Source of the DNA: Buttiauxella sp. A111
GTDB lineage: Bacteria; Pseudomonadota; Gammaproteobacteria; Enterobacterales; Enterobacteriaceae
Direction: 5' to 3'
NCBI RefSeq assembly: GCF_014189855.1
Contig: NZ_BJFN01000002.1
Span: forward strand, 558,001 to 622,000
Length of the DNA stretch: 64,000 bases
In this document: in pieces, positions 1 through 64,000 of the stretch
Numbering within the stretch: the first letter of the stretch is position 1
Layout: each line of letters starts with the position of its first letter
Made by a program: the position numbers and the translations under genes
Notes under the pieces: generated by a model
What the model was told of the DNA's origin: nothing
Seen by the model: the letters and a program-made list of their open reading frames with translations, nothing else
Database searches by the model: none

Positions 1-1056
<1,056 letters not shown>

Positions 1057-1063
1057 CGACGAA

Positions 1064-1228
1064 ATCCCCCTCACCCCGGCCCTCTCCCTCAAGGGAGAGG
1101 GAGTAAAGAAAGTCCCCTCCCCCTCAAAGGTGAGGGAGCAAAGAAAGTCCCCTCTCCTGGGGGAGAGGGTTAGGGTGAGGGCGTCATTCGGTTTTCTCCT
1201 TTGGGAGAAGGCCGGGATGAGGGGAAAC
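1064..1228. repeat. Palindromic GC-rich repeat array between pepA and holC
   Basis: The 197-base pepA-holC gap is built of palindromes of the type CCCTCACCCCGGCCCTCTCC followed by its inverse GGGAGAGGG...TGAGGG. Between them lie two imperfect tandem copies of about 35 bases, starting near 1101 and 1136, each carrying AAAGAAAGTCCCCTC. The outer palindromes resemble the BoxC/REP-like repeats of enteric genomes; that family assignment is from memory. The same motif family recurs between nrdD and nrdG. Confidence 0.75.
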
Positions 1229-1253
1229 TCATGATTCTAAAGATGCGAAACAA

Positions 1254-1712
1254 ATGAAAAACGCGACGTTCTACCTGCTCGACAACGACACACCCTCCGG
1301 GGAGTTGAATGCCGTTGAAGCGTTGGTGTGTGAACTGGCGGCAGAAAGCTTTCGCGCAGGGAAACGCCTGCTGATTGCTTGTGTTGATGAACAACAAGCT
1401 ATCCGTCTGGATGAAGCACTTTGGCAGCGCGACGCACACGCGTTTGTACCGCATAATCTTGCCGGTGAAGGCCCACGTTATGGTGCTCCGGTAGAATTGG
1501 CCTGGCCGCAGCGACGTGGTAGTTCACCACGCGATTTACTGATTAGCCTTTTGCCGCAGTTTGCAGATTTTGCCACCGCTTTCCATGAAGTGATAGACTT
1601 CGTACCTTACGAAGAATCCCAGAAACAACTGGCCCGTGATCGCTACAAGGCGTATCGCGTTGCTGGTTTCCACTTGACTACGGCGACTCATACCCCGCCG
1701 GGAACGACATAG
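1254..1712 (+). CDS. holC: DNA polymerase III chi subunit
   Basis: The 152-residue protein matches HolC over its whole length (N-terminus MKNATFYLLDND, central FVPHNLAGEGP, C-terminal ARDRYKAYRVAGF). Chi belongs to the clamp-loader complex, pairs with psi (HolD) and contacts single-strand binding protein. The last residues (after HLTTATH) are a few longer than in E. coli (147 residues) and diverge. Six bases separate its stop from valS, so the two are probably co-transcribed as in E. coli. The repeat array just upstream means its own promoter, if any, would lie within about 25 bases of the start or in the array. Confidence 0.95.
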   Translation: MKNATFYLLDNDTPSGELNAVEALVCELAAESFRAGKRLLIACVDEQQAIRLDEALWQRDAHAFVPHNLAGEGPRYGAPVELAWPQRRGSSPRDLLISLLPQFADFATAFHEVIDFVPYEESQKQLARDRYKAYRVAGFHLTTATHTPPGTT

Positions 1713-1718
1713 CAGACA

Positions 1719-4574
1719 ATGGAAAAGACATATAACCCGCAAGATATCGAACAGCCGCTTTACGAGCACTGGGAACAGCAGGGCTACTTTAAGCCAAATG
1801 GCGACACCAGCCAGGAAAGCTTCTGCATCATGATCCCGCCGCCGAACGTTACCGGCAGCTTGCATATGGGTCACGCCTTCCAGCAGACGATCATGGACAC
1901 CATGATTCGTTACCAGCGCATGCAGGGTAAAAACACCCTGTGGCAGGCGGGGACTGACCACGCCGGCATCGCGACCCAGATGGTCGTAGAGCGCAAAATT
2001 GCCGCCGAAGAAGGTAAAACACGCCACGACTACGGTCGCGATGCGTTTATCGAGAAAATCTGGCAGTGGAAGGCAGAGTCTGGTGGCACCATCACCCGTC
2101 AGATGCGTCGTCTTGGCAACTCCGTAGATTGGGAGCGCGAACGCTTCACCATGGACGAAGGTCTGTCCAACGCGGTGAAAGAAGTGTTCGTTCGCCTGTA
2201 CAAAGAAGACCTGATTTATCGCGGCAAGCGCCTGGTAAACTGGGACCCGAAACTGCGTACCGCTATCTCCGATCTGGAAGTAGAAAACCGCGAGTCCAAA
2301 GGTTCTATGTGGCACCTGCGTTATCCGCTGGCTGACGGCGCGAAAACCGCTGACGGCAAAGATTACCTGGTTGTTGCTACCACTCGTCCAGAAACCGTGC
2401 TCGGTGACACTGGCGTGGCTGTGAACCCGGAAGATCCACGTTATAAAGATTTGATCGGTAAATTCGTGGTGCTGCCGCTGGTTAACCGTCTCATTCCTAT
2501 TGTTGGCGACGAACACGCTGACATGGAAAAAGGCACCGGCTGTGTGAAAATCACGCCTGCGCACGACTTTAACGACTACGAAGTGGGTCGTCGTCACCAG
2601 CTTCCAATGATCAACATCCTGACCTTCGACGGTGATATCCGTGAAGCTGCAGAAGTGTTTGATACCAACGGTGAAGAATCTACCGTTTACGAAAACGGGA
2701 TCCCCGCTCAGTTCCAGAAACTGGAACGTTTTGCCGCACGTAAAGCAGTCGTTGCTGCGTTCGAAGAAATGGGTCTTTTGGAAGAGATCAAACCACACGA
2801 TCTGACAGTTCCTTACGGCGACCGTGGCGGCGTGGTTATCGAACCGATGCTGACTGACCAATGGTACGTGCGCACAGCTCCACTGGCGAAAGTTGCAGTT
2901 GAAGCTGTTGAGCAGGGCGACATTCAGTTCGTGCCGAAGCAATACGAAAACATGTACTTCTCCTGGATGCGCGATATTCAGGACTGGTGTATTTCACGTC
3001 AGCTTTGGTGGGGTCACCGCATCCCGGCCTGGTACGATGCCAATGGCAACGTCTACGTTGGCCGTAACGAAGCGGAAGTCCGTGCAGAAAATAACCTGGG
3101 CGACGACGTTGCGCTGAACCAGGATGAAGACGTTCTGGATACCTGGTTCTCTTCCGGTCTGTGGACGTTCTCCACGTTAGGCTGGCCTGAGAATACCGAA
3201 GCGCTGCGCACCTTCCACCCGACCAGCGTGATGGTCAGCGGCTTCGACATCATCTTCTTCTGGATTGCGCGCATGATCATGCTGACCATGCACTTCATCA
3301 AAGATGAAGACGGCAAGCCACAGGTTCCGTTTAAAACCGTTTACATGACCGGTCTTATCCGTGATGACGAAGGGCAGAAAATGTCTAAGTCCAAGGGTAA
3401 CGTTATCGATCCACTGGATATGGTTGACGGTATTTCCCTGGAAGACCTGCTTGAGAAGCGTACCGGTAACATGATGCAGCCGCAGTTGGCTGAGAAAATC
3501 CGCAAACGCACCGAGAAGCAATTCCCGAACGGTATCGAGCCGCACGGCACCGATGCATTGCGCTTTACGCTGGCAGCGTTGGCCTCTACGGGTCGCGACA
3601 TCAACTGGGACATGAAGCGCCTGGAAGGTTATCGCAACTTCTGTAACAAGCTGTGGAACGCCAGCCGTTTCGTGATGATGAATACCGAAGACCAGGATTG
3701 CGGCTTTAACGGCGGCGAAATGGTTCTGTCGCTGGCAGACCGCTGGATTCTGGCGGAATTCAACCGCACAGTGAAGGCATACCGTGAAGCGCTGGACACC
3801 TATCGCTTTGATATCGCGGCCAATATTCTGTATGAATTCACCTGGAACCAGTTCTGTGACTGGTATCTGGAGCTGACCAAACCGGTCATGAACAGCGGTA
3901 GTGAGGCGGAACTGCGCGGCACGCGTAATACGCTGATCAACGTGCTGGAAGGTTTGCTGCGTCTTGCGCATCCAATCATTCCATTCATCACGGAAACCAT
4001 CTGGCAGCGTGTGAAAACCTTCAAAGGCATCACCGACGATACCATCATGCTGCAACCGTTCCCGGCGTATAACAGCGCTCAGGACGACGAAGCTGCGTTC
4101 TCTGATACCGAGTGGCTGAAGCAGGCCATCACCGCAGTGCGTAACATTCGTGCTGAGATGAACATTGCTCCGGGCAAACCGCTGGAAGTGCTGCTGCGTA
4201 ACGTGAGTGCAGAAGCGGAACGTCGCGTAAACGCGAACCGTACCTTCCTGCAAAACCTGGCACGTCTGGAAAGCATCACCCTGCTGCCGGCTGATGATAA
4301 AGGTCCGGTTTCCGTGACCAAAATTATCGACGGCGCAGAACTGCTGATCCCAATGGCAGGCCTGGTCGACAAAGCCGCTGAAATTGAGCGTCTGGCTAAA
4401 GAAGTTGCGAAGATCGAAATCGAGATTGGCAAAATCGAAGGCAAGTTGTCCAACGAAGGTTTTGTCGCACGTGCACCCGCTGACGTGGTGGCTAAAGAGC
4501 GTGAGCGCATGGTGGCTTTCGCCGATGCAAAAGCGAAACTGATTGAGCAGCAGGCTGTGATTGCCGCGCTGTAA
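1719..4574 (+). CDS. valS: Valyl-tRNA synthetase
   Basis: A 951-residue class Ia aminoacyl-tRNA synthetase that charges tRNA-Val in the cytoplasm. The HIGH-type motif reads HMGH at residues 49-52 after PPNVTGSL, and KMSKS lies at 554-558. Between them lies the CP1 editing domain, which hydrolyses mischarged Thr-tRNA. The C-terminal ~70 residues are heptad-rich and charged, matching the tRNA-binding coiled-coil arm of ValRS. Length equals E. coli ValS (951). It follows holC by six bases and is closed by a strong intrinsic terminator. Confidence 0.98.
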
Positions 4575-4593
4575 TTGGATTTGCTGAAAGTTA

Positions 4594-4622
4594 AAAGGCC
4601 GGGAATTTTCCCGGCTTTTTTT
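4594..4622 (+). terminator. valS terminator
   Basis: The stem AAGCCGGGAA/TTCCCGGCTT type hairpin (AAAAGGCCGGGAATTTTCCC region) runs into seven T residues, 20 bases after the valS stop. It lies between convergent valS and yjgN and may serve both. Confidence 0.9.
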
Positions 4623-4626
4623 ATGG

Positions 4627-5832
4627 CTACAAGCTAATATTTGGTACCAGGCCACGAGAAAGACGGCTCACAATATCTGTGGCAATTTTATCCTCATGAT
4701 CCTCCAGATTCAGAGAATCTAAATCACCGTCAACCCAAGTGTTATTGGCCAGATAATGACAATAGCGGATTCGTGCCCAAGGGTAGCCAATGCCGAAAGT
4801 ACAAACCGTAATCAAAATATTGACAATTAATTGGCCAATGAATCCACTAAGGGTTAGCGTTGAGCGAAAAGCAATTTTTTCACCCAGCACTACAGTATTG
4901 ACATAATAATTTCTAAGGGTGACAACAAGGTAACTAAAGCAAATCAGTGCACCAACCAGATAAATGACATAACATAAAATAATAGTATTTTGTAAGTTTT
5001 TCATTGCCTCGCTAGTCATTACTTTTTCTATATCACCCATCATCGCGACAGAAATTATATTGATGCAATCGGGTAAAAACAGAGCCATTGCTAAAATTAA
5101 AAAAGGAATCAAGATAAGCATACTGGCAAAGCAAATCAGAATGCATTTTTTTACGCTCACTTGAGCCGCGAAATTTTGCGTCCCAAAGCTCAAACCATTA
5201 AAAAATAAGTTAAGCCACAACCCAACCGTTACACCCTGAACAACACCGACCCCCATAACACCGATGATGAAAGACACTGCCATTGTCATCATTACTTTCG
5301 ACATATCAAAAGACATCGCCGAAAAACTGATGGAAGAAATAATGCCACAAATAAAAACAAGAGCCGCGAGCATTAATAATGGGCACCCAATCATCACCCA
5401 CCATGCTTTTAAGCCATTAAATTGAAAATTAAAACGCACGCCATTAAGCGTGGTAGATTGCATTTGGTAGCGAATACTTTGAATAATCAAATATGGTAAA
5501 AACAGCAGCAGTAGAGAGATAAGACACAATGCCAGAGAAGAACTCCCGCGAAGTAGCGCTGCTTCTGTTGCGAATATATAAACAAACAGGCACAACCAGC
5601 TTACCAATATCGATCTTCCGGTCGCAGTATAAGAAAACCTGGAACCTGACAATTCAGTATTGCTATATAAATAGCGTTTCGATCGAACAAATGCCCATGG
5701 CGTAAAGATGCCAAGCGTTACCATCATTAACAATAGATTTACAAACAATATTAAAAAATACCCCTTACCTGTTCCACGAAATATTATTCTTCGTGAATAA
5801 TTGTTTTCTATACAACCCTGCTGATCAGACAT
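4627..5832 (-). CDS. yjgN: YjgN family (DUF898) inner-membrane protein
   Basis: A 401-residue polytopic membrane protein of the YjgN/DUF898 family. Several long hydrophobic segments are evident (for example around residues 25-50, 75-95, 100-120, 145-170 and 190-215), alternating with short polar loops. The N-terminal motif FRGTGKGYF and a related tryptophan-containing motif GIYPWARIR-like near the C-terminus suggest an internal duplication. Function is unknown. The gene looks more AT-rich than its neighbours. The start at 5832 follows AAGGAAA. In E. coli yjgN is also next to valS and yjgM. Confidence 0.88.
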   Translation of the reverse strand: MSDQQGCIENNYSRRIIFRGTGKGYFLILFVNLLLMMVTLGIFTPWAFVRSKRYLYSNTELSGSRFSYTATGRSILVSWLCLFVYIFATEAALLRGSSSLALCLISLLLLFLPYLIIQSIRYQMQSTTLNGVRFNFQFNGLKAWWVMIGCPLLMLAALVFICGIISSISFSAMSFDMSKVMMTMAVSFIIGVMGVGVVQGVTVGLWLNLFFNGLSFGTQNFAAQVSVKKCILICFASMLILIPFLILAMALFLPDCINIISVAMMGDIEKVMTSEAMKNLQNTIILCYVIYLVGALICFSYLVVTLRNYYVNTVVLGEKIAFRSTLTLSGFIGQLIVNILITVCTFGIGYPWARIRYCHYLANNTWVDGDLDSLNLEDHEDKIATDIVSRLSRGLVPNISL

Positions 5833-5961
5833 AGATTTCCTTAAGAAATGAATCCATTTACTTTTTGATTATTGATATAACGGTACTTGCCAATGAGTAT
5901 AGAATCATAATTTACACGCTCTAAATACTCCGAAACGGGAACTACAAAACATTTTAGAAAC

Positions 5962-5990
5962 TTGCTTGTTAAGTTTCGCAGTGGTATTAG
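5962..5990 (+). promoter_or_regulatory. Candidate yjgM promoter
   Basis: TTGCTT (5962-5967) and TATTAG (5985-5990) are separated by 17 bases, 26 bases before the yjgM start. The remaining part of the 184-base divergent yjgN/yjgM gap is AT-rich with no further signal recognised. Confidence 0.45.
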
Positions 5991-6016
5991 AATGAGCTGT
6001 CTTTACCCCTTCATCA

Positions 6017-6532
6017 ATGAGTCACGCTATGAATCTTGCTGCTCCGGTTGAAATCGCTCTGCGCCGGATAACCGCCCACGACAATCCGGCTATCGCCCGT
6101 GTTATTCGTGAAGTTTCCGCTGAATACGGCTTAACTGCCGACAAAGGCTATACCGTAGCTGATCCTAATTTGGATGAATTGTTCCAGGTTTATAGCCAGC
6201 CCGGGCATGCTTTCTGGATTGTAGAACTGGACGGCAAAGTGGTTGGTGGTGGTGGCGTCGCGCCGTTAACTTGCAGCGAGCCGGATATTTGTGAATTGCA
6301 GAAAATGTATTTCCTGCCGGTCGTGCGCGGTAAAGGGCTAGCAAAACGCCTGGCAATACAGGCGATGGATTATGCCCGCGAAGAAGGTTTTAAGCGTTGC
6401 TATCTGGAAACTACGGCGTTTCTGACAGAAGCTATCGCGCTCTATGAACGTTTAGGCTTTGAACACATCTCTGAGCCGTTGGGTTGCACAGGGCATGTGG
6501 ATTGTGAAGTGCGGATGATTAAGTCTCTGTAA
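6017..6532 (+). CDS. yjgM: GNAT family N-acetyltransferase YjgM
   Basis: A 171-residue single-domain GNAT acetyltransferase. The acetyl-CoA pyrophosphate-binding loop is seen as [10 protein letters not shown] near residue 110, preceded by the beta-strand [18 protein letters not shown] is the usual C-terminal motif. It matches E. coli YjgM closely. The substrate is not known to me. The start at 6017 could be replaced by the in-frame ATG at 6029, which would give an N-terminus closer to the E. coli protein. A bidirectional terminator follows, facing uhpT. Confidence 0.9.
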
Positions 6533-6544
6533 CCTTCTTAAAAC

Positions 6545-6575
6545 GGGTTTGCTGGATCCCAGATCCAGCAAACCC
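6545..6575. terminator. Bidirectional terminator yjgM/uhpT
   Basis: A perfect 13-base stem GGGTTTGCTGGAT with loop CCCAG lies between the convergent genes yjgM and uhpT. It is followed on the plus strand by TTCAACTTTTT and on the minus strand by CGTTTTAAG. Confidence 0.85.
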
Positions 6576-6584
6576 TTCAACTTT

Positions 6585-7976
6585 TTAGCGAGTCGCTAAA
6601 CGCTGAATGCGTTTATCACGGCGAATTTTGCGTTCTTCCATCACTGCGACCATCGCCATCAGCACGATGCAGCCAATTGCCGCTGCATCCAGCGCGGCGA
6701 AAGTCCCTGCCCAGCCGGTCAGGCCAAAGATTGGCGTACCGTCGGCGATCATTCCCAACCCCAACTTAGCGAAGCTGTCGCCGATCAGATAAGCGAAAGT
6801 TCCTTTGATACCATCAGCCGCACCGATGGCTTTTTTCGGAACGAATCCGACCGCCGCCACACCAATCAGCAACTGCGGGCCAAACACCAGGAAGCCCAGC
6901 GCGAACAACGATGCCAGGTAAACATACTGATTACTGGCGTGCTGATAAACGCCGAGTGTCGCGATGATTAATGCCAGCGCAACACAGGCGACCAGCGCAC
7001 GGCGACCGTTCGCCAGATCCGATAACCAGCCCCACAGCAACGTGCCGACCAACGCGCCCACTTCAAACAGGGTAAAGCCCTGAATCGCCACTTCCTTGGA
7101 AAGCTTCAGCTCCTGGAAGGCGTATACCGTAGACCACTGATCGATACCGATACGCACCACGTAGAGGAAGATGTTGGAGAAGCACAGCAGCCAGATGACT
7201 TTGTTCTTCAGCACGTACTCCACGAAGATTTGCCATTTGGTCATCGACTCGTCTTCAGTCTCTTTATCTTCTTCACTGAGCTCTTCGCTGAACAGCTCTT
7301 CCGCTTTGCCCAGGCCGTAGGATTCAGGGGAGTCGCTGCCATATCGCAGACCAATAAAACCAACAATCAGCGCGATAATGGACGGGAAGATAAACATGCC
7401 AATGACGTGGCCGTCGAACAGGACGTTCGCACCAAACAGTGCCACACCTGCAGCACCGGCACCGCCCAGGTTATGGGAGATATTCCACAGCCCCAGGTAG
7501 GTTCCGCGCTTGCGGCGAGGCGTCCATTTGGTGATGGTGGAGTAACTGCATGAGCCACCCGCGCTCTGGAAAAAGCCGCTCAGGGCGTAGAAAGCGATCA
7601 TCATAAACAGGCTGACCGAACCCGTCCCCATGCTGGCGCTAAAGCCCAACATACAGATCGCGGAGAGGATCAGCATAAACGGCAGGAACTGCTTAGTGTT
7701 TTTGCCATCCGCATAGTAGGAAACCAGGGTTTTACCCACGCCGTAGGTGATGGAGAAGCCCAGGCCGATCATCCCCAGCTGCGTCATGCTCAGCCCGTAG
7801 GTAGAGATCATATCGTTCTGCGCGATGTTGAAGTTCTTACGGATCAGATACATGGTCAGGTAGCCGATAAAGACCACCAGGTAAGACTGCATGAACGGTT
7901 TGAACCACATCTTGCGCCGCACATCGAGCGGCAGATCCAGGGTCGGCTTGCGCACCTGGTTTAATAAGGCCAGCAT
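6585..7976 (-). CDS. uhpT: Hexose-6-phosphate:phosphate antiporter
   Basis: A 463-residue MFS transporter of the organophosphate:phosphate antiporter group, exchanging external glucose-6-phosphate and other hexose phosphates for internal phosphate across the inner membrane. Twelve hydrophobic segments are apparent. The N-terminal [14 protein letters not shown] and MYLIRKNFN are family signatures carrying conserved arginines. It is the last gene of uhpA-uhpB-uhpC-uhpT and is separated from uhpC by 138 bases holding its own promoter region. Expression is expected to need phosphorylated UhpA. In E. coli K-12 this cluster lies near ilvB, not beside yjgM. Confidence 0.97.
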
Positions 7977-8051
7977 GGATTACTCCTGATTTAAAAACCT
8001 GCGTGATAGCAGGCATTGTAAAAATCAGCAGCGACTTTGGCCTGAGATGGC

Positions 8052-8070
8052 TTCCAGGAGAAACCTGGAA
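8052..8070 (-). promoter_or_regulatory. Candidate UhpA operator upstream of uhpT
   Basis: A perfect inverted repeat TTCCAGG-N5-CCTGGAA is centred 85 bases upstream of the uhpT start. E. coli uhpT is activated by UhpA bound upstream of the promoter, and this palindrome is the only strong one in the gap. The assignment to UhpA is an inference from position and symmetry. Confidence 0.5.
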
Positions 8071-8114
8071 AATTTCTTAGTTTTGCGTTATTCCGGGTAA
8101 AAAGGTGAGATGTA

Positions 8115-9443
8115 TCACGCTTCGCGACGGGCCTGTGGGGACTGGGCATTAAGGAACGGGAGTAACAGCAGCGCAGAGATCCCCGCTGCGATAGCGATTA
8201 CCGCGAAGAAACCATTCCAGTGCCAGATGTCGATAACCTGCGCCAACGGCCAGCCGGAGAGAGACGCGCCGAGGTAAGCGAACAGGCCAACAAAGCCGGT
8301 AGCGGCCCCCGCCGCCTCTTTGTGTGAGCACTCCGCCGCTGCCATGCCAATCAACATCTGCGGGCCAAACACAAAGAAACCGGTGGTGAAAAAGCAGGTA
8401 GCCTGCATCACATAGCTGGCAAAGGGCATCAGCCACAGCGAGCCGACAGAGAGCAATATTCCGGCGGCAAATATCAGGTTCATCGGCCCACGGTTACCGT
8501 TGAATAGTTTATCCGAGCCCCAGCCAGCCACCAGTGCGCCGATAAACCCACCCAGCTCAAACATCGTTACCGCCGAGTTGGCCGTGACCAGATCCACACC
8601 CAGGGTCTCTGACATGTAGAGGTTCCCCCAGTCGTTGATCGCCGCCCGCACCACGTAGACCAGTACATAGCACAGTGACAGCAGCCAGATATAGGGATTC
8701 CCCAGCACGTATTTGTAGAGGATTTCCCGGCGCGTCAGCCCTGCTCCTTCCTGCTGCTGGGCGATTTCCAGCTCGTCGTGCCGCCAGTCGCCTATCGGCG
8801 GCAAGCCAACAGTTTGCGGGCGATCGCGCAGACGCCAACAGAGAAATAGCCCAGCTAAAATAGCCAGCGAACCGGCGATCATCATTCCCGCACGCCAACC
8901 GTAATGCAGCGCCGCAGCACCAACCACCATCGGGATCAGCGCCCCGCCTACGTTATGCGCGGTATTCCATACCGCCCACCAGCCGCCGCGTTCAGTCCGG
9001 GAGTACCATGCCGTCAGCAAACGGGCACACACCGGCGAGCCCCAGCCCTGGAAGAAGGCATTCAACACCCACAGCAAAGCAAATGCCCAAAGGGAAGTGG
9101 AGAAACCGAAAAGGATGTTAACAACGCCGGTAGCGATCAACCCTAATCCCATGAAATAACGGGCGTTTGAGCGGTCACTGACGATGCCGGAGAAAAATTT
9201 CGACAACCCATAAGTGATGTAAAACAGCGTCGCCAACAGGCCGATATCGGTACGCGCCATTACGCCGCTGGCGAGGATTTCCGGGGCGGCGGCGTTAAAA
9301 CTTTTACGGGTGAAATAAAACAGCGCATAACCCAGCCAGATGGTGACCAGAATGTGCCGACGCCAGTAGCTATAGCGCGCGTCAATTTCAGCTTTATCGC
9401 TGATTGGGCTCGCCGCCGGGGGGACTTTCAGGAAAGTGAACAT
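8115..9443 (-). CDS. uhpC: Glucose-6-phosphate sensor/transporter UhpC
   Basis: A 442-residue MFS protein homologous to UhpT that acts mainly as the membrane receptor for external glucose-6-phosphate and passes the signal to the histidine kinase UhpB. The family signature YALFYFTRKSFN occurs near residue 40, and about twelve membrane segments are visible. Length agrees with E. coli UhpC (about 440). It follows uhpB by 9 bases, so uhpA, uhpB and uhpC form one transcription unit. Confidence 0.96.
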   Translation of the reverse strand: MFTFLKVPPAASPISDKAEIDARYSYWRRHILVTIWLGYALFYFTRKSFNAAAPEILASGVMARTDIGLLATLFYITYGLSKFFSGIVSDRSNARYFMGLGLIATGVVNILFGFSTSLWAFALLWVLNAFFQGWGSPVCARLLTAWYSRTERGGWWAVWNTAHNVGGALIPMVVGAAALHYGWRAGMMIAGSLAILAGLFLCWRLRDRPQTVGLPPIGDWRHDELEIAQQQEGAGLTRREILYKYVLGNPYIWLLSLCYVLVYVVRAAINDWGNLYMSETLGVDLVTANSAVTMFELGGFIGALVAGWGSDKLFNGNRGPMNLIFAAGILLSVGSLWLMPFASYVMQATCFFTTGFFVFGPQMLIGMAAAECSHKEAAGAATGFVGLFAYLGASLSGWPLAQVIDIWHWNGFFAVIAIAAGISALLLLPFLNAQSPQARREA

Positions 9444-9452
9444 CGTCAGCCC

Positions 9453-10955
9453 TTATGCGTATCGCTTTGGCAAACTGACGCTGACGCGCGTGCCATGAGT
9501 ACAGGAAATAGCGAGGGTTCCGCCGAGCGCCGTCACGCGTTCGCGCATGCCTGCCAGGCCAAAACCTTGCTGCCCCGAATCGGGCGGCAGGCCACTGCCA
9601 TCATCTTCAATCACCAACATCAGCCGTTCGTCCTGCTGCCAGCCCTGAATCGTTACCGCGCTGGCGCTGGCATGTTTCACAATGTTGTTCAGCCCTTCCT
9701 GGCACACGCGAAATAGCGTAACGCGCTGGCTTTCGCTCAGCTGCGGCTCATCGATTTGCCAGTCGAGGTGGCTCACCATCCCACGGCCTTCCAGCTCCAT
9801 TTCACGCATCAGCGAACGAATCGCCTGCTCCAGAGATAAATCATCCAACTGACGTGGACGCAGCCTTCCCAGCAGGCGGCGTACCGAATCATAAATCCCA
9901 AGGGATAACTGTTCGATGTGCGTCCCACCCATTCTCACCCCTTCATTACCCGGAGCCAGGCGTTGCACAATACCCGCCTGGGTACGAATCGCGGTAATGG
10001 TCTGGCCGATGTCATCATGTAGTTCGCGCGCCACTTCTCGCCGCACGCTCTCTTCAGTTTCCAGCAGCCGTTCAGCAAGGCGGCGGTTGCGCGCAAGCTC
10101 AGTTTGCAGGGATTGGTTAAGCTCGCGCAGGCGCTGGATCCCCGCCCCCAGCAGCAACCCGGTCAGGCTTTGCGCCAGCAGCGAGAGCAGCAGATCCACC
10201 GGATGATCGTGCCAGGTTTGGCTGGCGATCAGCGCAATCGCATTCATCAGCGTCGCGATCAACGCGCCCTGCCAGCCGTAGTGCCAGGCCAGGGCAATAA
10301 TCGGCAACGCCAGGCAGAACGGCGTAAAGCGAGACAACTCGTCAGGTAACCCAAGCTGCAACCACAGGCTGACCACAAACAGCAACAGGTACCAGATAAG
10401 GTGGCGGGCGCGCCAGTTTACCGGCTGTGAAACCAGTCCCGGCCCCAGCGGCTGCCAGACGGTGCTGGTGAGATAGTGCCAGATGACGAGGCAGGTTGGA
10501 GCCAGGGTTAGCCCGCCGGTCAGCGTTATCAGCAACGCGCTCAGCGTCTCCTGCCCTTGCCCGATCCACGGCAGCGACTGTAACAACGCAGCGGCAATCA
10601 ACGCCCCGCCCTGACGGAGTAAGGTGCGCCAGTCACGTTGATGGCGGTAGCGGGAAATCAGCGCGACCGGCAGGAGGGTTAGTACGCCGCCAATCATTAA
10701 CAACGGAAGATGTGCCAGCGCCACTTCCTGCGCCAGCCAGCCAAGCATCAGCCACTCCGCCCCGAGTAATACGGGCCAGTAGCCGCGCGGGCATTGCAGC
10801 ATCAGCCCTAAGCGCAGGCCGAAGGGAAAGAGCAGAACTGCCAGCTCGGGCCGTTCCACCAGGTGCAGGCTGATGCTCCACAGGCAAAACCACGCAGCAG
10901 AGAAGATAAAAAAGCTGGCGACCACGGAGATAAGCCGGGATAAAAAGGGTTGCAT
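9453..10955 (-). CDS. uhpB: Sensor histidine kinase UhpB
   Basis: A 500-residue membrane histidine kinase. The N-terminal half is a MASE1-like domain with about eight membrane segments. The C-terminal half has the HisKA_3 dimerisation motif ELHDDIGQT with the phospho-accepting histidine near residue 313, and an HATPase domain with DDGSGLP and [10 protein letters not shown]. It forms a complex with UhpC and phosphorylates UhpA. The start at 10955 makes TGATG with the uhpA stop (one-base overlap) and gives the E. coli length. An ATG two codons upstream is the alternative. Confidence 0.96.
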
Positions 10956-11545
10956 CACCATCCGTCAAACAGACGGTGAGCCAGCCCGACGTCGTTACTG
11001 ACGCCGAGTTTTTCCATCAGATTGGCGCGATGGACGTGAACCGTCTTTGGCGACAGCCCAAGCTCAGTGGCGATTTCTTTGACTGCCATGCCCTGGGCGA
11101 GTTTTTCCGCCACCTGACGTTCGCGTTTGGTTAACGGGTCCTGCCGTCCGGCCGCCAGTTTGATGGCGATATCAGACGTCAGATAGCAGCCGCCCGTCGC
11201 CACCGTATGAACGGCGGCAATCAGCTCATCCGGGCTACAGCGTTTTGACAGGAATCCGCGCGCACCGGCGTTTAAAGCCTGCTCCACCAGCGCCGGGCTG
11301 TCGTGCACCGACAGCATAATGGTCGCCATGCCTTTTGGCAGTTGGGCGAGCAGTTCCAGCCCGGAAATATCTGGCATCGAGATGTCGCAAATACACACCT
11401 GTACACCACGCCCAGGCAGTCCGGCCAAGGCTTCGCGCCCGGAACCAAACTCAACCACAATCTGAAAATCCGGCTCCAACCCCAACAGCTGAGCAAAGCC
11501 GGAGCGGACGATAAGGTGGTCGTCAATAAGGGCGATGGTTACCAT
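10955..11545 (-). CDS. uhpA: Response regulator UhpA
   Basis: A 196-residue NarL/FixJ-type response regulator. Receiver acidic residues are D8 and D9, the phosphorylated residue is D54 in CICDISMPD, and K101-region LSKR follows. The C-terminal LuxR-type helix-turn-helix reads [19 protein letters not shown]. It activates uhpT when glucose-6-phosphate is sensed outside the cell. The start at 11545 ([10 protein letters not shown]) is chosen because it matches the E. coli N-terminus; a longer frame upstream to 11605 lacks similarity. One base overlaps uhpB. Confidence 0.96.
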
Positions 11546-11681
11546 GATATTTTCCAGGAAGGTAAAAAACGCGCTTACCTTAGCGATAAGCGTGTTGCTG
11601 TTCAAGCCTTAAGCGATTGTCAGGGGAGACTCGTTGATCTCCGACAGGCGGATGTGCCGCAAAAGCTTTAGCTCTTGCGCT

Positions 11682-12443
11682 TTAAGCGGCTGGTACGCCG
11701 CTGTGAAAACGAAAATCGCTGTCCGGGCTGCTAATTAACGCCGCTTCAACCTCGCCGAAGAAACGCACTCGGGAGCTGATATCCCCACCGGCGATCTTTT
11801 CCGCTAAAGCTAAATAGTCCTGATAATGACGGGCTTCTGAACGCAGCAGCGACAAATAGAATTTCTGTAGCTCATCATCCAGATGCGGCGCGAGTGCGGC
11901 AAACCGCTCACATGAACGCGCCTCGATATACGCACCACAAATCAATTTATCCACCAACATCACCGGCTCGTGGGTCCGCGTTTCGCTCAGCAGCGCTTTG
12001 GCATAGCGGCTGGCGGTGATTTTCACATAGGGAATGTTGCGGGCGAGCATAATCTCGCGCACCTGCCAGAAGTGGTGCAGCTCCTCTTTAATCAACAACA
12101 CCATGCTATCGATAAGTTGCTGGCCCCAGGCGTTCGCCGTTTTGGGCATCACACTTTTGCTCAGGCTTTTATGCAGTGCGACAAAATCCGGTTCTCTGCC
12201 TTCACGGAAGGCGAAATCTTCGTAGGGCTTTAGCCAGTCGAGTAGCGCCTGGGCACTATTTTTATCCGCGACATATTTACGAATCAAAAACATAGCCGTT
12301 TGCGCCGCTTTGAGTTCGCACACCAGATGGTCTGTCAGCAACAGTGGCAAATGCTCTGGCTGTCGGGCTTTTTCAATCCAGGCGTCAGGCGTTGGGCAAT
12401 GCAGGAAATTGAGTACCGGAGAGAGGATTTGTGGGTAATTCAT
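11682..12443 (-). CDS. miaE: tRNA 2-methylthio-N6-isopentenyladenosine hydroxylase
   Basis: A 253-residue diiron monooxygenase of the ferritin-like fold that hydroxylates ms2i6A37 in tRNAs reading codons that begin with U, using O2. Iron-binding glutamate and histidine motifs are visible as EELHHFW (around residue 139) and SEARHYQDY (around residue 205), with LTDHLVCELKAA near the N-terminus. Known from Salmonella and absent from E. coli K-12. It lies between uhpA and rraB on the same strand as both. A hairpin occupies the 57-base rraB-miaE gap. Confidence 0.95.
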   Translation of the reverse strand: MNYPQILSPVLNFLHCPTPDAWIEKARQPEHLPLLLTDHLVCELKAAQTAMFLIRKYVADKNSAQALLDWLKPYEDFAFREGREPDFVALHKSLSKSVMPKTANAWGQQLIDSMVLLIKEELHHFWQVREIMLARNIPYVKITASRYAKALLSETRTHEPVMLVDKLICGAYIEARSCERFAALAPHLDDELQKFYLSLLRSEARHYQDYLALAEKIAGGDISSRVRFFGEVEAALISSPDSDFRFHSGVPAA

Positions 12444-12466
12444 AATTGGTCGTTATTGATCCTTGA

Positions 12467-12493
12467 TATGCAGCGGCATTGCGCCGCTGCATA
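12467..12493 (-). other. Intercistronic hairpin rraB-miaE
   Basis: A perfect 11-base stem TATGCAGCGGC with a 5-base loop lies between the rraB stop and the miaE start. There is no T run on the minus strand, so it looks like an mRNA processing or stability element, not a terminator. Confidence 0.6.
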
Positions 12494-12500
12494 GAAGAGA

Positions 12501-12926
12501 TTAGTGGCGTACGCCGTCGTCGTCTTCATCGACTAAATCGTCGTCACCTTCATCGTCACCCTCTTCACCGTTCGGGTCTTCGAAGTAAGTGCCCCAACCG
12601 TCATAGTCCACACCGAATTTCTCGGCGAGGTTCAGCAGTTGTTCAACCTGCTCGTCCAGCAGTTCGGCTTTCAGCGCACATTCGCTCAGCACGTCACAGC
12701 AGATAACCGTGTCGCCTTCTTCCACTTCCAGCTCTTCTGGGTCAGTGACTTCGTAACCCATTTTGAATGCTTCAACAGCGGCTTTTTCAAGAGTTTCGAA
12801 ATCGTCTGCGGAAAGGTGATGCTCGATAGTGTACAGCGCGTCAGGGTCGCTGCCGTCTTCCAATAATTCTTCAATAATCAAACGCGTCTCTTCGCGCTGC
12901 TCTTCCAGCAGTTCTGGATTTGCCAT
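12501..12926 (-). CDS. rraB: Regulator of RNase E activity B
   Basis: A 141-residue very acidic cytoplasmic protein that binds RNase E and changes its substrate choice in E. coli. Conserved stretches are [29 protein letters not shown] and [12 protein letters not shown]. The C-terminal 20 residues are almost all aspartate and glutamate. The start at 12926 ([10 protein letters not shown]) follows the ribosome binding site GAGGAAAGG; a longer frame to 12968 would add residues lacking similarity. It diverges from argI. Confidence 0.94.
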
Positions 12927-13024
12927 GGCCCTTTCCTCAATTTTGTAGACAGATACTTCTATTTTCACACACGGCTGAGTTTGCCTCCACCTTTCCCGAT
13001 AAAGATTTTACTTTCGGGGTTGCA

Positions 13025-13063
13025 AATGAATATATATACATATAAATTGAATTTGTATTCAAT
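13025..13063 (+). promoter_or_regulatory. Tandem ARG boxes (ArgR operator) of argI
   Basis: Two 18-base ARG boxes, 13025-13042 (AATGAATATATATACATA) and 13046-13063 (ATTGAATTTGTATTCAAT), are separated by exactly 3 bases, the spacing of ArgR-arginine hexamer operators. They lie 28 to 66 bases before the argI start, so arginine repression of argI is expected. Confidence 0.92.
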
Positions 13064-13090
13064 TGTCGGCTTATGCCATGAGAGGAAAAT

Positions 13091-14098
13091 ATGAGTCATT
13101 TCTATCAAAAGCATTTTCTAAAATTATTGGATTTCACCCCTGCACAACTTAAAGAATTGCTCGCCCTGTCTGCAAAACTGAAAAACGACAAGAAAAAAGG
13201 CACTGAGATTCAGCATCTTACTGGTAAGAATATTGCGCTCATCTTCGAAAAAGACTCGACTCGTACGAGGTGCTCTTTCGAAGTTGCCGCATTTGACCAG
13301 GGTGCGCGAGTGACTTATCTCGGCCCAAGCGGAAGCCAAATTGGGCATAAAGAATCAATTAAGGATACTGCTCGCGTATTAGGCCGGATGTACGATGGCA
13401 TTCAGTATCGCGGGTTTGGCCAGGAAATCGTTGAAACCCTGGCGCAGTATGCCAGCGTTCCTGTCTGGAACGGGCTGACCAATGAGTTTCACCCGACGCA
13501 ATTACTGGCGGATTTGCTGACCATGCAAGAACACATGCCAGGCAAAACCTTCCAGCAGATGACGCTGGTTTATGCTGGCGATGCGCGTAATAACATGGGC
13601 AATTCGATGTTGGAAGCTGCCGCGTTGACTGGGTTGAATTTGCGCCTTGTAGCGCCGAAGGCCTGTTGGCCGGATGAAAAACTGGTCACAGAATGCCAGG
13701 CTCAAGCTGAGCACAACGGTGGGAGCATCACCCTGACAGAAGATATTGCTGCGGGCGTAAAAGGTGCCGATTTCATTTATACCGATGTGTGGGTGTCGAT
13801 GGGCGAGCCTAAAGAGATTTGGGCGGAGCGTATCAATCTGTTACGGGATTATCAGGTCAATCGTGCAATGTTGGCACTAACCGGCAATCCTGACGTGAAA
13901 TTCCTCCACTGTCTGCCAGCATTCCACGACGACCAAACGACGCTTGGCAAAAAAATGGCGGAACAATATGGCCTGCACGGTGGCATGGAAGTCACGGACG
14001 AGGTGTTTGAATCACCAAACAGCGTGGTTTTTGATCAGGCTGAAAACCGTATGCATACCATTAAAGCGGTGATGGTTGCGACGTTGGTTCAGAGTTGA
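13091..14098 (+). CDS. argI: Ornithine carbamoyltransferase
   Basis: A 335-residue anabolic ornithine transcarbamylase: carbamoyl phosphate plus ornithine gives citrulline in arginine synthesis; cytoplasmic trimer. The carbamoyl-phosphate site STRT is at residues 56-59, FHPTQ follows near 135, and the ornithine-site motif HCLP lies near 273. Length equals the E. coli enzymes. Upstream tandem ARG boxes indicate repression by ArgR. It diverges from rraB. argF would be an equally valid symbol for this family member. Confidence 0.96.
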
Positions 14099-14108
14099 GA
14101 TGTTAATT

Positions 14109-14133
14109 GTCGGGTGACGCTGCGCCACCCGAC
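14109..14133. terminator. Hairpin between argI and tabA
   Basis: The inverted repeat GTCGGGTG...CACCCGAC (8 bases, 9-base loop) sits 11 bases after the argI stop, between convergent genes. It lacks a T run, so it may be a REP-type hairpin instead of a true intrinsic terminator. Confidence 0.5.
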
Positions 14134-14143
14134 ACCTGAAGGA

Positions 14144-15293
<1,150 letters not shown>

Positions 15294-15398
15294 ATGGAAA
15301 ACAATAATAAGTCCATGCCCCACATTCGACGGGTTACACATATTATGATGCTCATCCACCGTAGCTGTTTTGATTTTCATCTTTTCAACTCTAAGTAA
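15294..15398 (+). CDS. speFL: SpeFL ornithine-sensing leader peptide
   Basis: A 34-codon ORF, read directly from the sequence, encoding MENNNKSMPHIRRVTHIM followed by MLIHRSCFDFHLFNSK. It matches E. coli SpeFL, also 34 residues, in MPHIRR, THIM and FDFH-FN. In E. coli the nascent peptide traps ornithine inside the ribosome exit tunnel and arrests translation, which prevents Rho-dependent termination and switches on speF-potE. The ribosome binding site AAGGAAA lies 8-13 bases before the ATG. It is 323 bases before speF, as expected for this system. Confidence 0.93.
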   Translation: MENNNKSMPHIRRVTHIMMLIHRSCFDFHLFNSK

Positions 15399-15720
15399 AC
15401 TCCCCCCACGGCATCTGCTTATGCGGATACTCGTGCCTGCTAGTCACTAAACATCTGAAATCTCAGTAGTGTGCTGAAAAGCATGCTGTTATCTGTCATT
15501 TCATGTGCAGCGCCTGACTATCCAAATTAGCATTTAAGCCAATCCGGTGAATCAATCACCTGGCATTTATTGGTTCATTTCAGTAATTCAATAATAAGAA
15601 TTATTGCGGGGAACTATTGCCTTAAAAAAATAATAAGCATCGGGTTCCCTTGAGGGAATATCTGACGGCCATGCTTTACCCAAATTTTACTTACTCAGAA
15701 TACAAGAGACAAAAATCAAA
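15399..15720 (+). promoter_or_regulatory. speF mRNA leader downstream of speFL
   Basis: 322 untranslated bases separate the speFL stop from speF. By analogy with E. coli this leader should contain the Rho loading region that is masked when ribosomes stall on speFL. The C-rich stretch TCCCCCCACGG right after the stop and the unstructured TA-rich 3' part fit this, but the fold was not computed. Confidence 0.6.
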
Positions 15721-17883
15721 ATGGAAAAATTAAAAATAGCAGTTAGTACCAACACGACAGAATGCTTTAACACCGAGCGCGAAACTGTCGATATAACGAA
15801 TACTAATTTTACTGATGTGTCAGCTGCCGTTATTTCCGTTAAAGATGCGACATCGGGTATGTTGAATACCATTGAACAAACTGGTTTCGGTATTCCAATC
15901 TTTGTCGCGGTTTGCTGCGAAGAAGAGCTGCCAGCAGAAGTGCTGCCTCGCGTAACTGGCGTGTTTGAACTGTGCGATGGAAATGTTGATTTCTACGGCA
16001 AACAACTGGAAGCCGCTGCGGTTAAGTATGAGAAAGAAGTTCTGCCACCGTTCTTCGGCAGCCTGGTGGACTATGTGCAGCAGGGTAATGCCGCCTTCGA
16101 CTGCCCAGGACACCAGGGTGGACAATTCTTCCGCCGTCACCCAGCCGGACGCCAATTCTTTGACTACTTTGGTGAAACGTTATTCCGCTCTGACCTGTGT
16201 AACGCTGACGTCTCCATGGGTGATTTGCTGATCCACGAAGGCGCTCCGTGTACAGCTCAGATGCATGCGGCGAAAGTGTTTAACGCGGATAAAACCTACT
16301 TCGTATTAAACGGGACTTCATCTTCTAACAAAGTGGTATTGAACGCATTGTTAGCGCCGGGCGACCTGGTGCTATTTGACCGTAATAACCATAAATCCAA
16401 CCACCACGGTGCATTGATTCAGGCAGGCGCGACTCCTGTCTATCTGGAAACAGCACGTAACCCGTTCGGTTTTATCGGCGGTATCGATGCTCACTGCTTT
16501 GAAGAAAAATATCTCCGTGATTTAGTCCGTGAAGTTGCGCCAAATCGTAGCGCTGAAAAGCGTCCGTTCCGTCTGGCAGTTATTCAACTGGGCACCTACG
16601 ACGGTACAATTTATAACGCGCGTCAGGTTGTCGATAAGATTGGTCATCTGTGCGACTACATCCTGTTTGATTCTGCATGGGTGGGTTACGAGCAATTCAT
16701 TCCGATGATGAATGACTGTTCACCTCTGTTGCTTGAACTGAATGAAAATGATCCTGGTATTCTGGTGACGCAGTCAGTGCATAAACAGCAGGCGGGCTTC
16801 TCTCAGACTTCGCAAATCCATAAAAAAGACAAACACATTAAAGGTCAATCTCGCTATGTAAATCATAAACGTATGAACAACGCGTTTATGATGCATGCCT
16901 CCACCAGCCCGTTCTATCCGCTGTTTGCAGCCCTTGACGTTAACGCCAAAATGCATGAAGGCGAAAGCGGTAAGCGCATGTGGATGGACTGCGTAAAAGT
17001 GGGGATTGAGACTCGTAAGCTGCTGTTAAAACTCTGCAAACATATCCGTCCGTTCGTGCCGGAAACCATTGATGGTCGTAAGTGGGAAGATTTTGATACT
17101 GAAACCATGGCAAACGACCTGCGTTTCTTCAACTTCATTCCAGGTGAACGCTGGCACTCATTTGATAATTACGCAGAGCATCAATACTTCGTTGACCCAT
17201 GCAAACTGATGCTGACCACTCCGGGTATTAATGTTCAGACCGGTGAATACGACAGCTTCGGCGTGCCTGCGACTATCCTTGCCAACTTCCTGCGTGAGAA
17301 CGGCATCGTACCGGAGAAATGCGACCTCAACTCCATTCTGTTCCTGATGACACCTGCCGAAGACATGGCGAAGATGCAGCATCTTGTTGCCCAAATTGCT
17401 CGTTTTGAACGCCTGATCGAAGAAGATGCTCCGTTATCTGAAGTGCTGCCATCTATCTACAAAACCTACGAAGAACGTTACGAAGGCTACACCATCCGTC
17501 AGCTGTGTCAGGAAATGCATGACTTGTACGTCAGCCATAACGTGAAGCAGTTGCAAAAAGAGATGTTCCGTAAAGATCACTTCCCGAAAGTGGTGATGAA
17601 TCCTCAAGAGGCAAACATTGAGTTTGTACGCGGTAACGTTGAATTAGTGGCGTTATCTCAGGTTGAAGGCCGTATCGCTGCTGAAGGTGCCCTGCCATAT
17701 CCTCCGGGTGTTTTATGTGTTGTTCCGGGCGAAATCTGGGGCGGTTCTGTGCAGCGTTATTTCCTGGCACTGGAAGAAGGGATCAATCTGTTACCAGGCT
17801 TTGCGCCTGAATTACAGGGTGTCTATATCAAGCAGGATGACGATCGTAAAAAACGCGCTTATGGCTATGTTATTAAACAATAA
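15721..17883 (+). CDS. speF: Inducible ornithine decarboxylase
   Basis: A 720-residue fold-type I PLP decarboxylase converting ornithine to putrescine and CO2, consuming a proton; part of acid resistance. The cofactor lysine is K355 in SVHKQQAGFSQ. An N-terminal wing domain (about residues 1-110), the PLP domain and a C-terminal domain are all present; length is close to E. coli SpeF (732). The ribosome binding site is weak (AAGAGA). It is followed after 117 bases by potE, the matching antiporter. In E. coli K-12 speF-potE lies elsewhere, near kdpE. Confidence 0.96.
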   Translation: MEKLKIAVSTNTTECFNTERETVDITNTNFTDVSAAVISVKDATSGMLNTIEQTGFGIPIFVAVCCEEELPAEVLPRVTGVFELCDGNVDFYGKQLEAAAVKYEKEVLPPFFGSLVDYVQQGNAAFDCPGHQGGQFFRRHPAGRQFFDYFGETLFRSDLCNADVSMGDLLIHEGAPCTAQMHAAKVFNADKTYFVLNGTSSSNKVVLNALLAPGDLVLFDRNNHKSNHHGALIQAGATPVYLETARNPFGFIGGIDAHCFEEKYLRDLVREVAPNRSAEKRPFRLAVIQLGTYDGTIYNARQVVDKIGHLCDYILFDSAWVGYEQFIPMMNDCSPLLLELNENDPGILVTQSVHKQQAGFSQTSQIHKKDKHIKGQSRYVNHKRMNNAFMMHASTSPFYPLFAALDVNAKMHEGESGKRMWMDCVKVGIETRKLLLKLCKHIRPFVPETIDGRKWEDFDTETMANDLRFFNFIPGERWHSFDNYAEHQYFVDPCKLMLTTPGINVQTGEYDSFGVPATILANFLRENGIVPEKCDLNSILFLMTPAEDMAKMQHLVAQIARFERLIEEDAPLSEVLPSIYKTYEERYEGYTIRQLCQEMHDLYVSHNVKQLQKEMFRKDHFPKVVMNPQEANIEFVRGNVELVALSQVEGRIAAEGALPYPPGVLCVVPGEIWGGSVQRYFLALEEGINLLPGFAPELQGVYIKQDDDRKKRAYGYVIKQ

Positions 17884-17944
17884 ATCTGAAGTCAGCAAAC
17901 GTCAGGGTTACTGGCAAAAACTGATTTTCCCATAAAAAGAAACA

Positions 17945-17975
17945 GTGAAGAACCGTGATGTTTTCGGTTCTTCAC
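17945..17975 (+). other. speF-potE intercistronic hairpin
   Basis: A perfect 11-base stem GTGAAGAACCG with a 9-base loop is located between speF and potE, with no T run after it. It is likely an mRNA stabiliser or processing site within the operon, 25 bases before the potE start. Confidence 0.65.
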
Positions 17976-18000
17976 ATCTCAAGTTTTGAAGGAAAAGATT

Positions 18001-19323
18001 ATGAGTAAGTCTAAGGGCAACAACAAAATGGGTGTGGTTCAGCTCACCATTTTGACCGCGGTAAACATGATGGGATCAGGGATCATCATGCTGCCGACCA
18101 AATTAGCGGAAGTGGGTACACTTTCCATCGTTTCGTGGTTAGTCACAGCATTGGGCTCTATGGCCCTGGCTTACGCATTTGCTAAATGTGGGATGTTCAG
18201 CCGCAAATCAGGCGGTATGGGCGGTTATGCAGAATATGCCTTCGGCAAATCTGGCAACTTTATGGCGAACTACACCTATGGGGTTTCTCTGCTCATAGCG
18301 AACGTTGCGATTGCCATTTCCGCAGTGGGTTACGGTACAGAATTGTTGAATGCCACGTTATCGCCAATCGGGATTTGTCTCGCAACAATCGCGGTGTTGT
18401 GGATTGCGACAGTCGCAAACTTCGGCGGTGCACGCATTACCGGCCGCATCAGTGGTGTGACGGTATGGGGTGTGATTATTCCTGTTGTGGGCATTTCAAT
18501 CATTGGTTGGTTCTGGTTCAGCCCAACGATGTATGTTGAGTCATGGAACCCGCATCATCTTCCTGTTTTTGAAGCCATCGGTTCTTCTATCGCCATGACA
18601 CTGTGGGCATTCTTAGGTTTAGAATCTGCCTGTGCAAACACCGATGTTGTTGAAAACCCAGAGCGTAACGTTCCTATCGCCGTATTAGGCGGGACACTGG
18701 GCGCTGCGGTTATCTATATTGTTTCCACTAACGTTATCGCCGGTATCGTTCCAAATATGGATTTGGCGAATTCAACCGCGCCGTTTGGTTTAGCCTTTGC
18801 ACAGATGTTTACCCCTACAGTGGGTAAAATCATCATGGCATTGATGATCATGTCCTGCGTAGGTTCGCTGTTGGGCTGGCAGTTCACGATTGCTCAGGTA
18901 TTTAAATCTTCTGCAGATGAAGGTTATTTCCCGAAAGTTTTCTCTAAACTGACCAAAGCCGAAGCGCCAGTAAAAGGGATGATCGTTATCGTTATCATCC
19001 AGTCTGTATTGTCTTTGATGACCATCAGCCCATCACTGAACAAGCAGTTCAACGTGTTGGTTAACCTGGCCGTTGTGACCAATATTATCCCTTACATCCT
19101 GTCGATGGCGGCGTTGGTCATTATCCAGAAAGTGGCGAAAGTGGATCCAAGCAAAGCCCGTCTGGCCAACATCTTTGCGTTCATTGGCGCAATGTATAGT
19201 TTCTACGCACTGTATTCATCCGGTGAAGAAGCGATGATGTATGGTGCCATCGTGACTTTCCTGGGCTGGACGCTGTATGGCCTTATCTCTCCACGTTTCG
19301 AACTGCGTGAAAAGAAAGTCTGA
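18001..19323 (+). CDS. potE: Putrescine-ornithine antiporter
   Basis: A 440-residue APC-superfamily transporter with about 12 membrane segments that exchanges internal putrescine for external ornithine. The family motif GSGIIMLPTKLA lies near residue 25 and the conserved LESACANTDVVENPERN region near 205. The start at 18001 (MSKSKGNN) follows GAAGGAAAAG and matches E. coli PotE (439 residues); an in-frame ATG at 17986 is less likely. With speF it forms an acid-induced ornithine cycle. Confidence 0.95.
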   Translation: MSKSKGNNKMGVVQLTILTAVNMMGSGIIMLPTKLAEVGTLSIVSWLVTALGSMALAYAFAKCGMFSRKSGGMGGYAEYAFGKSGNFMANYTYGVSLLIANVAIAISAVGYGTELLNATLSPIGICLATIAVLWIATVANFGGARITGRISGVTVWGVIIPVVGISIIGWFWFSPTMYVESWNPHHLPVFEAIGSSIAMTLWAFLGLESACANTDVVENPERNVPIAVLGGTLGAAVIYIVSTNVIAGIVPNMDLANSTAPFGLAFAQMFTPTVGKIIMALMIMSCVGSLLGWQFTIAQVFKSSADEGYFPKVFSKLTKAEAPVKGMIVIVIIQSVLSLMTISPSLNKQFNVLVNLAVVTNIIPYILSMAALVIIQKVAKVDPSKARLANIFAFIGAMYSFYALYSSGEEAMMYGAIVTFLGWTLYGLISPRFELREKKV

Positions 19324-19335
19324 TTAAGCCAATTC

Positions 19336-19360
19336 GGGGCATTCGAAATATGAATGCCCC
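19336..19360 (+). terminator. Hairpin after potE
   Basis: A perfect 9-base stem GGGGCATTC/GAATGCCCC with a 7-base loop begins 12 bases after the potE stop. No T run follows, so it is a weak or Rho-assisted terminator candidate. Confidence 0.5.
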
Positions 19361-19403
19361 ACTGCAACCGATTGCTAATGGCTAAAATAGGTGAATTATT
19401 CGC

Positions 19404-19431
19404 TTGAAGTGTCCTCTTACACGCGTATAAT
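19404..19431 (+). promoter_or_regulatory. pyrL-pyrBI promoter
   Basis: TTGAAG (19404-19409) and a perfect TATAAT (19426-19431) are 16 bases apart, 25 bases before pyrL. This is the expected location of the pyrBI promoter, where UTP-dependent slippage also contributes in E. coli. Confidence 0.8.
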
Positions 19432-19456
19432 GCGCCACAATTTGCCGGGAGGAAGC

Positions 19457-19561
19457 ATGGTCCAGTGTGTTCAAAAAATTGCCACACCACGTCGTCTAAA
19501 AGACGGCGCTAACCTGTTTTTCTTTCCGTTGCTTCAATCAATTCCAAAGGCCCCTCATTGA
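19457..19561 (+). CDS. pyrL: pyrBI operon leader peptide
   Basis: A 34-codon ORF beginning [15 protein letters not shown] and ending [14 protein letters not shown], with ribosome binding site GGGAGGAA. It corresponds to E. coli PyrL (44 residues), sharing MVQCV and the FFFP region encoded by the T-rich pause site TGTTTTTCTTTCC. The stop codon lies inside the attenuator stem. When UTP is scarce, polymerase pauses in the T tract, the translating ribosome catches up and disrupts the terminator. Confidence 0.92.
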
Positions 19562-19576
19562 GGGGCCTTTTTTTTT
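19546..19576 (+). terminator. pyrBI attenuator
   Basis: An 11-base stem AAAGGCCCCTC/GAGGGGCCTTT with a 3-base loop runs into nine T residues. It overlaps the last codons of pyrL and ends 29 bases before pyrB, the standard layout for UTP-sensitive attenuation. Confidence 0.95.
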
Positions 19577-19604
19577 GCCCGACGCCCGAGAACAGGAGAT
19601 AACC

Positions 19605-20537
19605 ATGGCTAACCCCCTATATCAAAAACATATCATTTCCATAAACGATCTCAGTCGTGAAGAGCTTGAACTGGTGCTCTCAACTGCGGCAAAACTGAAA
19701 GCCCACCCGCAGCCGGAGCTGTTAAAGCACATCGTTGTTGCCAGCTGTTTCTTTGAAGCATCAACGCGCACGCGTCTGTCTTTTGAAACCGCTGTTCATC
19801 GCCTGGGTGCGTCAGTGGTCGGGTTCTCAGACAGCAGCAATACCTCACTAGGTAAAAAAGGCGAAACGCTGGCCGATACCATTTCGGTCATCAGCACTTA
19901 CGTTGACGCCATCGTCATGCGCCACCCGCAAGAAGGGGCGGCACGCCTGGCAACTGAATTCTCGGGCAATGTACCGGTACTGAATGCGGGTGACGGTGCC
20001 AACCAGCATCCGACTCAAACGCTGTTGGATATGTTTACCATCCAGGAAACGCAGGGGCGTCTGGAAAACCTGAATATCGCGATGGTTGGTGACCTGAAAT
20101 ATGGCCGCACCGTGCACTCCCTGGCGCAGGCGCTGGCGAAATTTGAAGGCAACCGCTTCTACTTCATCGCACCTAATGCGCTGGCGATGCCGAAGTACAT
20201 TCTCGATATGCTGGATGAAAAAGGTATTGCCTGGAGCTGCCATGAAGCTATCGACGATGTCGTTGCCGACCTGGATATTCTGTACATGACGCGCGTACAG
20301 AAAGAGCGTCTTGACCCGTCGGAATACGCCAACGTGAAGGCGCAGTTTGTTCTGCGTGCTGCCGATCTCGTCGATGCCCGCAAAAATATGAAAGTCCTGC
20401 ACCCGCTGCCACGCGTTGATGAAATTACCACCGATGTCGACAAAACGTCTCACGCCTGGTATTTCCAGCAAGCAGGCAACGGTATCTATGCTCGCCAGGC
20501 ACTGCTGGCGTTAGTTTTGAATCCTGAACTGGTTTGA
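19605..20537 (+). CDS. pyrB: Aspartate carbamoyltransferase catalytic chain
   Basis: A 310-residue catalytic subunit: carbamoyl phosphate plus aspartate gives carbamoyl aspartate, the committed step of pyrimidine synthesis. The STRT phosphate loop is at residues 53-56, HPTQTLLD is near 134, and HPLPRVDEI lies in the C-terminal domain. The start at 19605 (MANPLYQKH) follows CAGGAGAT and agrees with E. coli. It is followed after 17 bases by pyrI, with which it forms the 2c3:3r2 holoenzyme. Confidence 0.98.
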
Positions 20538-20554
20538 GTAAGAGGAAGATTAAG

Positions 20555-21016
20555 ATGACACACGACAACAAATTACAAGTTGAAGCCATTAAACGCGGCA
20601 CGGTTATCGATCATATTCCTGCTCAGGTGGGCTTTAAGCTGCTGACCCTGTTCCAGTTAACGGAAACCGAACAGCGCATCACTATCGGCCTGAACTTGCC
20701 GTCACGCGAACAAGGTCGTAAAGATCTTATCAAAATCGAAAATACCTTCCTGACCGACGAGCAAGTTAACCAGTTGGCGCTGTATGCACCGCACGCAACC
20801 GTAAACCGTATTGATGAATACGAAGTGGTCGGCAAAAGCAAACCAAGCCTGCCTTCACGCATTGATAAAGTGCTGGTCTGCCCAAATACCAACTGCATCA
20901 GCCGCAGCGAACCTGTTCATTCTTCATTCGCAGTGAAAAAACGCGACGAAAGTATCAGCCTCAAATGCAAATATTGTGAGAAGGAGTTCGCACATTACGT
21001 TGTGCTGGCCGATTAA
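20555..21016 (+). CDS. pyrI: Aspartate carbamoyltransferase regulatory chain
   Basis: A 153-residue regulatory subunit that binds CTP and ATP in its N-terminal domain. The C-terminal zinc domain is visible as CPNTNC (Cys 109 and 114) and CKYC (Cys 138 and 141), which holds the contact with PyrB. The start at 20555 ([12 protein letters not shown]) follows AGAGGAAG; an upstream in-frame ATG at 20534 overlaps pyrB and is not preferred. Confidence 0.97.
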
Positions 21017-21029
21017 TCATTGCCGGGAT

Positions 21030-21062
21030 AGTTCTCGTCCTTATAATGAACGGGAGCTTTTG
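21030..21062 (+). terminator. pyrBI operon terminator
   Basis: AGTTCTCGT can pair with ACGGGAGCT (9 pairs including two G-U) around an 11-base loop and is followed by TTTTG, 14 bases after the pyrI stop. Confidence 0.6.
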
Positions 21063-21082
21063 TTTGCCTACTCATCACGATT

Positions 21083-21209
21083 AATAACCTTTAGATTTCG
21101 AGTTGCAGGTAGGCGGCAAGGGATCTCATCCCCAGGAGCTTATATTAATAAGTGACTGGGGTGGGAGCACGCAGCCAACACCCCTGCGACTTGAAAGATA
21201 ATGGTTATT
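21083..21209. repeat. ERIC element between pyrI and ridA
   Basis: A complete 127-base ERIC (intergenic repeat unit). The core CCCCAGGAGCTTA...TAAGTGACTGGGGTG matches the ERIC consensus, and the termini AATAACC...GGTTATT are inverted. It ends 13 bases before the ridA ATG, so it forms the 5' leader of ridA if transcription comes from upstream. Confidence 0.92.
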
Positions 21210-21222
21210 CTAAGGAGAAAGA

Positions 21223-21609
21223 ATGTCTCGTATTATCAGCACTGAAAACGCACCAGCAGCTATCGGCCCATATGTTCAGGGTGTAGATCTCGGCAGCATG
21301 ATTATCACGTCTGGTCAGATCCCTGTTAACCCGAAGACAGGTAGCGTGCCAGAAGATGTGGCGGCGCAAGCACGTCAGTCTCTGGAAAACGTGCAAGCCA
21401 TCGTTGAAGCGGCTGGCCTGAAAGTGGGCGATATCGTTAAAACGACGGTTTTCGTTAAAGACCTGAACGACTTCGCAACCGTGAATGCGACTTACGAAGC
21501 CTTCTTTACTGAGCACAAAGCGACTTTCCCAGCGCGTTCTTGCGTAGAAGTTGCTCGTCTGCCAAAAGATGTGAAAATTGAAATCGAAGCGATTGCTATC
21601 CGCCGCTAA
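21223..21609 (+). CDS. ridA: 2-iminobutanoate/2-iminopropanoate deaminase
   Basis: A 128-residue YjgF/YER057c/UK114 family protein that hydrolyses reactive enamine and imine products of PLP enzymes such as threonine dehydratase; cytoplasmic trimer. The substrate-contacting arginine is seen in PARSCVEVARLP near residue 105, with ENAPAAIGPYVQG at the N-terminus. The start follows AAGGAGAAAG, which lies directly against the end of an ERIC element. It is downstream of pyrBI as in E. coli. Confidence 0.96.
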   Translation: MSRIISTENAPAAIGPYVQGVDLGSMIITSGQIPVNPKTGSVPEDVAAQARQSLENVQAIVEAAGLKVGDIVKTTVFVKDLNDFATVNATYEAFFTEHKATFPARSCVEVARLPKDVKIEIEAIAIRR

Positions 21610-21620
21610 CGATTAAGATG

Positions 21621-21652
21621 TAGTGGCGGGTGAATTAAACCAACCCGCCCTA
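21621..21652. terminator. Hairpin between ridA and the hexosaminidase gene
   Basis: TAGTGGCGGGT can pair with ACCCGCCCTA with one bulged base, between the two convergent genes. There is no strong T run on either strand. Confidence 0.5.
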
Positions 21653-21663
21653 CAAATACCGAT

Positions 21664-24054
21664 TTACTTCACACACGCCCGCAAGAGTTTCTGCAACGGA
21701 TAAACCGCCGCAATCACGACTTCATCCTGTGTTTGTGCTGCGTCATCGAGCTGTTTTTGAATCGCATGAGATTCGTCCGCACTCAACGTCCCCTGTTTCG
21801 CCACCAGATCCGTTAACCGCAGCCCCATGCCCGCGAGTTTATCGACATTCTCAGCCACCGGTTTTAATGCCTTGAGCTGGTAATTCCCGTCGATAAGTTC
21901 CAGCACATCTGAGGTGTTACTCTGCCAGCGCGCAAAGGTATGGCGCAGAGAATCCGCGCTGTTACCGTCTTCCGGATCGGCGATGAGCTTATCGACCCAG
22001 CGATCCAGCGCCCGCACCTGCATACTTTCTGCACCTAACGCATCCGCAAAACGGTTTAGCGGTTCGAAGTGATGGTAATTTCCCGCCTGGAATTTCAGAT
22101 GCTGGCGCGTGTAGTACTGCGCCGGTTCAACGGCCTGAGCCAAAATTTGTAGCGGCATAATGTCCGGCGTGCCCGCAAGGCGCGTCAGCTGTTGAGCGGC
22201 CGCTGTGTGCTGCTGCAAACCAACAGATACGCTCGACCAGGCGTCTATCGCCTGCAAACGCTGGTACATGTTATCGATGTCTTTCACGTCTTCTGTCGAC
22301 CATAAGCGTTCTGCCACCGCAAACGTGCGCGGCCACAGTTTGATATCCAGCAATGGCGATATCACGTTTTCAGCCCAAAGAGCCGCTTCGCCGCCGAGAA
22401 TATTGCTCATCTGTTCAGGCGTTGGCACCACCGGTTGGATGCCATCCGGGATATTATCCAGTTTCTGGCCGGTGGCCGGATAACGCACGTTGCCCACCAG
22501 CAAATAACCGCTCAATTTATCGTTATCAAGGGTGAGTACCGGACGCGTTTCCCCCATCCAGGTATCAACGGTAAAGGTCACTTGAGTCGGACTTAACCAC
22601 TCAATATCACGCACCGCACGACGGGATTTTCCTTTGAAGTCGATGAATCCACGCCACGCAGATTTGCTGCTCACGAGTGTAAAACTGCCTTCTACTGCTT
22701 TGCCTTTCAGACGCGGCATACTGAAGAACCAACTCTGCGCGCTATCTGCATCGGTAATATTATCGATGCCATTGAGCCCTTGCGGCAGGATCTCATTGCG
22801 GTAGTGGTATGCGGTCGATTGCGGCTGATCAACGTAAAATCCGGTAGAGAGGATGCCTTTATAACCGTTCGCCGCAACCGCCCCTAAAGCGTCCTGCCCT
22901 TGCCAGGATTGGATCAGGATATTTTTCGGTAATTCAGGGTGATAGATCTCATCCCACCCCATCATCTGACGATGATGTTTTTCGAGAATTTTTTCCAGCC
23001 GCTGGTTGAAGTAAGTCTGCAAGGCGTGGGTGTCAGCCAGATTATGCTGCTTCATAAACGCCTGAATTTGTGGCGATGCAGCCCACTGCGAATCATCAAC
23101 TTCGTCACCGCCAATGTGCAAATAGCTGTCCGGGAAAATAGCGGTCAGCTCACCAATCAGCGTATCAACAAATTTATAGGCGGCTTCGTTGGTTGGGTTA
23201 AGCAGCGGTTTTAACACGCCCCAATGGCGTTCCATTTGATACGGCCCCGGCGCACTCATCAATTCTGGATAAGCCACCGCAATAGCGGAAGCGTGGCCCG
23301 GCAAGTCCATTTCTGGCACCACGCGAATCCCCAGTGAAGTGGCATAGCGCACCACTTCTTTCATCTGCGCCTGGGTGTAAAAATCCCCGTCACTGGCCAG
23401 TTGCTGCAATTTTGGATACGCGGTGGACGCAAAGCGCCAGCCCTGGTCGTCCGTCAAATGCCAGTGAAAGACGTTCATTTTGGCGGCTGCCATGCCGTCT
23501 AACTGACGCAGAATATCTTTGATGGGCATGAAATGACGCGCGGAATCGACTAACAAGCCACGCCACGGGAAACGCGGTTTATCTTTGATGACGACAAACG
23601 GAATCGCGGTATTTTCCGGGCCATTCTGAATCAGCTGTAACAGGGTTTCCATGCCGCGCATGGCACCAAAACGCGTGTTTGCCGTGAGCTTCACGCCTTC
23701 TGCGGTAACGCTTAATTCGTAGCTTTCATCGCTGTCGAGTTTCGGTAAAGGGGCAACGGCTGTTTTGATTTGGATATCAATGGTGGGTTTGTCTGGATTG
23801 GCCTGTGCCGGTTGCAGTTGCCAGCCGGTCTGTTGGGAAATTCGCTGACGCCAGCGCTCTGTGGCATTGGTAAGTTTATCGCCGCTAATTTTGATGGAGA
23901 TGGCGTTATCAAGAACCAGCGATCCTTCCGCTGCCGGGCGGTCAACTTGCTGCGGCCAGGGCATTAACGGCAGATCGCCTGCCGGTGCCGCCCAAGCCTG
24001 GCAAGTTGCCGCAATGCAACCAGCCAGCAAGCTCAAACGTATTGATTTAAACAT
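21664..24054 (-). CDS. Periplasmic family 20 beta-N-acetylhexosaminidase
   Basis: A 796-residue glycoside hydrolase family 20 enzyme. The start at 24054 gives a signal peptide (MFKSIRLSLLAGCIAATCQAW, probable cleavage after AWA); LAGC at residues 10-13 resembles a lipobox but is very close to the N-terminus. The GH20b domain is followed by the catalytic barrel with FHWHLTDDQGWR and the Asp-Glu pair in HIGGDEVDDSQW. The substrate-assisted mechanism uses the acetamido group of GlcNAc. Chitin or chitobiose oligomers or murein fragments are likely substrates. It sits between ridA and mgtA, where E. coli K-12 has no such gene. Confidence 0.92.
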   Translation of the reverse strand: MFKSIRLSLLAGCIAATCQAWAAPAGDLPLMPWPQQVDRPAAEGSLVLDNAISIKISGDKLTNATERWRQRISQQTGWQLQPAQANPDKPTIDIQIKTAVAPLPKLDSDESYELSVTAEGVKLTANTRFGAMRGMETLLQLIQNGPENTAIPFVVIKDKPRFPWRGLLVDSARHFMPIKDILRQLDGMAAAKMNVFHWHLTDDQGWRFASTAYPKLQQLASDGDFYTQAQMKEVVRYATSLGIRVVPEMDLPGHASAIAVAYPELMSAPGPYQMERHWGVLKPLLNPTNEAAYKFVDTLIGELTAIFPDSYLHIGGDEVDDSQWAASPQIQAFMKQHNLADTHALQTYFNQRLEKILEKHHRQMMGWDEIYHPELPKNILIQSWQGQDALGAVAANGYKGILSTGFYVDQPQSTAYHYRNEILPQGLNGIDNITDADSAQSWFFSMPRLKGKAVEGSFTLVSSKSAWRGFIDFKGKSRRAVRDIEWLSPTQVTFTVDTWMGETRPVLTLDNDKLSGYLLVGNVRYPATGQKLDNIPDGIQPVVPTPEQMSNILGGEAALWAENVISPLLDIKLWPRTFAVAERLWSTEDVKDIDNMYQRLQAIDAWSSVSVGLQQHTAAAQQLTRLAGTPDIMPLQILAQAVEPAQYYTRQHLKFQAGNYHHFEPLNRFADALGAESMQVRALDRWVDKLIADPEDGNSADSLRHTFARWQSNTSDVLELIDGNYQLKALKPVAENVDKLAGMGLRLTDLVAKQGTLSADESHAIQKQLDDAAQTQDEVVIAAVYPLQKLLRACVK

Positions 24055-24110
24055 GAATATTCCTTTAACAGTGACGGGCCAGAAATCAGCAAAACACTCT
24101 GGTAACACGT

Positions 24111-24235
24111 ATAGCCAATAGATTTCGAGGTGCAGGAAGGCGGCAAGCGAACGAGTCCCGATGAACTTAGTAAACTAAGTGATTCGGGTGAGTGAGCGCA
24201 GCCAACGCATCTGCAACTTGAAAGATGACGGCTAT
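24111..24235. repeat. ERIC element upstream of the hexosaminidase gene
   Basis: A 125-base ERIC with inverted termini ATAGCC...GGCTAT and core CCCGATGAACTTAGTAAACT. It fills much of the 286-base gap between mgtA and the hexosaminidase start, which reads leftward. Confidence 0.9.
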
Positions 24236-24300
24236 AGAAATATTCATCAAGACTATGGAAGGAAATGGCGAGATGCCGATCACATCTCGCTGATATTAAC

Positions 24301-24339
24301 TATACCCATTAGCATTCGAGTTGCATGGGGATTGGGTAG
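24301..24339. repeat. ERIC end remnant next to mgtA stop
   Basis: TATACCCATTAGCATTCGAG followed by TTGCA is the terminal arm of an ERIC element; GGGGATTGGGTA after it may be what remains of the other end. It abuts the mgtA stop and may supply its 3' hairpin (TACCCA/TGGGTA). Confidence 0.7.
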
Positions 24340-24340
24340 A

Positions 24341-27055
24341 TTACTGCCAGCCGTAGCGGCGGCTAAAGAAGCCCTTCATACACTGGGTGAGCGTCATATA
24401 TCCCGCAAGGATTGCAATCAGCCATGGGAAGTAGCTCAGCGGCAGCGCCTGAAGTTGCAGGTAGCTTGCCAGCGGAGTGAACGGCAGGCTAACCCCGACT
24501 ACCATCACCACCAGCGTCATGATCATTAATGGCCACGCTGCACGACTCTGAATGAACGGAATCCGACGGGTACGAATCATATGCACAATCAATGTTTGCG
24601 ACAGCAGGCCCACCACAAACCAACCGGTCTGGAACAGGGTTTGCATTTCCGGCACGTTAGCCTTGAACACCCACCACATGACGCAAAATGTCAGAATGTC
24701 GAAGATAGAACTGATTGGCCCGAAGAACACCATAAAGCGTCCTAAGTCTGCCGGGTTCCAGCGCTGTGGTTTCTTGATTTGCTCGTCATCGACGTTATCG
24801 AACGGAATCGCCACCTGGGAGACATCGTACAGCAGGTTCTGAATCAGTAAGTGCAGAGGCAACATCGGCAGGAACGGCAGGAAGGCGCTGGCCACCAGCA
24901 CGCTGAACACGTTACCGAAGTTAGAACTGGCGGTCATTTTGATGTATTTCAGCATGTTGGCGAAGGTTCTGCGCCCTTCAATCACGCCCTCTTCCAGCAC
25001 CATCAGGCTTTTTTCCAGCAGTATGATATCGGCTGCTTCACGAGCAATATCCACCGCGCCATCCACTGAAATGCCAATGTCGGCCGCACGTAATGCCGGT
25101 GCGTCGTTGATACCATCACCCATAAAGCCCACCACATGCCCTTCTCCACGCAGCAGGCGCACAATGCGCTCTTTGTGCATAGGTGTCAGGCGGGCAAACA
25201 GTGTGGTGCGTAATGCCAGAGCGGCAAGGTCAACATCTGCCATATTCTCGATTTCGCTGCCGATGACAACTTCACCCACATCCAGCCCGACTTCGCGGCA
25301 CACTTTCGCGGCGACCAGTTCGCTGTCACCGGTCAGGATCTTCACGGTGATACCGCTTTCTTTTAGCGCTTTCAAGGCTGGTGCGGTGGTTTCTTTCGGT
25401 GGATCCAGGAACGCGATGTAGCCTTCGAGGATCAGGTCAGATTCATCAACGCGGCCGTAATCCTCACAACGCGCAGGCAGGAATTTGGTGGCAACGGCCA
25501 CCACACGCAAACCCTGGCGGTTCAGATCGTCGGTCACACGGCGAATGCGCGCCAGCAGGGAATCGCTAAGCGGCACGATTTCATCACCGTAGCGAACTTG
25601 CGTACACACATTGAGGATCTCCTGTAACGCGCCTTTGCAGATCAACTGATGCACTTCCGGCTGCTCAGAGACCACCACTGACATGCGGCGGCGTTCAAAG
25701 TCGAATGGGATCTCATCCACTTTTTGCCAGCGTGCTGCGGCGTCGCGCGCACTCTCTTCTTCAACGCCTTCCAGTACCGCCACATCCAGCAGGTTTTTCA
25801 GCCCGGTCTGGTAATGGCTGTTAAGCCAGGCGGTATGCAAAACATGGTTGCTCACCGCACCGAGAATATCGGTGTGAGATTCCAGAACAATGCGGTCTTG
25901 CGTCAGCGTGCCGGTTTTATCGGTGCACAGAATATCCATTGCACCAAAGTTCTGAATCGCGTCAAGGTGCTTGACGATCACTTTCTGTTTAGAGAGTTTT
26001 ACCGCACCGCGAGCCAGCGTCGAGGTGACGATCATCGGCAGCATTTCCGGCGTCAAACCCACTGCGACAGAGAGCGAGAACAGCGCCGCCTCCCACCAGT
26101 CACCTTTAGTGAAGCCGTTAATCAGCAATACGATAGGCGTCATCACCAGCATGAAGCGGATAAGCACCCAGCTCACACGACTGATCCCTTTCTGGAACGC
26201 ATTCGGCTCGCTTTCTTGTTGAGTGACACGCCCGGCCAGTTGGCCAAACCAGGTGTTGCCACCGGTGGCAATAATCATCGCCAGCGCCGTTCCGCTCACG
26301 ACGTTGGTGCCCATAAAGCACAACGTGTCGCATTCCAGCGGGTTGTTGTGTGACATATCACGGGCGACCGCGACCTTTTCAACCGGTAACGATTCGCCAG
26401 TGAGTGACGCCTGGCTGACGAAAAGATCGCGCGCCTGTAACACACGTAGATCCGCCGGGATCATGTCTCCTGCGGCAAGTTTCACGATATCGCCCGGCAC
26501 CAGCTTATCGAGCGAGATTTCTACAAACGCATTTTCGCCGTTTTCATTAACCACACGCAGCACGGTCGCGGTGTTGCTGACCATCGCTTTTAAGGTATCC
26601 GCCGCTTTGGTGGAGCGCGCTTCCTGAACGAAGTTCAGCAAGGTCGCAATCACTACCATCAGTGCTATCACGCCTGCGGCAAAAAGATCCTCAGTCGAGT
26701 AGGAGAAAATGCCAAGAATAGTCAGTAAGAGATTGAAAGGATTCCGGTAGCACAGCCACAGATGAACCCACCAAGGCGACGCTTTCTGCGCCGGGATTTG
26801 GTTTGGGCCATGACGTTCGATAGCACTTTCAACTTCCCGCGCATTCAACCCTTCAGGATGGCTCTGGAAATCGCGATACAGTTGTTCGTCAGAAGCTGCG
26901 GCATATTTCAGGCAGGATTCGCTCAGAGAAGCGGGTATCTCTTGTGCCTGTGCAACGGTGTTGTCGTCCAGCATCAGGTCGCGTTGGATCAAGCGACGAG
27001 GCAGGTGACGGCTAAGTTGTGCAAACAACTGCCGGGTCAGATTTTTTAACAGCAT
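24341..27055 (-). CDS. mgtA: Magnesium-transporting P-type ATPase
   Basis: A 904-residue P3B-type ATPase that brings Mg2+ into the cell when it is scarce. The phosphorylated aspartate is D379 in CTDKTGTLT, the actuator motif reads LTGESLPVEK, and the hinge is GDGINDAPALRAADIG. Ten membrane segments are expected, with LTPEMLPMIV in segment 4. The N-terminal ~100 residues are more variable than the rest. Control is by PhoP (box at 27475-27491) and by a long mRNA leader with mgtL. It is divergent from treR, as in E. coli. Confidence 0.97.
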   Translation of the reverse strand: MLLKNLTRQLFAQLSRHLPRRLIQRDLMLDDNTVAQAQEIPASLSESCLKYAAASDEQLYRDFQSHPEGLNAREVESAIERHGPNQIPAQKASPWWVHLWLCYRNPFNLLLTILGIFSYSTEDLFAAGVIALMVVIATLLNFVQEARSTKAADTLKAMVSNTATVLRVVNENGENAFVEISLDKLVPGDIVKLAAGDMIPADLRVLQARDLFVSQASLTGESLPVEKVAVARDMSHNNPLECDTLCFMGTNVVSGTALAMIIATGGNTWFGQLAGRVTQQESEPNAFQKGISRVSWVLIRFMLVMTPIVLLINGFTKGDWWEAALFSLSVAVGLTPEMLPMIVTSTLARGAVKLSKQKVIVKHLDAIQNFGAMDILCTDKTGTLTQDRIVLESHTDILGAVSNHVLHTAWLNSHYQTGLKNLLDVAVLEGVEEESARDAAARWQKVDEIPFDFERRRMSVVVSEQPEVHQLICKGALQEILNVCTQVRYGDEIVPLSDSLLARIRRVTDDLNRQGLRVVAVATKFLPARCEDYGRVDESDLILEGYIAFLDPPKETTAPALKALKESGITVKILTGDSELVAAKVCREVGLDVGEVVIGSEIENMADVDLAALALRTTLFARLTPMHKERIVRLLRGEGHVVGFMGDGINDAPALRAADIGISVDGAVDIAREAADIILLEKSLMVLEEGVIEGRRTFANMLKYIKMTASSNFGNVFSVLVASAFLPFLPMLPLHLLIQNLLYDVSQVAIPFDNVDDEQIKKPQRWNPADLGRFMVFFGPISSIFDILTFCVMWWVFKANVPEMQTLFQTGWFVVGLLSQTLIVHMIRTRRIPFIQSRAAWPLMIMTLVVMVVGVSLPFTPLASYLQLQALPLSYFPWLIAILAGYMTLTQCMKGFFSRRYGWQ

Positions 27056-27183
27056 AATAGTCCCTCGGCACCACGATTTGCGGTACCTGGTGACATGCAG
27101 GCGCGGCTATTCCTTGCCTTGCAGGCCAATTTTTTCATCAGCAGGGACATCATCGAACAGGATGATAGACCAAAATAATTCGG

Positions 27184-27288
27184 CTACAGGGTGGGCGAAC
27201 GCCAGCGATTCCCGATGAACTTACAAGGGTAAGTTTTTCGGGTTAACGCGCACAACCAATACATCTGTAACTTGAAGTATGATGGGTA
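27184..27288. repeat. Truncated ERIC inside the mgtA leader
   Basis: The core CCCGATGAACTTAC...GTAAG and the right arm ATCTGTAACTTGAAGTATGA are ERIC-type; roughly the first 20 bases of the left arm are missing. It lies wholly between mgtL and mgtA. Confidence 0.82.
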
Positions 27289-27340
27289 GAGTCACTGCCT
27301 TACGTGTTCCGGTAAGGCAGCCACTTCAAAGAAGAGTGTC

Positions 27341-27391
27341 TTACCGGATGGTTCCTGTCATTACAGGTTTTGGACTGGGATCAGGTTCCAT
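27341..27391 (-). CDS. mgtL: mgtA leader peptide
   Basis: A 16-codon ORF encoding MEPDPSPKPVMTGTIR, preceded by the strong ribosome binding site GGAGG. E. coli MgtL is [17 protein letters not shown]. Prolines 3, 5, 7 and 9 are kept, while the basic tail is lost. In E. coli slow translation of these proline codons at low Mg2+ or low proline favours transcription into mgtA. Confidence 0.9.
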   Translation of the reverse strand: MEPDPSPKPVMTGTIR

Positions 27392-27456
27392 GTCGCCTCC
27401 GGTTAAAGAATATGGGATGCTTTCATTACGCAACTGGGCACAATGAAAGTGCGTAT

Positions 27457-27491
27457 ATCTTACTCCTGCCTATCTAAACGTTACGTAAACC
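27457..27491 (-). promoter_or_regulatory. PhoP box and -10 of mgtL-mgtA
   Basis: On the minus strand GGTTTA-N5-CGTTTA (27491-27475) is a direct-repeat PhoP box. It is followed after 12 bases by the -10 hexamer TAAGAT (27462-27457), the standard PhoP-dependent promoter layout. Confidence 0.88.
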
Positions 27492-27575
27492 AGATTTTGT
27501 CCTTTTGTCGTTTGTTGGATGCCGCGAGTTTAATGTATAAATCTCCAGTTGTTGAAAACCGGGAAAACCAGAACA

Positions 27576-28523
27576 ATGCAAAACCGTCTCACCATCAAAG
27601 ACATCGCGCGTTTAAGCGGTGTGGGTAAATCCACTGTCTCACGAGTTCTGAATAATGAAAGCGGGGTCAGTGCCCGTACACGTGAGCGCGTGGAAGCGGT
27701 GATGCAGCAAGAAGGTTTCTCCCCTTCTCGTTCGGCACGCGCCATGCGTGGGCAGAGCGATAAAGTGGTCGCCATTATTGTGACGCGTCTGGACTCGCTA
27801 TCGGAAAACCTCGCGGTGCAAACCATGCTGCCGTCGCTCTATGAGCAAGGGTACGATCCGATCATGATGGAAAGTCAGTTTTCCCCAAAACTGGTTGAAG
27901 AGCATTTGGGTATATTGCAGCGTCGTAACATCGACGGCGTGATTTTGTTTGGTTTCACCGGTATCAACGAGAAAATTTTGCAGACGTGGCAGTCGACGCT
28001 TGTTCTGATGGCCAGAGACGCCAAAGGGTTTGCCTCAGTGTGTTATGACGATGAGGGGGCCATCAATATTTTGATGTCACATCTGTATGAACAAGGTCAT
28101 CGTCAGATAAGCTTCCTCGGTGTTCCCCATAGTGATGTCACTACCGGTTTCCGTCGCCATCAGGCCTATCTTGCATTCTGCGAAACCCACCAGCTGAATC
28201 CTAACTTTGTGCTGCCAGGCCTGGCCATGAAGCAGGGCTATGATCATGTTGAGGAAGTGCTGACGCCCGATACCACCGCCCTGGTGTGTGCCACCGATAC
28301 TCTCGCTTTGGGTGCCAGTAAATACCTGCAAGAACATCAACATACCAGCCTGCAACTGGCGAGCGTCGGCAGCACACCGCTGATGAAATTCCTCCATCCA
28401 GAGATTGTCACCGTTGATCCTGGCTACGCTGAAGCGGGCCGTCAGGCCGCAAGGCAATTGATCGGCCAAATCACACAAACGTGCAATCTACGGCAGATCG
28501 TTATCCCTGGATCATTGCAGTAA
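27576..28523 (+). CDS. treR: Trehalose operon repressor
   Basis: A 315-residue LacI-family repressor. The N-terminal helix-turn-helix reads LTIKDIARLSGVGKSTVSRV and the hinge has SPSRSARAMRG, followed by a periplasmic-binding-protein-like core. Trehalose-6-phosphate is the inducer in E. coli. The start at 27576 (MQNRLTIKD) matches E. coli TreR exactly in length; an upstream in-frame ATG at 27549 is not preferred. Its operator lies just downstream, before treB. Confidence 0.97.
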   Translation: MQNRLTIKDIARLSGVGKSTVSRVLNNESGVSARTRERVEAVMQQEGFSPSRSARAMRGQSDKVVAIIVTRLDSLSENLAVQTMLPSLYEQGYDPIMMESQFSPKLVEEHLGILQRRNIDGVILFGFTGINEKILQTWQSTLVLMARDAKGFASVCYDDEGAINILMSHLYEQGHRQISFLGVPHSDVTTGFRRHQAYLAFCETHQLNPNFVLPGLAMKQGYDHVEEVLTPDTTALVCATDTLALGASKYLQEHQHTSLQLASVGSTPLMKFLHPEIVTVDPGYAEAGRQAARQLIGQITQTCNLRQIVIPGSLQ

Positions 28524-28565
28524 TCTCCCCTCGTTTACGGTTTATTGTGATCGTCGCCTTGTTTC

Positions 28566-28577
28566 GGGAACGTTCCC
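28566..28577 (+). promoter_or_regulatory. TreR operator before treB
   Basis: The perfect palindrome GGGAACGTTCCC, within TTTCGGGAACGTTCCCATTT, lies 64 bases before treB and is the type of site bound by LacI-family TreR. It overlaps or follows the expected treBC promoter. Confidence 0.8.
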
Positions 28578-28640
28578 ATTTTCGAAAAAAAGATTAAAAG
28601 ATAACCTTGCCGGCAGATAACAACACCTCGGGACATCATC

Positions 28641-30059
28641 ATGACCAAAGTGAAACAACAGGATATAGACAAGCTGATTGACCTGGTCGGCGGGCGCGAG
28701 AATATCGCAACCGTCAGTCATTGCATTACGCGACTGCGCTTTGTGCTCAACGATCCCGCCATTGCCAGGCCAAAAGAGATCGAAGAGCTGCCGATGGTCA
28801 AAGGCTGCTTTACGAATGCCGGGCAGTTCCAGGTGGTGATTGGCCCAGAGGTGGGTGATTACTATCAGGCGTTGATCGCCACCAGTGGTCACAGTCATTC
28901 AGACAAAGAACAAGCCAAACTCGCGGCACGCCAGAACATGAAATGGCATGAGCAGTTGATCTCCCATTTCGCGGAGATCTTCTTCCCTCTGTTACCGGCC
29001 TTGATAAGCGGCGGCTTGATCTTAGGTTTCCGCAATGTGATCGGCGATTTGCCGATGAGCAACGGGCAGACGCTTGCGCAAATGTACCCGTCGCTGCAAT
29101 CGATTTATAACTTTTTATGGCTGATTGGCGAGGCGATATTCTTCTATTTGCCGGTCGGTATTTGCTGGTCTGCTGTGCGAAAAGTGGGTGGGACACCTAT
29201 CCTTGGGATAGTACTTGGCGTCACGCTGGTATCACCGCAGCTGATGAATGCCTATGAATTAGGTAGCAAAATTCCTGAAGTGTGGAACTTTGGCCTGTTT
29301 ACCATCGAGAAAGTGGGCTACCAGGCGCAGGTGATCCCCGCGTTGCTGGCGGGCCTGGCTTTGGGCTTTATTGAGACGCGTCTGAAACGCATCGTGCCAG
29401 ATTACCTCTATCTTGTAGTAGTGCCTGTGTGTTCACTGATTCTGGCGGTATTCCTGGCACATGCATTTATCGGCCCGTTTGGCCGCTGGATTGGTGACGG
29501 TGTGGCATTTGCGGTTCGCCACTTGATGACCGGCAGTTTTGCCCCGATTGGTGCCGCGCTGTTTGGCTTCCTGTACGCACCGCTTGTGATTACCGGTGTA
29601 CATCAGACAACGCTCGCCATTGATATGCAGATGATTCAGAGCATGGGCGGAACGCCTGTTTGGCCACTGATCGCGCTGTCGAACATTGCTCAGGCATCCG
29701 CAGTCGTCGGCATCATTATTTGTAGCCGTAAACATAACGAGCGTGAGATTTCCGTTCCGGCGGCGATTTCGGCCTACCTCGGCGTGACCGAACCGGCGAT
29801 GTACGGCATCAACCTGAAATACCGATTCCCAATGCTGTGCGCAATGATCGGCTCAGGTATGGCTGGCTTGCTGTGTGGTTTGAGCGGCGTGATGGCGAAT
29901 GGGATTGGCGTTGGCGGCTTGCCGGGCATTTTGTCCATTCAGCCGCGTTACTGGGAAGTGTATTCCCTCGCAATTCTGATCGCCGTGATCGTGCCGATTG
30001 TATTGACCAGCGTGATGTATAAACGCAGACAACGTCAGGGCACGCTGTTAGTGGTTTAG
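28641..30059 (+). CDS. treB: Trehalose PTS permease EIIBC
   Basis: A 472-residue phosphotransferase permease importing trehalose as trehalose-6-phosphate. The IIB domain comes first with the phosphorylated cysteine C28 in SHCITRLRF, followed by a multi-span IIC domain (about residues 105-460). There is no IIA domain, so phosphate must come from the glucose IIA protein Crr, as in E. coli. It forms an operon with treC and carries the TreR operator upstream. Confidence 0.96.
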   Translation: MTKVKQQDIDKLIDLVGGRENIATVSHCITRLRFVLNDPAIARPKEIEELPMVKGCFTNAGQFQVVIGPEVGDYYQALIATSGHSHSDKEQAKLAARQNMKWHEQLISHFAEIFFPLLPALISGGLILGFRNVIGDLPMSNGQTLAQMYPSLQSIYNFLWLIGEAIFFYLPVGICWSAVRKVGGTPILGIVLGVTLVSPQLMNAYELGSKIPEVWNFGLFTIEKVGYQAQVIPALLAGLALGFIETRLKRIVPDYLYLVVVPVCSLILAVFLAHAFIGPFGRWIGDGVAFAVRHLMTGSFAPIGAALFGFLYAPLVITGVHQTTLAIDMQMIQSMGGTPVWPLIALSNIAQASAVVGIIICSRKHNEREISVPAAISAYLGVTEPAMYGINLKYRFPMLCAMIGSGMAGLLCGLSGVMANGIGVGGLPGILSIQPRYWEVYSLAILIAVIVPIVLTSVMYKRRQRQGTLLVV

Positions 30060-30067
30060 TTTTTATC

Positions 30068-30085
30068 GGGGCCGTAAGCGGCCCC
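30068..30085 (+). other. treB-treC intercistronic hairpin
   Basis: A 7-base GC stem GGGGCCG/CGGCCCC with loop TAAG lies in the 45-base treB-treC gap. CTTCGCTTT follows, so it might attenuate treC partially or stabilise the treB mRNA. Confidence 0.55.
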
Positions 30086-30104
30086 TTCGCTTTAGGAAGG
30101 CTTT

Positions 30105-31754
30105 ATGAATACAACCTGGTGGCAACATGGCGTCATCTACCAAATCTACCCGAAGAGTTTTCAGGATACGACTGGCAATGGAACCGGTGACTTAATCGGT
30201 GTTATTAAGCGCCTTGATTATCTCAAACTGCTGGGCGTTGATGCTATTTGGCTGACGCCGTTTTATGTCTCGCCGCAGATCGATAATGGCTATGACGTGG
30301 CAAACTACTGTGCAATCGATCATACCTACGGCACGTTGGATGACTTTGATTTGCTGGTAGCAGGTGCTCATGAACGCGGCATTCGCATCATTCTGGATAT
30401 GGTGTTTAACCATACTTCCACACAGCATGCCTGGTTCCATGAGTCGCTGAACAAAGAAAGTCCGTACCGCGAATTTTATATCTGGCGTGACGGTACGCCG
30501 GACATTTTGCCCAACAACTGGCGCTCTAAATTCGGCGGTAATGCCTGGCGCTGGCACGCAGAGAGCGGCCAGTATTATCTGCACCTGTTTGCGCCGGAGC
30601 AGGCGGATCTCAACTGGGAAAACCCGCAGGTGCGCGCCGAGCTGAAAAAGGTCTGCGAATTCTGGGCCGATCGTGGCGTGGATGGTTTACGTCTTGATGT
30701 GATCAACCTGATATCGAAAGACCAGGATTTCCCGAACGATATTGAAAGTGGCGACGGGCGGCGTTTTTACACCGACGGGCCACGGGTCCATGAATATCTA
30801 CAAGAAATGAGCCGCGATGTGTTTGTCCCACGTGGGCTGATGACCGTAGGCGAAATGTCCTCCACCACGCTCGATAACTGCCAGCAATATGCCGCGCTTA
30901 ATAGCAATGAACTGTCGATGACGTTCAACTTCCATCATCTGAAAGTGGATTATCCTGGCGGGCAAAAATGGACCCTGGCAGCGCCTGATTACGTCGCGCT
31001 GAAAGCCATTTTCAGCCACTGGCAGCAGGGCATGCACAACGTCGCATGGAATGCGTTGTTCTGGTGTAACCACGATCAGCCGCGCATTGTGTCGCGCTTT
31101 GGTGACGAAGGTGAACTGCGTGTTCCGGCGGCGAAAATGTTGGCGATGGTGCTGCACGGCATGCAAGGTACGCCGTATATCTATCAGGGCGAAGAGCTGG
31201 GGATGACCAATCCGCATTTCAAACGCATCATTGATTACCGCGATGTCGAAAGTCATAACATGTACGCCGAGCTACGCGCGCAGGGCCGGGACAGCGATAA
31301 TCTGTTGGCGATCCTCGCCAGTAAATCGCGCGATAACAGCCGTACGCCGATGCAGTGGGACGAGGGTGAAAACGCAGGATTTACCACCGGCACGCCATGG
31401 ATCAACCTGAGTGATAACTATCAAACCATCAATGCCAAAGCAGCAGTGAATGACCCTGACTCCGTGTTTTATGCCTATCAGCAACTGATTAAATTGCGTA
31501 AGGCTAACCCTATCTTCACCTGGGGTAACTATCAGGACTTACTGCCAGAACATCCGTATTTGTGGTGTTATCGTCGCGAATGGCAAGGGCAAACGCTGAT
31601 TGTTGCCGCAAACCTTAGCCGTGAGAATCAGTGGTGGATGCCAGAAGCCTTCGAAGGCAACTGGGAAGTGCTGATGAAGAACTACGCTGATGCGGCACCT
31701 AACCCTGGCGAGATGAGCTTAAGGCCATTTGAAGCGGTTTATTGGTTGCAGTAA
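30105..31754 (+). CDS. treC: Trehalose-6-phosphate hydrolase
   Basis: A 549-residue GH13 alpha-amylase-family enzyme splitting trehalose-6-phosphate into glucose and glucose-6-phosphate in the cytoplasm. Family motifs are DMVFNHTS (region I), GLRLDVIN with the nucleophile aspartate (region II), GEMSST with the acid/base glutamate (region III) and WCNHDQPR (region IV). Length is close to E. coli TreC (551). The start follows AGGAAGG. Confidence 0.97.
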   Translation: MNTTWWQHGVIYQIYPKSFQDTTGNGTGDLIGVIKRLDYLKLLGVDAIWLTPFYVSPQIDNGYDVANYCAIDHTYGTLDDFDLLVAGAHERGIRIILDMVFNHTSTQHAWFHESLNKESPYREFYIWRDGTPDILPNNWRSKFGGNAWRWHAESGQYYLHLFAPEQADLNWENPQVRAELKKVCEFWADRGVDGLRLDVINLISKDQDFPNDIESGDGRRFYTDGPRVHEYLQEMSRDVFVPRGLMTVGEMSSTTLDNCQQYAALNSNELSMTFNFHHLKVDYPGGQKWTLAAPDYVALKAIFSHWQQGMHNVAWNALFWCNHDQPRIVSRFGDEGELRVPAAKMLAMVLHGMQGTPYIYQGEELGMTNPHFKRIIDYRDVESHNMYAELRAQGRDSDNLLAILASKSRDNSRTPMQWDEGENAGFTTGTPWINLSDNYQTINAKAAVNDPDSVFYAYQQLIKLRKANPIFTWGNYQDLLPEHPYLWCYRREWQGQTLIVAANLSRENQWWMPEAFEGNWEVLMKNYADAAPNPGEMSLRPFEAVYWLQ

Positions 31755-31766
31755 TAATCTGCTCCT

Positions 31767-31798
31767 GGTGAGGTCTGTTCGTTCAGACATACCTCACC
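31767..31798 (+). terminator. treBC terminator candidate
   Basis: GGTGAGGT pairs with ACCTCACC around a partly self-complementary loop (GTCTG/CAGAC), 12 bases after treC, followed by AAAATCTTTC. The T content is modest. Confidence 0.55.
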
Positions 31799-31937
31799 AA
31801 AATCTTTCATTGATGAGTTATGCCTCGCAAGCTGGCGAGTATTTCTCCGAAAAAACTCCTCCGCATTTTTGCTCATCCCCTTCCTTCCTGCACCGCTCAA
31901 ATTACTTTGTCCTGAATCAATAAAATCACAAACATCT

Positions 31938-32011
31938 TTGATGCAAATCACTACATATAGACCTTAAAATGCACTCCGGCCCAATATGTTGTATTTATCG
32001 ACTACTATAAT
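31938..32011 (+). promoter_or_regulatory. nrdDG control region: FNR-like site, two NrdR boxes, -10
   Basis: TTGATGCAAATCAC (31938-31951) fits the FNR consensus TTGAT-N4-ATCAA at 9 of 10 positions. Two NrdR-type cores, CTACATATAG (31951-31960) and CAATATGTTG (31982-31991), each fit CWATATATWG at 9 of 10 and are 31 bases apart, three helical turns. TATAAT at 32006-32011 is the likely -10. The rest of the 399-base treC-nrdD gap holds the treC terminator and about 140 bases of leader. Confidence 0.75.
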
Positions 32012-32153
32012 GATGCAGCCCACAGCATAACTCTGGGGATTAACTGTGGATAAAGTGGGCCGAAATCCGGAAGTCTTTGGCAATACTCACCTATATCTGC
32101 TTCCGGGCTGTTACATCCTTTTGTGGATAACCTATTTTAAAAACGGAGAGATC

Positions 32154-34289
32154 ATGACACCGCATGTGATGAAAAGAGACGGGTGCAAAGTGCCTTTCAC
32201 ATCAGAGCGCATTAAAGAAGCTATTCTTCGTGCAGCTAAAGCAGCGGGAGTCGATGACGCAGACTATTGCGCCACCGTCGCAGATATTGTGCGTGCTCAG
32301 ATGGAAGGCCGCAGTCAGGTTGATATTCGCGAAATCCAGACTGCCGTTGAAAACCAACTGATGGCGGGCGACTACAAGCAACTGGCACGCGCTTACATCG
32401 AATATCGCCATGATCGTGATATTGAACGCGAGAAACGTGGCCGCTTAAACCAGGAAATCCGTGGCCTGGTAGAACAAACGAACTCCGCCTTGCTCAACGA
32501 AAATGCGAACAAAGACAGCAAGGTTATCCCGACTCAGCGTGACCTGTTAGCTGGGATTGTGGCAAAACACTATGCTTCACAGCATTTGTTGCCACGTGAT
32601 GTGGTGCTGGCGCACGAGCGTGGCGATATCCACTATCACGATCTGGATTACTCACCGTTCTTCCCAATGTTTAACTGCATGCTTATCGATCTCAAAGGTA
32701 TGCTGACGCATGGCTTTAAGATGGGTAATGCTGAAATTGAGCCACCCAAGTCCATCTCTACCGCTACGGCGGTAACGGCACAAATCATTGCCCAGGTTGC
32801 CAGCCACATTTACGGTGGCACCACCATCAACCGTATTGATGAAGTGCTCGCACCGTTTGTCACCGCAAGCTTCGAAAAACATCGTCAGACGGCTGAAGAA
32901 TGGCAGATCCCGGATGCCGAAGGTTATGCGCTTTCCCGTACTGAGAAAGAGTGTTACGACGCCTTCCAGTCACTGGAATATGAAGTGAATACGCTGCACA
33001 CCGCTAATGGCCAAACGCCATTTGTGACCTTCGGTTTTGGTCTGGGAACCAGTTGGGAATCGCGCCTGATTCAGACCTCTATTCTGCGTAATCGCATTGC
33101 AGGTCTGGGTAAAAACCGCAAAACGGCCGTGTTCCCGAAACTGGTCTTCGCGATTAAAGATGGCCTGAACCACAAAGCTGGCGATGCGAACTACGACATC
33201 AAGCAGCTGGCTCTGGAATGCGCCAGCAAGCGCATGTACCCAGATATCCTGAACTATGACCAGGTTGTGAAAGTGACCGGTTCGTTCAAAACGCCGATGG
33301 GCTGCCGTAGTTTCCTCGGCGTGTATGAAGAAAACGGCGAGCAAATTCACGATGGCCGTAACAACATCGGCGTTATCAGCCTTAACTTGCCGCGTATCGC
33401 GCTGGAAGCCAAAGGCGACGAAGCGACTTTCTGGACGCTTCTTGATGACCGCCTGGAGCTGGCCTATAAAGCCCTGATGACGCGTATTGCCCGTCTGGAA
33501 GGTGTGAAAGCTCGCGTTGCGCCAATCCTGTATATGGAAGGGGCTTGCGGCGTGCGCCTGAAAGCGGACGACGACGTTTCTGAGATCTTCAAAAATGGCC
33601 GTGCGTCTATTTCCCTCGGTTATATCGGCATCCACGAAACAGTGAATGCGTTGTTTGGCAATCAGCACGTTTACGACAGCGAAGAGCTGCGCGCGAAAGC
33701 GGTGGCGATTGTTGAGCGTCTGCGTCAGGCAACTGACAGCTGGAAAGAAGAAACCGGCTACGGCTTCAGCCTTTACAGCACACCAAGTGAAAACCTGTGC
33801 GATCGCTTCTGCCGCCTTGATACCGCTGAATTTGGTGTGGTACCTGGCGTGACCGATAAAGGTTACTACACCAACAGCTTCCACTTAGACGTTGAGAAGA
33901 AAGTTAACCCTTACGACAAAATCGACTTTGAAGCCGCGTATCCGCCTGTCGCTAACGGTGGCTTCATCTGCTACGGCGAATATCCTAATATTCAGCACAA
34001 CCTGAAAGCGTTGGAAGATGTCTGGGATTATAGCTACCAGCACGTTCCGTATTACGGCACCAACACGCCAATTGATGAGTGCTACGAGTGCGGCTTTACC
34101 GGTGAGTTTGAATGCACCAGCAAAGGCTTCACCTGCCCGAAATGCGGCAACCACGATGCGGCTCGCGTCTCCGTCACCCGTAGGGTTTGTGGCTACCTCG
34201 GCAGCCCGGATGCCCGTCCGTTTAACGCCGGTAAGCAAGAAGAAGTGAAGCGCCGCGTGAAGCATTTGGGTAACGGGCAGATCGGCTAA
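32154..34289 (+). CDS. nrdD: Anaerobic ribonucleoside-triphosphate reductase
   Basis: A 711-residue class III ribonucleotide reductase producing dNTPs without oxygen. An ATP-cone (about residues 3-95) starts with VMKRDGCKVPF. The C-terminal zinc site is CYECGF...CPKCG, and the glycyl radical residue is G680 in RRVCGYLGS. It is activated by NrdG. The start at 32154 (MTPHVMKRD) follows ACGGAGAG and gives the E. coli length (712); an ATG-less extension to 32046 has no similarity. Confidence 0.97.
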   Translation: MTPHVMKRDGCKVPFTSERIKEAILRAAKAAGVDDADYCATVADIVRAQMEGRSQVDIREIQTAVENQLMAGDYKQLARAYIEYRHDRDIEREKRGRLNQEIRGLVEQTNSALLNENANKDSKVIPTQRDLLAGIVAKHYASQHLLPRDVVLAHERGDIHYHDLDYSPFFPMFNCMLIDLKGMLTHGFKMGNAEIEPPKSISTATAVTAQIIAQVASHIYGGTTINRIDEVLAPFVTASFEKHRQTAEEWQIPDAEGYALSRTEKECYDAFQSLEYEVNTLHTANGQTPFVTFGFGLGTSWESRLIQTSILRNRIAGLGKNRKTAVFPKLVFAIKDGLNHKAGDANYDIKQLALECASKRMYPDILNYDQVVKVTGSFKTPMGCRSFLGVYEENGEQIHDGRNNIGVISLNLPRIALEAKGDEATFWTLLDDRLELAYKALMTRIARLEGVKARVAPILYMEGACGVRLKADDDVSEIFKNGRASISLGYIGIHETVNALFGNQHVYDSEELRAKAVAIVERLRQATDSWKEETGYGFSLYSTPSENLCDRFCRLDTAEFGVVPGVTDKGYYTNSFHLDVEKKVNPYDKIDFEAAYPPVANGGFICYGEYPNIQHNLKALEDVWDYSYQHVPYYGTNTPIDECYECGFTGEFECTSKGFTCPKCGNHDAARVSVTRRVCGYLGSPDARPFNAGKQEEVKRRVKHLGNGQIG

Positions 34290-34305
34290 TCCTTCACACG
34301 ATTTT

Positions 34306-34505
34306 TCCCCTCACCCTAACCCTCTCCCTCAAGGGAGAGGGGATTGCCCGACACTGTTTTCACCCTCGCTCTCTGGAAGAGGGATTGCCCGGCACTGTTT
34401 TCACCTCGCTCTCTGGGAGAGGGATTGCCCGGCACTGTTTTCCCCTCTCCTTCTGGGCGGTACTTTTTCCCCCTTTCCCCGTGGGAGAGGGCCGGGGTGA
34501 GGGCA
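34306..34505. repeat. Tandem and palindromic repeats between nrdD and nrdG
   Basis: The gap holds three tandem units of about 40 bases (starting at 34341, 34382 and 34422), each beginning GGATTGCCCG and containing CACTGTTTTC. They are bounded by palindromes CCCTCACCCTAACCCTCTCC and GGGAGAGGGCCGGGGTGAGG. The flanking palindromes are the same family as the pepA-holC array. The array splits an operon that is compact in E. coli. Confidence 0.88.
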
Positions 34506-34531
34506 CCAGCGTACTCATTAGAGAACCAGAA

Positions 34532-34996
34532 ATGAATTATCATCAATACTACCCCGTCGACATCGTCAACGGACCAGGAACCCGCTGCACCCTGTTCGTT
34601 TCAGGCTGCGTGCATGAATGCCCTGGGTGCTACAACAAAAGCACCTGGCGGGTGAATTCAGGTATGGCTTTCACGCAGGAAATGGAAGACAGGATTATTG
34701 CCGATCTTAACGACACCCGCATTCGCCGCCAGGGATTATCACTTTCGGGTGGCGATCCGCTTCATCCACAAAATATTGCGGACGTCCTGAAACTCGTGAA
34801 GCGGGTACGTGAAGAATGCCCCGGTAAAGATATCTGGATGTGGACCGGTTATAAGCTTGATGAGTTAACTGCAGATCAGCGCGATGTGGTGGATTTGATT
34901 AACGTGCTTATCGACGGCAAATTCGTGCAGGATTTGAAAGACCCGTCACTCATCTGGCGCGGCAGCAGTAACCAGGTTGTTCATCATTTGCGATAA
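34532..34996 (+). CDS. nrdG: Anaerobic ribonucleotide reductase activating protein
   Basis: A 154-residue radical SAM enzyme that makes the glycyl radical in NrdD. The 4Fe-4S cluster cysteines are in CVHECPGCYN, with GGDPLHP as the SAM-binding glycine motif and LFVSG before it. The start at 34532 (MNYHQYYPVD) gives exactly the E. coli length; a longer upstream frame is translated repeat sequence. The ribosome binding site is weak (GAGAACCAGAA). The stop codon lies inside the terminator stem. Confidence 0.96.
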   Translation: MNYHQYYPVDIVNGPGTRCTLFVSGCVHECPGCYNKSTWRVNSGMAFTQEMEDRIIADLNDTRIRRQGLSLSGGDPLHPQNIADVLKLVKRVREECPGKDIWMWTGYKLDELTADQRDVVDLINVLIDGKFVQDLKDPSLIWRGSSNQVVHHLR

Positions 34997-35016
34997 AGCC
35001 CGAAAGGGCTTTTTTT
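34995..35016 (+). terminator. nrdG terminator
   Basis: AAAGCCC-GAAA-GGGCTTT followed by a T run (seven T from 35010), overlapping the last two bases of the nrdG stop codon. It ends 11 bases before the convergent yraR stop. Confidence 0.93.
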
Positions 35017-35027
35017 ATCACCCACAT

Positions 35028-35669
35028 TTAAGCCCGTGCGGCAATTTCCCGCAGCTCGCGCGAGTCGAGGATACTCACGGCTTCGTGTGAAGGGGAAATC
35101 GCTTCATGTAGCATGGCTTTCGCCACATCCCTTGCCTCAATAGACTTCCATTTTCCCGGCATGAGTTTAAACAGCGGTGCAAACAGCGATTCATTAAAAC
35201 GCTGTGATTCACGATGCCCAAGCAGCATAGACGGGCGGGCAATGGTCAGGTGCGGCCACTCTTGTGCGATAAGCGCCTCTTCCATTTCCCCTTTCACCCG
35301 GTTGTAGAAAAACGGCGATTTACTGTTCGCACCGATAGCGCTGACCACCAGCATATGTTTTGCGCCCAGACGCAAGCCAGTTATCGCGGTATCCACCACC
35401 AGCGTGTAATCCGCTAATACAAAAGCCTCTTTGCTGCCGGCTTCTTTCATGGTGGTGCCGAGGCAGCAGAAAACCGTATCAAGCGGCTCGGTTAATTGGG
35501 TGAGCACATCGCTCAACTGGGGATCGTATAGATTGGTGACTTTGTTCATCGCAGGCAAGGGACGACGTGTTGCCGCGACGATGTGGTTGACTTGCGGCTC
35601 CCCGATCAACATGCGTAACAGATGTCCACCGATGAGGCCCGTAGCCCCTGTGAGTAAAACCTGGCTCAT
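35028..35669 (-). CDS. yraR: NAD(P)-binding oxidoreductase-like protein YraR
   Basis: A 213-residue atypical short-chain dehydrogenase. The Rossmann nucleotide motif is GATGLIGGH at residues 7-15, and [10 protein letters not shown] carries the family Tyr-x3-Lys-like pair. It matches E. coli YraR throughout; function is unproven. It is the first gene of the block that in E. coli lies at 71 minutes. yhbO, which follows yraR in E. coli, is missing here. Confidence 0.92.
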
Positions 35670-35684
35670 AAGATCTCCTGTCGC

Positions 35685-36182
<498 letters not shown>

Positions 36183-36184
36183 TT

Positions 36185-36472
36185 ATGTCTCCCTGGTATC
36201 TCTATTTAGTCCGCACCCTCGATAACCGTTTGTATACCGGCATCACTACCGATGTCGTGCGTCGTTTTGGTCAACACCAGTCTGGAAAAGGGGCGAAAGC
36301 GCTACGCGGAAAAGGTGAACTGAAATTGGCGTTTAGTCATCTGGTGGGCGATCGCTCATCAGCTTTGCGCCTGGAATACCGTATAAAACAGCTGACTAAA
36401 GCGCAGAAAGAGATGTTAGTGGCAGGGAAATTGTCTTTTGAAGATCTGTTGGCAGACCTTCAAAAGACATAG
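36185..36472 (+). CDS. yhbQ: GIY-YIG nuclease family protein YhbQ
   Basis: A 95-residue single GIY-YIG domain: WYLYLVRT and [12 protein letters not shown] carry the YLV/YTG signature, with the conserved arginine nearby and EYRIKQLTK near residue 75. The E. coli relative has nuclease activity and has been linked to DNA damage responses. Convergent with yhbS, only four bases apart. Confidence 0.93.
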
Positions 36473-36476
36473 GGGA

Positions 36477-36983
36477 TCAGAATTCGCGATTGAAATGATC
36501 GTGATATTCAACTAAACCCGAAACGCCATTAAGCGCATCATCAGCCAGCGGATGAATCAGGAAGTAAGCTTCGGTATCGGGCCAGGCGCAACGCAAACCA
36601 TACTGCGCGGCGGGAACAAAACCGAAACGCTCGTACATCGCCGGTTCACCTAAAGTGACCACCGCTGCATAGCCAAATTCGTTGAGTGAATCCAGCCCTT
36701 CGTATACCAGTTTTTTTGCCAAACCCTGGCCGCGATAAGCTTCGTCTACCGCGAGTGGCGCCAGGCCAACCCACTGGAGTTCTTCACCCTCTACCGCAAC
36801 GGGGCTAAAGGCAACATAACCGACCACCTGACCTTCGTCGTCGGTGGCAACAACGCCAAGCGTTAGCAGCCCGTCTTCTCGTAAAGCCTTAACCAAATCA
36901 GCTTCACCATTCCCGTTAAAGGAACGGCGAAGTAAGGCATCGATGCCAGGAGCATCAATGGGTATTTCTACACGAATTAACAT
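36477..36983 (-). CDS. yhbS: GNAT family acetyltransferase YhbS
   Basis: A 168-residue GNAT protein matching E. coli YhbS. The acetyl-CoA loop is RGQGLAKKLVYEGL near residue 85, and MYERFGFVPA is the typical C-terminal motif. The substrate is unknown to me. Its start overlaps the end of ubiT by 7 bases, so the two are translated from one mRNA. Confidence 0.92.
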   Translation of the reverse strand: MLIRVEIPIDAPGIDALLRRSFNGNGEADLVKALREDGLLTLGVVATDDEGQVVGYVAFSPVAVEGEELQWVGLAPLAVDEAYRGQGLAKKLVYEGLDSLNEFGYAAVVTLGEPAMYERFGFVPAAQYGLRCAWPDTEAYFLIHPLADDALNGVSGLVEYHDHFNREF

Positions 36984-37501
36984 GGCTCACCTACCGAGTT
37001 ACTTTCTGGAGCAGGTTGATGTTTCATCCCTGCTTCGACAAAATCAGCCAGTTGCAGCAGCAGCATGCGTAATGGTTTAGGCATTGCATCCAGCTCAATG
37101 GCATCCATTAGATTTTTAACATACAGCCCAAGTTCTGTGTCACCTTCAATGACCAGACGACGCTGGAAAAACAAGGTATCTGGATCTTGCTTACGTGCGG
37201 CGATCATCAGCAGATCGTTGGCGGTTGCACTGAAGCTGACATCTGCTGGGGCATCTTCACGCACTACCAGTTTATTATCTTGTACCGAAGTAAACCACTT
37301 CAGACCGAGGTCGCGCACTTCAATACTCAACCAGCGTCCCTCAAGAAATTCGAGTTCACCCTCTTCCATCGCCTGACGAAACTGCCAGCCAAGCACCTGC
37401 TCAAGCACCTGCCGCTTTAGAGCAAAGGGCGTCAATTTAACCGGTGTTCTTAACAGTGACGGGCCACGATGGACCAGGCGTGAGCGCAATTTATCCAGCA
37501 C
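36977..37501 (-). CDS. ubiT: Anaerobic ubiquinone synthesis factor UbiT
   Basis: A 174-residue SCP2-domain lipid carrier (formerly YhbT) needed for oxygen-independent ubiquinone synthesis, binding prenyl intermediates. The conserved RRLVIEGDTELGLYVKNLMD stretch is near residue 112 and the C-terminus ends SVGEPC as in E. coli. It starts with GTG at 37501 after AAGGAG. It diverges from ubiU-ubiV, its functional partners, across a 258-base gap in which no certain FNR site was found. Confidence 0.94.
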   Translation of the reverse strand: MLDKLRSRLVHRGPSLLRTPVKLTPFALKRQVLEQVLGWQFRQAMEEGELEFLEGRWLSIEVRDLGLKWFTSVQDNKLVVREDAPADVSFSATANDLLMIAARKQDPDTLFFQRRLVIEGDTELGLYVKNLMDAIELDAMPKPLRMLLLQLADFVEAGMKHQPAPESNSVGEPC

Positions 37502-37759
37502 GAGCTTTACTCCTTGAGAAATTTAACCGCTATTTTGCCACACCAACCATTCTCTGTAGCGGTGCAAATCAACAATTGCGCGGGTTATAGATACCACTTA
37601 TCAACCTTATCAATAAGTCATCAATACGCCATTAGCTGCCTTAAATCAAAATTTGTCGTGGTCGGGTTAACTAAAATCCCAGTTCGTTAACAATTTTGCT
37701 GCCCCTAACATGGGCGGCATGGGTTACCTCTGAGGTTTCCCGATGATTCAGGATAAATT

Positions 37760-38755
37760 ATGGAGTTGCTTTGCCCAGCCGGAAACTTACCGGCGTTGAA
37801 AGCGGCCATCGATAATGGTGCCGACGCGGTTTACATTGGTCTGAAAGATGATACCAACGCCCGCCATTTTGCTGGACTGAATTTCACGGAGAAGAAGCTG
37901 CAAGAAGCGGTGAGTTACGTGCATCAACATCGCCGTAAACTGCATATCGCTATCAATACGTTCGCGCACCCTGACGGCTATGTGCGCTGGCAACGAGCAG
38001 TGGATATGGCAGCGCAACTCGGAGCCGACGCCCTCATTTTGGCTGATCTCGCTATGCTTGAGTACGCAGCTGAACGCTATCCACATATTGAGCGCCATGT
38101 CTCGGTGCAAGCTTCCGCCACCAATGAAGAAGCGATTCGTTTTTATCATCGCCATTTCGATGTGGCTCGTGTCGTTCTGCCGCGCGTGCTATCCATTCAT
38201 CAGGTAAAACAGTTAGCCCGAGTGACCCCGGTTCCGCTGGAGGTTTTCGCTTTCGGCAGCCTGTGCATCATGGCTGAAGGCCGTTGTTATCTCTCTTCTT
38301 ACCTGACCGGTGAATCACCGAACACCGTGGGCGCATGCTCACCCGCTCGCTTTGTTCGTTGGCAGCAAACCCCACAAGGTCTGGAGTCACGTCTTAATGA
38401 TGTACTGATTGACCGCTATCAGGACGGCGAAAATGCCGGTTATCCGACGCTTTGCAAAGGGCGCTATCTTGTCGATGACCAGAAATATCACGCGCTAGAA
38501 GAGCCAACCAGTCTGAATACGCTTGAGCTGCTACCTGAATTATTAGCCGCCAATATTGCCTCGGTGAAAATTGAAGGCCGTCAGCGTAGCCCGGCGTATG
38601 TCAGCCAGGTCGCCAAAGTGTGGCGGCAGGCAATCGACCTTTGCATGGCCAGTCCGGAAAATTACCGTGCACAGCCGGCATGGATGGAAGCATTAGGGGC
38701 GATGGCCGAAGGCACGCAAACCACTCTCGGTGCCTATCACCGTAAATGGCAGTAG
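37760..38755 (+). CDS. ubiU: O2-independent ubiquinone hydroxylation protein UbiU
   Basis: A 331-residue U32-family protein (formerly YhbU). The four cysteines that ligate a 4Fe-4S cluster in E. coli are present at 169, 176, 193 and 232 (LCIMAEGRC, GACSP, LCKGRY). With UbiV it hydroxylates ubiquinone precursors without oxygen, using prephenate as oxygen donor. Length matches E. coli. The stop is 8 bases before the ubiV start. Confidence 0.96.
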   Translation: MELLCPAGNLPALKAAIDNGADAVYIGLKDDTNARHFAGLNFTEKKLQEAVSYVHQHRRKLHIAINTFAHPDGYVRWQRAVDMAAQLGADALILADLAMLEYAAERYPHIERHVSVQASATNEEAIRFYHRHFDVARVVLPRVLSIHQVKQLARVTPVPLEVFAFGSLCIMAEGRCYLSSYLTGESPNTVGACSPARFVRWQQTPQGLESRLNDVLIDRYQDGENAGYPTLCKGRYLVDDQKYHALEEPTSLNTLELLPELLAANIASVKIEGRQRSPAYVSQVAKVWRQAIDLCMASPENYRAQPAWMEALGAMAEGTQTTLGAYHRKWQ

Positions 38756-38763
38756 GAAATCCC

Positions 38764-39648
38764 ATGAAATATTCGTTAGGGCCGGTGCTGTATTATTGGC
38801 CAAAAGAGACGCTGGAAAAATTTTACCAGTCTGCCGTTAAAAGTAGCGCTGAAACTATTTATCTTGGCGAGTCTGTTTGCAGCAAACGTCGTGCCACCAA
38901 AACCGGTGACTGGCTGGACATGGCGAAAAGCCTGGCCGACCAGGGTAAGCAAGTGGTGCTTTCCACTTTAGCTCTGGTTCAGGCACCGTCTGAGTTGAAC
39001 GAACTAAAACGCTACGTCGAGAACGGTGAATTCTTAATTGAAGCCAATGATCTGGGCGCGGTGAACATGGCGGCAGAACGCAAGCTTCCGTTTGTCGCAG
39101 GGCATGCGCTTAACTGCTACAACGCGGTGACTCTGCGCTTGTTGCTCAAGCAAGGCATGGTTCGCTGGTGTATGCCGGTTGAGTTGTCGCGAGACTGGCT
39201 GGCAAACATGCTTATTCAGTGCGACGAGTTGGGTATCCGCAACAAGTTTGAAGTGGAAGTTCTCAGCTACGGTCATTTACCACTGGCCTATTCCGCTCGT
39301 TGCTTTACCGCGCGTTCAGAAGACAAGCCAAAAGATGAATGCGAAACCTGCTGCATTAAATATCCTGTCGGACGCAACATGCTTTCCCAGGAAAATCAGC
39401 AAGTGTTTGTGCTTAACGGCATTCAGACCATGAGCGGTTATGTTTACAACCTCGGGAACGAACTGACATCAATGAAAGGTTTGGTCGATATGGTGCGTTT
39501 ATCCCCGATGGGTATGGAAACATTGCGCGTTCTGGAAGCATTTCGTAAAAATGAAAATGGCAGCGCACCTTTGTCACTGGCCGCGCAGAGCGATTGTAAT
39601 GGCTACTGGCGTCGCGTCGCTGGTTTAGAGTTAGTCACTCAGAGCTGA
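38764..39648 (+). CDS. ubiV: O2-independent ubiquinone hydroxylation protein UbiV
   Basis: A 294-residue U32-family partner of UbiU. Cluster cysteines C39, C180, C193 and C197 are conserved (ESVCSKRRA, SARCFTAR, DECETCC). The start at 38764 (MKYSLGPVLYY) follows GTAGGAAAT; an in-frame ATG at 38746 overlaps ubiU and would add six residues. The stop codon lies inside one arm of the long inverted repeat before yhbW. Confidence 0.95.
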   Translation: MKYSLGPVLYYWPKETLEKFYQSAVKSSAETIYLGESVCSKRRATKTGDWLDMAKSLADQGKQVVLSTLALVQAPSELNELKRYVENGEFLIEANDLGAVNMAAERKLPFVAGHALNCYNAVTLRLLLKQGMVRWCMPVELSRDWLANMLIQCDELGIRNKFEVEVLSYGHLPLAYSARCFTARSEDKPKDECETCCIKYPVGRNMLSQENQQVFVLNGIQTMSGYVYNLGNELTSMKGLVDMVRLSPMGMETLRVLEAFRKNENGSAPLSLAAQSDCNGYWRRVAGLELVTQS

Positions 39649-39748
39649 TAAAAGGCTCACTTTGTTACTTAATTGTTGATGATTTTCGGCAATACTGAGC
39701 CTAATTATCAGCAAACGAAGTTACCCACTTCGTCTAACAAAGTGAGCC
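39644..39748 (+). promoter_or_regulatory. Alternative-stem RNA element between ubiV and yhbW
   Basis: Stem A pairs GCTGATAA-aa-GGCTCA (39644-39659) with TGAGCC-taa-TTATCAGC (39696-39712). Stem B pairs GGCTCACTTTGTTA (39654-39667) with TAACAAAGTGAGCC (39735-39748), 14 perfect pairs. The two share GGCTCA and exclude each other. A small hairpin ACGAAGT/ACTTCGT (39715-39733) fits with both. Stem B covers the yhbW ribosome binding site. No ligand or regulator is known to me. Confidence 0.55.
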
Positions 39749-39751
39749 GTT

Positions 39752-40762
39752 ATGTCTGAATCTGCCCAAGTTCCGTTCTCTTTACTCGATTTAGCCCCTA
39801 TCCCACAAGGCTCTCAGCCTCGCGACGCGTTTCATCGCTCGCTGGATTTAGCTCGTCTTGCTGAAAAGCGTGGATATCACCGCTACTGGCTGGCTGAACA
39901 CCACAACATGACCGGGATTGCCAGCGCAGCTACGTCAGTGCTGATTGGCTATCTGGCGGCAAATACCGAAACTTTACGTCTGGGGTCTGGCGGCGTGATG
40001 CTGCCGAACCATTCACCTTTAGTCATTGCTGAACAGTTTGGCACCCTGGAAACGCTTTATCCTGGGCGTATTGATTTGGGATTAGGCCGCGCACCGGGAA
40101 GTGACCAACGCACGATGATGGCGCTACGACGCCATATGAGCGGAGATATCGACAACTTCCCGCGCGATGTGAATGAACTGGTGTCCTGGTTTGATGCCAC
40201 CGATCCGAATCCAGCCGTTCGTCCGGTTCCAGGTTACAACACCAGAATCCCTGTCTGGTTGTTAGGCTCAAGCCTTTACAGCGCACAGTTGGCGGCACAA
40301 CTTGGGCTTCCGTTTGCCTTTGCTTCTCACTTTGCGCCAGATATGTTGTTCCAGGCACTTCAACTTTACCGCGCCCAATTTAAACCCTCTGCGCGCCTTG
40401 AAAAGCCGTATGCGATGGTTTGCATTAATATTATCGCGGCCGACAGCAACCGCGACGCCGAGTTTTTGTTTACCTCGATGCAGCAAGCCTTCGTGAAATT
40501 ACGCCGTGGGGAAACGGGCCAGTTGCCTCCGCCGATTGAAAATATGGATAGCTTCTGGAGCCCGGCGGAACAGTATGGCGTGCAGCAGGCGCTCAGCATG
40601 TCGCTGGTCGGTGACAAAGCGAAAGTTCGTCACGGGTTGATTTCATTGCTGCGAGAAACTAAGGCCGATGAAATTATGGTTAACGGCCAGATCTTTGATA
40701 CAGAAGCCCGACTGCATTCGTTTGATTTAGCAATGGATGTTTATGAGAGTTTAATGGGTTGA
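39752..40762 (+). CDS. yhbW: Luciferase-like monooxygenase YhbW
   Basis: A 336-residue member of the bacterial luciferase-like flavin family with a TIM-barrel fold. Typical stretches are [38 protein letters not shown] and GLGRAPG. FMNH2-dependent oxidation is the family reaction; the substrate is unknown. It lies 103 bases after ubiV on the same strand, with the alternative-stem element between. A terminator separates it from convergent mtr. Confidence 0.92.
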
Positions 40763-40766
40763 TGAT

Positions 40767-40793
40767 TTCGCCCCTCGATTGAGGGGCGAAAAA
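40767..40793. terminator. Bidirectional terminator yhbW/mtr
   Basis: A perfect 10-base stem TTCGCCCCTC/GAGGGGCGAA with loop GATT, followed on the plus strand by AAATTTAAT and on the minus strand by ATCATC. It lies between the convergent stops of yhbW and mtr. Confidence 0.8.
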
Positions 40794-40794
40794 T

Positions 40795-42039
40795 TTAATG
40801 ATAGACCGGTAACAGATCGAAGCTCGAAAAGATATGAATCACAGCATTCGTCACACCAAAGATCAGTATCAGTACAATCATTTTATTCCCACCCCACACA
40901 CGATAAATCGGGCTGCCGAACTTCTTACGTGAGGCTTTTGCCAGAAGTGCAGGAACGATTGCCGCCCAGATAGTTGCGGCCAAACCCGCGAAACCTATCG
41001 CATAAATAAAACCGTCAGGCCAGATAACGCCCCCCAACATTGGCGGAATAAATGTCACTAATGCCGTTTTCAGGCGCCCAAGCGGTGAATCGTCGAACTT
41101 AAATAAGTCAGCGAGATAATCGAATAAACCTAGCGTCACGCCAAGGAATGAGCTGGCAACGGCAAAGTTGGAGAAAACGATCAGCAGCAAATCCAACGCG
41201 CGACTGTTTAACACGCCACTCAAGGCACCGACCAGCACATCAATATTTCCGCCTTTATCCGCAATGGCGATAAAGTCGCTGCGTGGAATATTCCCCATGC
41301 TGCCAATCAACCAAATGACGTACAGCCCCAGCGCCATCAGCGTTCCCCAGATAAGGCAGCGTTTGATGGTCTGAGGATCTTTGCCGTAATACTTCATCAG
41401 ACTCGGTACGTTGCCATGATAACCAAACGAGGCAAGGCAAAATGGTAGCGTCATAAATAGGTACGGTAGATAGCTTGGATTTATCGCTTTGCTATCCAGC
41501 AACGTTGCGGGTTCGACATGCCACATCAACCCTCCGAACGTCATAAAAAAAGTCAGGATTTTTGCACCGAGCACTATCGTCGTCATACGACTAACTGCGC
41601 GCGTGCTGAGCCAAACGATAAAGGCCACCACGAGAGCAAAAATCAGACCGGCAAATCGCGCGGGAAAATCGACAGACATTTTGCCCAAAGTGTGATGAAT
41701 CACTGAGCCGCTTGCCGAGATGTAGGCGTAAGTCAGGATATACAGGACAAAGGCGATGGAAAGGCCGTTAATCAGATTCCAGCCTTTACCCAGCAGATCT
41801 TTGGTCACGGTGTCAAAGCTTGAGCCCACGCGGTAATTTAGGTTGGCTTCCAGAATCATCAAACCCGAGTGCAGCATGCAAAACCAGGTCACAAGCAATG
41901 CTGCTAAAGACCAGAAAAACCACGCACCGGACATCACCACCGGCAGGGAAAACATCCCTGCACCAATAATTGTGCCGCCAATAATCATGACCCCGTCGAA
42001 TATAGAGGGCGATGCCTGAGTGGTCGATAAGGTTGCCAT
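40795..42039 (-). CDS. mtr: Tryptophan-specific permease
   Basis: A 414-residue HAAAP-family proton symporter with about 11 membrane segments, importing tryptophan. The N-terminal [15 protein letters not shown] is the family signature, and [20 protein letters not shown] follows in the middle. A trp operator 57-74 bases upstream indicates repression by TrpR. It follows deaD on the same strand but is separated from it by two hairpins, one a clear terminator. Confidence 0.96.
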
Positions 42040-42095
42040 ACGAATTCCTGAAACAATGAACAGCTGTCGAAGCGACAGGTTTACTGCGCAACATT

Positions 42096-42113
42096 GTACC
42101 AGTACATGAGTAC
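42096..42113 (-). promoter_or_regulatory. TrpR operator of mtr
   Basis: Minus-strand GTACTCATGTACTGGTAC is an 18-base near-palindrome matching the trp operator pattern GTACT..AGT..ACTAGTAC in both half-sites. It lies between the deaD terminator and mtr. Confidence 0.82.
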
Positions 42114-42121
42114 AATTTGGA

Positions 42122-42183
42122 TAAAAAAAATCCCGGTTGCATTAACCAGGATTTTTATCACTGCCTGCTGATTAACAGCAGGC
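42122..42183 (-). terminator. deaD terminator with upstream hairpin
   Basis: On the minus strand a perfect 8-base hairpin GCCTGCTG/CAGCAGGC (42183-42163) is followed by a second hairpin TCCTGGTT/AACCGGGA (42151-42131) that runs into eight T residues. It starts 16 bases after the deaD stop. Confidence 0.92.
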
Positions 42184-42198
42184 ATAAACTTCTGTCAA

Positions 42199-44166
42199 TT
42201 ATGCTTCAGTCGTACGACGACGAGCCGGAGCTGAGCCATCTTCACGACGTGGGCCACGGCCGCCTTCACGACGTTCGCCGCTGAAGCTACGTGGTGCGCC
42301 AGTACCAGCACCTGGACCATCACGACGTGGACCGCGACCGCCTTCACGACGCTCACCACCGCCGAAACCACGACCAGCACCACCGCCACGACGTTCGCCA
42401 CCACGGTCAGTACGTGGTTGTGCATCACCCATCAGCTGCATATTCATTGGTTTGTTCAGAATACGAGTACGGGTAAAGTGCTGCAGAACTTCACCTGGCA
42501 TGCCTTTTGGCAGTTCGATGGTGGAGTGGGTACCAAACAGCTTGATGTTACCGATGTAACGGCTGCTGATGTCGCCTTCGTTAGCGATAGCGCCAACAAT
42601 GTGACGAACTTCAACACCATCATCACGGCCAACTTCAATGCGGTACAGTTCCATATCGCCAACATCACGACGTTCGCGACGTGGTGCATCGCCATCACGC
42701 TGTGGACGATCTGAACGCTCTGGACGATCACCGCGTGGTGCACGGTCGCCACGTGGAGCACGATCTGAACGTTCGAAACGCTCATCACGTTCACGGAATT
42801 CACGACGTGGACGCATCGGCGCATCTGGTGGCAGGATCAGAGGACGTTCGCCCTGAGCCATTTTCAGCAGTGCTGCTGCCAGCGTTTCCATATCCAGCTC
42901 TTCTTCAGCGGTAGGCTGAATTTTTGCCAGCAGGCCACGGTACAGATCCAGATCGCTGCTTTCCAGTTGCTGCTGAACCTTAGCTGCGAACTTAGCCAGA
43001 CGACGCTCGCTCAGCAGTTCACGGTTTGGCAGCTCTACTTCAGGAATAGTCAGCTTCATGGTGCGTTCGATGTTACGCAGCAGACGACGCTCACGGTTCT
43101 CAACGAACAGCAGCGCACGGCCAGCACGACCCGCACGACCGGTACGACCGATACGGTGAACGTAAGATTCGGAGTCCATTGGGATGTCGTAGTTCACAAC
43201 CAGACTGATACGCTCAACATCAAGGCCACGGGCCGCAACGTCGGTTGCAATCAGGATGTCCAGACGACCATCTTTCAGACGCTCCAGAGTCTGCTCACGC
43301 AGTGCCTGGTTCATGTCACCGTTCAATGCTGCGCTGTTATAGCCGCTTTGTTCCAGTGCTTCAGCCACTTCCAGAGTTGCGTTTTTGGTACGTACGAAAA
43401 TGATCGCCGCATCAAAATCTTCAGATTCCAGGAAACGAACCAGGGCTTCGTTCTTACGCATACCGTGCACAGTCCAGTAGCTCTGGCTGATGTCCGGACG
43501 AGTCGTTACGCTAGATTGAATGCGAACTTCCTGTGGATCTTTCATGAAACGACGAGTAATACGACGAATCGCTTCTGGCATAGTTGCAGAGAACAGAGCG
43601 GTCTGATGACCTTCTGGGATCTGAGCCATGATGGTTTCAACGTCTTCGATGAAGCCCATACGCAGCATTTCATCCGCTTCGTCCAGTACCAGACCTTTCA
43701 GGTTGGACAGGTTCAGCGTACCGCGTTTTAAGTGGTCAAGCAGGCGGCCTGGGGTACCAACAACAATTTGTGGTCCCTGACGCAGGGCGCGCAGTTGCAC
43801 GTCATAACGCTGGCCACCGTAAAGGGCCACAACGTTTACGCCGTGCATATGTTTAGAGAAATCCGTCATGGCTTCAGCAACCTGAACCGCCAGTTCGCGG
43901 GTCGGTGCCAGCACCAGGATTTGTGGTGCTTTCAGCTCTGGATCAAGGTTATGCAGCAACGGTAAAGAGAACGCTGCAGTTTTGCCGCTACCCGTCTGGG
44001 CCATACCCAGCACATCGCGGCCAGCCAGCAGTTGTGGAATACATTCTGCCTGGATTGGAGATGGTTTTTCATAACCCAGATCGTTCAGGGCTTTAAGGAT
44101 GGAGGCGTTCAGCCCCAGATCGGTAAAAGTAGTTTCGATAGTAGTAGTTTCGATGATATCAGTCAT
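42199..44166 (-). CDS. deaD: Cold-shock DEAD-box RNA helicase
   Basis: A 655-residue ATP-dependent RNA helicase (CsdA) acting in ribosome assembly and mRNA decay at low temperature. Q motif [10 protein letters not shown], Walker [13 protein letters not shown] box [11 protein letters not shown] and [11 protein letters not shown] are in order. An RNA-binding domain follows ([20 protein letters not shown]). The C-terminal ~70 residues are a low-complexity Arg/Gly-rich tail. The start at 44166 (MTDIIETTT) carries five residues more than E. coli before ETTF. It overlaps yrbN by 8 bases. Confidence 0.96.
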
Positions 44167-44236
44167 GTAGTACATGTGCCTCGTTGATGGCGGCCAGTCT
44201 ACGTAACTCATCGTGAAATTGACCTGCAATTTTCAT
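44159..44236 (-). CDS. yrbN: Small protein YrbN, overlapping deaD
   Basis: A 25-codon ORF encoding [20 protein letters not shown] followed by HVLHD. I recognise it as YrbN, the tiny protein annotated between nlpI and deaD in E. coli. Its stop codon lies inside deaD (8-base overlap), so translation of the two is probably coupled. A weak hairpin with TTTTT (44303-44277) separates it from nlpI. Confidence 0.85.
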
Positions 44237-44346
44237 TGAAAAGTGTGAACCGGCTCAAATTTGGTTGATTAACGAACAAAAACGCCCTCACCCGTTAAGG
44301 TGATGACTTTAATAAAAAAGTTTATGGGCTGATCGATGTTCGTCAG

Positions 44347-45231
44347 CTATTGCTGGTCCGATTCTGCCAGGTCATCTTGCTCCTGGCCCAAGAGCGCTAA
44401 TTCCAACAATGCATAACGATGCTCAACGTAGTTGTGTACGTTGTTAGCGACCGCTAACTTGAACAGTGCCGTGGCGCTGTCCTTTTCCCCCAGACTTAGG
44501 TAGTACTTACCTAAATAGAAGTTGGTTTCACTGAGATGCTCAGCGAGCGAGGTGTTATCCGTTGCGTCCGCCTTGAGGCGTTCCATTAACGTAGCTTCGT
44601 TAATGTTCCCCAGGTAGAACTCGACAATGTTCCATCCCCATTGCTCTTTATCCGATTTATCGAGGCGCTGTTGTAACGCCACTTTAGCCTGCTTTGCATC
44701 TAAATTGCTTTCGGCAAGATAGAGCCACAGACTACGGAAAGGATCGTTGGGATCGTCTTGATAAAACGCCAGCAGATCATCTTGCGCTAAACGATAACGA
44801 CCACCGTAGTAGAGGGCGATACCGCGATTTAAATGCGCGTAGTTGTAAGTTGGATCAAGCTCAAGTACAGAATCAAACGCTTCATAGGCAGCATCAAAAT
44901 TGCCTGCCTGCGTTAAATATATGCCTAAGTAATTGAATACTTCAGGCATATCGGGGCGGATTGCCAACGCTTGTGAAAAATCATTTCGCGCCAGAGCCCG
45001 CAAGCCGAGGCTATCATACAACACTCCGCGCTCATATAAAAGCTGCGCGCGTTCATCATCGGTTAAAGCCCGGCTGGCAAGTATCTGTTCCATGCGTGCA
45101 AGAATGACTTCTTGCTGCAAAGTCGGCTGCAATGGTACCGCCAGGACTTCGCTTTTACGCCAGGCAGAGTTGCTGCATCCTGCAAGCGTGAGAGCTGTCG
45201 CAACGAAACACCAGCGCAAAAAAGGCTTCAT
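44347..45231 (-). CDS. nlpI: Lipoprotein NlpI
   Basis: A 294-residue outer-membrane lipoprotein with lipobox LAGC (lipidated C19). Several TPR repeats span about residues 60-260 ([26 protein letters not shown], for example, is one helix pair). In E. coli NlpI brings the protease Prc to murein endopeptidases such as MepS. The start at 45231 (MKPFLRWCF) is set by the signal peptide; the longer frame to 45327 has no similarity. It follows pnp after a terminator. Confidence 0.96.
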
Positions 45232-45309
45232 TTCCCACTCCCGAAGACAACTAATGGATGACGTCCTGTCCACCGGCTCTAAAACGAGACTCCCTGCCCC
45301 GTAATAAAT

Positions 45310-45335
45310 AACTCTCCATGTCGCCATGGAGAGTT
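45310..45335 (-). terminator. pnp terminator
   Basis: A 10-11 base stem AACTCTCCATG/CATGGAGAGTT with a 4-base loop, followed on the minus strand by ATTTATTAC. It begins 14 bases after the pnp stop. Confidence 0.8.
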
Positions 45336-45348
45336 TAATCGGTATCGC

Positions 45349-47478
45349 TTACTCAGCTTCTGGTGCAGCTGGTGCTGCGCTTTCGGCTGTTGACTGCTCT
45401 GTTGCTTCTTTGATGCTCAGACGTACACGGCCCTGGCGATCAACTTCCAGTACTTTAACTGGAACTTCTTGACCCATTTGCAGGTAGTCAGTCACTTTCT
45501 CTACGCGCTTGTCAGCGATTTGAGAAATGTGTACCAGACCTTCTTTGCCGCCGCCAATCGCAACGAATGCACCGAAATCAACGATACGAGTTACTTTACC
45601 GTTGTAGATACGGCCAACTTCGATTTCAGCAGTGATCTCTTCGATACGACGAATTGCGAATTTCGCTTTGTCGCCATCGGTCGCAGCGATTTTCACTGTG
45701 CCGTCATCTTCGATTTCGATAGTCGTACCGGTTTCTTCGGTCAGCGCACGAATCACAGAACCACCCTTACCGATCACGTCTTTGATCTTGTCTGGGTTGA
45801 TTTTGATAGTGTGAATACGTGGAGCGAACTCAGAGATGTCGCCACGCGGAGCATTGATAGCTTGTTCCATCACGCCAAGGATATGCAGACGCGCACCTTT
45901 AGCCTGGTTCAGAGCCACCTGCATGATTTCGCGGGTGATACCTTCAATTTTGATATCCATCTGCAGTGCAGAGATACCTTCACGGCTACCAGCAACTTTA
46001 AAGTCCATGTCACCCAGGTGGTCTTCATCACCCAGAATGTCAGACAGAACGACAAAGTTTTCGCCTTCTTTAACCAGGCCCATCGCAATACCGGCTACAG
46101 CGGCTTTGATTGGCACGCCAGCATCCATCAGTGCCAGAGAAGCACCACATACGGAAGCCATGGAAGAAGAACCGTTAGATTCAGTGATTTCAGACACTAC
46201 ACGTACGGTGTATGGGAAGCGGTCTGCATCTGGCATAACAGCCAGTACGCCACGCTTAGCCAGACGACCGTGACCAATCTCACGACGCTTAGGTGAACCA
46301 ACCATACCGGTTTCGCCTACAGAGTACGGAGGGAAGTTGTAGTGGAACAGGAAGCTGTCGGTACGTTCGCCCATCAACTCATCCAGATTCTGTGCATCAC
46401 GAGCGGTACCCAGAGTAGCTGTAACCAGCGCCTGAGTTTCACCACGGGTGAACAGTGCAGAACCGTGAGTACGTGGCAGAACGCCAGTACGCACATCCAG
46501 ACCACGGATCATGTCTTTTTCGCGACCATCGATACGCAGTTCACCCGCCAGGATACGGCTACGAACAACGTTTTTCTCGATAGCGTGCAGAATGTCGCTG
46601 ACTTCGCCAGCATCAATGGTTTCGTCTTCAGCTGACAAAGCAGCGATAACGTCAGACTTGATGATGTCGACTTGTGCGTAACGCTCTTGCTTGTCAGTGA
46701 TACGGTAAGCATCACTCAAGCGAGATTCAGCAAGTGCTGCAACACGCGCATTCAGCGCTTCGTTAGCAGCTTCTGGCTGCCAATCCCAACGTGGTTTGCC
46801 AGCTTCAGCAACCAGGGAATTGATGTTCTGGATAACAACCTGCTGTTGTTCGTGGCCGAATACTACAGCACCCAGCATCTGGTCTTCGCTCAGCAGTTCA
46901 GCTTCGGATTCAACCATCAGCACAGCACCTTCGGTACCGGCAACAACCAGGTCCAGTTTGCTGGTTTTCAGTTCGTCAGCAGTCGGGTTCAGAACATACT
47001 GGTCATTGATATAACCAACACGTGCTGCACCAATTGGGCCATTGAATGGAATACCAGACAGGCTCAGAGCTGCAGAAGCACCGATCATTGCAACGATGTC
47101 TGGATGAACTTGCGGGTTCACAGAAACGACAGTTGCGATAACCTGTACTTCGTTAACGAAACCTTCCGGGAACAGCGGACGCACTGGACGGTCAATCAGA
47201 CGCGCGATCAGTGTTTCGCCTTCACTTGGACGGCCTTCACGACGGAAGAAGCTGCCTGGGATACGACCAGCAGCGTAAGTACGCTCCTGATAGTTAACAG
47301 TCAGCGGGAAGAAGTCTTGACCTGCTTTCGCTTTTTTCTGACCAACAACGGTCACGAATACAGCAGTGTCATCCATGCTTACCATTACTGCTGCGGTAGC
47401 CTGGCGAGCCATCATACCGGTCTCAATAGTGACCGTATGCTGACCGTACTGGAATTTACGGACAATCGGATTTAGCAA
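45349..47478 (-). CDS. pnp: Polynucleotide phosphorylase
   Basis: A 709-residue phosphorolytic 3'-5' exoribonuclease, trimeric core of the RNA degradosome. Two RNase PH domains, a KH domain ([17 protein letters not shown]) and an S1 domain ([13 protein letters not shown]...GLVHISQI) are in order. The start codon is TTG at 47478, as in E. coli, which fits the known autoregulation through RNase III processing of its leader. The C-terminal tail is Ala/Glu-rich. It is downstream of rpsO. Confidence 0.97.
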
Positions 47479-47684
47479 AATAATATCCTTAATAATCTTT
47501 GGTAGCAGGTGATTGCACGCGCTACGTTTAACCCGATCTAAATCGCATCCTCGCGACTAATGACAACCCTGACCCGCCCCTGCGGATAAAGCCTCTCATT
47601 AGCCGCGCGAACCTCTGCAATAAAGATCACACCCTGCAACAATACATTAGTTTCCATAGAATTGCTGCCATATGGTTGAAAAAA
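47479..47684. promoter_or_regulatory. pnp leader / rpsO-pnp gap
   Basis: In E. coli this interval holds the pnp promoter, an RNase III-cleaved double stem in the pnp leader and the small RNA SraG on the opposite strand. Here CGCGACTAATGAC...CATTAGCCGCGCG (around 47552-47612) forms a long inverted repeat consistent with the RNase III target. I cannot identify SraG by sequence. Confidence 0.5.
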
Positions 47685-47702
47685 GGGGCCTTAAAAGGCC
47701 CC
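47685..47702 (-). terminator. rpsO terminator
   Basis: GGGGCCTTTTAAGGCCCC, an 18-base palindrome followed on the minus strand by TTTTTTCAACC, 21 bases after the rpsO stop. Read-through gives the rpsO-pnp transcript. Confidence 0.9.
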
Positions 47703-47723
47703 TTTTTCTGAAACTCGCAAGAC

Positions 47724-48041
<318 letters not shown>

Positions 48042-48146
48042 TCAGCAACTCCAGTGCACATTCCCACCGCTGTAAAACAATGGTGAGAATGTTAAGCCGC
48101 GCCATTTTACCTGTAGCAACCTGTTATCGCAAGGCAACTACAAATG

Positions 48147-49091
48147 TCAGACGGGATACTCTACGACCAGACGACGAGGCGCTACACGCCCATCATCATC
48201 AATTTCAGCCATACCGATAAATTTGCCTTCATCACCTTCGGTGACTCGGACAAGCCCTTCTGCTGGGCTACCAGATACTTGCACCGGTTGCCCATTCTTG
48301 AAGTAACCCGCAACAGCAGGTTGCAAATTCACGATTGGGAAATCCGAAGCAGGGCTATCCATTGGCATCAGCAGGGGATCTAACAGCACAGATGGCTCAA
48401 TACCTTGCTCTTGTGCTTGCTCAAACAACGCATTCAGTTGCTCAAGCGTCACCATGCGTTCGACAGGATACTTACTCACCGCCAGACGGCGCAGGAAAGT
48501 CACGTGGGCCCCACATCCGAGCTTCTCACCTAAATCATCGGTGATAGTGCGAATATATGTCCCTTTAGAGCAGTGAATTTCCAGTTCCAGTTCATTCCCT
48601 TCATGGCGAATAAACAACAATTCGTAGACAGTGATAGATCGTGCTTCACGCGGCACTTCGATACCCTGGCGCGCATATTCATAAAGCGGTTTGCCTTGAT
48701 ATTTCAGTGCGGAGTACATCGATGGGACTTGCTGAGTTTCGCCACGAAAACTTTCTAACGCAGTTGCCAGTTCTTGCTCGGTAAAGGTGACCGGACGTTC
48801 CTGAACCACGGTGCCATCGGCATCAGAGGTATCAGTACGTTGCCCCAGGCGGGCAATAACGCGGTAACGCTTATCGGAGTCCAACAAGTAGCGTGAGAAT
48901 TTCGTCGCTTCACCGAGGCAAATCGGCAACATTCCCGTTGCAAGCGGGTCAAGCGCTCCGGTATGGCCGGCACGGTTAGCGTTATAAATACGCTTAACCT
49001 TCTGCAACGCATCGTTAGAAGATAACCCCTGAGGTTTATCCAACAACAATACTCCGTGGATATCACGACCACGACGACGAGGACGACTCAT
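48147..49091 (-). CDS. truB: tRNA pseudouridine-55 synthase
   Basis: A 314-residue pseudouridine synthase modifying U55 in the T loop of tRNAs. The catalytic aspartate is in [15 protein letters not shown] near residue 48, and the N-terminal [17 protein letters not shown] is typical. A C-terminal PUA-like domain follows. The start shares one base with the rbfA stop (TAATG), indicating translational coupling in the rimP-nusA-infB-rbfA-truB operon. Confidence 0.97.
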
Positions 49092-49495
49092 TAATCCTCC
49101 TTGCTGTCATCCGTATCGTTTACACGGCGCTCATCATCGTTTCTGATGACGTTTGAAACCAGATTCGACATGCGCATGCCTTCAACTAACGAGTTATCGT
49201 AGAAGAAAGTCAATTCAGGCACGATGCGCAAGCGCATTGCTTTGCCCAGCAAAGAACGAATGTAGCCAGACGCATCTTGCAGAACTTTGATGCCTTCTTT
49301 AACAGCCTGTTCGTCTTTATCGTTCAGGAAGGTTACAAATACTTTGGCATAAGCCAGATCGCGTGACACTTCGACACCAGAAACGGTGGTCATCATGCCC
49401 AGACGCGGGTCTTTAATTTCGCGCTGCAGGATGATTGCGATTTCTTTCTGCAATTCCTGAGAAACACGCTGTGGGCGACCAAATTCTTTCGCCAT
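49091..49495 (-). CDS. rbfA: Ribosome-binding factor A
   Basis: A 134-residue KH-fold protein that binds the 30S subunit late in assembly and is needed in the cold. Conserved parts: [35 protein letters not shown] and [15 protein letters not shown]. It overlaps truB by one base and follows infB by 68 bases. Confidence 0.97.
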
Positions 49496-49563
49496 AATAA
49501 ATTCTCCATAAAATCAGGGGGCGCTCGGCCCCCTAAAGATATTAGCTATGTACTCGGCTGATA

Positions 49564-52245
49564 TCAGGCGATAGTACGCTGGATTTCGATGATTTCGAAG
49601 ACTTCGATAACATCACCAACACGTACATCGTTGTAGTTCTTCACGCCGATACCACATTCCATACCGTTACGAACTTCGTTAGCGTCATCTTTGAAGCGGC
49701 GCAGGGATTCCAGCTCGCCTTCATAGATAACCACGTTGTCGCGCAGTACACGGATTGGGTTGTGACGTTTGACCACACCTTCGGTAACCATACAACCTGC
49801 GATGGCGCCAAATTTCGGCGATTTGAACACATCGCGAACTTCGGCCAGGCCGAGGATCTGTTGTTTCAGTTCCGGAGACAGCATGCCGCTCATTGCTGCT
49901 TTCACTTCGTCGATCAGATGGTAGATGACGGAGTAGTAACGCAGATCCAGGCTTTCTGACTCAATGACGCGACGTGCAGATGCATCAGCACGGACGTTGA
50001 AGCCAACAAGGATAGCGTTAGATGCTGCAGCCAGTGTTGCGTCAGTCTCAGTGATACCGCCTACGCCAGAACCGATGATTTTAACTTTAACTTCATCAGT
50101 AGACAGTTTCAGCAAGGAATCGCTGATCGCTTCAACAGAACCCTGAACGTCGGCTTTCAGCACGATGTTCACTTCGGACACTTCGCCTTCGGTCATGTTG
50201 GCGAACATGTTTTCCAGTTTAGATTTCTGCTGACGAGCCAGTTTAACTTCGCGGAATTTACCCTGACGATACAGAGCAACTTCACGAGCTTTCTTCTCAT
50301 CACGAACAACTGTTACTTCATCACCCGCTGCCGGAACACCGGACAGACCCAGGATTTCAACAGGAATAGACGGACCTGCTTCTGCAACTTCACGACCCAT
50401 TTCGTCACGCATTGCACGAACACGGCCATACTCGAAGCCACAAAGAACGATGTCGCCTTTGTTCAGAGAACCTTCACGAACCAGAACAGTTGCTACCGGA
50501 CCACGACCTTTATCCAGGAAGGATTCGATAACCACACCGCTTGCCATGCCTTTACGCATTGCTTTCAGTTCAAGAACTTCAGCTTGCAGCAGGATTGCGT
50601 CCAGCAGTTCGTCAATACCCGTACCCGCTTTAGCAGATACGTGTACGAACTGGCTTTCGCCGCCCCACTCTTCTGGCATGATGCCGTACTGAGACAGTTC
50701 TTGCTTAACGCGGTCTGGATCAGCTTCTGGCTTATCAATTTTGTTCACTGCTACAACTACTGGCACCTGCGCCGCTTTTGCGTGCTGGATTGCTTCGATA
50801 GTTTGTGGCATCACGCCATCGTCAGCAGCAACAACCAGAACAACGATATCCGTTGCCTGAGCACCACGAGCACGCATAGAAGTAAACGCTGCGTGGCCTG
50901 GGGTATCCAGGAAGGTGATCATACCGTTGTCAGTTTCTACGTGGTATGCACCGATGTGCTGGGTAATACCACCCGCTTCGCCGGACGCAACTTTAGTAGA
51001 ACGAATATAGTCAAGCAGAGAGGTTTTACCGTGGTCAACGTGACCCATGATGGTAACAACCGGCGCACGTGATTCTGCAACTGCATCAGTATCACGATCG
51101 CTCATCAGCGCTTCTTCCAGCTCGTTTTCACGACGCAGGATAACTTTGTGGCCCATCTCTTCGGCAACCAGCTGTGCGGTTTCCTGGTCGATGACCTGGT
51201 TAATGGTCGCCATAGCACCCAGTTTCATCATCGCTTTGATGACCTGAGAGCCTTTAACAGCCATTTTGTTTGCCAGTTCTGCAACAGTAACGGTTTCGCC
51301 GATGACGACGTCACGGTTAACTGCCTGAGCAGGCTTGTTGAAGCCTTGTTGCAGTGAACTTGGTTTACGCTTGCCTTTACCACCACGAACCGCAGCACGA
51401 GCTTCTTCACGGTCAGCTTTAGACTCGCCGTGTTTTCCGCCTTTCTTCTGGCGCGGTGCTTTAGTTGTAGCAGTACGAGCACGAGTACGGCCAGCTTCTA
51501 CTTCGCGGTCGTTTTCGTCTTCAGCCTGGCGCGCATGCTGAGAGGTGGTGACATGGTAATCTGATTTATCGTCTTCCACTTTCTCTTCTTCCGTCCACAC
51601 ACCTGCGTTAGCTTCAGCCATTTTACGGGCCTCTTCAGCTACACGACGGGCGTCTTCTTCTAATTTGCGACGGGCTTCTTCTTCCGCTTTACGCTTCAGC
51701 TCTGCAGCTTCAGCTTCGCGACGGGCTTTGTCGGCCTGGGCGCTTTTCGTCATATCGTCTTGATTGCTCACTTTGTCTTTTTCCGCAGCTTCACGTTTCG
51801 CTTTATCAGCGGCTTCACGCTTAGCTTTCTCTTCAGCTTCACGTTTAGCTTTTTCTTGCGCCTGACGATTGGCAGCTTCCTGCGCCTCACGTTGGGCTTG
51901 CTCTTCCGCTTCACGCTGCGCCTGTTCTTCCGCGGCAAGACGTTCAGTCTCTTGCGGATCACGTTTCACAAAGGTGCGCTTCTTGCGGACTTCGATTTGT
52001 ACCGATTTACTTTTCCCACCGGTACCTGGAATGTTTAAAGTACTGCGCGTTTTGCGCTGTAATGTCAACTTATCCGGCGCAGAACCATGTTCACGGTTCA
52101 GGTGCGCCAGTAAGGTTTGTTTTTCCTGGGCCGAGACAGAATCATCAGCAGCCTTAGGGATCCCTGCATCAGCAAATTGCTGTACCAGGCGGTCCACGGA
52201 GGTCTGAATCTCTGCGGCCAGCGCTTTTACGGTTACATCTGTCAT
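49564..52245 (-). CDS. infB: Translation initiation factor IF-2
   Basis: An 893-residue GTPase placing fMet-tRNA on the 30S subunit. Order: small N1 domain, a long Arg/Glu/Ala helix (about residues 95-215), second IF2N domain, G domain with [14 protein letters not shown] and NKIDKP, then domains II-IV. An in-frame GTG at 51771 (codon 159, in DKVSNQ) matches the internal start of the shorter IF2-beta form in E. coli. It follows nusA by 24 bases. Confidence 0.98.
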
Positions 52246-52269
52246 GCTGTTCCTTCCTGCTACAGTTTA

Positions 52270-53757
52270 TTACGCTTCGCCGCCAAACCAGCAGATATTG
52301 CGAGCAGCCATGATCAATTCACCGGCCTTCTCGTTGGTTAAACCTTCAATATCTGACAGATCGTCGACACCTTGCTCAGCCAGGTCTTCAAGCGAGCTCA
52401 CACCGCGCGAAGCGAGTTTAAAGGCCAGATTGCGATCCATACCTTCGAGGTTCAGCAGATCCTCTTGAGGTTTGTTATCGCCCAGGCTTTCTTCCTGCGC
52501 CAATGCCAGTGTGGTGAGGGCGTTTTTGGCGCGATCACGTAATGCTTCCACTGTATCTTCATCAAGGCCATCTATTTCCAGCAGCTCTTTCATCGGCACG
52601 TATGCCAATTCTTCGAGAGTGGAGAAACCTTCTTCTACCAATACAGTGGCGAAATCCTCGTCGATCTCGAGGTATTTGGTAAAGGTATCAATGGCCGCAT
52701 GTGCTTCAGCCTGATGCTTAGCTTGCAGGTCATCAACAGTCATTACGTTGAGTTCCCAGCCGCTCAGTTGGGCTGCCAGGCGCACGTTCTGACCGTTACG
52801 ACCGATTGCTTGTGCCAGATTACCTGCCTCTACCGCGATGTCCATTGTATGTTTGTCTTCATCGACAACAATGGAAGCCACGTCAGCCGGTGCCATAGCG
52901 TTGATAACGAATTGTGCCGGGTTATCGTCCCACAGCACGATATCAATACGCTCACCACCCAATTCTGTAGATACTGCCTGAACACGCGCACCACGCATGC
53001 CAACACAAGCACCTACTGGGTCGATACGCTTATCGTTGGTTTTCACAGCGATTTTCGCGCGAGAACCTGGATCACGAGCAGCGGCTTTGATTTCAATAAC
53101 TTCTTCGCCAATTTCCGGCACTTCAATGCGGAACAGTTCGATCAGCATTTCAGGCTTGGAACGGCTAACAAACAGTTGAGCACCGCGAGCTTCCGGACGC
53201 ACAGCATAAAGCACACCGCGGATACGGTCACCCGGGCGGAAGTTTTCACGCGGAAGCATATCTTCACGCAAAATAACCGCTTCGGCGTTGCTTCCGAGAT
53301 CCAAAGAGATGTTCTCGCGGTTAACTTTCTTCACAACACCGGTGATGATCTCACCTTCGTGTTCGCGGAACTGATCAACAACCATTGCACGTTCAGCTTC
53401 ACGTACTTTTTGTACGATAACCTGTTTTGCAGTCTGGGTGGTGATACGGTCGAAAGTCACAGATTCGATTTGGTCTTCAACGTATTCGCCAACATTCAGC
53501 GCAGGGTCTTCGAATTGTGCTGCATCAAGGGTGATTTCACGCGTTGGTTGGGTAACTTCTTCTACAATGACCCAGCGGCGGAAAGTATCAAAGTCACCAC
53601 TTTTACGATCGATGCTAACGCGAACATCAATCTCTTGTTCGTATTTTTTCTTAGTCGCTGTTGCCAGTGCACTTTCCAGCGCTTCGAAAATCTTCTCACG
53701 CGGCAATGATTTTTCGTTGGAAACTGCTTCAACAACAGCCAAAATTTCTTTGTTCAT
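52270..53757 (-). CDS. nusA: Transcription elongation factor NusA
   Basis: A 495-residue RNA polymerase-binding factor for pausing, termination and antitermination. An N-terminal polymerase-binding domain, an S1 domain (about 135-200), two KH domains (with [12 protein letters not shown] and [12 protein letters not shown]) and two C-terminal acidic repeats (about 365-490) are present. Length equals E. coli. It follows rimP by 27 bases. Confidence 0.98.
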
Positions 53758-53784
53758 CCTGGGTTTTCACCTCAATCCAAACTA

Positions 53785-54237
53785 TTAAAAGTGGGGTACC
53801 AGGTTCGCTTTCTGGATGTTGCTCAGCGCGAACACTTCATCTTTGCCTTCCACCGTAACCGTGATCATCTCACCTTCTACGGCTTTAATAATACCCTGCC
53901 ATTTACGACGGTTTTGCACGGCCATGCGCAACACAATGCTCACTTCTTCGCCAGTAAAGCGAACGTAATGCTCTGCTGAGAACATTGGGCGATCAAGGCC
54001 TGGTGAGGAAACTTCCAGGTTGTAAGCCACAGTGATAGGGTCTTCGACGTCCAGTACTGCACTTACCTGGTGACTGACATCAGCACAATCATCAACATTG
54101 ATGCCTGCTTCACTATCAATATAGATGCGCAGCGTGGATTGGCGACCTCGAACAAATTCGACCCCTACCAATTCATAGCCCAGCGCCTCGACCGGTGCTG
54201 AAATCATCTCTGTTAATTTTTGCTCTAATGTGGACAA
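53785..54237 (-). CDS. rimP: Ribosome maturation factor RimP
   Basis: A 150-residue 30S assembly factor, first gene of the nusA operon. Conserved [20 protein letters not shown] and [13 protein letters not shown] are visible. The start is placed at the TTG codon 54237 (encoding MSTLEQKL after initiation), preceded by GGGGGTGG; a GTG two codons upstream and an ATG at 54267 are alternatives without similarity. The tRNA-fMet gene lies 210 bases upstream. Confidence 0.93.
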
Positions 54238-54295
54238 GCCCACCCCCAAGAAATGAAAAAAGGGCATATAGCCCAGTTATTCTGAAGTCAGATAA

Positions 54296-54321
54296 CAAAA
54301 AACCCCGATAAATCGAGGCTT
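54296..54321 (-). terminator. Terminator between tRNA-fMet and rimP
   Basis: On the minus strand AAGCCTCGATTTATCGGGGTT folds into a 7-8 pair stem with one G-U and runs into TTTTTTG. It lies between the tRNA and rimP and probably lets a fraction of transcripts continue. Confidence 0.8.
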
Positions 54322-54447
54322 TATATAACTGAACCCTGTATACCGCAACAGCGGCCCGGACACCATCCAGGAGAATTTTTTTCTAAATTCTTCGCGAGGC
54401 ACCAACTGGTGTTCACAGTATATTTGAAAAAGAACTCTCAGGGAAAG

Positions 54448-54524
<77 letters not shown>

Positions 54525-54540
54525 TCCGAAAACGTGGCAA

Positions 54541-54569
54541 ATATTACGCCGATATTGCATAAAATGCAA
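54541..54569 (-). promoter_or_regulatory. Promoter of the initiator tRNA gene
   Basis: On the minus strand TTGCAT (54569-54564), a 17-base spacer, then TAATAT (54546-54541), ending 17 bases before the tRNA 5' end. It lies in the 60-base gap between the two tRNAs. Confidence 0.75.
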
Positions 54570-54584
54570 GAAATGCAGATATTT

Positions 54585-54671
54585 TGGTACCGAGGACGGG
54601 ACTTGAACCCGTAAGCCCAATCGGGCACTACCACCTCAAGGTAGCGTGTCTACCAATTCCACCACCTCGGC
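54585..54671 (-). tRNA. leuU: tRNA-Leu (GAG)
   Basis: An 87-base class II tRNA with a long variable arm, anticodon GAG in the loop TTGAGGT and an encoded CCA. It is 45 bases downstream of secG, as leuU is in E. coli. Confidence 0.97.
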
Positions 54672-54716
54672 ACTCTGGATACGGTAATCAATTCTTACCG
54701 CATCAATGCTGACAAC

Positions 54717-55046
54717 TTACTGCGGGATATCGCTGCTCGGCTTGGTAGGTGCCGCTGGCTGTGACTCAGTTTTTGTTGGCTGAGTTAAATTATCCCACAC
54801 ACTTCCTTTATCGGTTTTGTTGGTATTGAGGTTACCCAGTACCAGGCTGATGATAAAGAACAGCGTTGCTAACACAGCGGTCATGCGGGTCATGAAATTA
54901 CCTGAACCACTTGAACCAAACAGTGTCGCGGAAGCGCCTGCTCCAAAGGAGGCTCCCATATCAGCGCCTTTACCTTGCTGCAGCATGATAAGACCTACAA
55001 GGCCTAACGCTACAATAAGGAAAAAAACTAAAAGAGCTTCGTACAT
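54717..55046 (-). CDS. secG: Protein translocase subunit SecG
   Basis: A 109-residue inner-membrane SecYEG subunit with two membrane helices (about 2-22 and 52-72) and the conserved loop [17 protein letters not shown]. The start at 55046 ([10 protein letters not shown]) gives the E. coli-like N-terminus; a longer frame to 55082 is not supported. leuU follows downstream. Confidence 0.97.
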
Positions 55047-55230
55047 AATCAACCTGTTCCTTGCGGTATTACCGCATACCAAAGCTTCAAACCAGTCAAG
55101 CGGATACGTTTAAGTTTACCCACTGAAGCGGGTGAGAATACTAACCAAAGCCTTCGATCTGCGCAAGGGCAATTTATTCACATTTCGCTGACTGCGGAAA
55201 AAAACAGCAACACACGCACTTTTGCTTAGA

Positions 55231-55254
55231 AAAAAGGCGACAAACGCCGCCTTT
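55231..55254 (-). terminator. glmM terminator
   Basis: On the minus strand AAGGCG and CGCCTT enclose an 8-base loop, followed by TTTTC, 25 bases after the glmM stop and before secG. Confidence 0.75.
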
Positions 55255-55278
55255 TCACACAATTCACACGCGAATGCT

Positions 55279-56616
55279 TTATACCGCTTTTACTGCATCA
55301 GCAATACGATTTGCATACTCGATAACCAGTGCTTCGTCTTCCCCTTCAACCATTACGCGGATTAAAGGTTCAGTCCCGGATTTACGCAGCAACACGCGAC
55401 CACGGCTGCCCAGTGCTTCTTCCACTTCTGCAGTGGTTTTCTTCACTGTGTCATGCTCAAGTGGATCGCCGCTACCCGCAGTAAAGCGTACGTTTACCAG
55501 AATCTGAGGGAACAATTTCATTCCACTGCACAAATCGTGCAGGCTCATGTGGTTGCGCACCATCGCGGTAAGTACTTGCAAACCTGCAACGATGCCGTCA
55601 CCAGTAGTCGTTTTATCCAGCAGGATCACGTGCCCTGAATTTTCAGCACCAATTCTCCAGCCTTTTTCCTGCAGTTTTTCCAGAACATAACGGTCACCCA
55701 CTTTTGCACGCGCAAACGGGATACCTAACTGTTTAAGAGCCAACTCGAGGCCCATATTGCTCATCAGCGTGCCTACTGCACCACCGCGCAATTGACCCTG
55801 ACGTAATCCTTCACGAGCGATGATGTAGAGGATTTGGTCGCCATCAACTTTATGGCCCAGGTTATCCACCATGATTACACGGTCACCATCACCATCCAGT
55901 GCGATACCAATATCCGCTTTTTCAGCCAACACGCGCTCCTGAAGCATACGCACGTCAGTAGCACCGCATTTTTCGTTGATGTTAACGCCGTTTGGCTCAC
56001 AGCCAACAGGGATAACAGTGGCGCCTAACTCGCGCAGTACATTTGGTGCAATGTGGTAAGTCGCGCCGTTAGCACAATCAACGACAATTTTAAGACCATT
56101 AAGGCTTAACTCGTTCGGGAAAGTGCCTTTGCAAAATTCGATATAACGGCCCGCTGCGTCAACGATACGGCTGGCTTTACCCAACTCGGCAGAATCCACG
56201 CACGTGATTTCTTTTTCCATTTCAGCTTCAATGGCTTCTTCAACGTCATCAGGCAATTTAGTACCGTCGATAGAGAAGAATTTAATCCCGTTATCATAGA
56301 ATGGGTTATGCGAAGCGGAGATAACAATCCCTGCTTCTGCACGGAATGCGCGGGTCAGATAAGCAACAGCAGGCGTTGGCATCGGGCCGGTGAATGAGGC
56401 GGATAAACCCGCCGCCGCCAGGCCCGCTTCTAACGCAGACTCCAACATATAGCCTGAAATACGGGTGTCTTTACCGATAATAATTTTACGTGAGCCGTGA
56501 CGAGCTAACACTTTACCAGCAGCCCAGCCAAGTTTAAGGACGAAATCAGGGGTAATTGGGGAATCGCCTACACGACCGCGAATGCCATCTGTGCCAAAAT
56601 ATTTACGGTTACTCAT
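55279..56616 (-). CDS. glmM: Phosphoglucosamine mutase
   Basis: A 445-residue enzyme converting glucosamine-6-phosphate to glucosamine-1-phosphate for murein and lipopolysaccharide. The phosphorylated serine is S102 in ISASHNP; the metal loop is DGDGDR and the sugar loop GENSGH. It overlaps the end of folP by 8 bases, implying coupled translation. Confidence 0.98.
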
Positions 56617-57457
56617 AGCGTTTTTTTTCCTTCGCTGAAAGTGTGGCTTCCACCACGCGCATCGCTTCGACTGACTCTTTCACATCGTGAACTCGAATGA
56701 TATTAGCCCCCTGCATTGCGGCTATCACTGCACAAGCAAGGCTGCCACTCAGACGCTGATCTGGCCCGACGTTAAGCAGTTGGCCAACCATTGATTTACG
56801 CGACATTCCCACCAACAACGGTAAACCAAAGTGATGGAGTTCGGATAGTCGGGCCAAAAGTTGGTAATTGTGTGTAAGATTTTTACCGAAACCGAAGCCC
56901 GGGTCGAGCAACAATTTTTCTTTTGCGATACCAGCCGCTTCACAGCGGGCAATTTGGTCGATAAAGAATCGATTCACATCGGCAAAGACATCTTCGTAAT
57001 GTGGCGCCTGCTGCATATTCTTAGGCTCGCCCTGCATATGCATCAGACAAACCGGCAAACCGGTTTCTGCGGCCGCTTCAAGTGCACCGGGCTCCTGCAA
57101 CGAACGTATATCATTGATGATATGCGCGCCGACTCGCGCCGATTCACGAATAACGTCCGGTTTGGAGGTATCCACTGAGATCCAGACTTCAAAACGTTGC
57201 GCGATAGCCTCAACGACAGGAATGACCCGGGATAACTCCTCATCGACGCTCACTTCAGCCGCTCCAGGACGCGTCGACTCACCACCAATATCAATAATCG
57301 TCGCGCCTGCGTTGATCATTAAGTTAGCGTGTTTAACGGCCTCCACTAACGAATTGTGCTGTCCACCGTCGGAAAAGGAGTCTGGCGTGACGTTCAAAAT
57401 CCCCATGATATGTGGATGTGAAAGATCAAGCGTGCTGCCCTGAGCTGTGAGTTTCAT
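56609..57457 (-). CDS. folP: Dihydropteroate synthase
   Basis: A 282-residue TIM-barrel enzyme joining 6-hydroxymethyl-dihydropterin diphosphate to p-aminobenzoate in folate synthesis; the chromosomal target of sulfonamides. Conserved [23 protein letters not shown] and DPGFGFGK are present. It overlaps glmM by 8 bases and lies 102 bases after ftsH, with a terminator between. Confidence 0.98.
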
Positions 57458-57489
57458 CGAGATTCCCTTGTATTAACTAAGGCTATTTC

Positions 57490-57523
57490 CAAAATAAAAA
57501 ACCCTGGGACAAGCCCAGGGTTT
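57490..57523 (-). terminator. ftsH terminator
   Basis: AACCCTGGG/CCCAGGGTT (9 pairs, 5-base loop) followed on the minus strand by TTTTATTTTGG, 37 bases after the ftsH stop. Confidence 0.92.
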
Positions 57524-57559
57524 AAATAGATTACTGCATTAACATCCGGCAGTTACGAC

Positions 57560-59497
57560 TTATTTGTCGCCCAACTGCTCTGACATTGTATTACCAGGAT
57601 TCGGCGTACGCGGTTCATCGACCGGACGCGGTGCACGTGGTGTACCATTGTTGTCAGAATTGTTGTTGCCGTTGTTTGAATCTTCCCAACCTGCTGGCGG
57701 ACGCACATCGCGGCGATTCATCAGATCATCAATCTGTGGCGCATCGATAGTTTCATACTTCATCAATGCGTCTTTCATGGTGTGGAGAATATCCATATTT
57801 TCATTCAGTAGCTGGCGAGCACGAGCGTAGTTACGCTCAATCAACAGCTTAACTTCCTGATCGATGATACGCGCAGTTTCATCGGACATATGTTTCGCTT
57901 TCGCCACTGAACGACCCAGGAACACTTCACCTTCCTCTTCCGCGTACAGCAACGGACCGAGTTTCTCAGAGAAGCCCCATTGGGTAACCATGTTACGAGC
58001 GATGGATGTTGCTACTTTGATGTCGTTAGACGCGCCAGTAGAAACATGTTCAGCACCGTAAATAATCTCTTCAGCAAGACGACCACCGTACAACGTAGAA
58101 ATCTGACTTTCCAGTTTCTGACGGCTGGCACTGATCGCATCACCTTCCGGCAGGAAGAAAGTCACACCCAACGCACGACCGCGTGGAATGATTGTCACTT
58201 TGTGTACCGGATCGTGCTCTGGAACCAGGCGACCAATAATCGCGTGACCTGCTTCATGGTATGCGGTGGATTCTTTTTGCGCTTCTGTCATCACCATGGA
58301 GCGGCGTTCCGCACCCATCATGATTTTGTCTTTCGCTTTTTCGAATTCAACCATCGAGACCACACGTTTGTTGCCACGGGCAGCAAACAGAGCAGCTTCG
58401 TTAACCAGGTTTGCGAGGTCAGCACCAGAGAAGCCTGGAGTACCACGTGCAATAATTGCGGCATCGATGTCTGGAGACAACGGTACGCGACGCATATGGA
58501 CTTTCAGAATTTGTTCGCGGCCACGCACATCTGGCAGGCCAACCACAACTTGACGGTCAAAACGGCCCGGACGCAGCAATGCTGGGTCAAGTACGTCAGG
58601 ACGGTTTGTTGCGGCGATAACGATAATACCTTCGTTACCTTCGAAACCATCCATTTCAACCAGCATCTGGTTCAGCGTTTGTTCACGTTCATCGTGACCA
58701 CCACCCAGACCTGCACCACGCTGACGGCCAACGGCGTCGATTTCATCAATGAAGATGATGCAAGGTGCCGCTTTCTTAGCTTGTTCAAACATGTCACGAA
58801 CACGAGATGCACCCACGCCCACGAACATTTCAACGAAGTCAGAACCGGAAATTGTAAAGAATGGTACTTTCGCTTCACCTGCGATGGCTTTCGCCAGCAA
58901 GGTTTTACCGGTACCCGGAGGGCCAACCATCAGCACGCCTTTCGGGATTTTACCGCCCAGTTTCTGGAAACGGCTTGGCTCACGAAGGTACTCAACCAGT
59001 TCTGCGACCTCTTCTTTTGCTTCATCACAACCTGCGACGTCAGCAAAAGTGGTCTTAATTTGGTCTTCGGTGAGCATACGCGCCTTACTCTTACCGAACG
59101 ACATGGCACCTTTGCCACCGCCGCCCTGCATTTGACGCATAAAGAAGATCCAGACCCCAATTAGCAATAGCATTGGGAACCAGGAGATGAAAATAGAAGC
59201 CAGCAAGCTTGGCTCTTCAGGCGGCTCGCCTACTACTTTCACATTTTTGGTCAGCAGGTTATCAAGCAGTTTAGGATCGTTAACGGGGATGTAAGTCGTG
59301 TATCGGTTACTATCTTTCTTGGTAACGTTGATTTCACGTCCGTTAATACGCGCTTCGCGTACCTGGTCCTGATTTACTTCAGACAGGAAAGTGGAGTAAT
59401 CCACCCTACGGCCATTTGACTCGCTGGGCCCAAAGCTCTGGAACACAGACATCAGCACAACCGCGATGACCAGCCAGAGTATTAGGTTTTTCGCCAT
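57560..59497 (-). CDS. ftsH: ATP-dependent zinc metalloprotease FtsH
   Basis: A 645-residue membrane AAA protease that degrades LpxC, sigma-32 and misassembled membrane proteins. Two N-terminal membrane segments (about 5-24 and 100-120) flank a periplasmic domain. Walker A GPPGTGKT, Walker [10 protein letters not shown], the SRH region and the zinc motif HEAGH follow. A TTG at 59506, 8 bases after GAGG, gives MSDMAKN and is a plausible alternative start. rlmE is 56 bases upstream, as in E. coli. Confidence 0.97.
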
Positions 59498-59553
59498 GTC
59501 ACTCAAGGGATTAACCTCATATTACAACTGTGTTAACAAACAGCGTCAGGGTA

Positions 59554-60183
59554 CTATAGTTTTCGCCCTGTCGCTACAATGTACACTTCACGTGAGCGGG
59601 CACGAGAAGAGTCCGGTTTACGAACTTTAACTGTCGTAAACAGGGAGCGAATTTCTCGCAGGTATTCATCGAAACCTTCGCCCTGAAACACTTTCACTAA
59701 AAAACTACCGCCTGGGGCCAGAACGTCACGGCACATTTCCAGTGCCAGTTCTACTAAATACATAGCCCGAGGAATATCTACTGCCGGTGTCCCGCTCATA
59801 TTTGGAGCCATATCTGACATGACAACCTGAACTTTACTGTCACCAACACGATCCAACAGAGCTTTCACGACTAGTTCATCACGAAAATCACCCTGAAGGA
59901 AATCAACACCAACGATAGGATCCATTGGTAAAAGATCGCAAGCAATGATTCGCCCCTGATTCCCGATTTGAGTCACCACATATTGTGACCAGCCTCCGGG
60001 AGCAGCACCAAGATCAACAATCGTCATTCCTGGCTTAAAAAGTTTGTCACTTTGCTGTATTTCATCAAGTTTAAACCAGGCACGGGAACGTAACCCCTTT
60101 TTCTGTGCCTGAATTACATATTTATCGCTAAAGTGTTCCTGCAGCCAGCGACTGGAGCTGGCAGAACGCTTTTTACCTGTCAT
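59554..60183 (-). CDS. rlmE: 23S rRNA 2'-O-ribose U2552 methyltransferase
   Basis: A 209-residue Rossmann methyltransferase (RrmJ/FtsJ) acting on the A loop of the 50S subunit. The SAM motif is [13 protein letters not shown] near residue 57, and the catalytic K-D-K-E set includes D124 in [10 protein letters not shown]. The start at 60183 (MTGKKRSAS) matches E. coli length exactly. It diverges from yhbY and precedes ftsH. Confidence 0.97.
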
Positions 60184-60309
60184 CTCAAATTCCAACTTTG
60201 TTCATCGTGAATAGCAGGCTGTAGAGTTCTCAGCACAACCGATTTGGCGATACAGTAGAGATGGCGGTAGAATGAACCGTTTTCAATCCCAAAGTAAGCA
60301 AAAAATACG

Positions 60310-60603
60310 ATGAATCTGAGTACTAAACAAAAACAGCACCTGAAAGGTCTTGCTCATCCGCTCAAGCCTGTAGTTATGCTTGGCAATAACGGTTTGACCG
60401 AAGGGGTACTGGCCGAGATTGAACAAGCGCTTGAACATCATGAGTTAATCAAGGTGAAAATCGCAACGGAAGACCGCGAAACTAAAACCTTGATTGTAGA
60501 TGCCATCGTGCGTGAAACCGGCGCCTGTAATGTACAGGTTATCGGTAAAACGCTGGTGCTCTATCGCCCGTCTAAAGAGCGCAAGATTTCTCTGCCAAAA
60601 TAA
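60310..60603 (+). CDS. yhbY: Ribosome assembly RNA-binding protein YhbY
   Basis: A 97-residue CRM-domain protein associated with pre-50S particles. The GxxG-type loop LGNNGLTEGVLAEIEQAL and the C-terminal IGKTLVLYRPSK are typical. Convergent with greA; a terminator lies between. Confidence 0.95.
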   Translation: MNLSTKQKQHLKGLAHPLKPVVMLGNNGLTEGVLAEIEQALEHHELIKVKIATEDRETKTLIVDAIVRETGACNVQVIGKTLVLYRPSKERKISLPK

Positions 60604-60641
60604 GCAGAGAGTGTGCAAAATGCCACGCTCTGTTAGTTGAT

Positions 60642-60665
60642 AAAAGGCCGCGATGCGGCCTTTTT
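60642..60665. terminator. Bidirectional terminator yhbY/greA
   Basis: AAAAGGCCGC/GCGGCCTTTT (10 pairs, 3-base loop) between convergent yhbY and greA, with T runs on both strands. Confidence 0.93.
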
Positions 60666-60709
60666 CCTTTCTTTACAATACGCCACGCTATAAAAAAGCG
60701 TAGCAGAAA

Positions 60710-61186
60710 TTATAAATATTCCACTTTTACAATTTCGAACTCTACATCGCCACCCGGCGTGCGGATAACCACAACATCATCTTCCTCTTTACCCACAAGA
60801 CCACGAGCGATTGGTGAGTTCACAGAAATTAGATTCTGTTTAAAATCAGCTTCATCATCGCCAACAATGCGATAAGTCTGCTCTTCGTCGTTATCCAGAT
60901 TCAAAACCGTCACGCTCGCGCCAAAAATGACACGACCGTTATTTGGCATTTTTGTGATATCGATAACCTGAGCATTGGACAGCTTAGCTTCGATATCCTG
61001 GATTCGACCTTCACAAAAACCCTGTTGCTCACGCGCAGCATGATATTCAGCGTTTTCTTTTAAATCGCCATGTTCGCGGGCATCAGCGATCGCGGCAATA
61101 ATTTGTGGGCGGCGCACAGACTTCAGGAAATCCAGCTCTTCACGTAATCTTTCTGCGCCACGTAGGGTCATCGGAATAGGTTGCAT
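60710..61186 (-). CDS. greA: Transcript cleavage factor GreA
   Basis: A 158-residue factor that stimulates the hydrolytic cleavage of backtracked RNA in RNA polymerase. The N-terminal coiled coil (about residues 1-75) has the acidic tip [15 protein letters not shown]; the C-terminal domain ends [15 protein letters not shown]. The ribosome binding site is GAGGTAT. A structured leader lies upstream. Confidence 0.97.
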
Positions 61187-61283
61187 TGTTATACCTCTTC
61201 AAAACTTTCCTGTTCAGAACTGCCCTGCGGCACTTCTGAATCCAGAGCCTGGTTTGCATAAATAAGGCAAACCCCTGGCACTA

Positions 61284-61318
61284 AGCAAAATAAAACTGAC
61301 CCGGTGCAAAGCACCAGG
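61284..61318 (-). ncRNA. greA leader terminator hairpin (GraL-like)
   Basis: On the minus strand CCTGGTGC-TTT-GCACCGGG forms an 8-pair stem followed by TCAGTTTTATTTTGC, about 100 bases before greA. In E. coli premature termination in the greA leader produces the GraL small RNAs; position and form fit, but the sequence identity was not checked. Confidence 0.55.
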
Positions 61319-61439
61319 CCAGGAACGGTTTCCAAATTGACCTGTATTTTACCCTGGAGTTCACTGAGGGTCATCGTTTACTTTGCACCGCGATGCACCG
61401 TAGTATGACGGCACGTTTCCAGGTTGTTACCGCGAGATT

Positions 61440-62873
61440 ATGCGATTTTTTAGATTTGTCATTGGATTGACCAGTGCTGTGGTGTTCAGCGTCCAGGCTG
61501 CCAACGTAGAAGACTATACCTCCCAATTGCCTGCTGGTGCGAATCTGGCTTTGATGGTGCAAAAAGTAGGTGCGCCCGCTCCCTCGATTGACTATCACAG
61601 TCAACAGATGGCGCTGCCTGCTAGTACTCAAAAGGTCATCACGGCTCTGGCGGCACTTCTACAGTTAGGGCCAGATTTCAGGTTTACGACCACCCTTGAA
61701 AGCCATGCTCAAGTCAGTAATGGCGTCTTGCAAGGGGACCTTATTGCGCGATTTGGTGGCGATCCAACGTTAAAACGTCAGGATATTCGCAATATGGTGG
61801 CTGTTCTGAAAAAATCAGGTGTGCAACAAATTCAGGGCAATGTGCTGGTTGATACGTCGGTTTTCGCCAGCCATGACAAAGCGCCAGGTTGGCCATGGAA
61901 TGATATGACGCAGTGTTTTAGCGCACCGCCAGCCGCCGCTATTGTCGACCGAAACTGTTTTTCTATTTCACTCTACAGCGCACCAAAAGCGGATGATTTA
62001 GCGTTTATTCGTATCGCTTCTTACTATCCGGTAGTGATGTTCAGCCAGGTTCGTACGCTCGCAAAAGGTTCCCCTGATGCACAATATTGCGAACTGGATG
62101 TCGTTCCCGGTGATTTAAATCGCTTTACGCTAACCGGCTGTATGACCCAGCGAGCAGACCCTCTCCCACTGGCATTCGCGATACAAGATGGCGCAAGTTA
62201 CGCGGGTGCGATTTTGAAAGCTGAGCTTAAAGAAGCGGGTATTAGTTATAGCGGAACCCTGTTACGTCAAACACAATCGAATACCCCCGGTACGGTTATC
62301 GCCAGTAAGCAATCCGCGCCACTGCACGATTTGTTAAAGATTATGCTCAAGAAATCGGACAACATGATTGCCGATACTGTTTTTCGAACTATCGGCCATA
62401 ACCGTTTTGGTGTACCGGGAACCTGGCGCTCCGGAGCAGATGCCGTTCGGCAAATCCTTCGGCAGAAAGCAGGCGTTGATTTAGGAAATAGTATCGTGGT
62501 CGATGGTTCTGGGTTGTCGCGTCACAATCTCATCTCCCCCGCCACCATGATGCAGGTACTTCAGTACATCGCCCAAAATGACACCGAGCTAAACTTTATC
62601 TCAATGTTACCGTTAGCGGGTTATGACGGCTCCTTACAATATCGTGCTGGCCTTCATCAGGCCGGGGTTGATGGTAAAGTTTCTGCGAAAACGGGTTCAC
62701 TGCAAGGTGTTTATAACCTTGCTGGATTTATTACCACTGCCAGCGGTCAAAGAATGGCCTTTGTGCAATATTTGTCAGGCTATGCTGTCGAGCCTGCCGA
62801 TCAACGTAACCGTCGTATCCCGTTAGTGCGCTTTGAAAGCCGCCTCTATAAGGATATCTACCAGAATAATTGA
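61440..62873 (+). CDS. dacB: D-alanyl-D-alanine carboxypeptidase/endopeptidase PBP4
   Basis: A 477-residue periplasmic class C penicillin-binding protein cleaving murein cross-links. The signal peptide is residues 1-20 (cleavage after VQA). The active serine motif is STQK (S62, K65), followed by SDN in KKSDNMI near 306 and KTG in SAKTGSL near 417. Close match to E. coli DacB over the full length. Only three bases separate its stop from basR. Confidence 0.97.
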   Translation: MRFFRFVIGLTSAVVFSVQAANVEDYTSQLPAGANLALMVQKVGAPAPSIDYHSQQMALPASTQKVITALAALLQLGPDFRFTTTLESHAQVSNGVLQGDLIARFGGDPTLKRQDIRNMVAVLKKSGVQQIQGNVLVDTSVFASHDKAPGWPWNDMTQCFSAPPAAAIVDRNCFSISLYSAPKADDLAFIRIASYYPVVMFSQVRTLAKGSPDAQYCELDVVPGDLNRFTLTGCMTQRADPLPLAFAIQDGASYAGAILKAELKEAGISYSGTLLRQTQSNTPGTVIASKQSAPLHDLLKIMLKKSDNMIADTVFRTIGHNRFGVPGTWRSGADAVRQILRQKAGVDLGNSIVVDGSGLSRHNLISPATMMQVLQYIAQNDTELNFISMLPLAGYDGSLQYRAGLHQAGVDGKVSAKTGSLQGVYNLAGFITTASGQRMAFVQYLSGYAVEPADQRNRRIPLVRFESRLYKDIYQNN

Positions 62874-62876
62874 GTT

Positions 62877-63539
62877 ATGAAACTACTGATTGTTGAAGAC
62901 GATTTACTGTTGCGGGAAGGCCTGGTACTGGCAATGAACGCCGAGGGTTACGCGCTTGATTGTGCCACGACCGCTGCCGAAGCAGATGCGCTGATCGAAA
63001 GTGGCGAGTACGGCATGATTATTCTCGATCTTGGTCTGCCAGATAAAGATGGCGCCGCACTATTAAGGCAATGGCGGCGTCGCAGTATCAGCACGCCTGT
63101 GCTGATACTGACAGCTCGCGATGCACTGGAAGATCGCGTCAATGGTCTGGATTCTGGTGCCGATGACTATTTAGTCAAACCCTTTGCTCTCGCGGAATTG
63201 CAAGCCCGTACGCGGGCTCTAATCCGTCGTTATCAAGGACATAGCGATAACCTTATTCAACATGATGATCTGACGCTCAACCTGCAAACTCAGCAGGTAC
63301 TATTGCAAGATCAACCCGTCGAAATCACCCCAAAAGAGTTCGCCTTACTGACACGTTTGATGATGCGTATCGGGCAGACTGTGCACCGCGAAACGTTGCA
63401 ACAGGATATCTACAGCTGGCAGGACGATCCTGGTTCAAATACGCTTGAGGTGCACATCCACAACCTGAGACGTAAATTAGGCAAAGACAGGATCAAAACC
63501 ATTCGTGGCGTGGGTTATCGACTGGATAGCCGTGTATGA
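62877..63539 (+). CDS. basR: OmpR-family response regulator BasR/PmrA
   Basis: A 220-residue response regulator with acidic residues E7, D8, D9, phosphorylated D51 in ILDLGLPD, and a winged-helix DNA-binding domain ending NTLEVHIHNLRRKLGKDRIKTIRG-like. It resembles E. coli BasR (PmrA), which with BasS controls lipid A modification genes in response to iron(III), aluminium and low pH. Here it follows dacB by three bases; in E. coli it follows eptA. QseB is the closest alternative family. Confidence 0.87.
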   Translation: MKLLIVEDDLLLREGLVLAMNAEGYALDCATTAAEADALIESGEYGMIILDLGLPDKDGAALLRQWRRRSISTPVLILTARDALEDRVNGLDSGADDYLVKPFALAELQARTRALIRRYQGHSDNLIQHDDLTLNLQTQQVLLQDQPVEITPKEFALLTRLMMRIGQTVHRETLQQDIYSWQDDPGSNTLEVHIHNLRRKLGKDRIKTIRGVGYRLDSRV

Positions 63540-64000
63540 ACAGTATGCGCCAGCGCCTGATGGTGCTCCTTGCACTTATTCTTTTGTTTTTTCAATTAAT
63601 TAGCGTTATCTGGTTGTGGCATGAAAGTCGTGAGCAAATCAGTTTCCTGGTCAGCGAAACGCTTTCAGCTAAATCCCGAAATCAACATGTAGAGAAGGAA
63701 ATCCGCGAAGCGATTGCGTCGTTACTGGTACCTTCTCTGGTGATGATTGGCTTCACGTTGTTCTTCTCATTTTGGGCGATTACCTGGATAACCCGTCCCT
63801 TGAACCGCCTGCGCACAAGCCTTGCAAATCGGTCTGCTGACAACCTGTCACCGCTCTCCATGTATTCAGATATGGACGAAATGGTAGCCGTGACCAACTC
63901 ACTGAACCAACTCCTGGCGCGACTCAACCATACCATTCAGCAAGAACGCTTATTTACCGCAGATGCCGCACATGAACTACGAACGCCCCTTGCTGGCATT
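63536..64000 (+). CDS. basS: Sensor histidine kinase BasS/PmrB, 5' part
   Basis: The first 155 residues of a histidine kinase, cut by the window end. It starts at ATG 63536, overlapping the basR stop by four bases (ATGA). Membrane segments at about 9-28 and 63-85 enclose a short periplasmic loop with acidic residues (EKEIREAIAS), as in PmrB; a HAMP-like region and the H-box AAHELRTPLAGI (H146) follow. ISVIWLWHESREQI closely resembles the E. coli BasS N-terminus. Confidence 0.88.
   Translation, partial: MNSMRQRLMVLLALILLFFQLISVIWLWHESREQISFLVSETLSAKSRNQHVEKEIREAIASLLVPSLVMIGFTLFFSFWAITWITRPLNRLRTSLANRSADNLSPLSMYSDMDEMVAVTNSLNQLLARLNHTIQQERLFTADAAHELRTPLAGI

Follow-up and report, generated by a model that had tools for sequence, protein, structure and literature searches.

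An inverted repeat between ubiV and yhbW of Buttiauxella and related Enterobacteriaceae, proposed as a lock against translation of read-through RNA

Introduction

In Buttiauxella sp. A111, the ribosome binding site (RBS) of yhbW lies in one arm of a perfect inverted repeat, and the other arm lies a few nucleotides past the stop codon of the preceding gene, ubiV. The question raised by this arrangement is in which RNA the two arms would meet, and what their pairing would mean for translation of yhbW. The DNA analysed, referred to below as the window, is a stretch of 64,000 nucleotides (contig NZ_BJFN01000002.1, positions 558,001 to 622,000 of the forward strand). An earlier note, made from the sequence of the window, took the repeat as one of two mutually exclusive stems forming a translational switch. 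In a literature search covering mostly journals outside subscription, no published account of a hairpin between ubiV and yhbW was found.

The locus and the inverted repeat

Gene order in the window is ubiU-ubiV-yhbW, the same as in Escherichia coli K-12. The ORF of ubiV (38764..39648, + strand) encodes a U32-family protein (Pfam PF01136) of anaerobic ubiquinone synthesis; its start was placed at the inner ATG because of resemblance to UbiV of E. coli, and its stop codon is the TGA at 39646-39648. If the earlier note meant position 39696 as the ubiV stop, this was wrong, and the true TGA lies within the left strand of the alternative stem which that note proposed. The ORF of yhbW (39752..40762, + strand) begins with the ATG at 39752 and encodes a luciferase-like monooxygenase family protein (Pfam PF00296, Bac_luciferase).

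The left arm of the repeat, GGCTCACTTTGTTA (39654-39667, + strand), is the perfect complement of the right arm, TAACAAAGTGAGCC (39735-39748, + strand), and this 14-base complementarity ahead of the yhbW ATG was confirmed as it had been described. The right arm contains the yhbW Shine-Dalgarno (SD) sequence AAGTGAG (39740-39746), and three bases separate its end at 39748 from the ATG at 39752. As ubiV is the upstream gene, an mRNA reading through from it would include both arms. In the minimum free energy fold of such RNA, an inner helix of 12 pairs (39673..39714, + strand; 39673-39684 with 39703-39714) is added to the hairpin. A third hairpin in the leader, claimed at 39715-39733, is present there on the + strand, but it is lineage-specific: in a genus-level alignment of 12 sequences, only 4 have it whole.

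Two perfect 14-bp inverted repeats with arm starts no more than 110 nt apart were found in the 64-kb window, and zero at the same arm distance in 100 dinucleotide shuffles of it. The segment 39644-39790 had a fold energy of -46.3 kcal/mol, with a z value of -6.1. The sole other repeat of this kind, at 6545-6575, has the sequence GGGTTTGCTGGATC and a short loop.

Several known kinds of element were considered for the ubiV-yhbW gap. A repeat element or MITE was ruled out by the single copy of the segment in the genome. An intrinsic terminator was ruled out as well, the long hairpin being followed on the + strand by GTTATG without a T tract; the terminator scan gave one weak + strand candidate (39642-39658, 5 pairs), and candidates in the region numbered 6 versus 3.6 (sd 1.9) by chance. 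Rfam gave two matches in the gap, with E values of 0.25 and 0.73, both far under the gathering scores, and the weak matches in the loci of relatives fell outside the gaps; no known RNA family was thus matched at gathering score. The same Rfam search found no oxygen- or flavin-sensing element.

Conservation among relatives

The ubiV-yhbW gaps were taken from the genus (12 genomes), a family sample, named genomes, E. coli and further genera. In the family sample, yhbW was detected at E <= 1e-30 in 83 of 149 genomes. The 153 loci with ubiV upstream yielded 100 distinct sequences. Sixteen fetched loci had no ubiV upstream and their gaps were unmeasured, except for genome G027, whose locus was recovered as L219; L025, L030, L032, L038, L088, L089, L092, L094, L095 and the non-Enterobacterales loci L096-L158, having no ubiV, were not used.

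The left arm was searched for as the best match with up to 3 mismatches and no base fixed, and was present in 77 of the 100 distinct sequences. By a stricter pattern, which presets several bases, it was present in 76 of 98, the number of distinct sequences being larger in the former search since more coding bases were compared. Statements about invariant bases below rest on the search fixing no base, from which L029 (degenerate arm, read by eye) and the false arm of L085 are omitted; pairing counts come from the stricter pattern, the other tally being incomplete (25 rows without a readable SD). All counts are drawn from related genomes and do not represent independent events.

The left arm was also found in Salmonella enterica arizonae and in E. 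coli K-12, which has a perfect 14-bp element. Named loci without it were those of Erwinia, Pantoea, Mixta, Yersinia rohdei, a Symbiopectobacterium and an Enterobacterales MAG (L085-L087, L090, L091, L093). Because the ACAAAGTGAGC ribosome site was retained in at least four taxa without the left arm (L085, L213, L215 and L216), the right arm looks like the older RBS and the left arm like a later addition in part of the family, an order that we infer from this distribution.

Pairing over the yhbW ribosome binding site

In predicted folds, the median probability of the SD being unpaired was 0.001 for read-through RNA and 0.393 for RNA beginning at the predicted yhbW start described below, and the SD was more open in the latter in 47 of 48 rows. 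The exception was L085, which is without a true left arm, and L067 was effectively a tie; L162 had no hexamer match and is absent from these rows. The yhbW SD is thus predicted to be buried in RNA carrying both arms. The duplex of the long stem had an energy of about -21 kcal/mol (-20.8 to -21.3) in all 13 sequences tested, and the inner 12 pairs of the outer helix, with G-U allowed, were all formed in 66 of the 76 gaps whose left arm was found by the stricter pattern.

Changes in the arms were followed on the yhbW tree, where 48 tips matched the stricter pattern (L029, L033 and L219 were unmatched and so fall outside these) and L084 was omitted from the count owing to a 1-nt insertion. A pair was kept in 5 of 6 left-arm changes and in 20 of 24 changes of the inner right arm, the latter being only moderately telling since a transition facing U or G leaves a pair in any case. 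Covariation, a check proposed in the earlier note, was examined in an alignment of 32 of the 33 distinct arm pairs (L033 being left out for its 2-nt bulge). The 14-bp helix had 89.3% of cells paired compared with 87.8% in shuffles, a level reached by 0 of 500, and its covariation score was matched by only 7 of 500 shuffles, but two-sided changes, seen at 3 pairs, were no commoner than in shuffles, 171 of 500 reaching that number.

Individual loci provided some compensated changes, most clearly L033 (genome G059). This locus differs in both arms, with CAGGGAG as RBS and CTCGCCCTG as left arm; it forms a 10-pair helix with a 2-nt bulge and still has the hexamer at 37 (see below). At pair 6, G-C replaces A-U in L204 and L208, and at pair 8, A-U replaces U-A in L029. 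The inner helix had 93% of cells paired with covariation no better than shuffles in the 12-sequence genus-level alignment, and was not used as support. These data give moderate support for selection acting on the RNA pairing, and the long stem burying the yhbW RBS, as proposed before, is backed by the folds predicted for it, by its conservation and by some changes that are compensated.

A candidate promoter between the arms

The distance from the left arm to a -10-like hexamer was exactly 37 nt in 75 of 77 sequences, the background frequency of xAxxxT hexamers at other offsets being 11% (0.112). The hexamer is AATACT in the genus of the window (39691..39696, + strand) and mostly CAGTAT elsewhere, and the bases between arm and hexamer vary. 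Distances on either side are free: 3-165 nt from the ubiV stop to the left arm, with more than 700 nt in L219, and 21-138 nt from the hexamer to the right arm. Because the -10 phasing is fixed, the other distances are free, the arm resembles an activator box and RamA activates yhbW in vitro (see below), yhbW probably has a promoter of its own between the arms, with a start predicted at about 39703. A start past the left arm, which the earlier note had set against its own switch, is what this geometry predicts for the mRNA of yhbW itself. The promoter elements are weak by consensus, the -10 of the window's genus agreeing at 4 of 6 positions, and a promoter scan of the window's ubiV-yhbW gap found no promoter.

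Insertions were observed on both sides of the arm-to-hexamer segment. Between the -10 and the RBS of yhbW, a conserved insert of about 50-115 nt, consisting of GCAGCTTTTCTGGC ... GGAAGAAGACCTTCAATCTGATGA ... GCTGT with a variable hairpin, is present in L028/L044, L046, L057, L060, L080, L084 and others; it is present in L262 and missing from L043, L261 and L263 of the same genus. Its core 15-mer matched 14 of 149 family genomes, one of the 14 places being in an rpiA-like ORF (L226, by eye) and one (G163) far from yhbW. There was no Rfam match in the seven loci scanned and no covariation, and the folds were near those of shuffles for 2 of 2. The insert may represent a leader RNA of a kind not yet described.

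Between ubiV and the left arm, L219 (G027) carries at 1577-2177 two small reverse-strand ORFs that resemble a ccdAB toxin-antitoxin pair by eye, and its left arm stays with yhbW despite the insert; a similar insert is found in L029/L165 (G036). L199 and L200 (E. coli W and A2), L024, L048, L034 and L257 have inserts of about 80-165 nt, some of them repeat-like, between the ubiV stop and the left arm, and the segment from the arm to the -10 is intact in all six.

The left arm as a candidate activator box

The left arm resembles a MarA/SoxS/Rob/RamA box in forward orientation (15-mer 39655-39669). The marbox is written AYnGCAC and requires the A that is found at arm position -2, and the class II position of mar/sox/rob boxes is about -41. 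The candidate box, also forward, is centred at -41 from the predicted start.

A MarA position weight matrix was made from 32 of the 33 sites in Table 1 of PMC5684230, the one site not binding in vitro being left out. Outside the genus, the arm had a score of 8.6 bits in most of the sequences that carry it, which is in the top 0.04% of window 15-mers, and this site was nearly always the best in its gap; the score in the window's genus was only 2.6 bits. Compared with the 10-position pattern given in PMC12052159, the E. coli arm has 3 mismatches and the arm of the window has 4, the screen described in that paper allowing 2 or fewer. Assignment to such an activator is least certain for the genus of the window.

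A role in DNA that is separate from pairing is favoured by two bases. The A at arm position -2 lies outside the helix and is present in 77 of 77 sequences, but in an A-rich flank; A14 likewise occurs in all 77, yet in most cases it is unpaired (pair formed in 14 of 32). In L067, L164 and L166, the arm and its spacing are retained with poor pairing, so that the DNA role does not require the RNA role.

Published expression data concern the same gene in relatives. Klebsiella RamA was reported to bind the yhbW promoter and to raise transcription 6.9-fold in vitro (PMC4310594), and yhbW was reported as 3-fold lower in a Salmonella ramA mutant (PMC3139621). E. coli yhbW was reported in the SoxRS regulon, and its induction by vanillin, described as independent of soxS, reached about 77-fold for YhbW protein and about 13-fold for RNA (PMC6561319). 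A larger rise in protein than in RNA is the direction that a lock on basal RNA predicts, the two values coming from different methods.

Two further observations concern the same region. E. coli K-12 yhbV/ubiV holds a published MarA ChIP site (L203:671-685, - strand; PMC5684230 Table 1), and a version of it with 3 mismatches lies in the ubiV of the window at about 38945; the E. coli peak was considered as the yhbW box and ruled out, being 778 nt upstream of yhbW and away from the arm. In Salmonella, STM3276, which is yhbW according to a published table, was listed as a locus at which a GATC is undermethylated and ON/OFF subpopulations arise under the control of Dam (PMC7708049).

The proposed read-through lock

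The computation established the pairing, its conservation, the fixed spacing to the -10 and the predicted burial of the RBS. We propose, with moderate confidence, that the inverted repeat is a read-through lock, in which yhbW has its own promoter between the arms, the left arm serves as an activator box and ubiUV read-through RNA goes untranslated. In DNA, the left arm or part of it would be bound by an activator of the MarA/SoxS/Rob/RamA type, with a fixed spacing to the -10 downstream. The stress-activated yhbW promoter would start the mRNA past the left arm, giving a message that has no hairpin and would be translated. Read-through RNA from ubiUV, which is anaerobically induced, would carry both arms and form a hairpin of 13-14 bp, and the right arm, as the yhbW ribosome binding site, would then be masked by the left arm and yhbW left untranslated. 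The stem would be confined to read-through mRNA because the mRNA of yhbW itself is predicted to start downstream of the left arm. We infer the start site, the occurrence of read-through and the loss of translation. In E. coli, Fnr was reported to drive ubiUV (PMC10470549, a paper that makes no mention of yhbW).

A fuller form of this proposal is more tentative and, in our judgement, falls just short of being probable. One 14-base element would be read twice, in DNA as the activator box of a stress promoter and in RNA as an anti-Shine-Dalgarno sequence silencing all other transcripts; the identity of the promoter would decide translatability, and the monooxygenase-family protein would be off during anaerobic transcription of ubiUV. 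If the lock is true, no terminator is used to insulate a stress-regulon gene from the anaerobic operon next to it, and RNA and protein levels of yhbW may disagree. An activator box doubling as an anti-RBS arm is also a simple pattern, searchable in other operons with internal promoters.

Alternative explanations

Several other explanations were weighed against the lock. The arms may act in DNA only, the left arm as activator box and the right arm as RBS or second activator site, with the complementarity a frozen coincidence and the hairpin without a role. Such a reading would account for the left arm being almost invariant, for the rigid spacing in the three loci with poor pairing (L067, L164 and L166) and for the right-arm core retained in the four or more taxa without a left arm. 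We consider it unlikely, as 14-bp complementarity at such close distance is very improbable by chance (0 of 100 window shuffles), L033 differs in both arms at once, and pairs are swapped in L204, L208 and L029. In addition, arm position 4, with no base fixed in the search, is T in 77 of 77 sequences, the base that pairs with the SD, whereas A prevails at the equivalent position of the published MarA sites (PMC5684230).

The read-through lock also has to be compared with translational coupling, in which a ribosome ending ubiV at 39648 would open the left arm (from 39654) and expose the yhbW RBS. A distance of 3-7 nt from stop to arm in most gaps measured would suit this, but several lineages with intact arms have 23-165 nt there and L219 has more than 700 nt, making coupling a very unlikely explanation. 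It is equally unlikely that the hairpin serves chiefly to stabilise the 3' end of ubiUV mRNA, or as a site of its processing by RNase, with masking of yhbW as a by-product: a long stable hairpin does stand directly past ubiV in many species, but where inserts split the genes the element stays with yhbW and not with ubiV, and the loop is free to vary in length between the -10 and the RBS.

The bistable translational switch of the earlier note, in which the left arm alternates between the RBS and 39696-39712 in response to oxygen, flavin or translation of ubiV, found the least credence. Its alternative stem (39644..39712, + strand) does exist, with 15 pairs (8 + 7) and not 14, formed by 39644-39651 with 39705-39712 and 39653-39659 with 39696-39702. 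As isolated duplexes, both stems are strong in the window's species (-22.2 kcal/mol for the alternative and -21.3 kcal/mol for the long stem), and the alternative would form first during transcription. However, it is species-specific, being complete only in the two genomes of the window's species and incomplete in all of the 11 others tested (10 sequences from the genus and 1 from a neighbour; -4.3 to -14.8 kcal/mol); its probability in the window is about 2e-8, and no Rfam aptamer was matched at gathering score, so that any aptamer here would be an undescribed one. The comparison of energies which the note had suggested went against the switch, the fold with the alternative stem forced having -54.9 kcal/mol versus -67.2 kcal/mol, a whole-fold difference of 12.3 kcal/mol. 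Because the alternative stem is broken in relatives and costly as a whole fold, a conserved bistable switch is unsupported, and the proposed alternation of the two stems was not borne out; in the window's species alone, the alternative stem may provide a kinetic detour.

Comparison with known systems

The proposed lock would share features with several known systems. As in translational riboswitches, the yhbW RBS is predicted to be buried in a stem; unlike in these, there is no conserved alternative structure and no Rfam match at gathering score. In IS10 and IS50, mRNA read through from outside contains an inverted repeat hiding the RBS of the transposase, and the transposase's own mRNA starts inside the repeat. 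The yhbW element differs from these in being no transposable element, and is present as a single copy at the same locus across the family.

Class II mar/sox/rob promoters are described as having a poor -35 (PMC10268841). Similarly to class II promoters of the mar/sox/rob/ramA type, the yhbW arrangement has a candidate forward box over a poor -35, with its centre at about -41 from the predicted start; unlike in these, the bases of the yhbW box would also be constrained by pairing with the RBS, and the box is weak in the window's genus.

The closest comparison is with phage T4 gene e, for which, as well as for soc, 49 and I-TevI, long transcripts initiated upstream are reported to hide the RBS in a helix (PMC3014915). 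For gene e, the same source describes early long transcripts as masked, with a 100-fold effect, and transcripts from the late promoters, without the 5' arm, as well translated. The yhbW locus resembles gene e in that, on longer transcripts, its RBS is predicted to pair with an arm lying upstream. It differs in that yhbW belongs to a bacterial chromosome and its predicted promoter would depend on an activator, and that the 5' arm is apparently the activator box. If the proposal is true, the promoter of origin decides whether this chromosomal gene is translated, a device for which phage T4 provides the best-known case.
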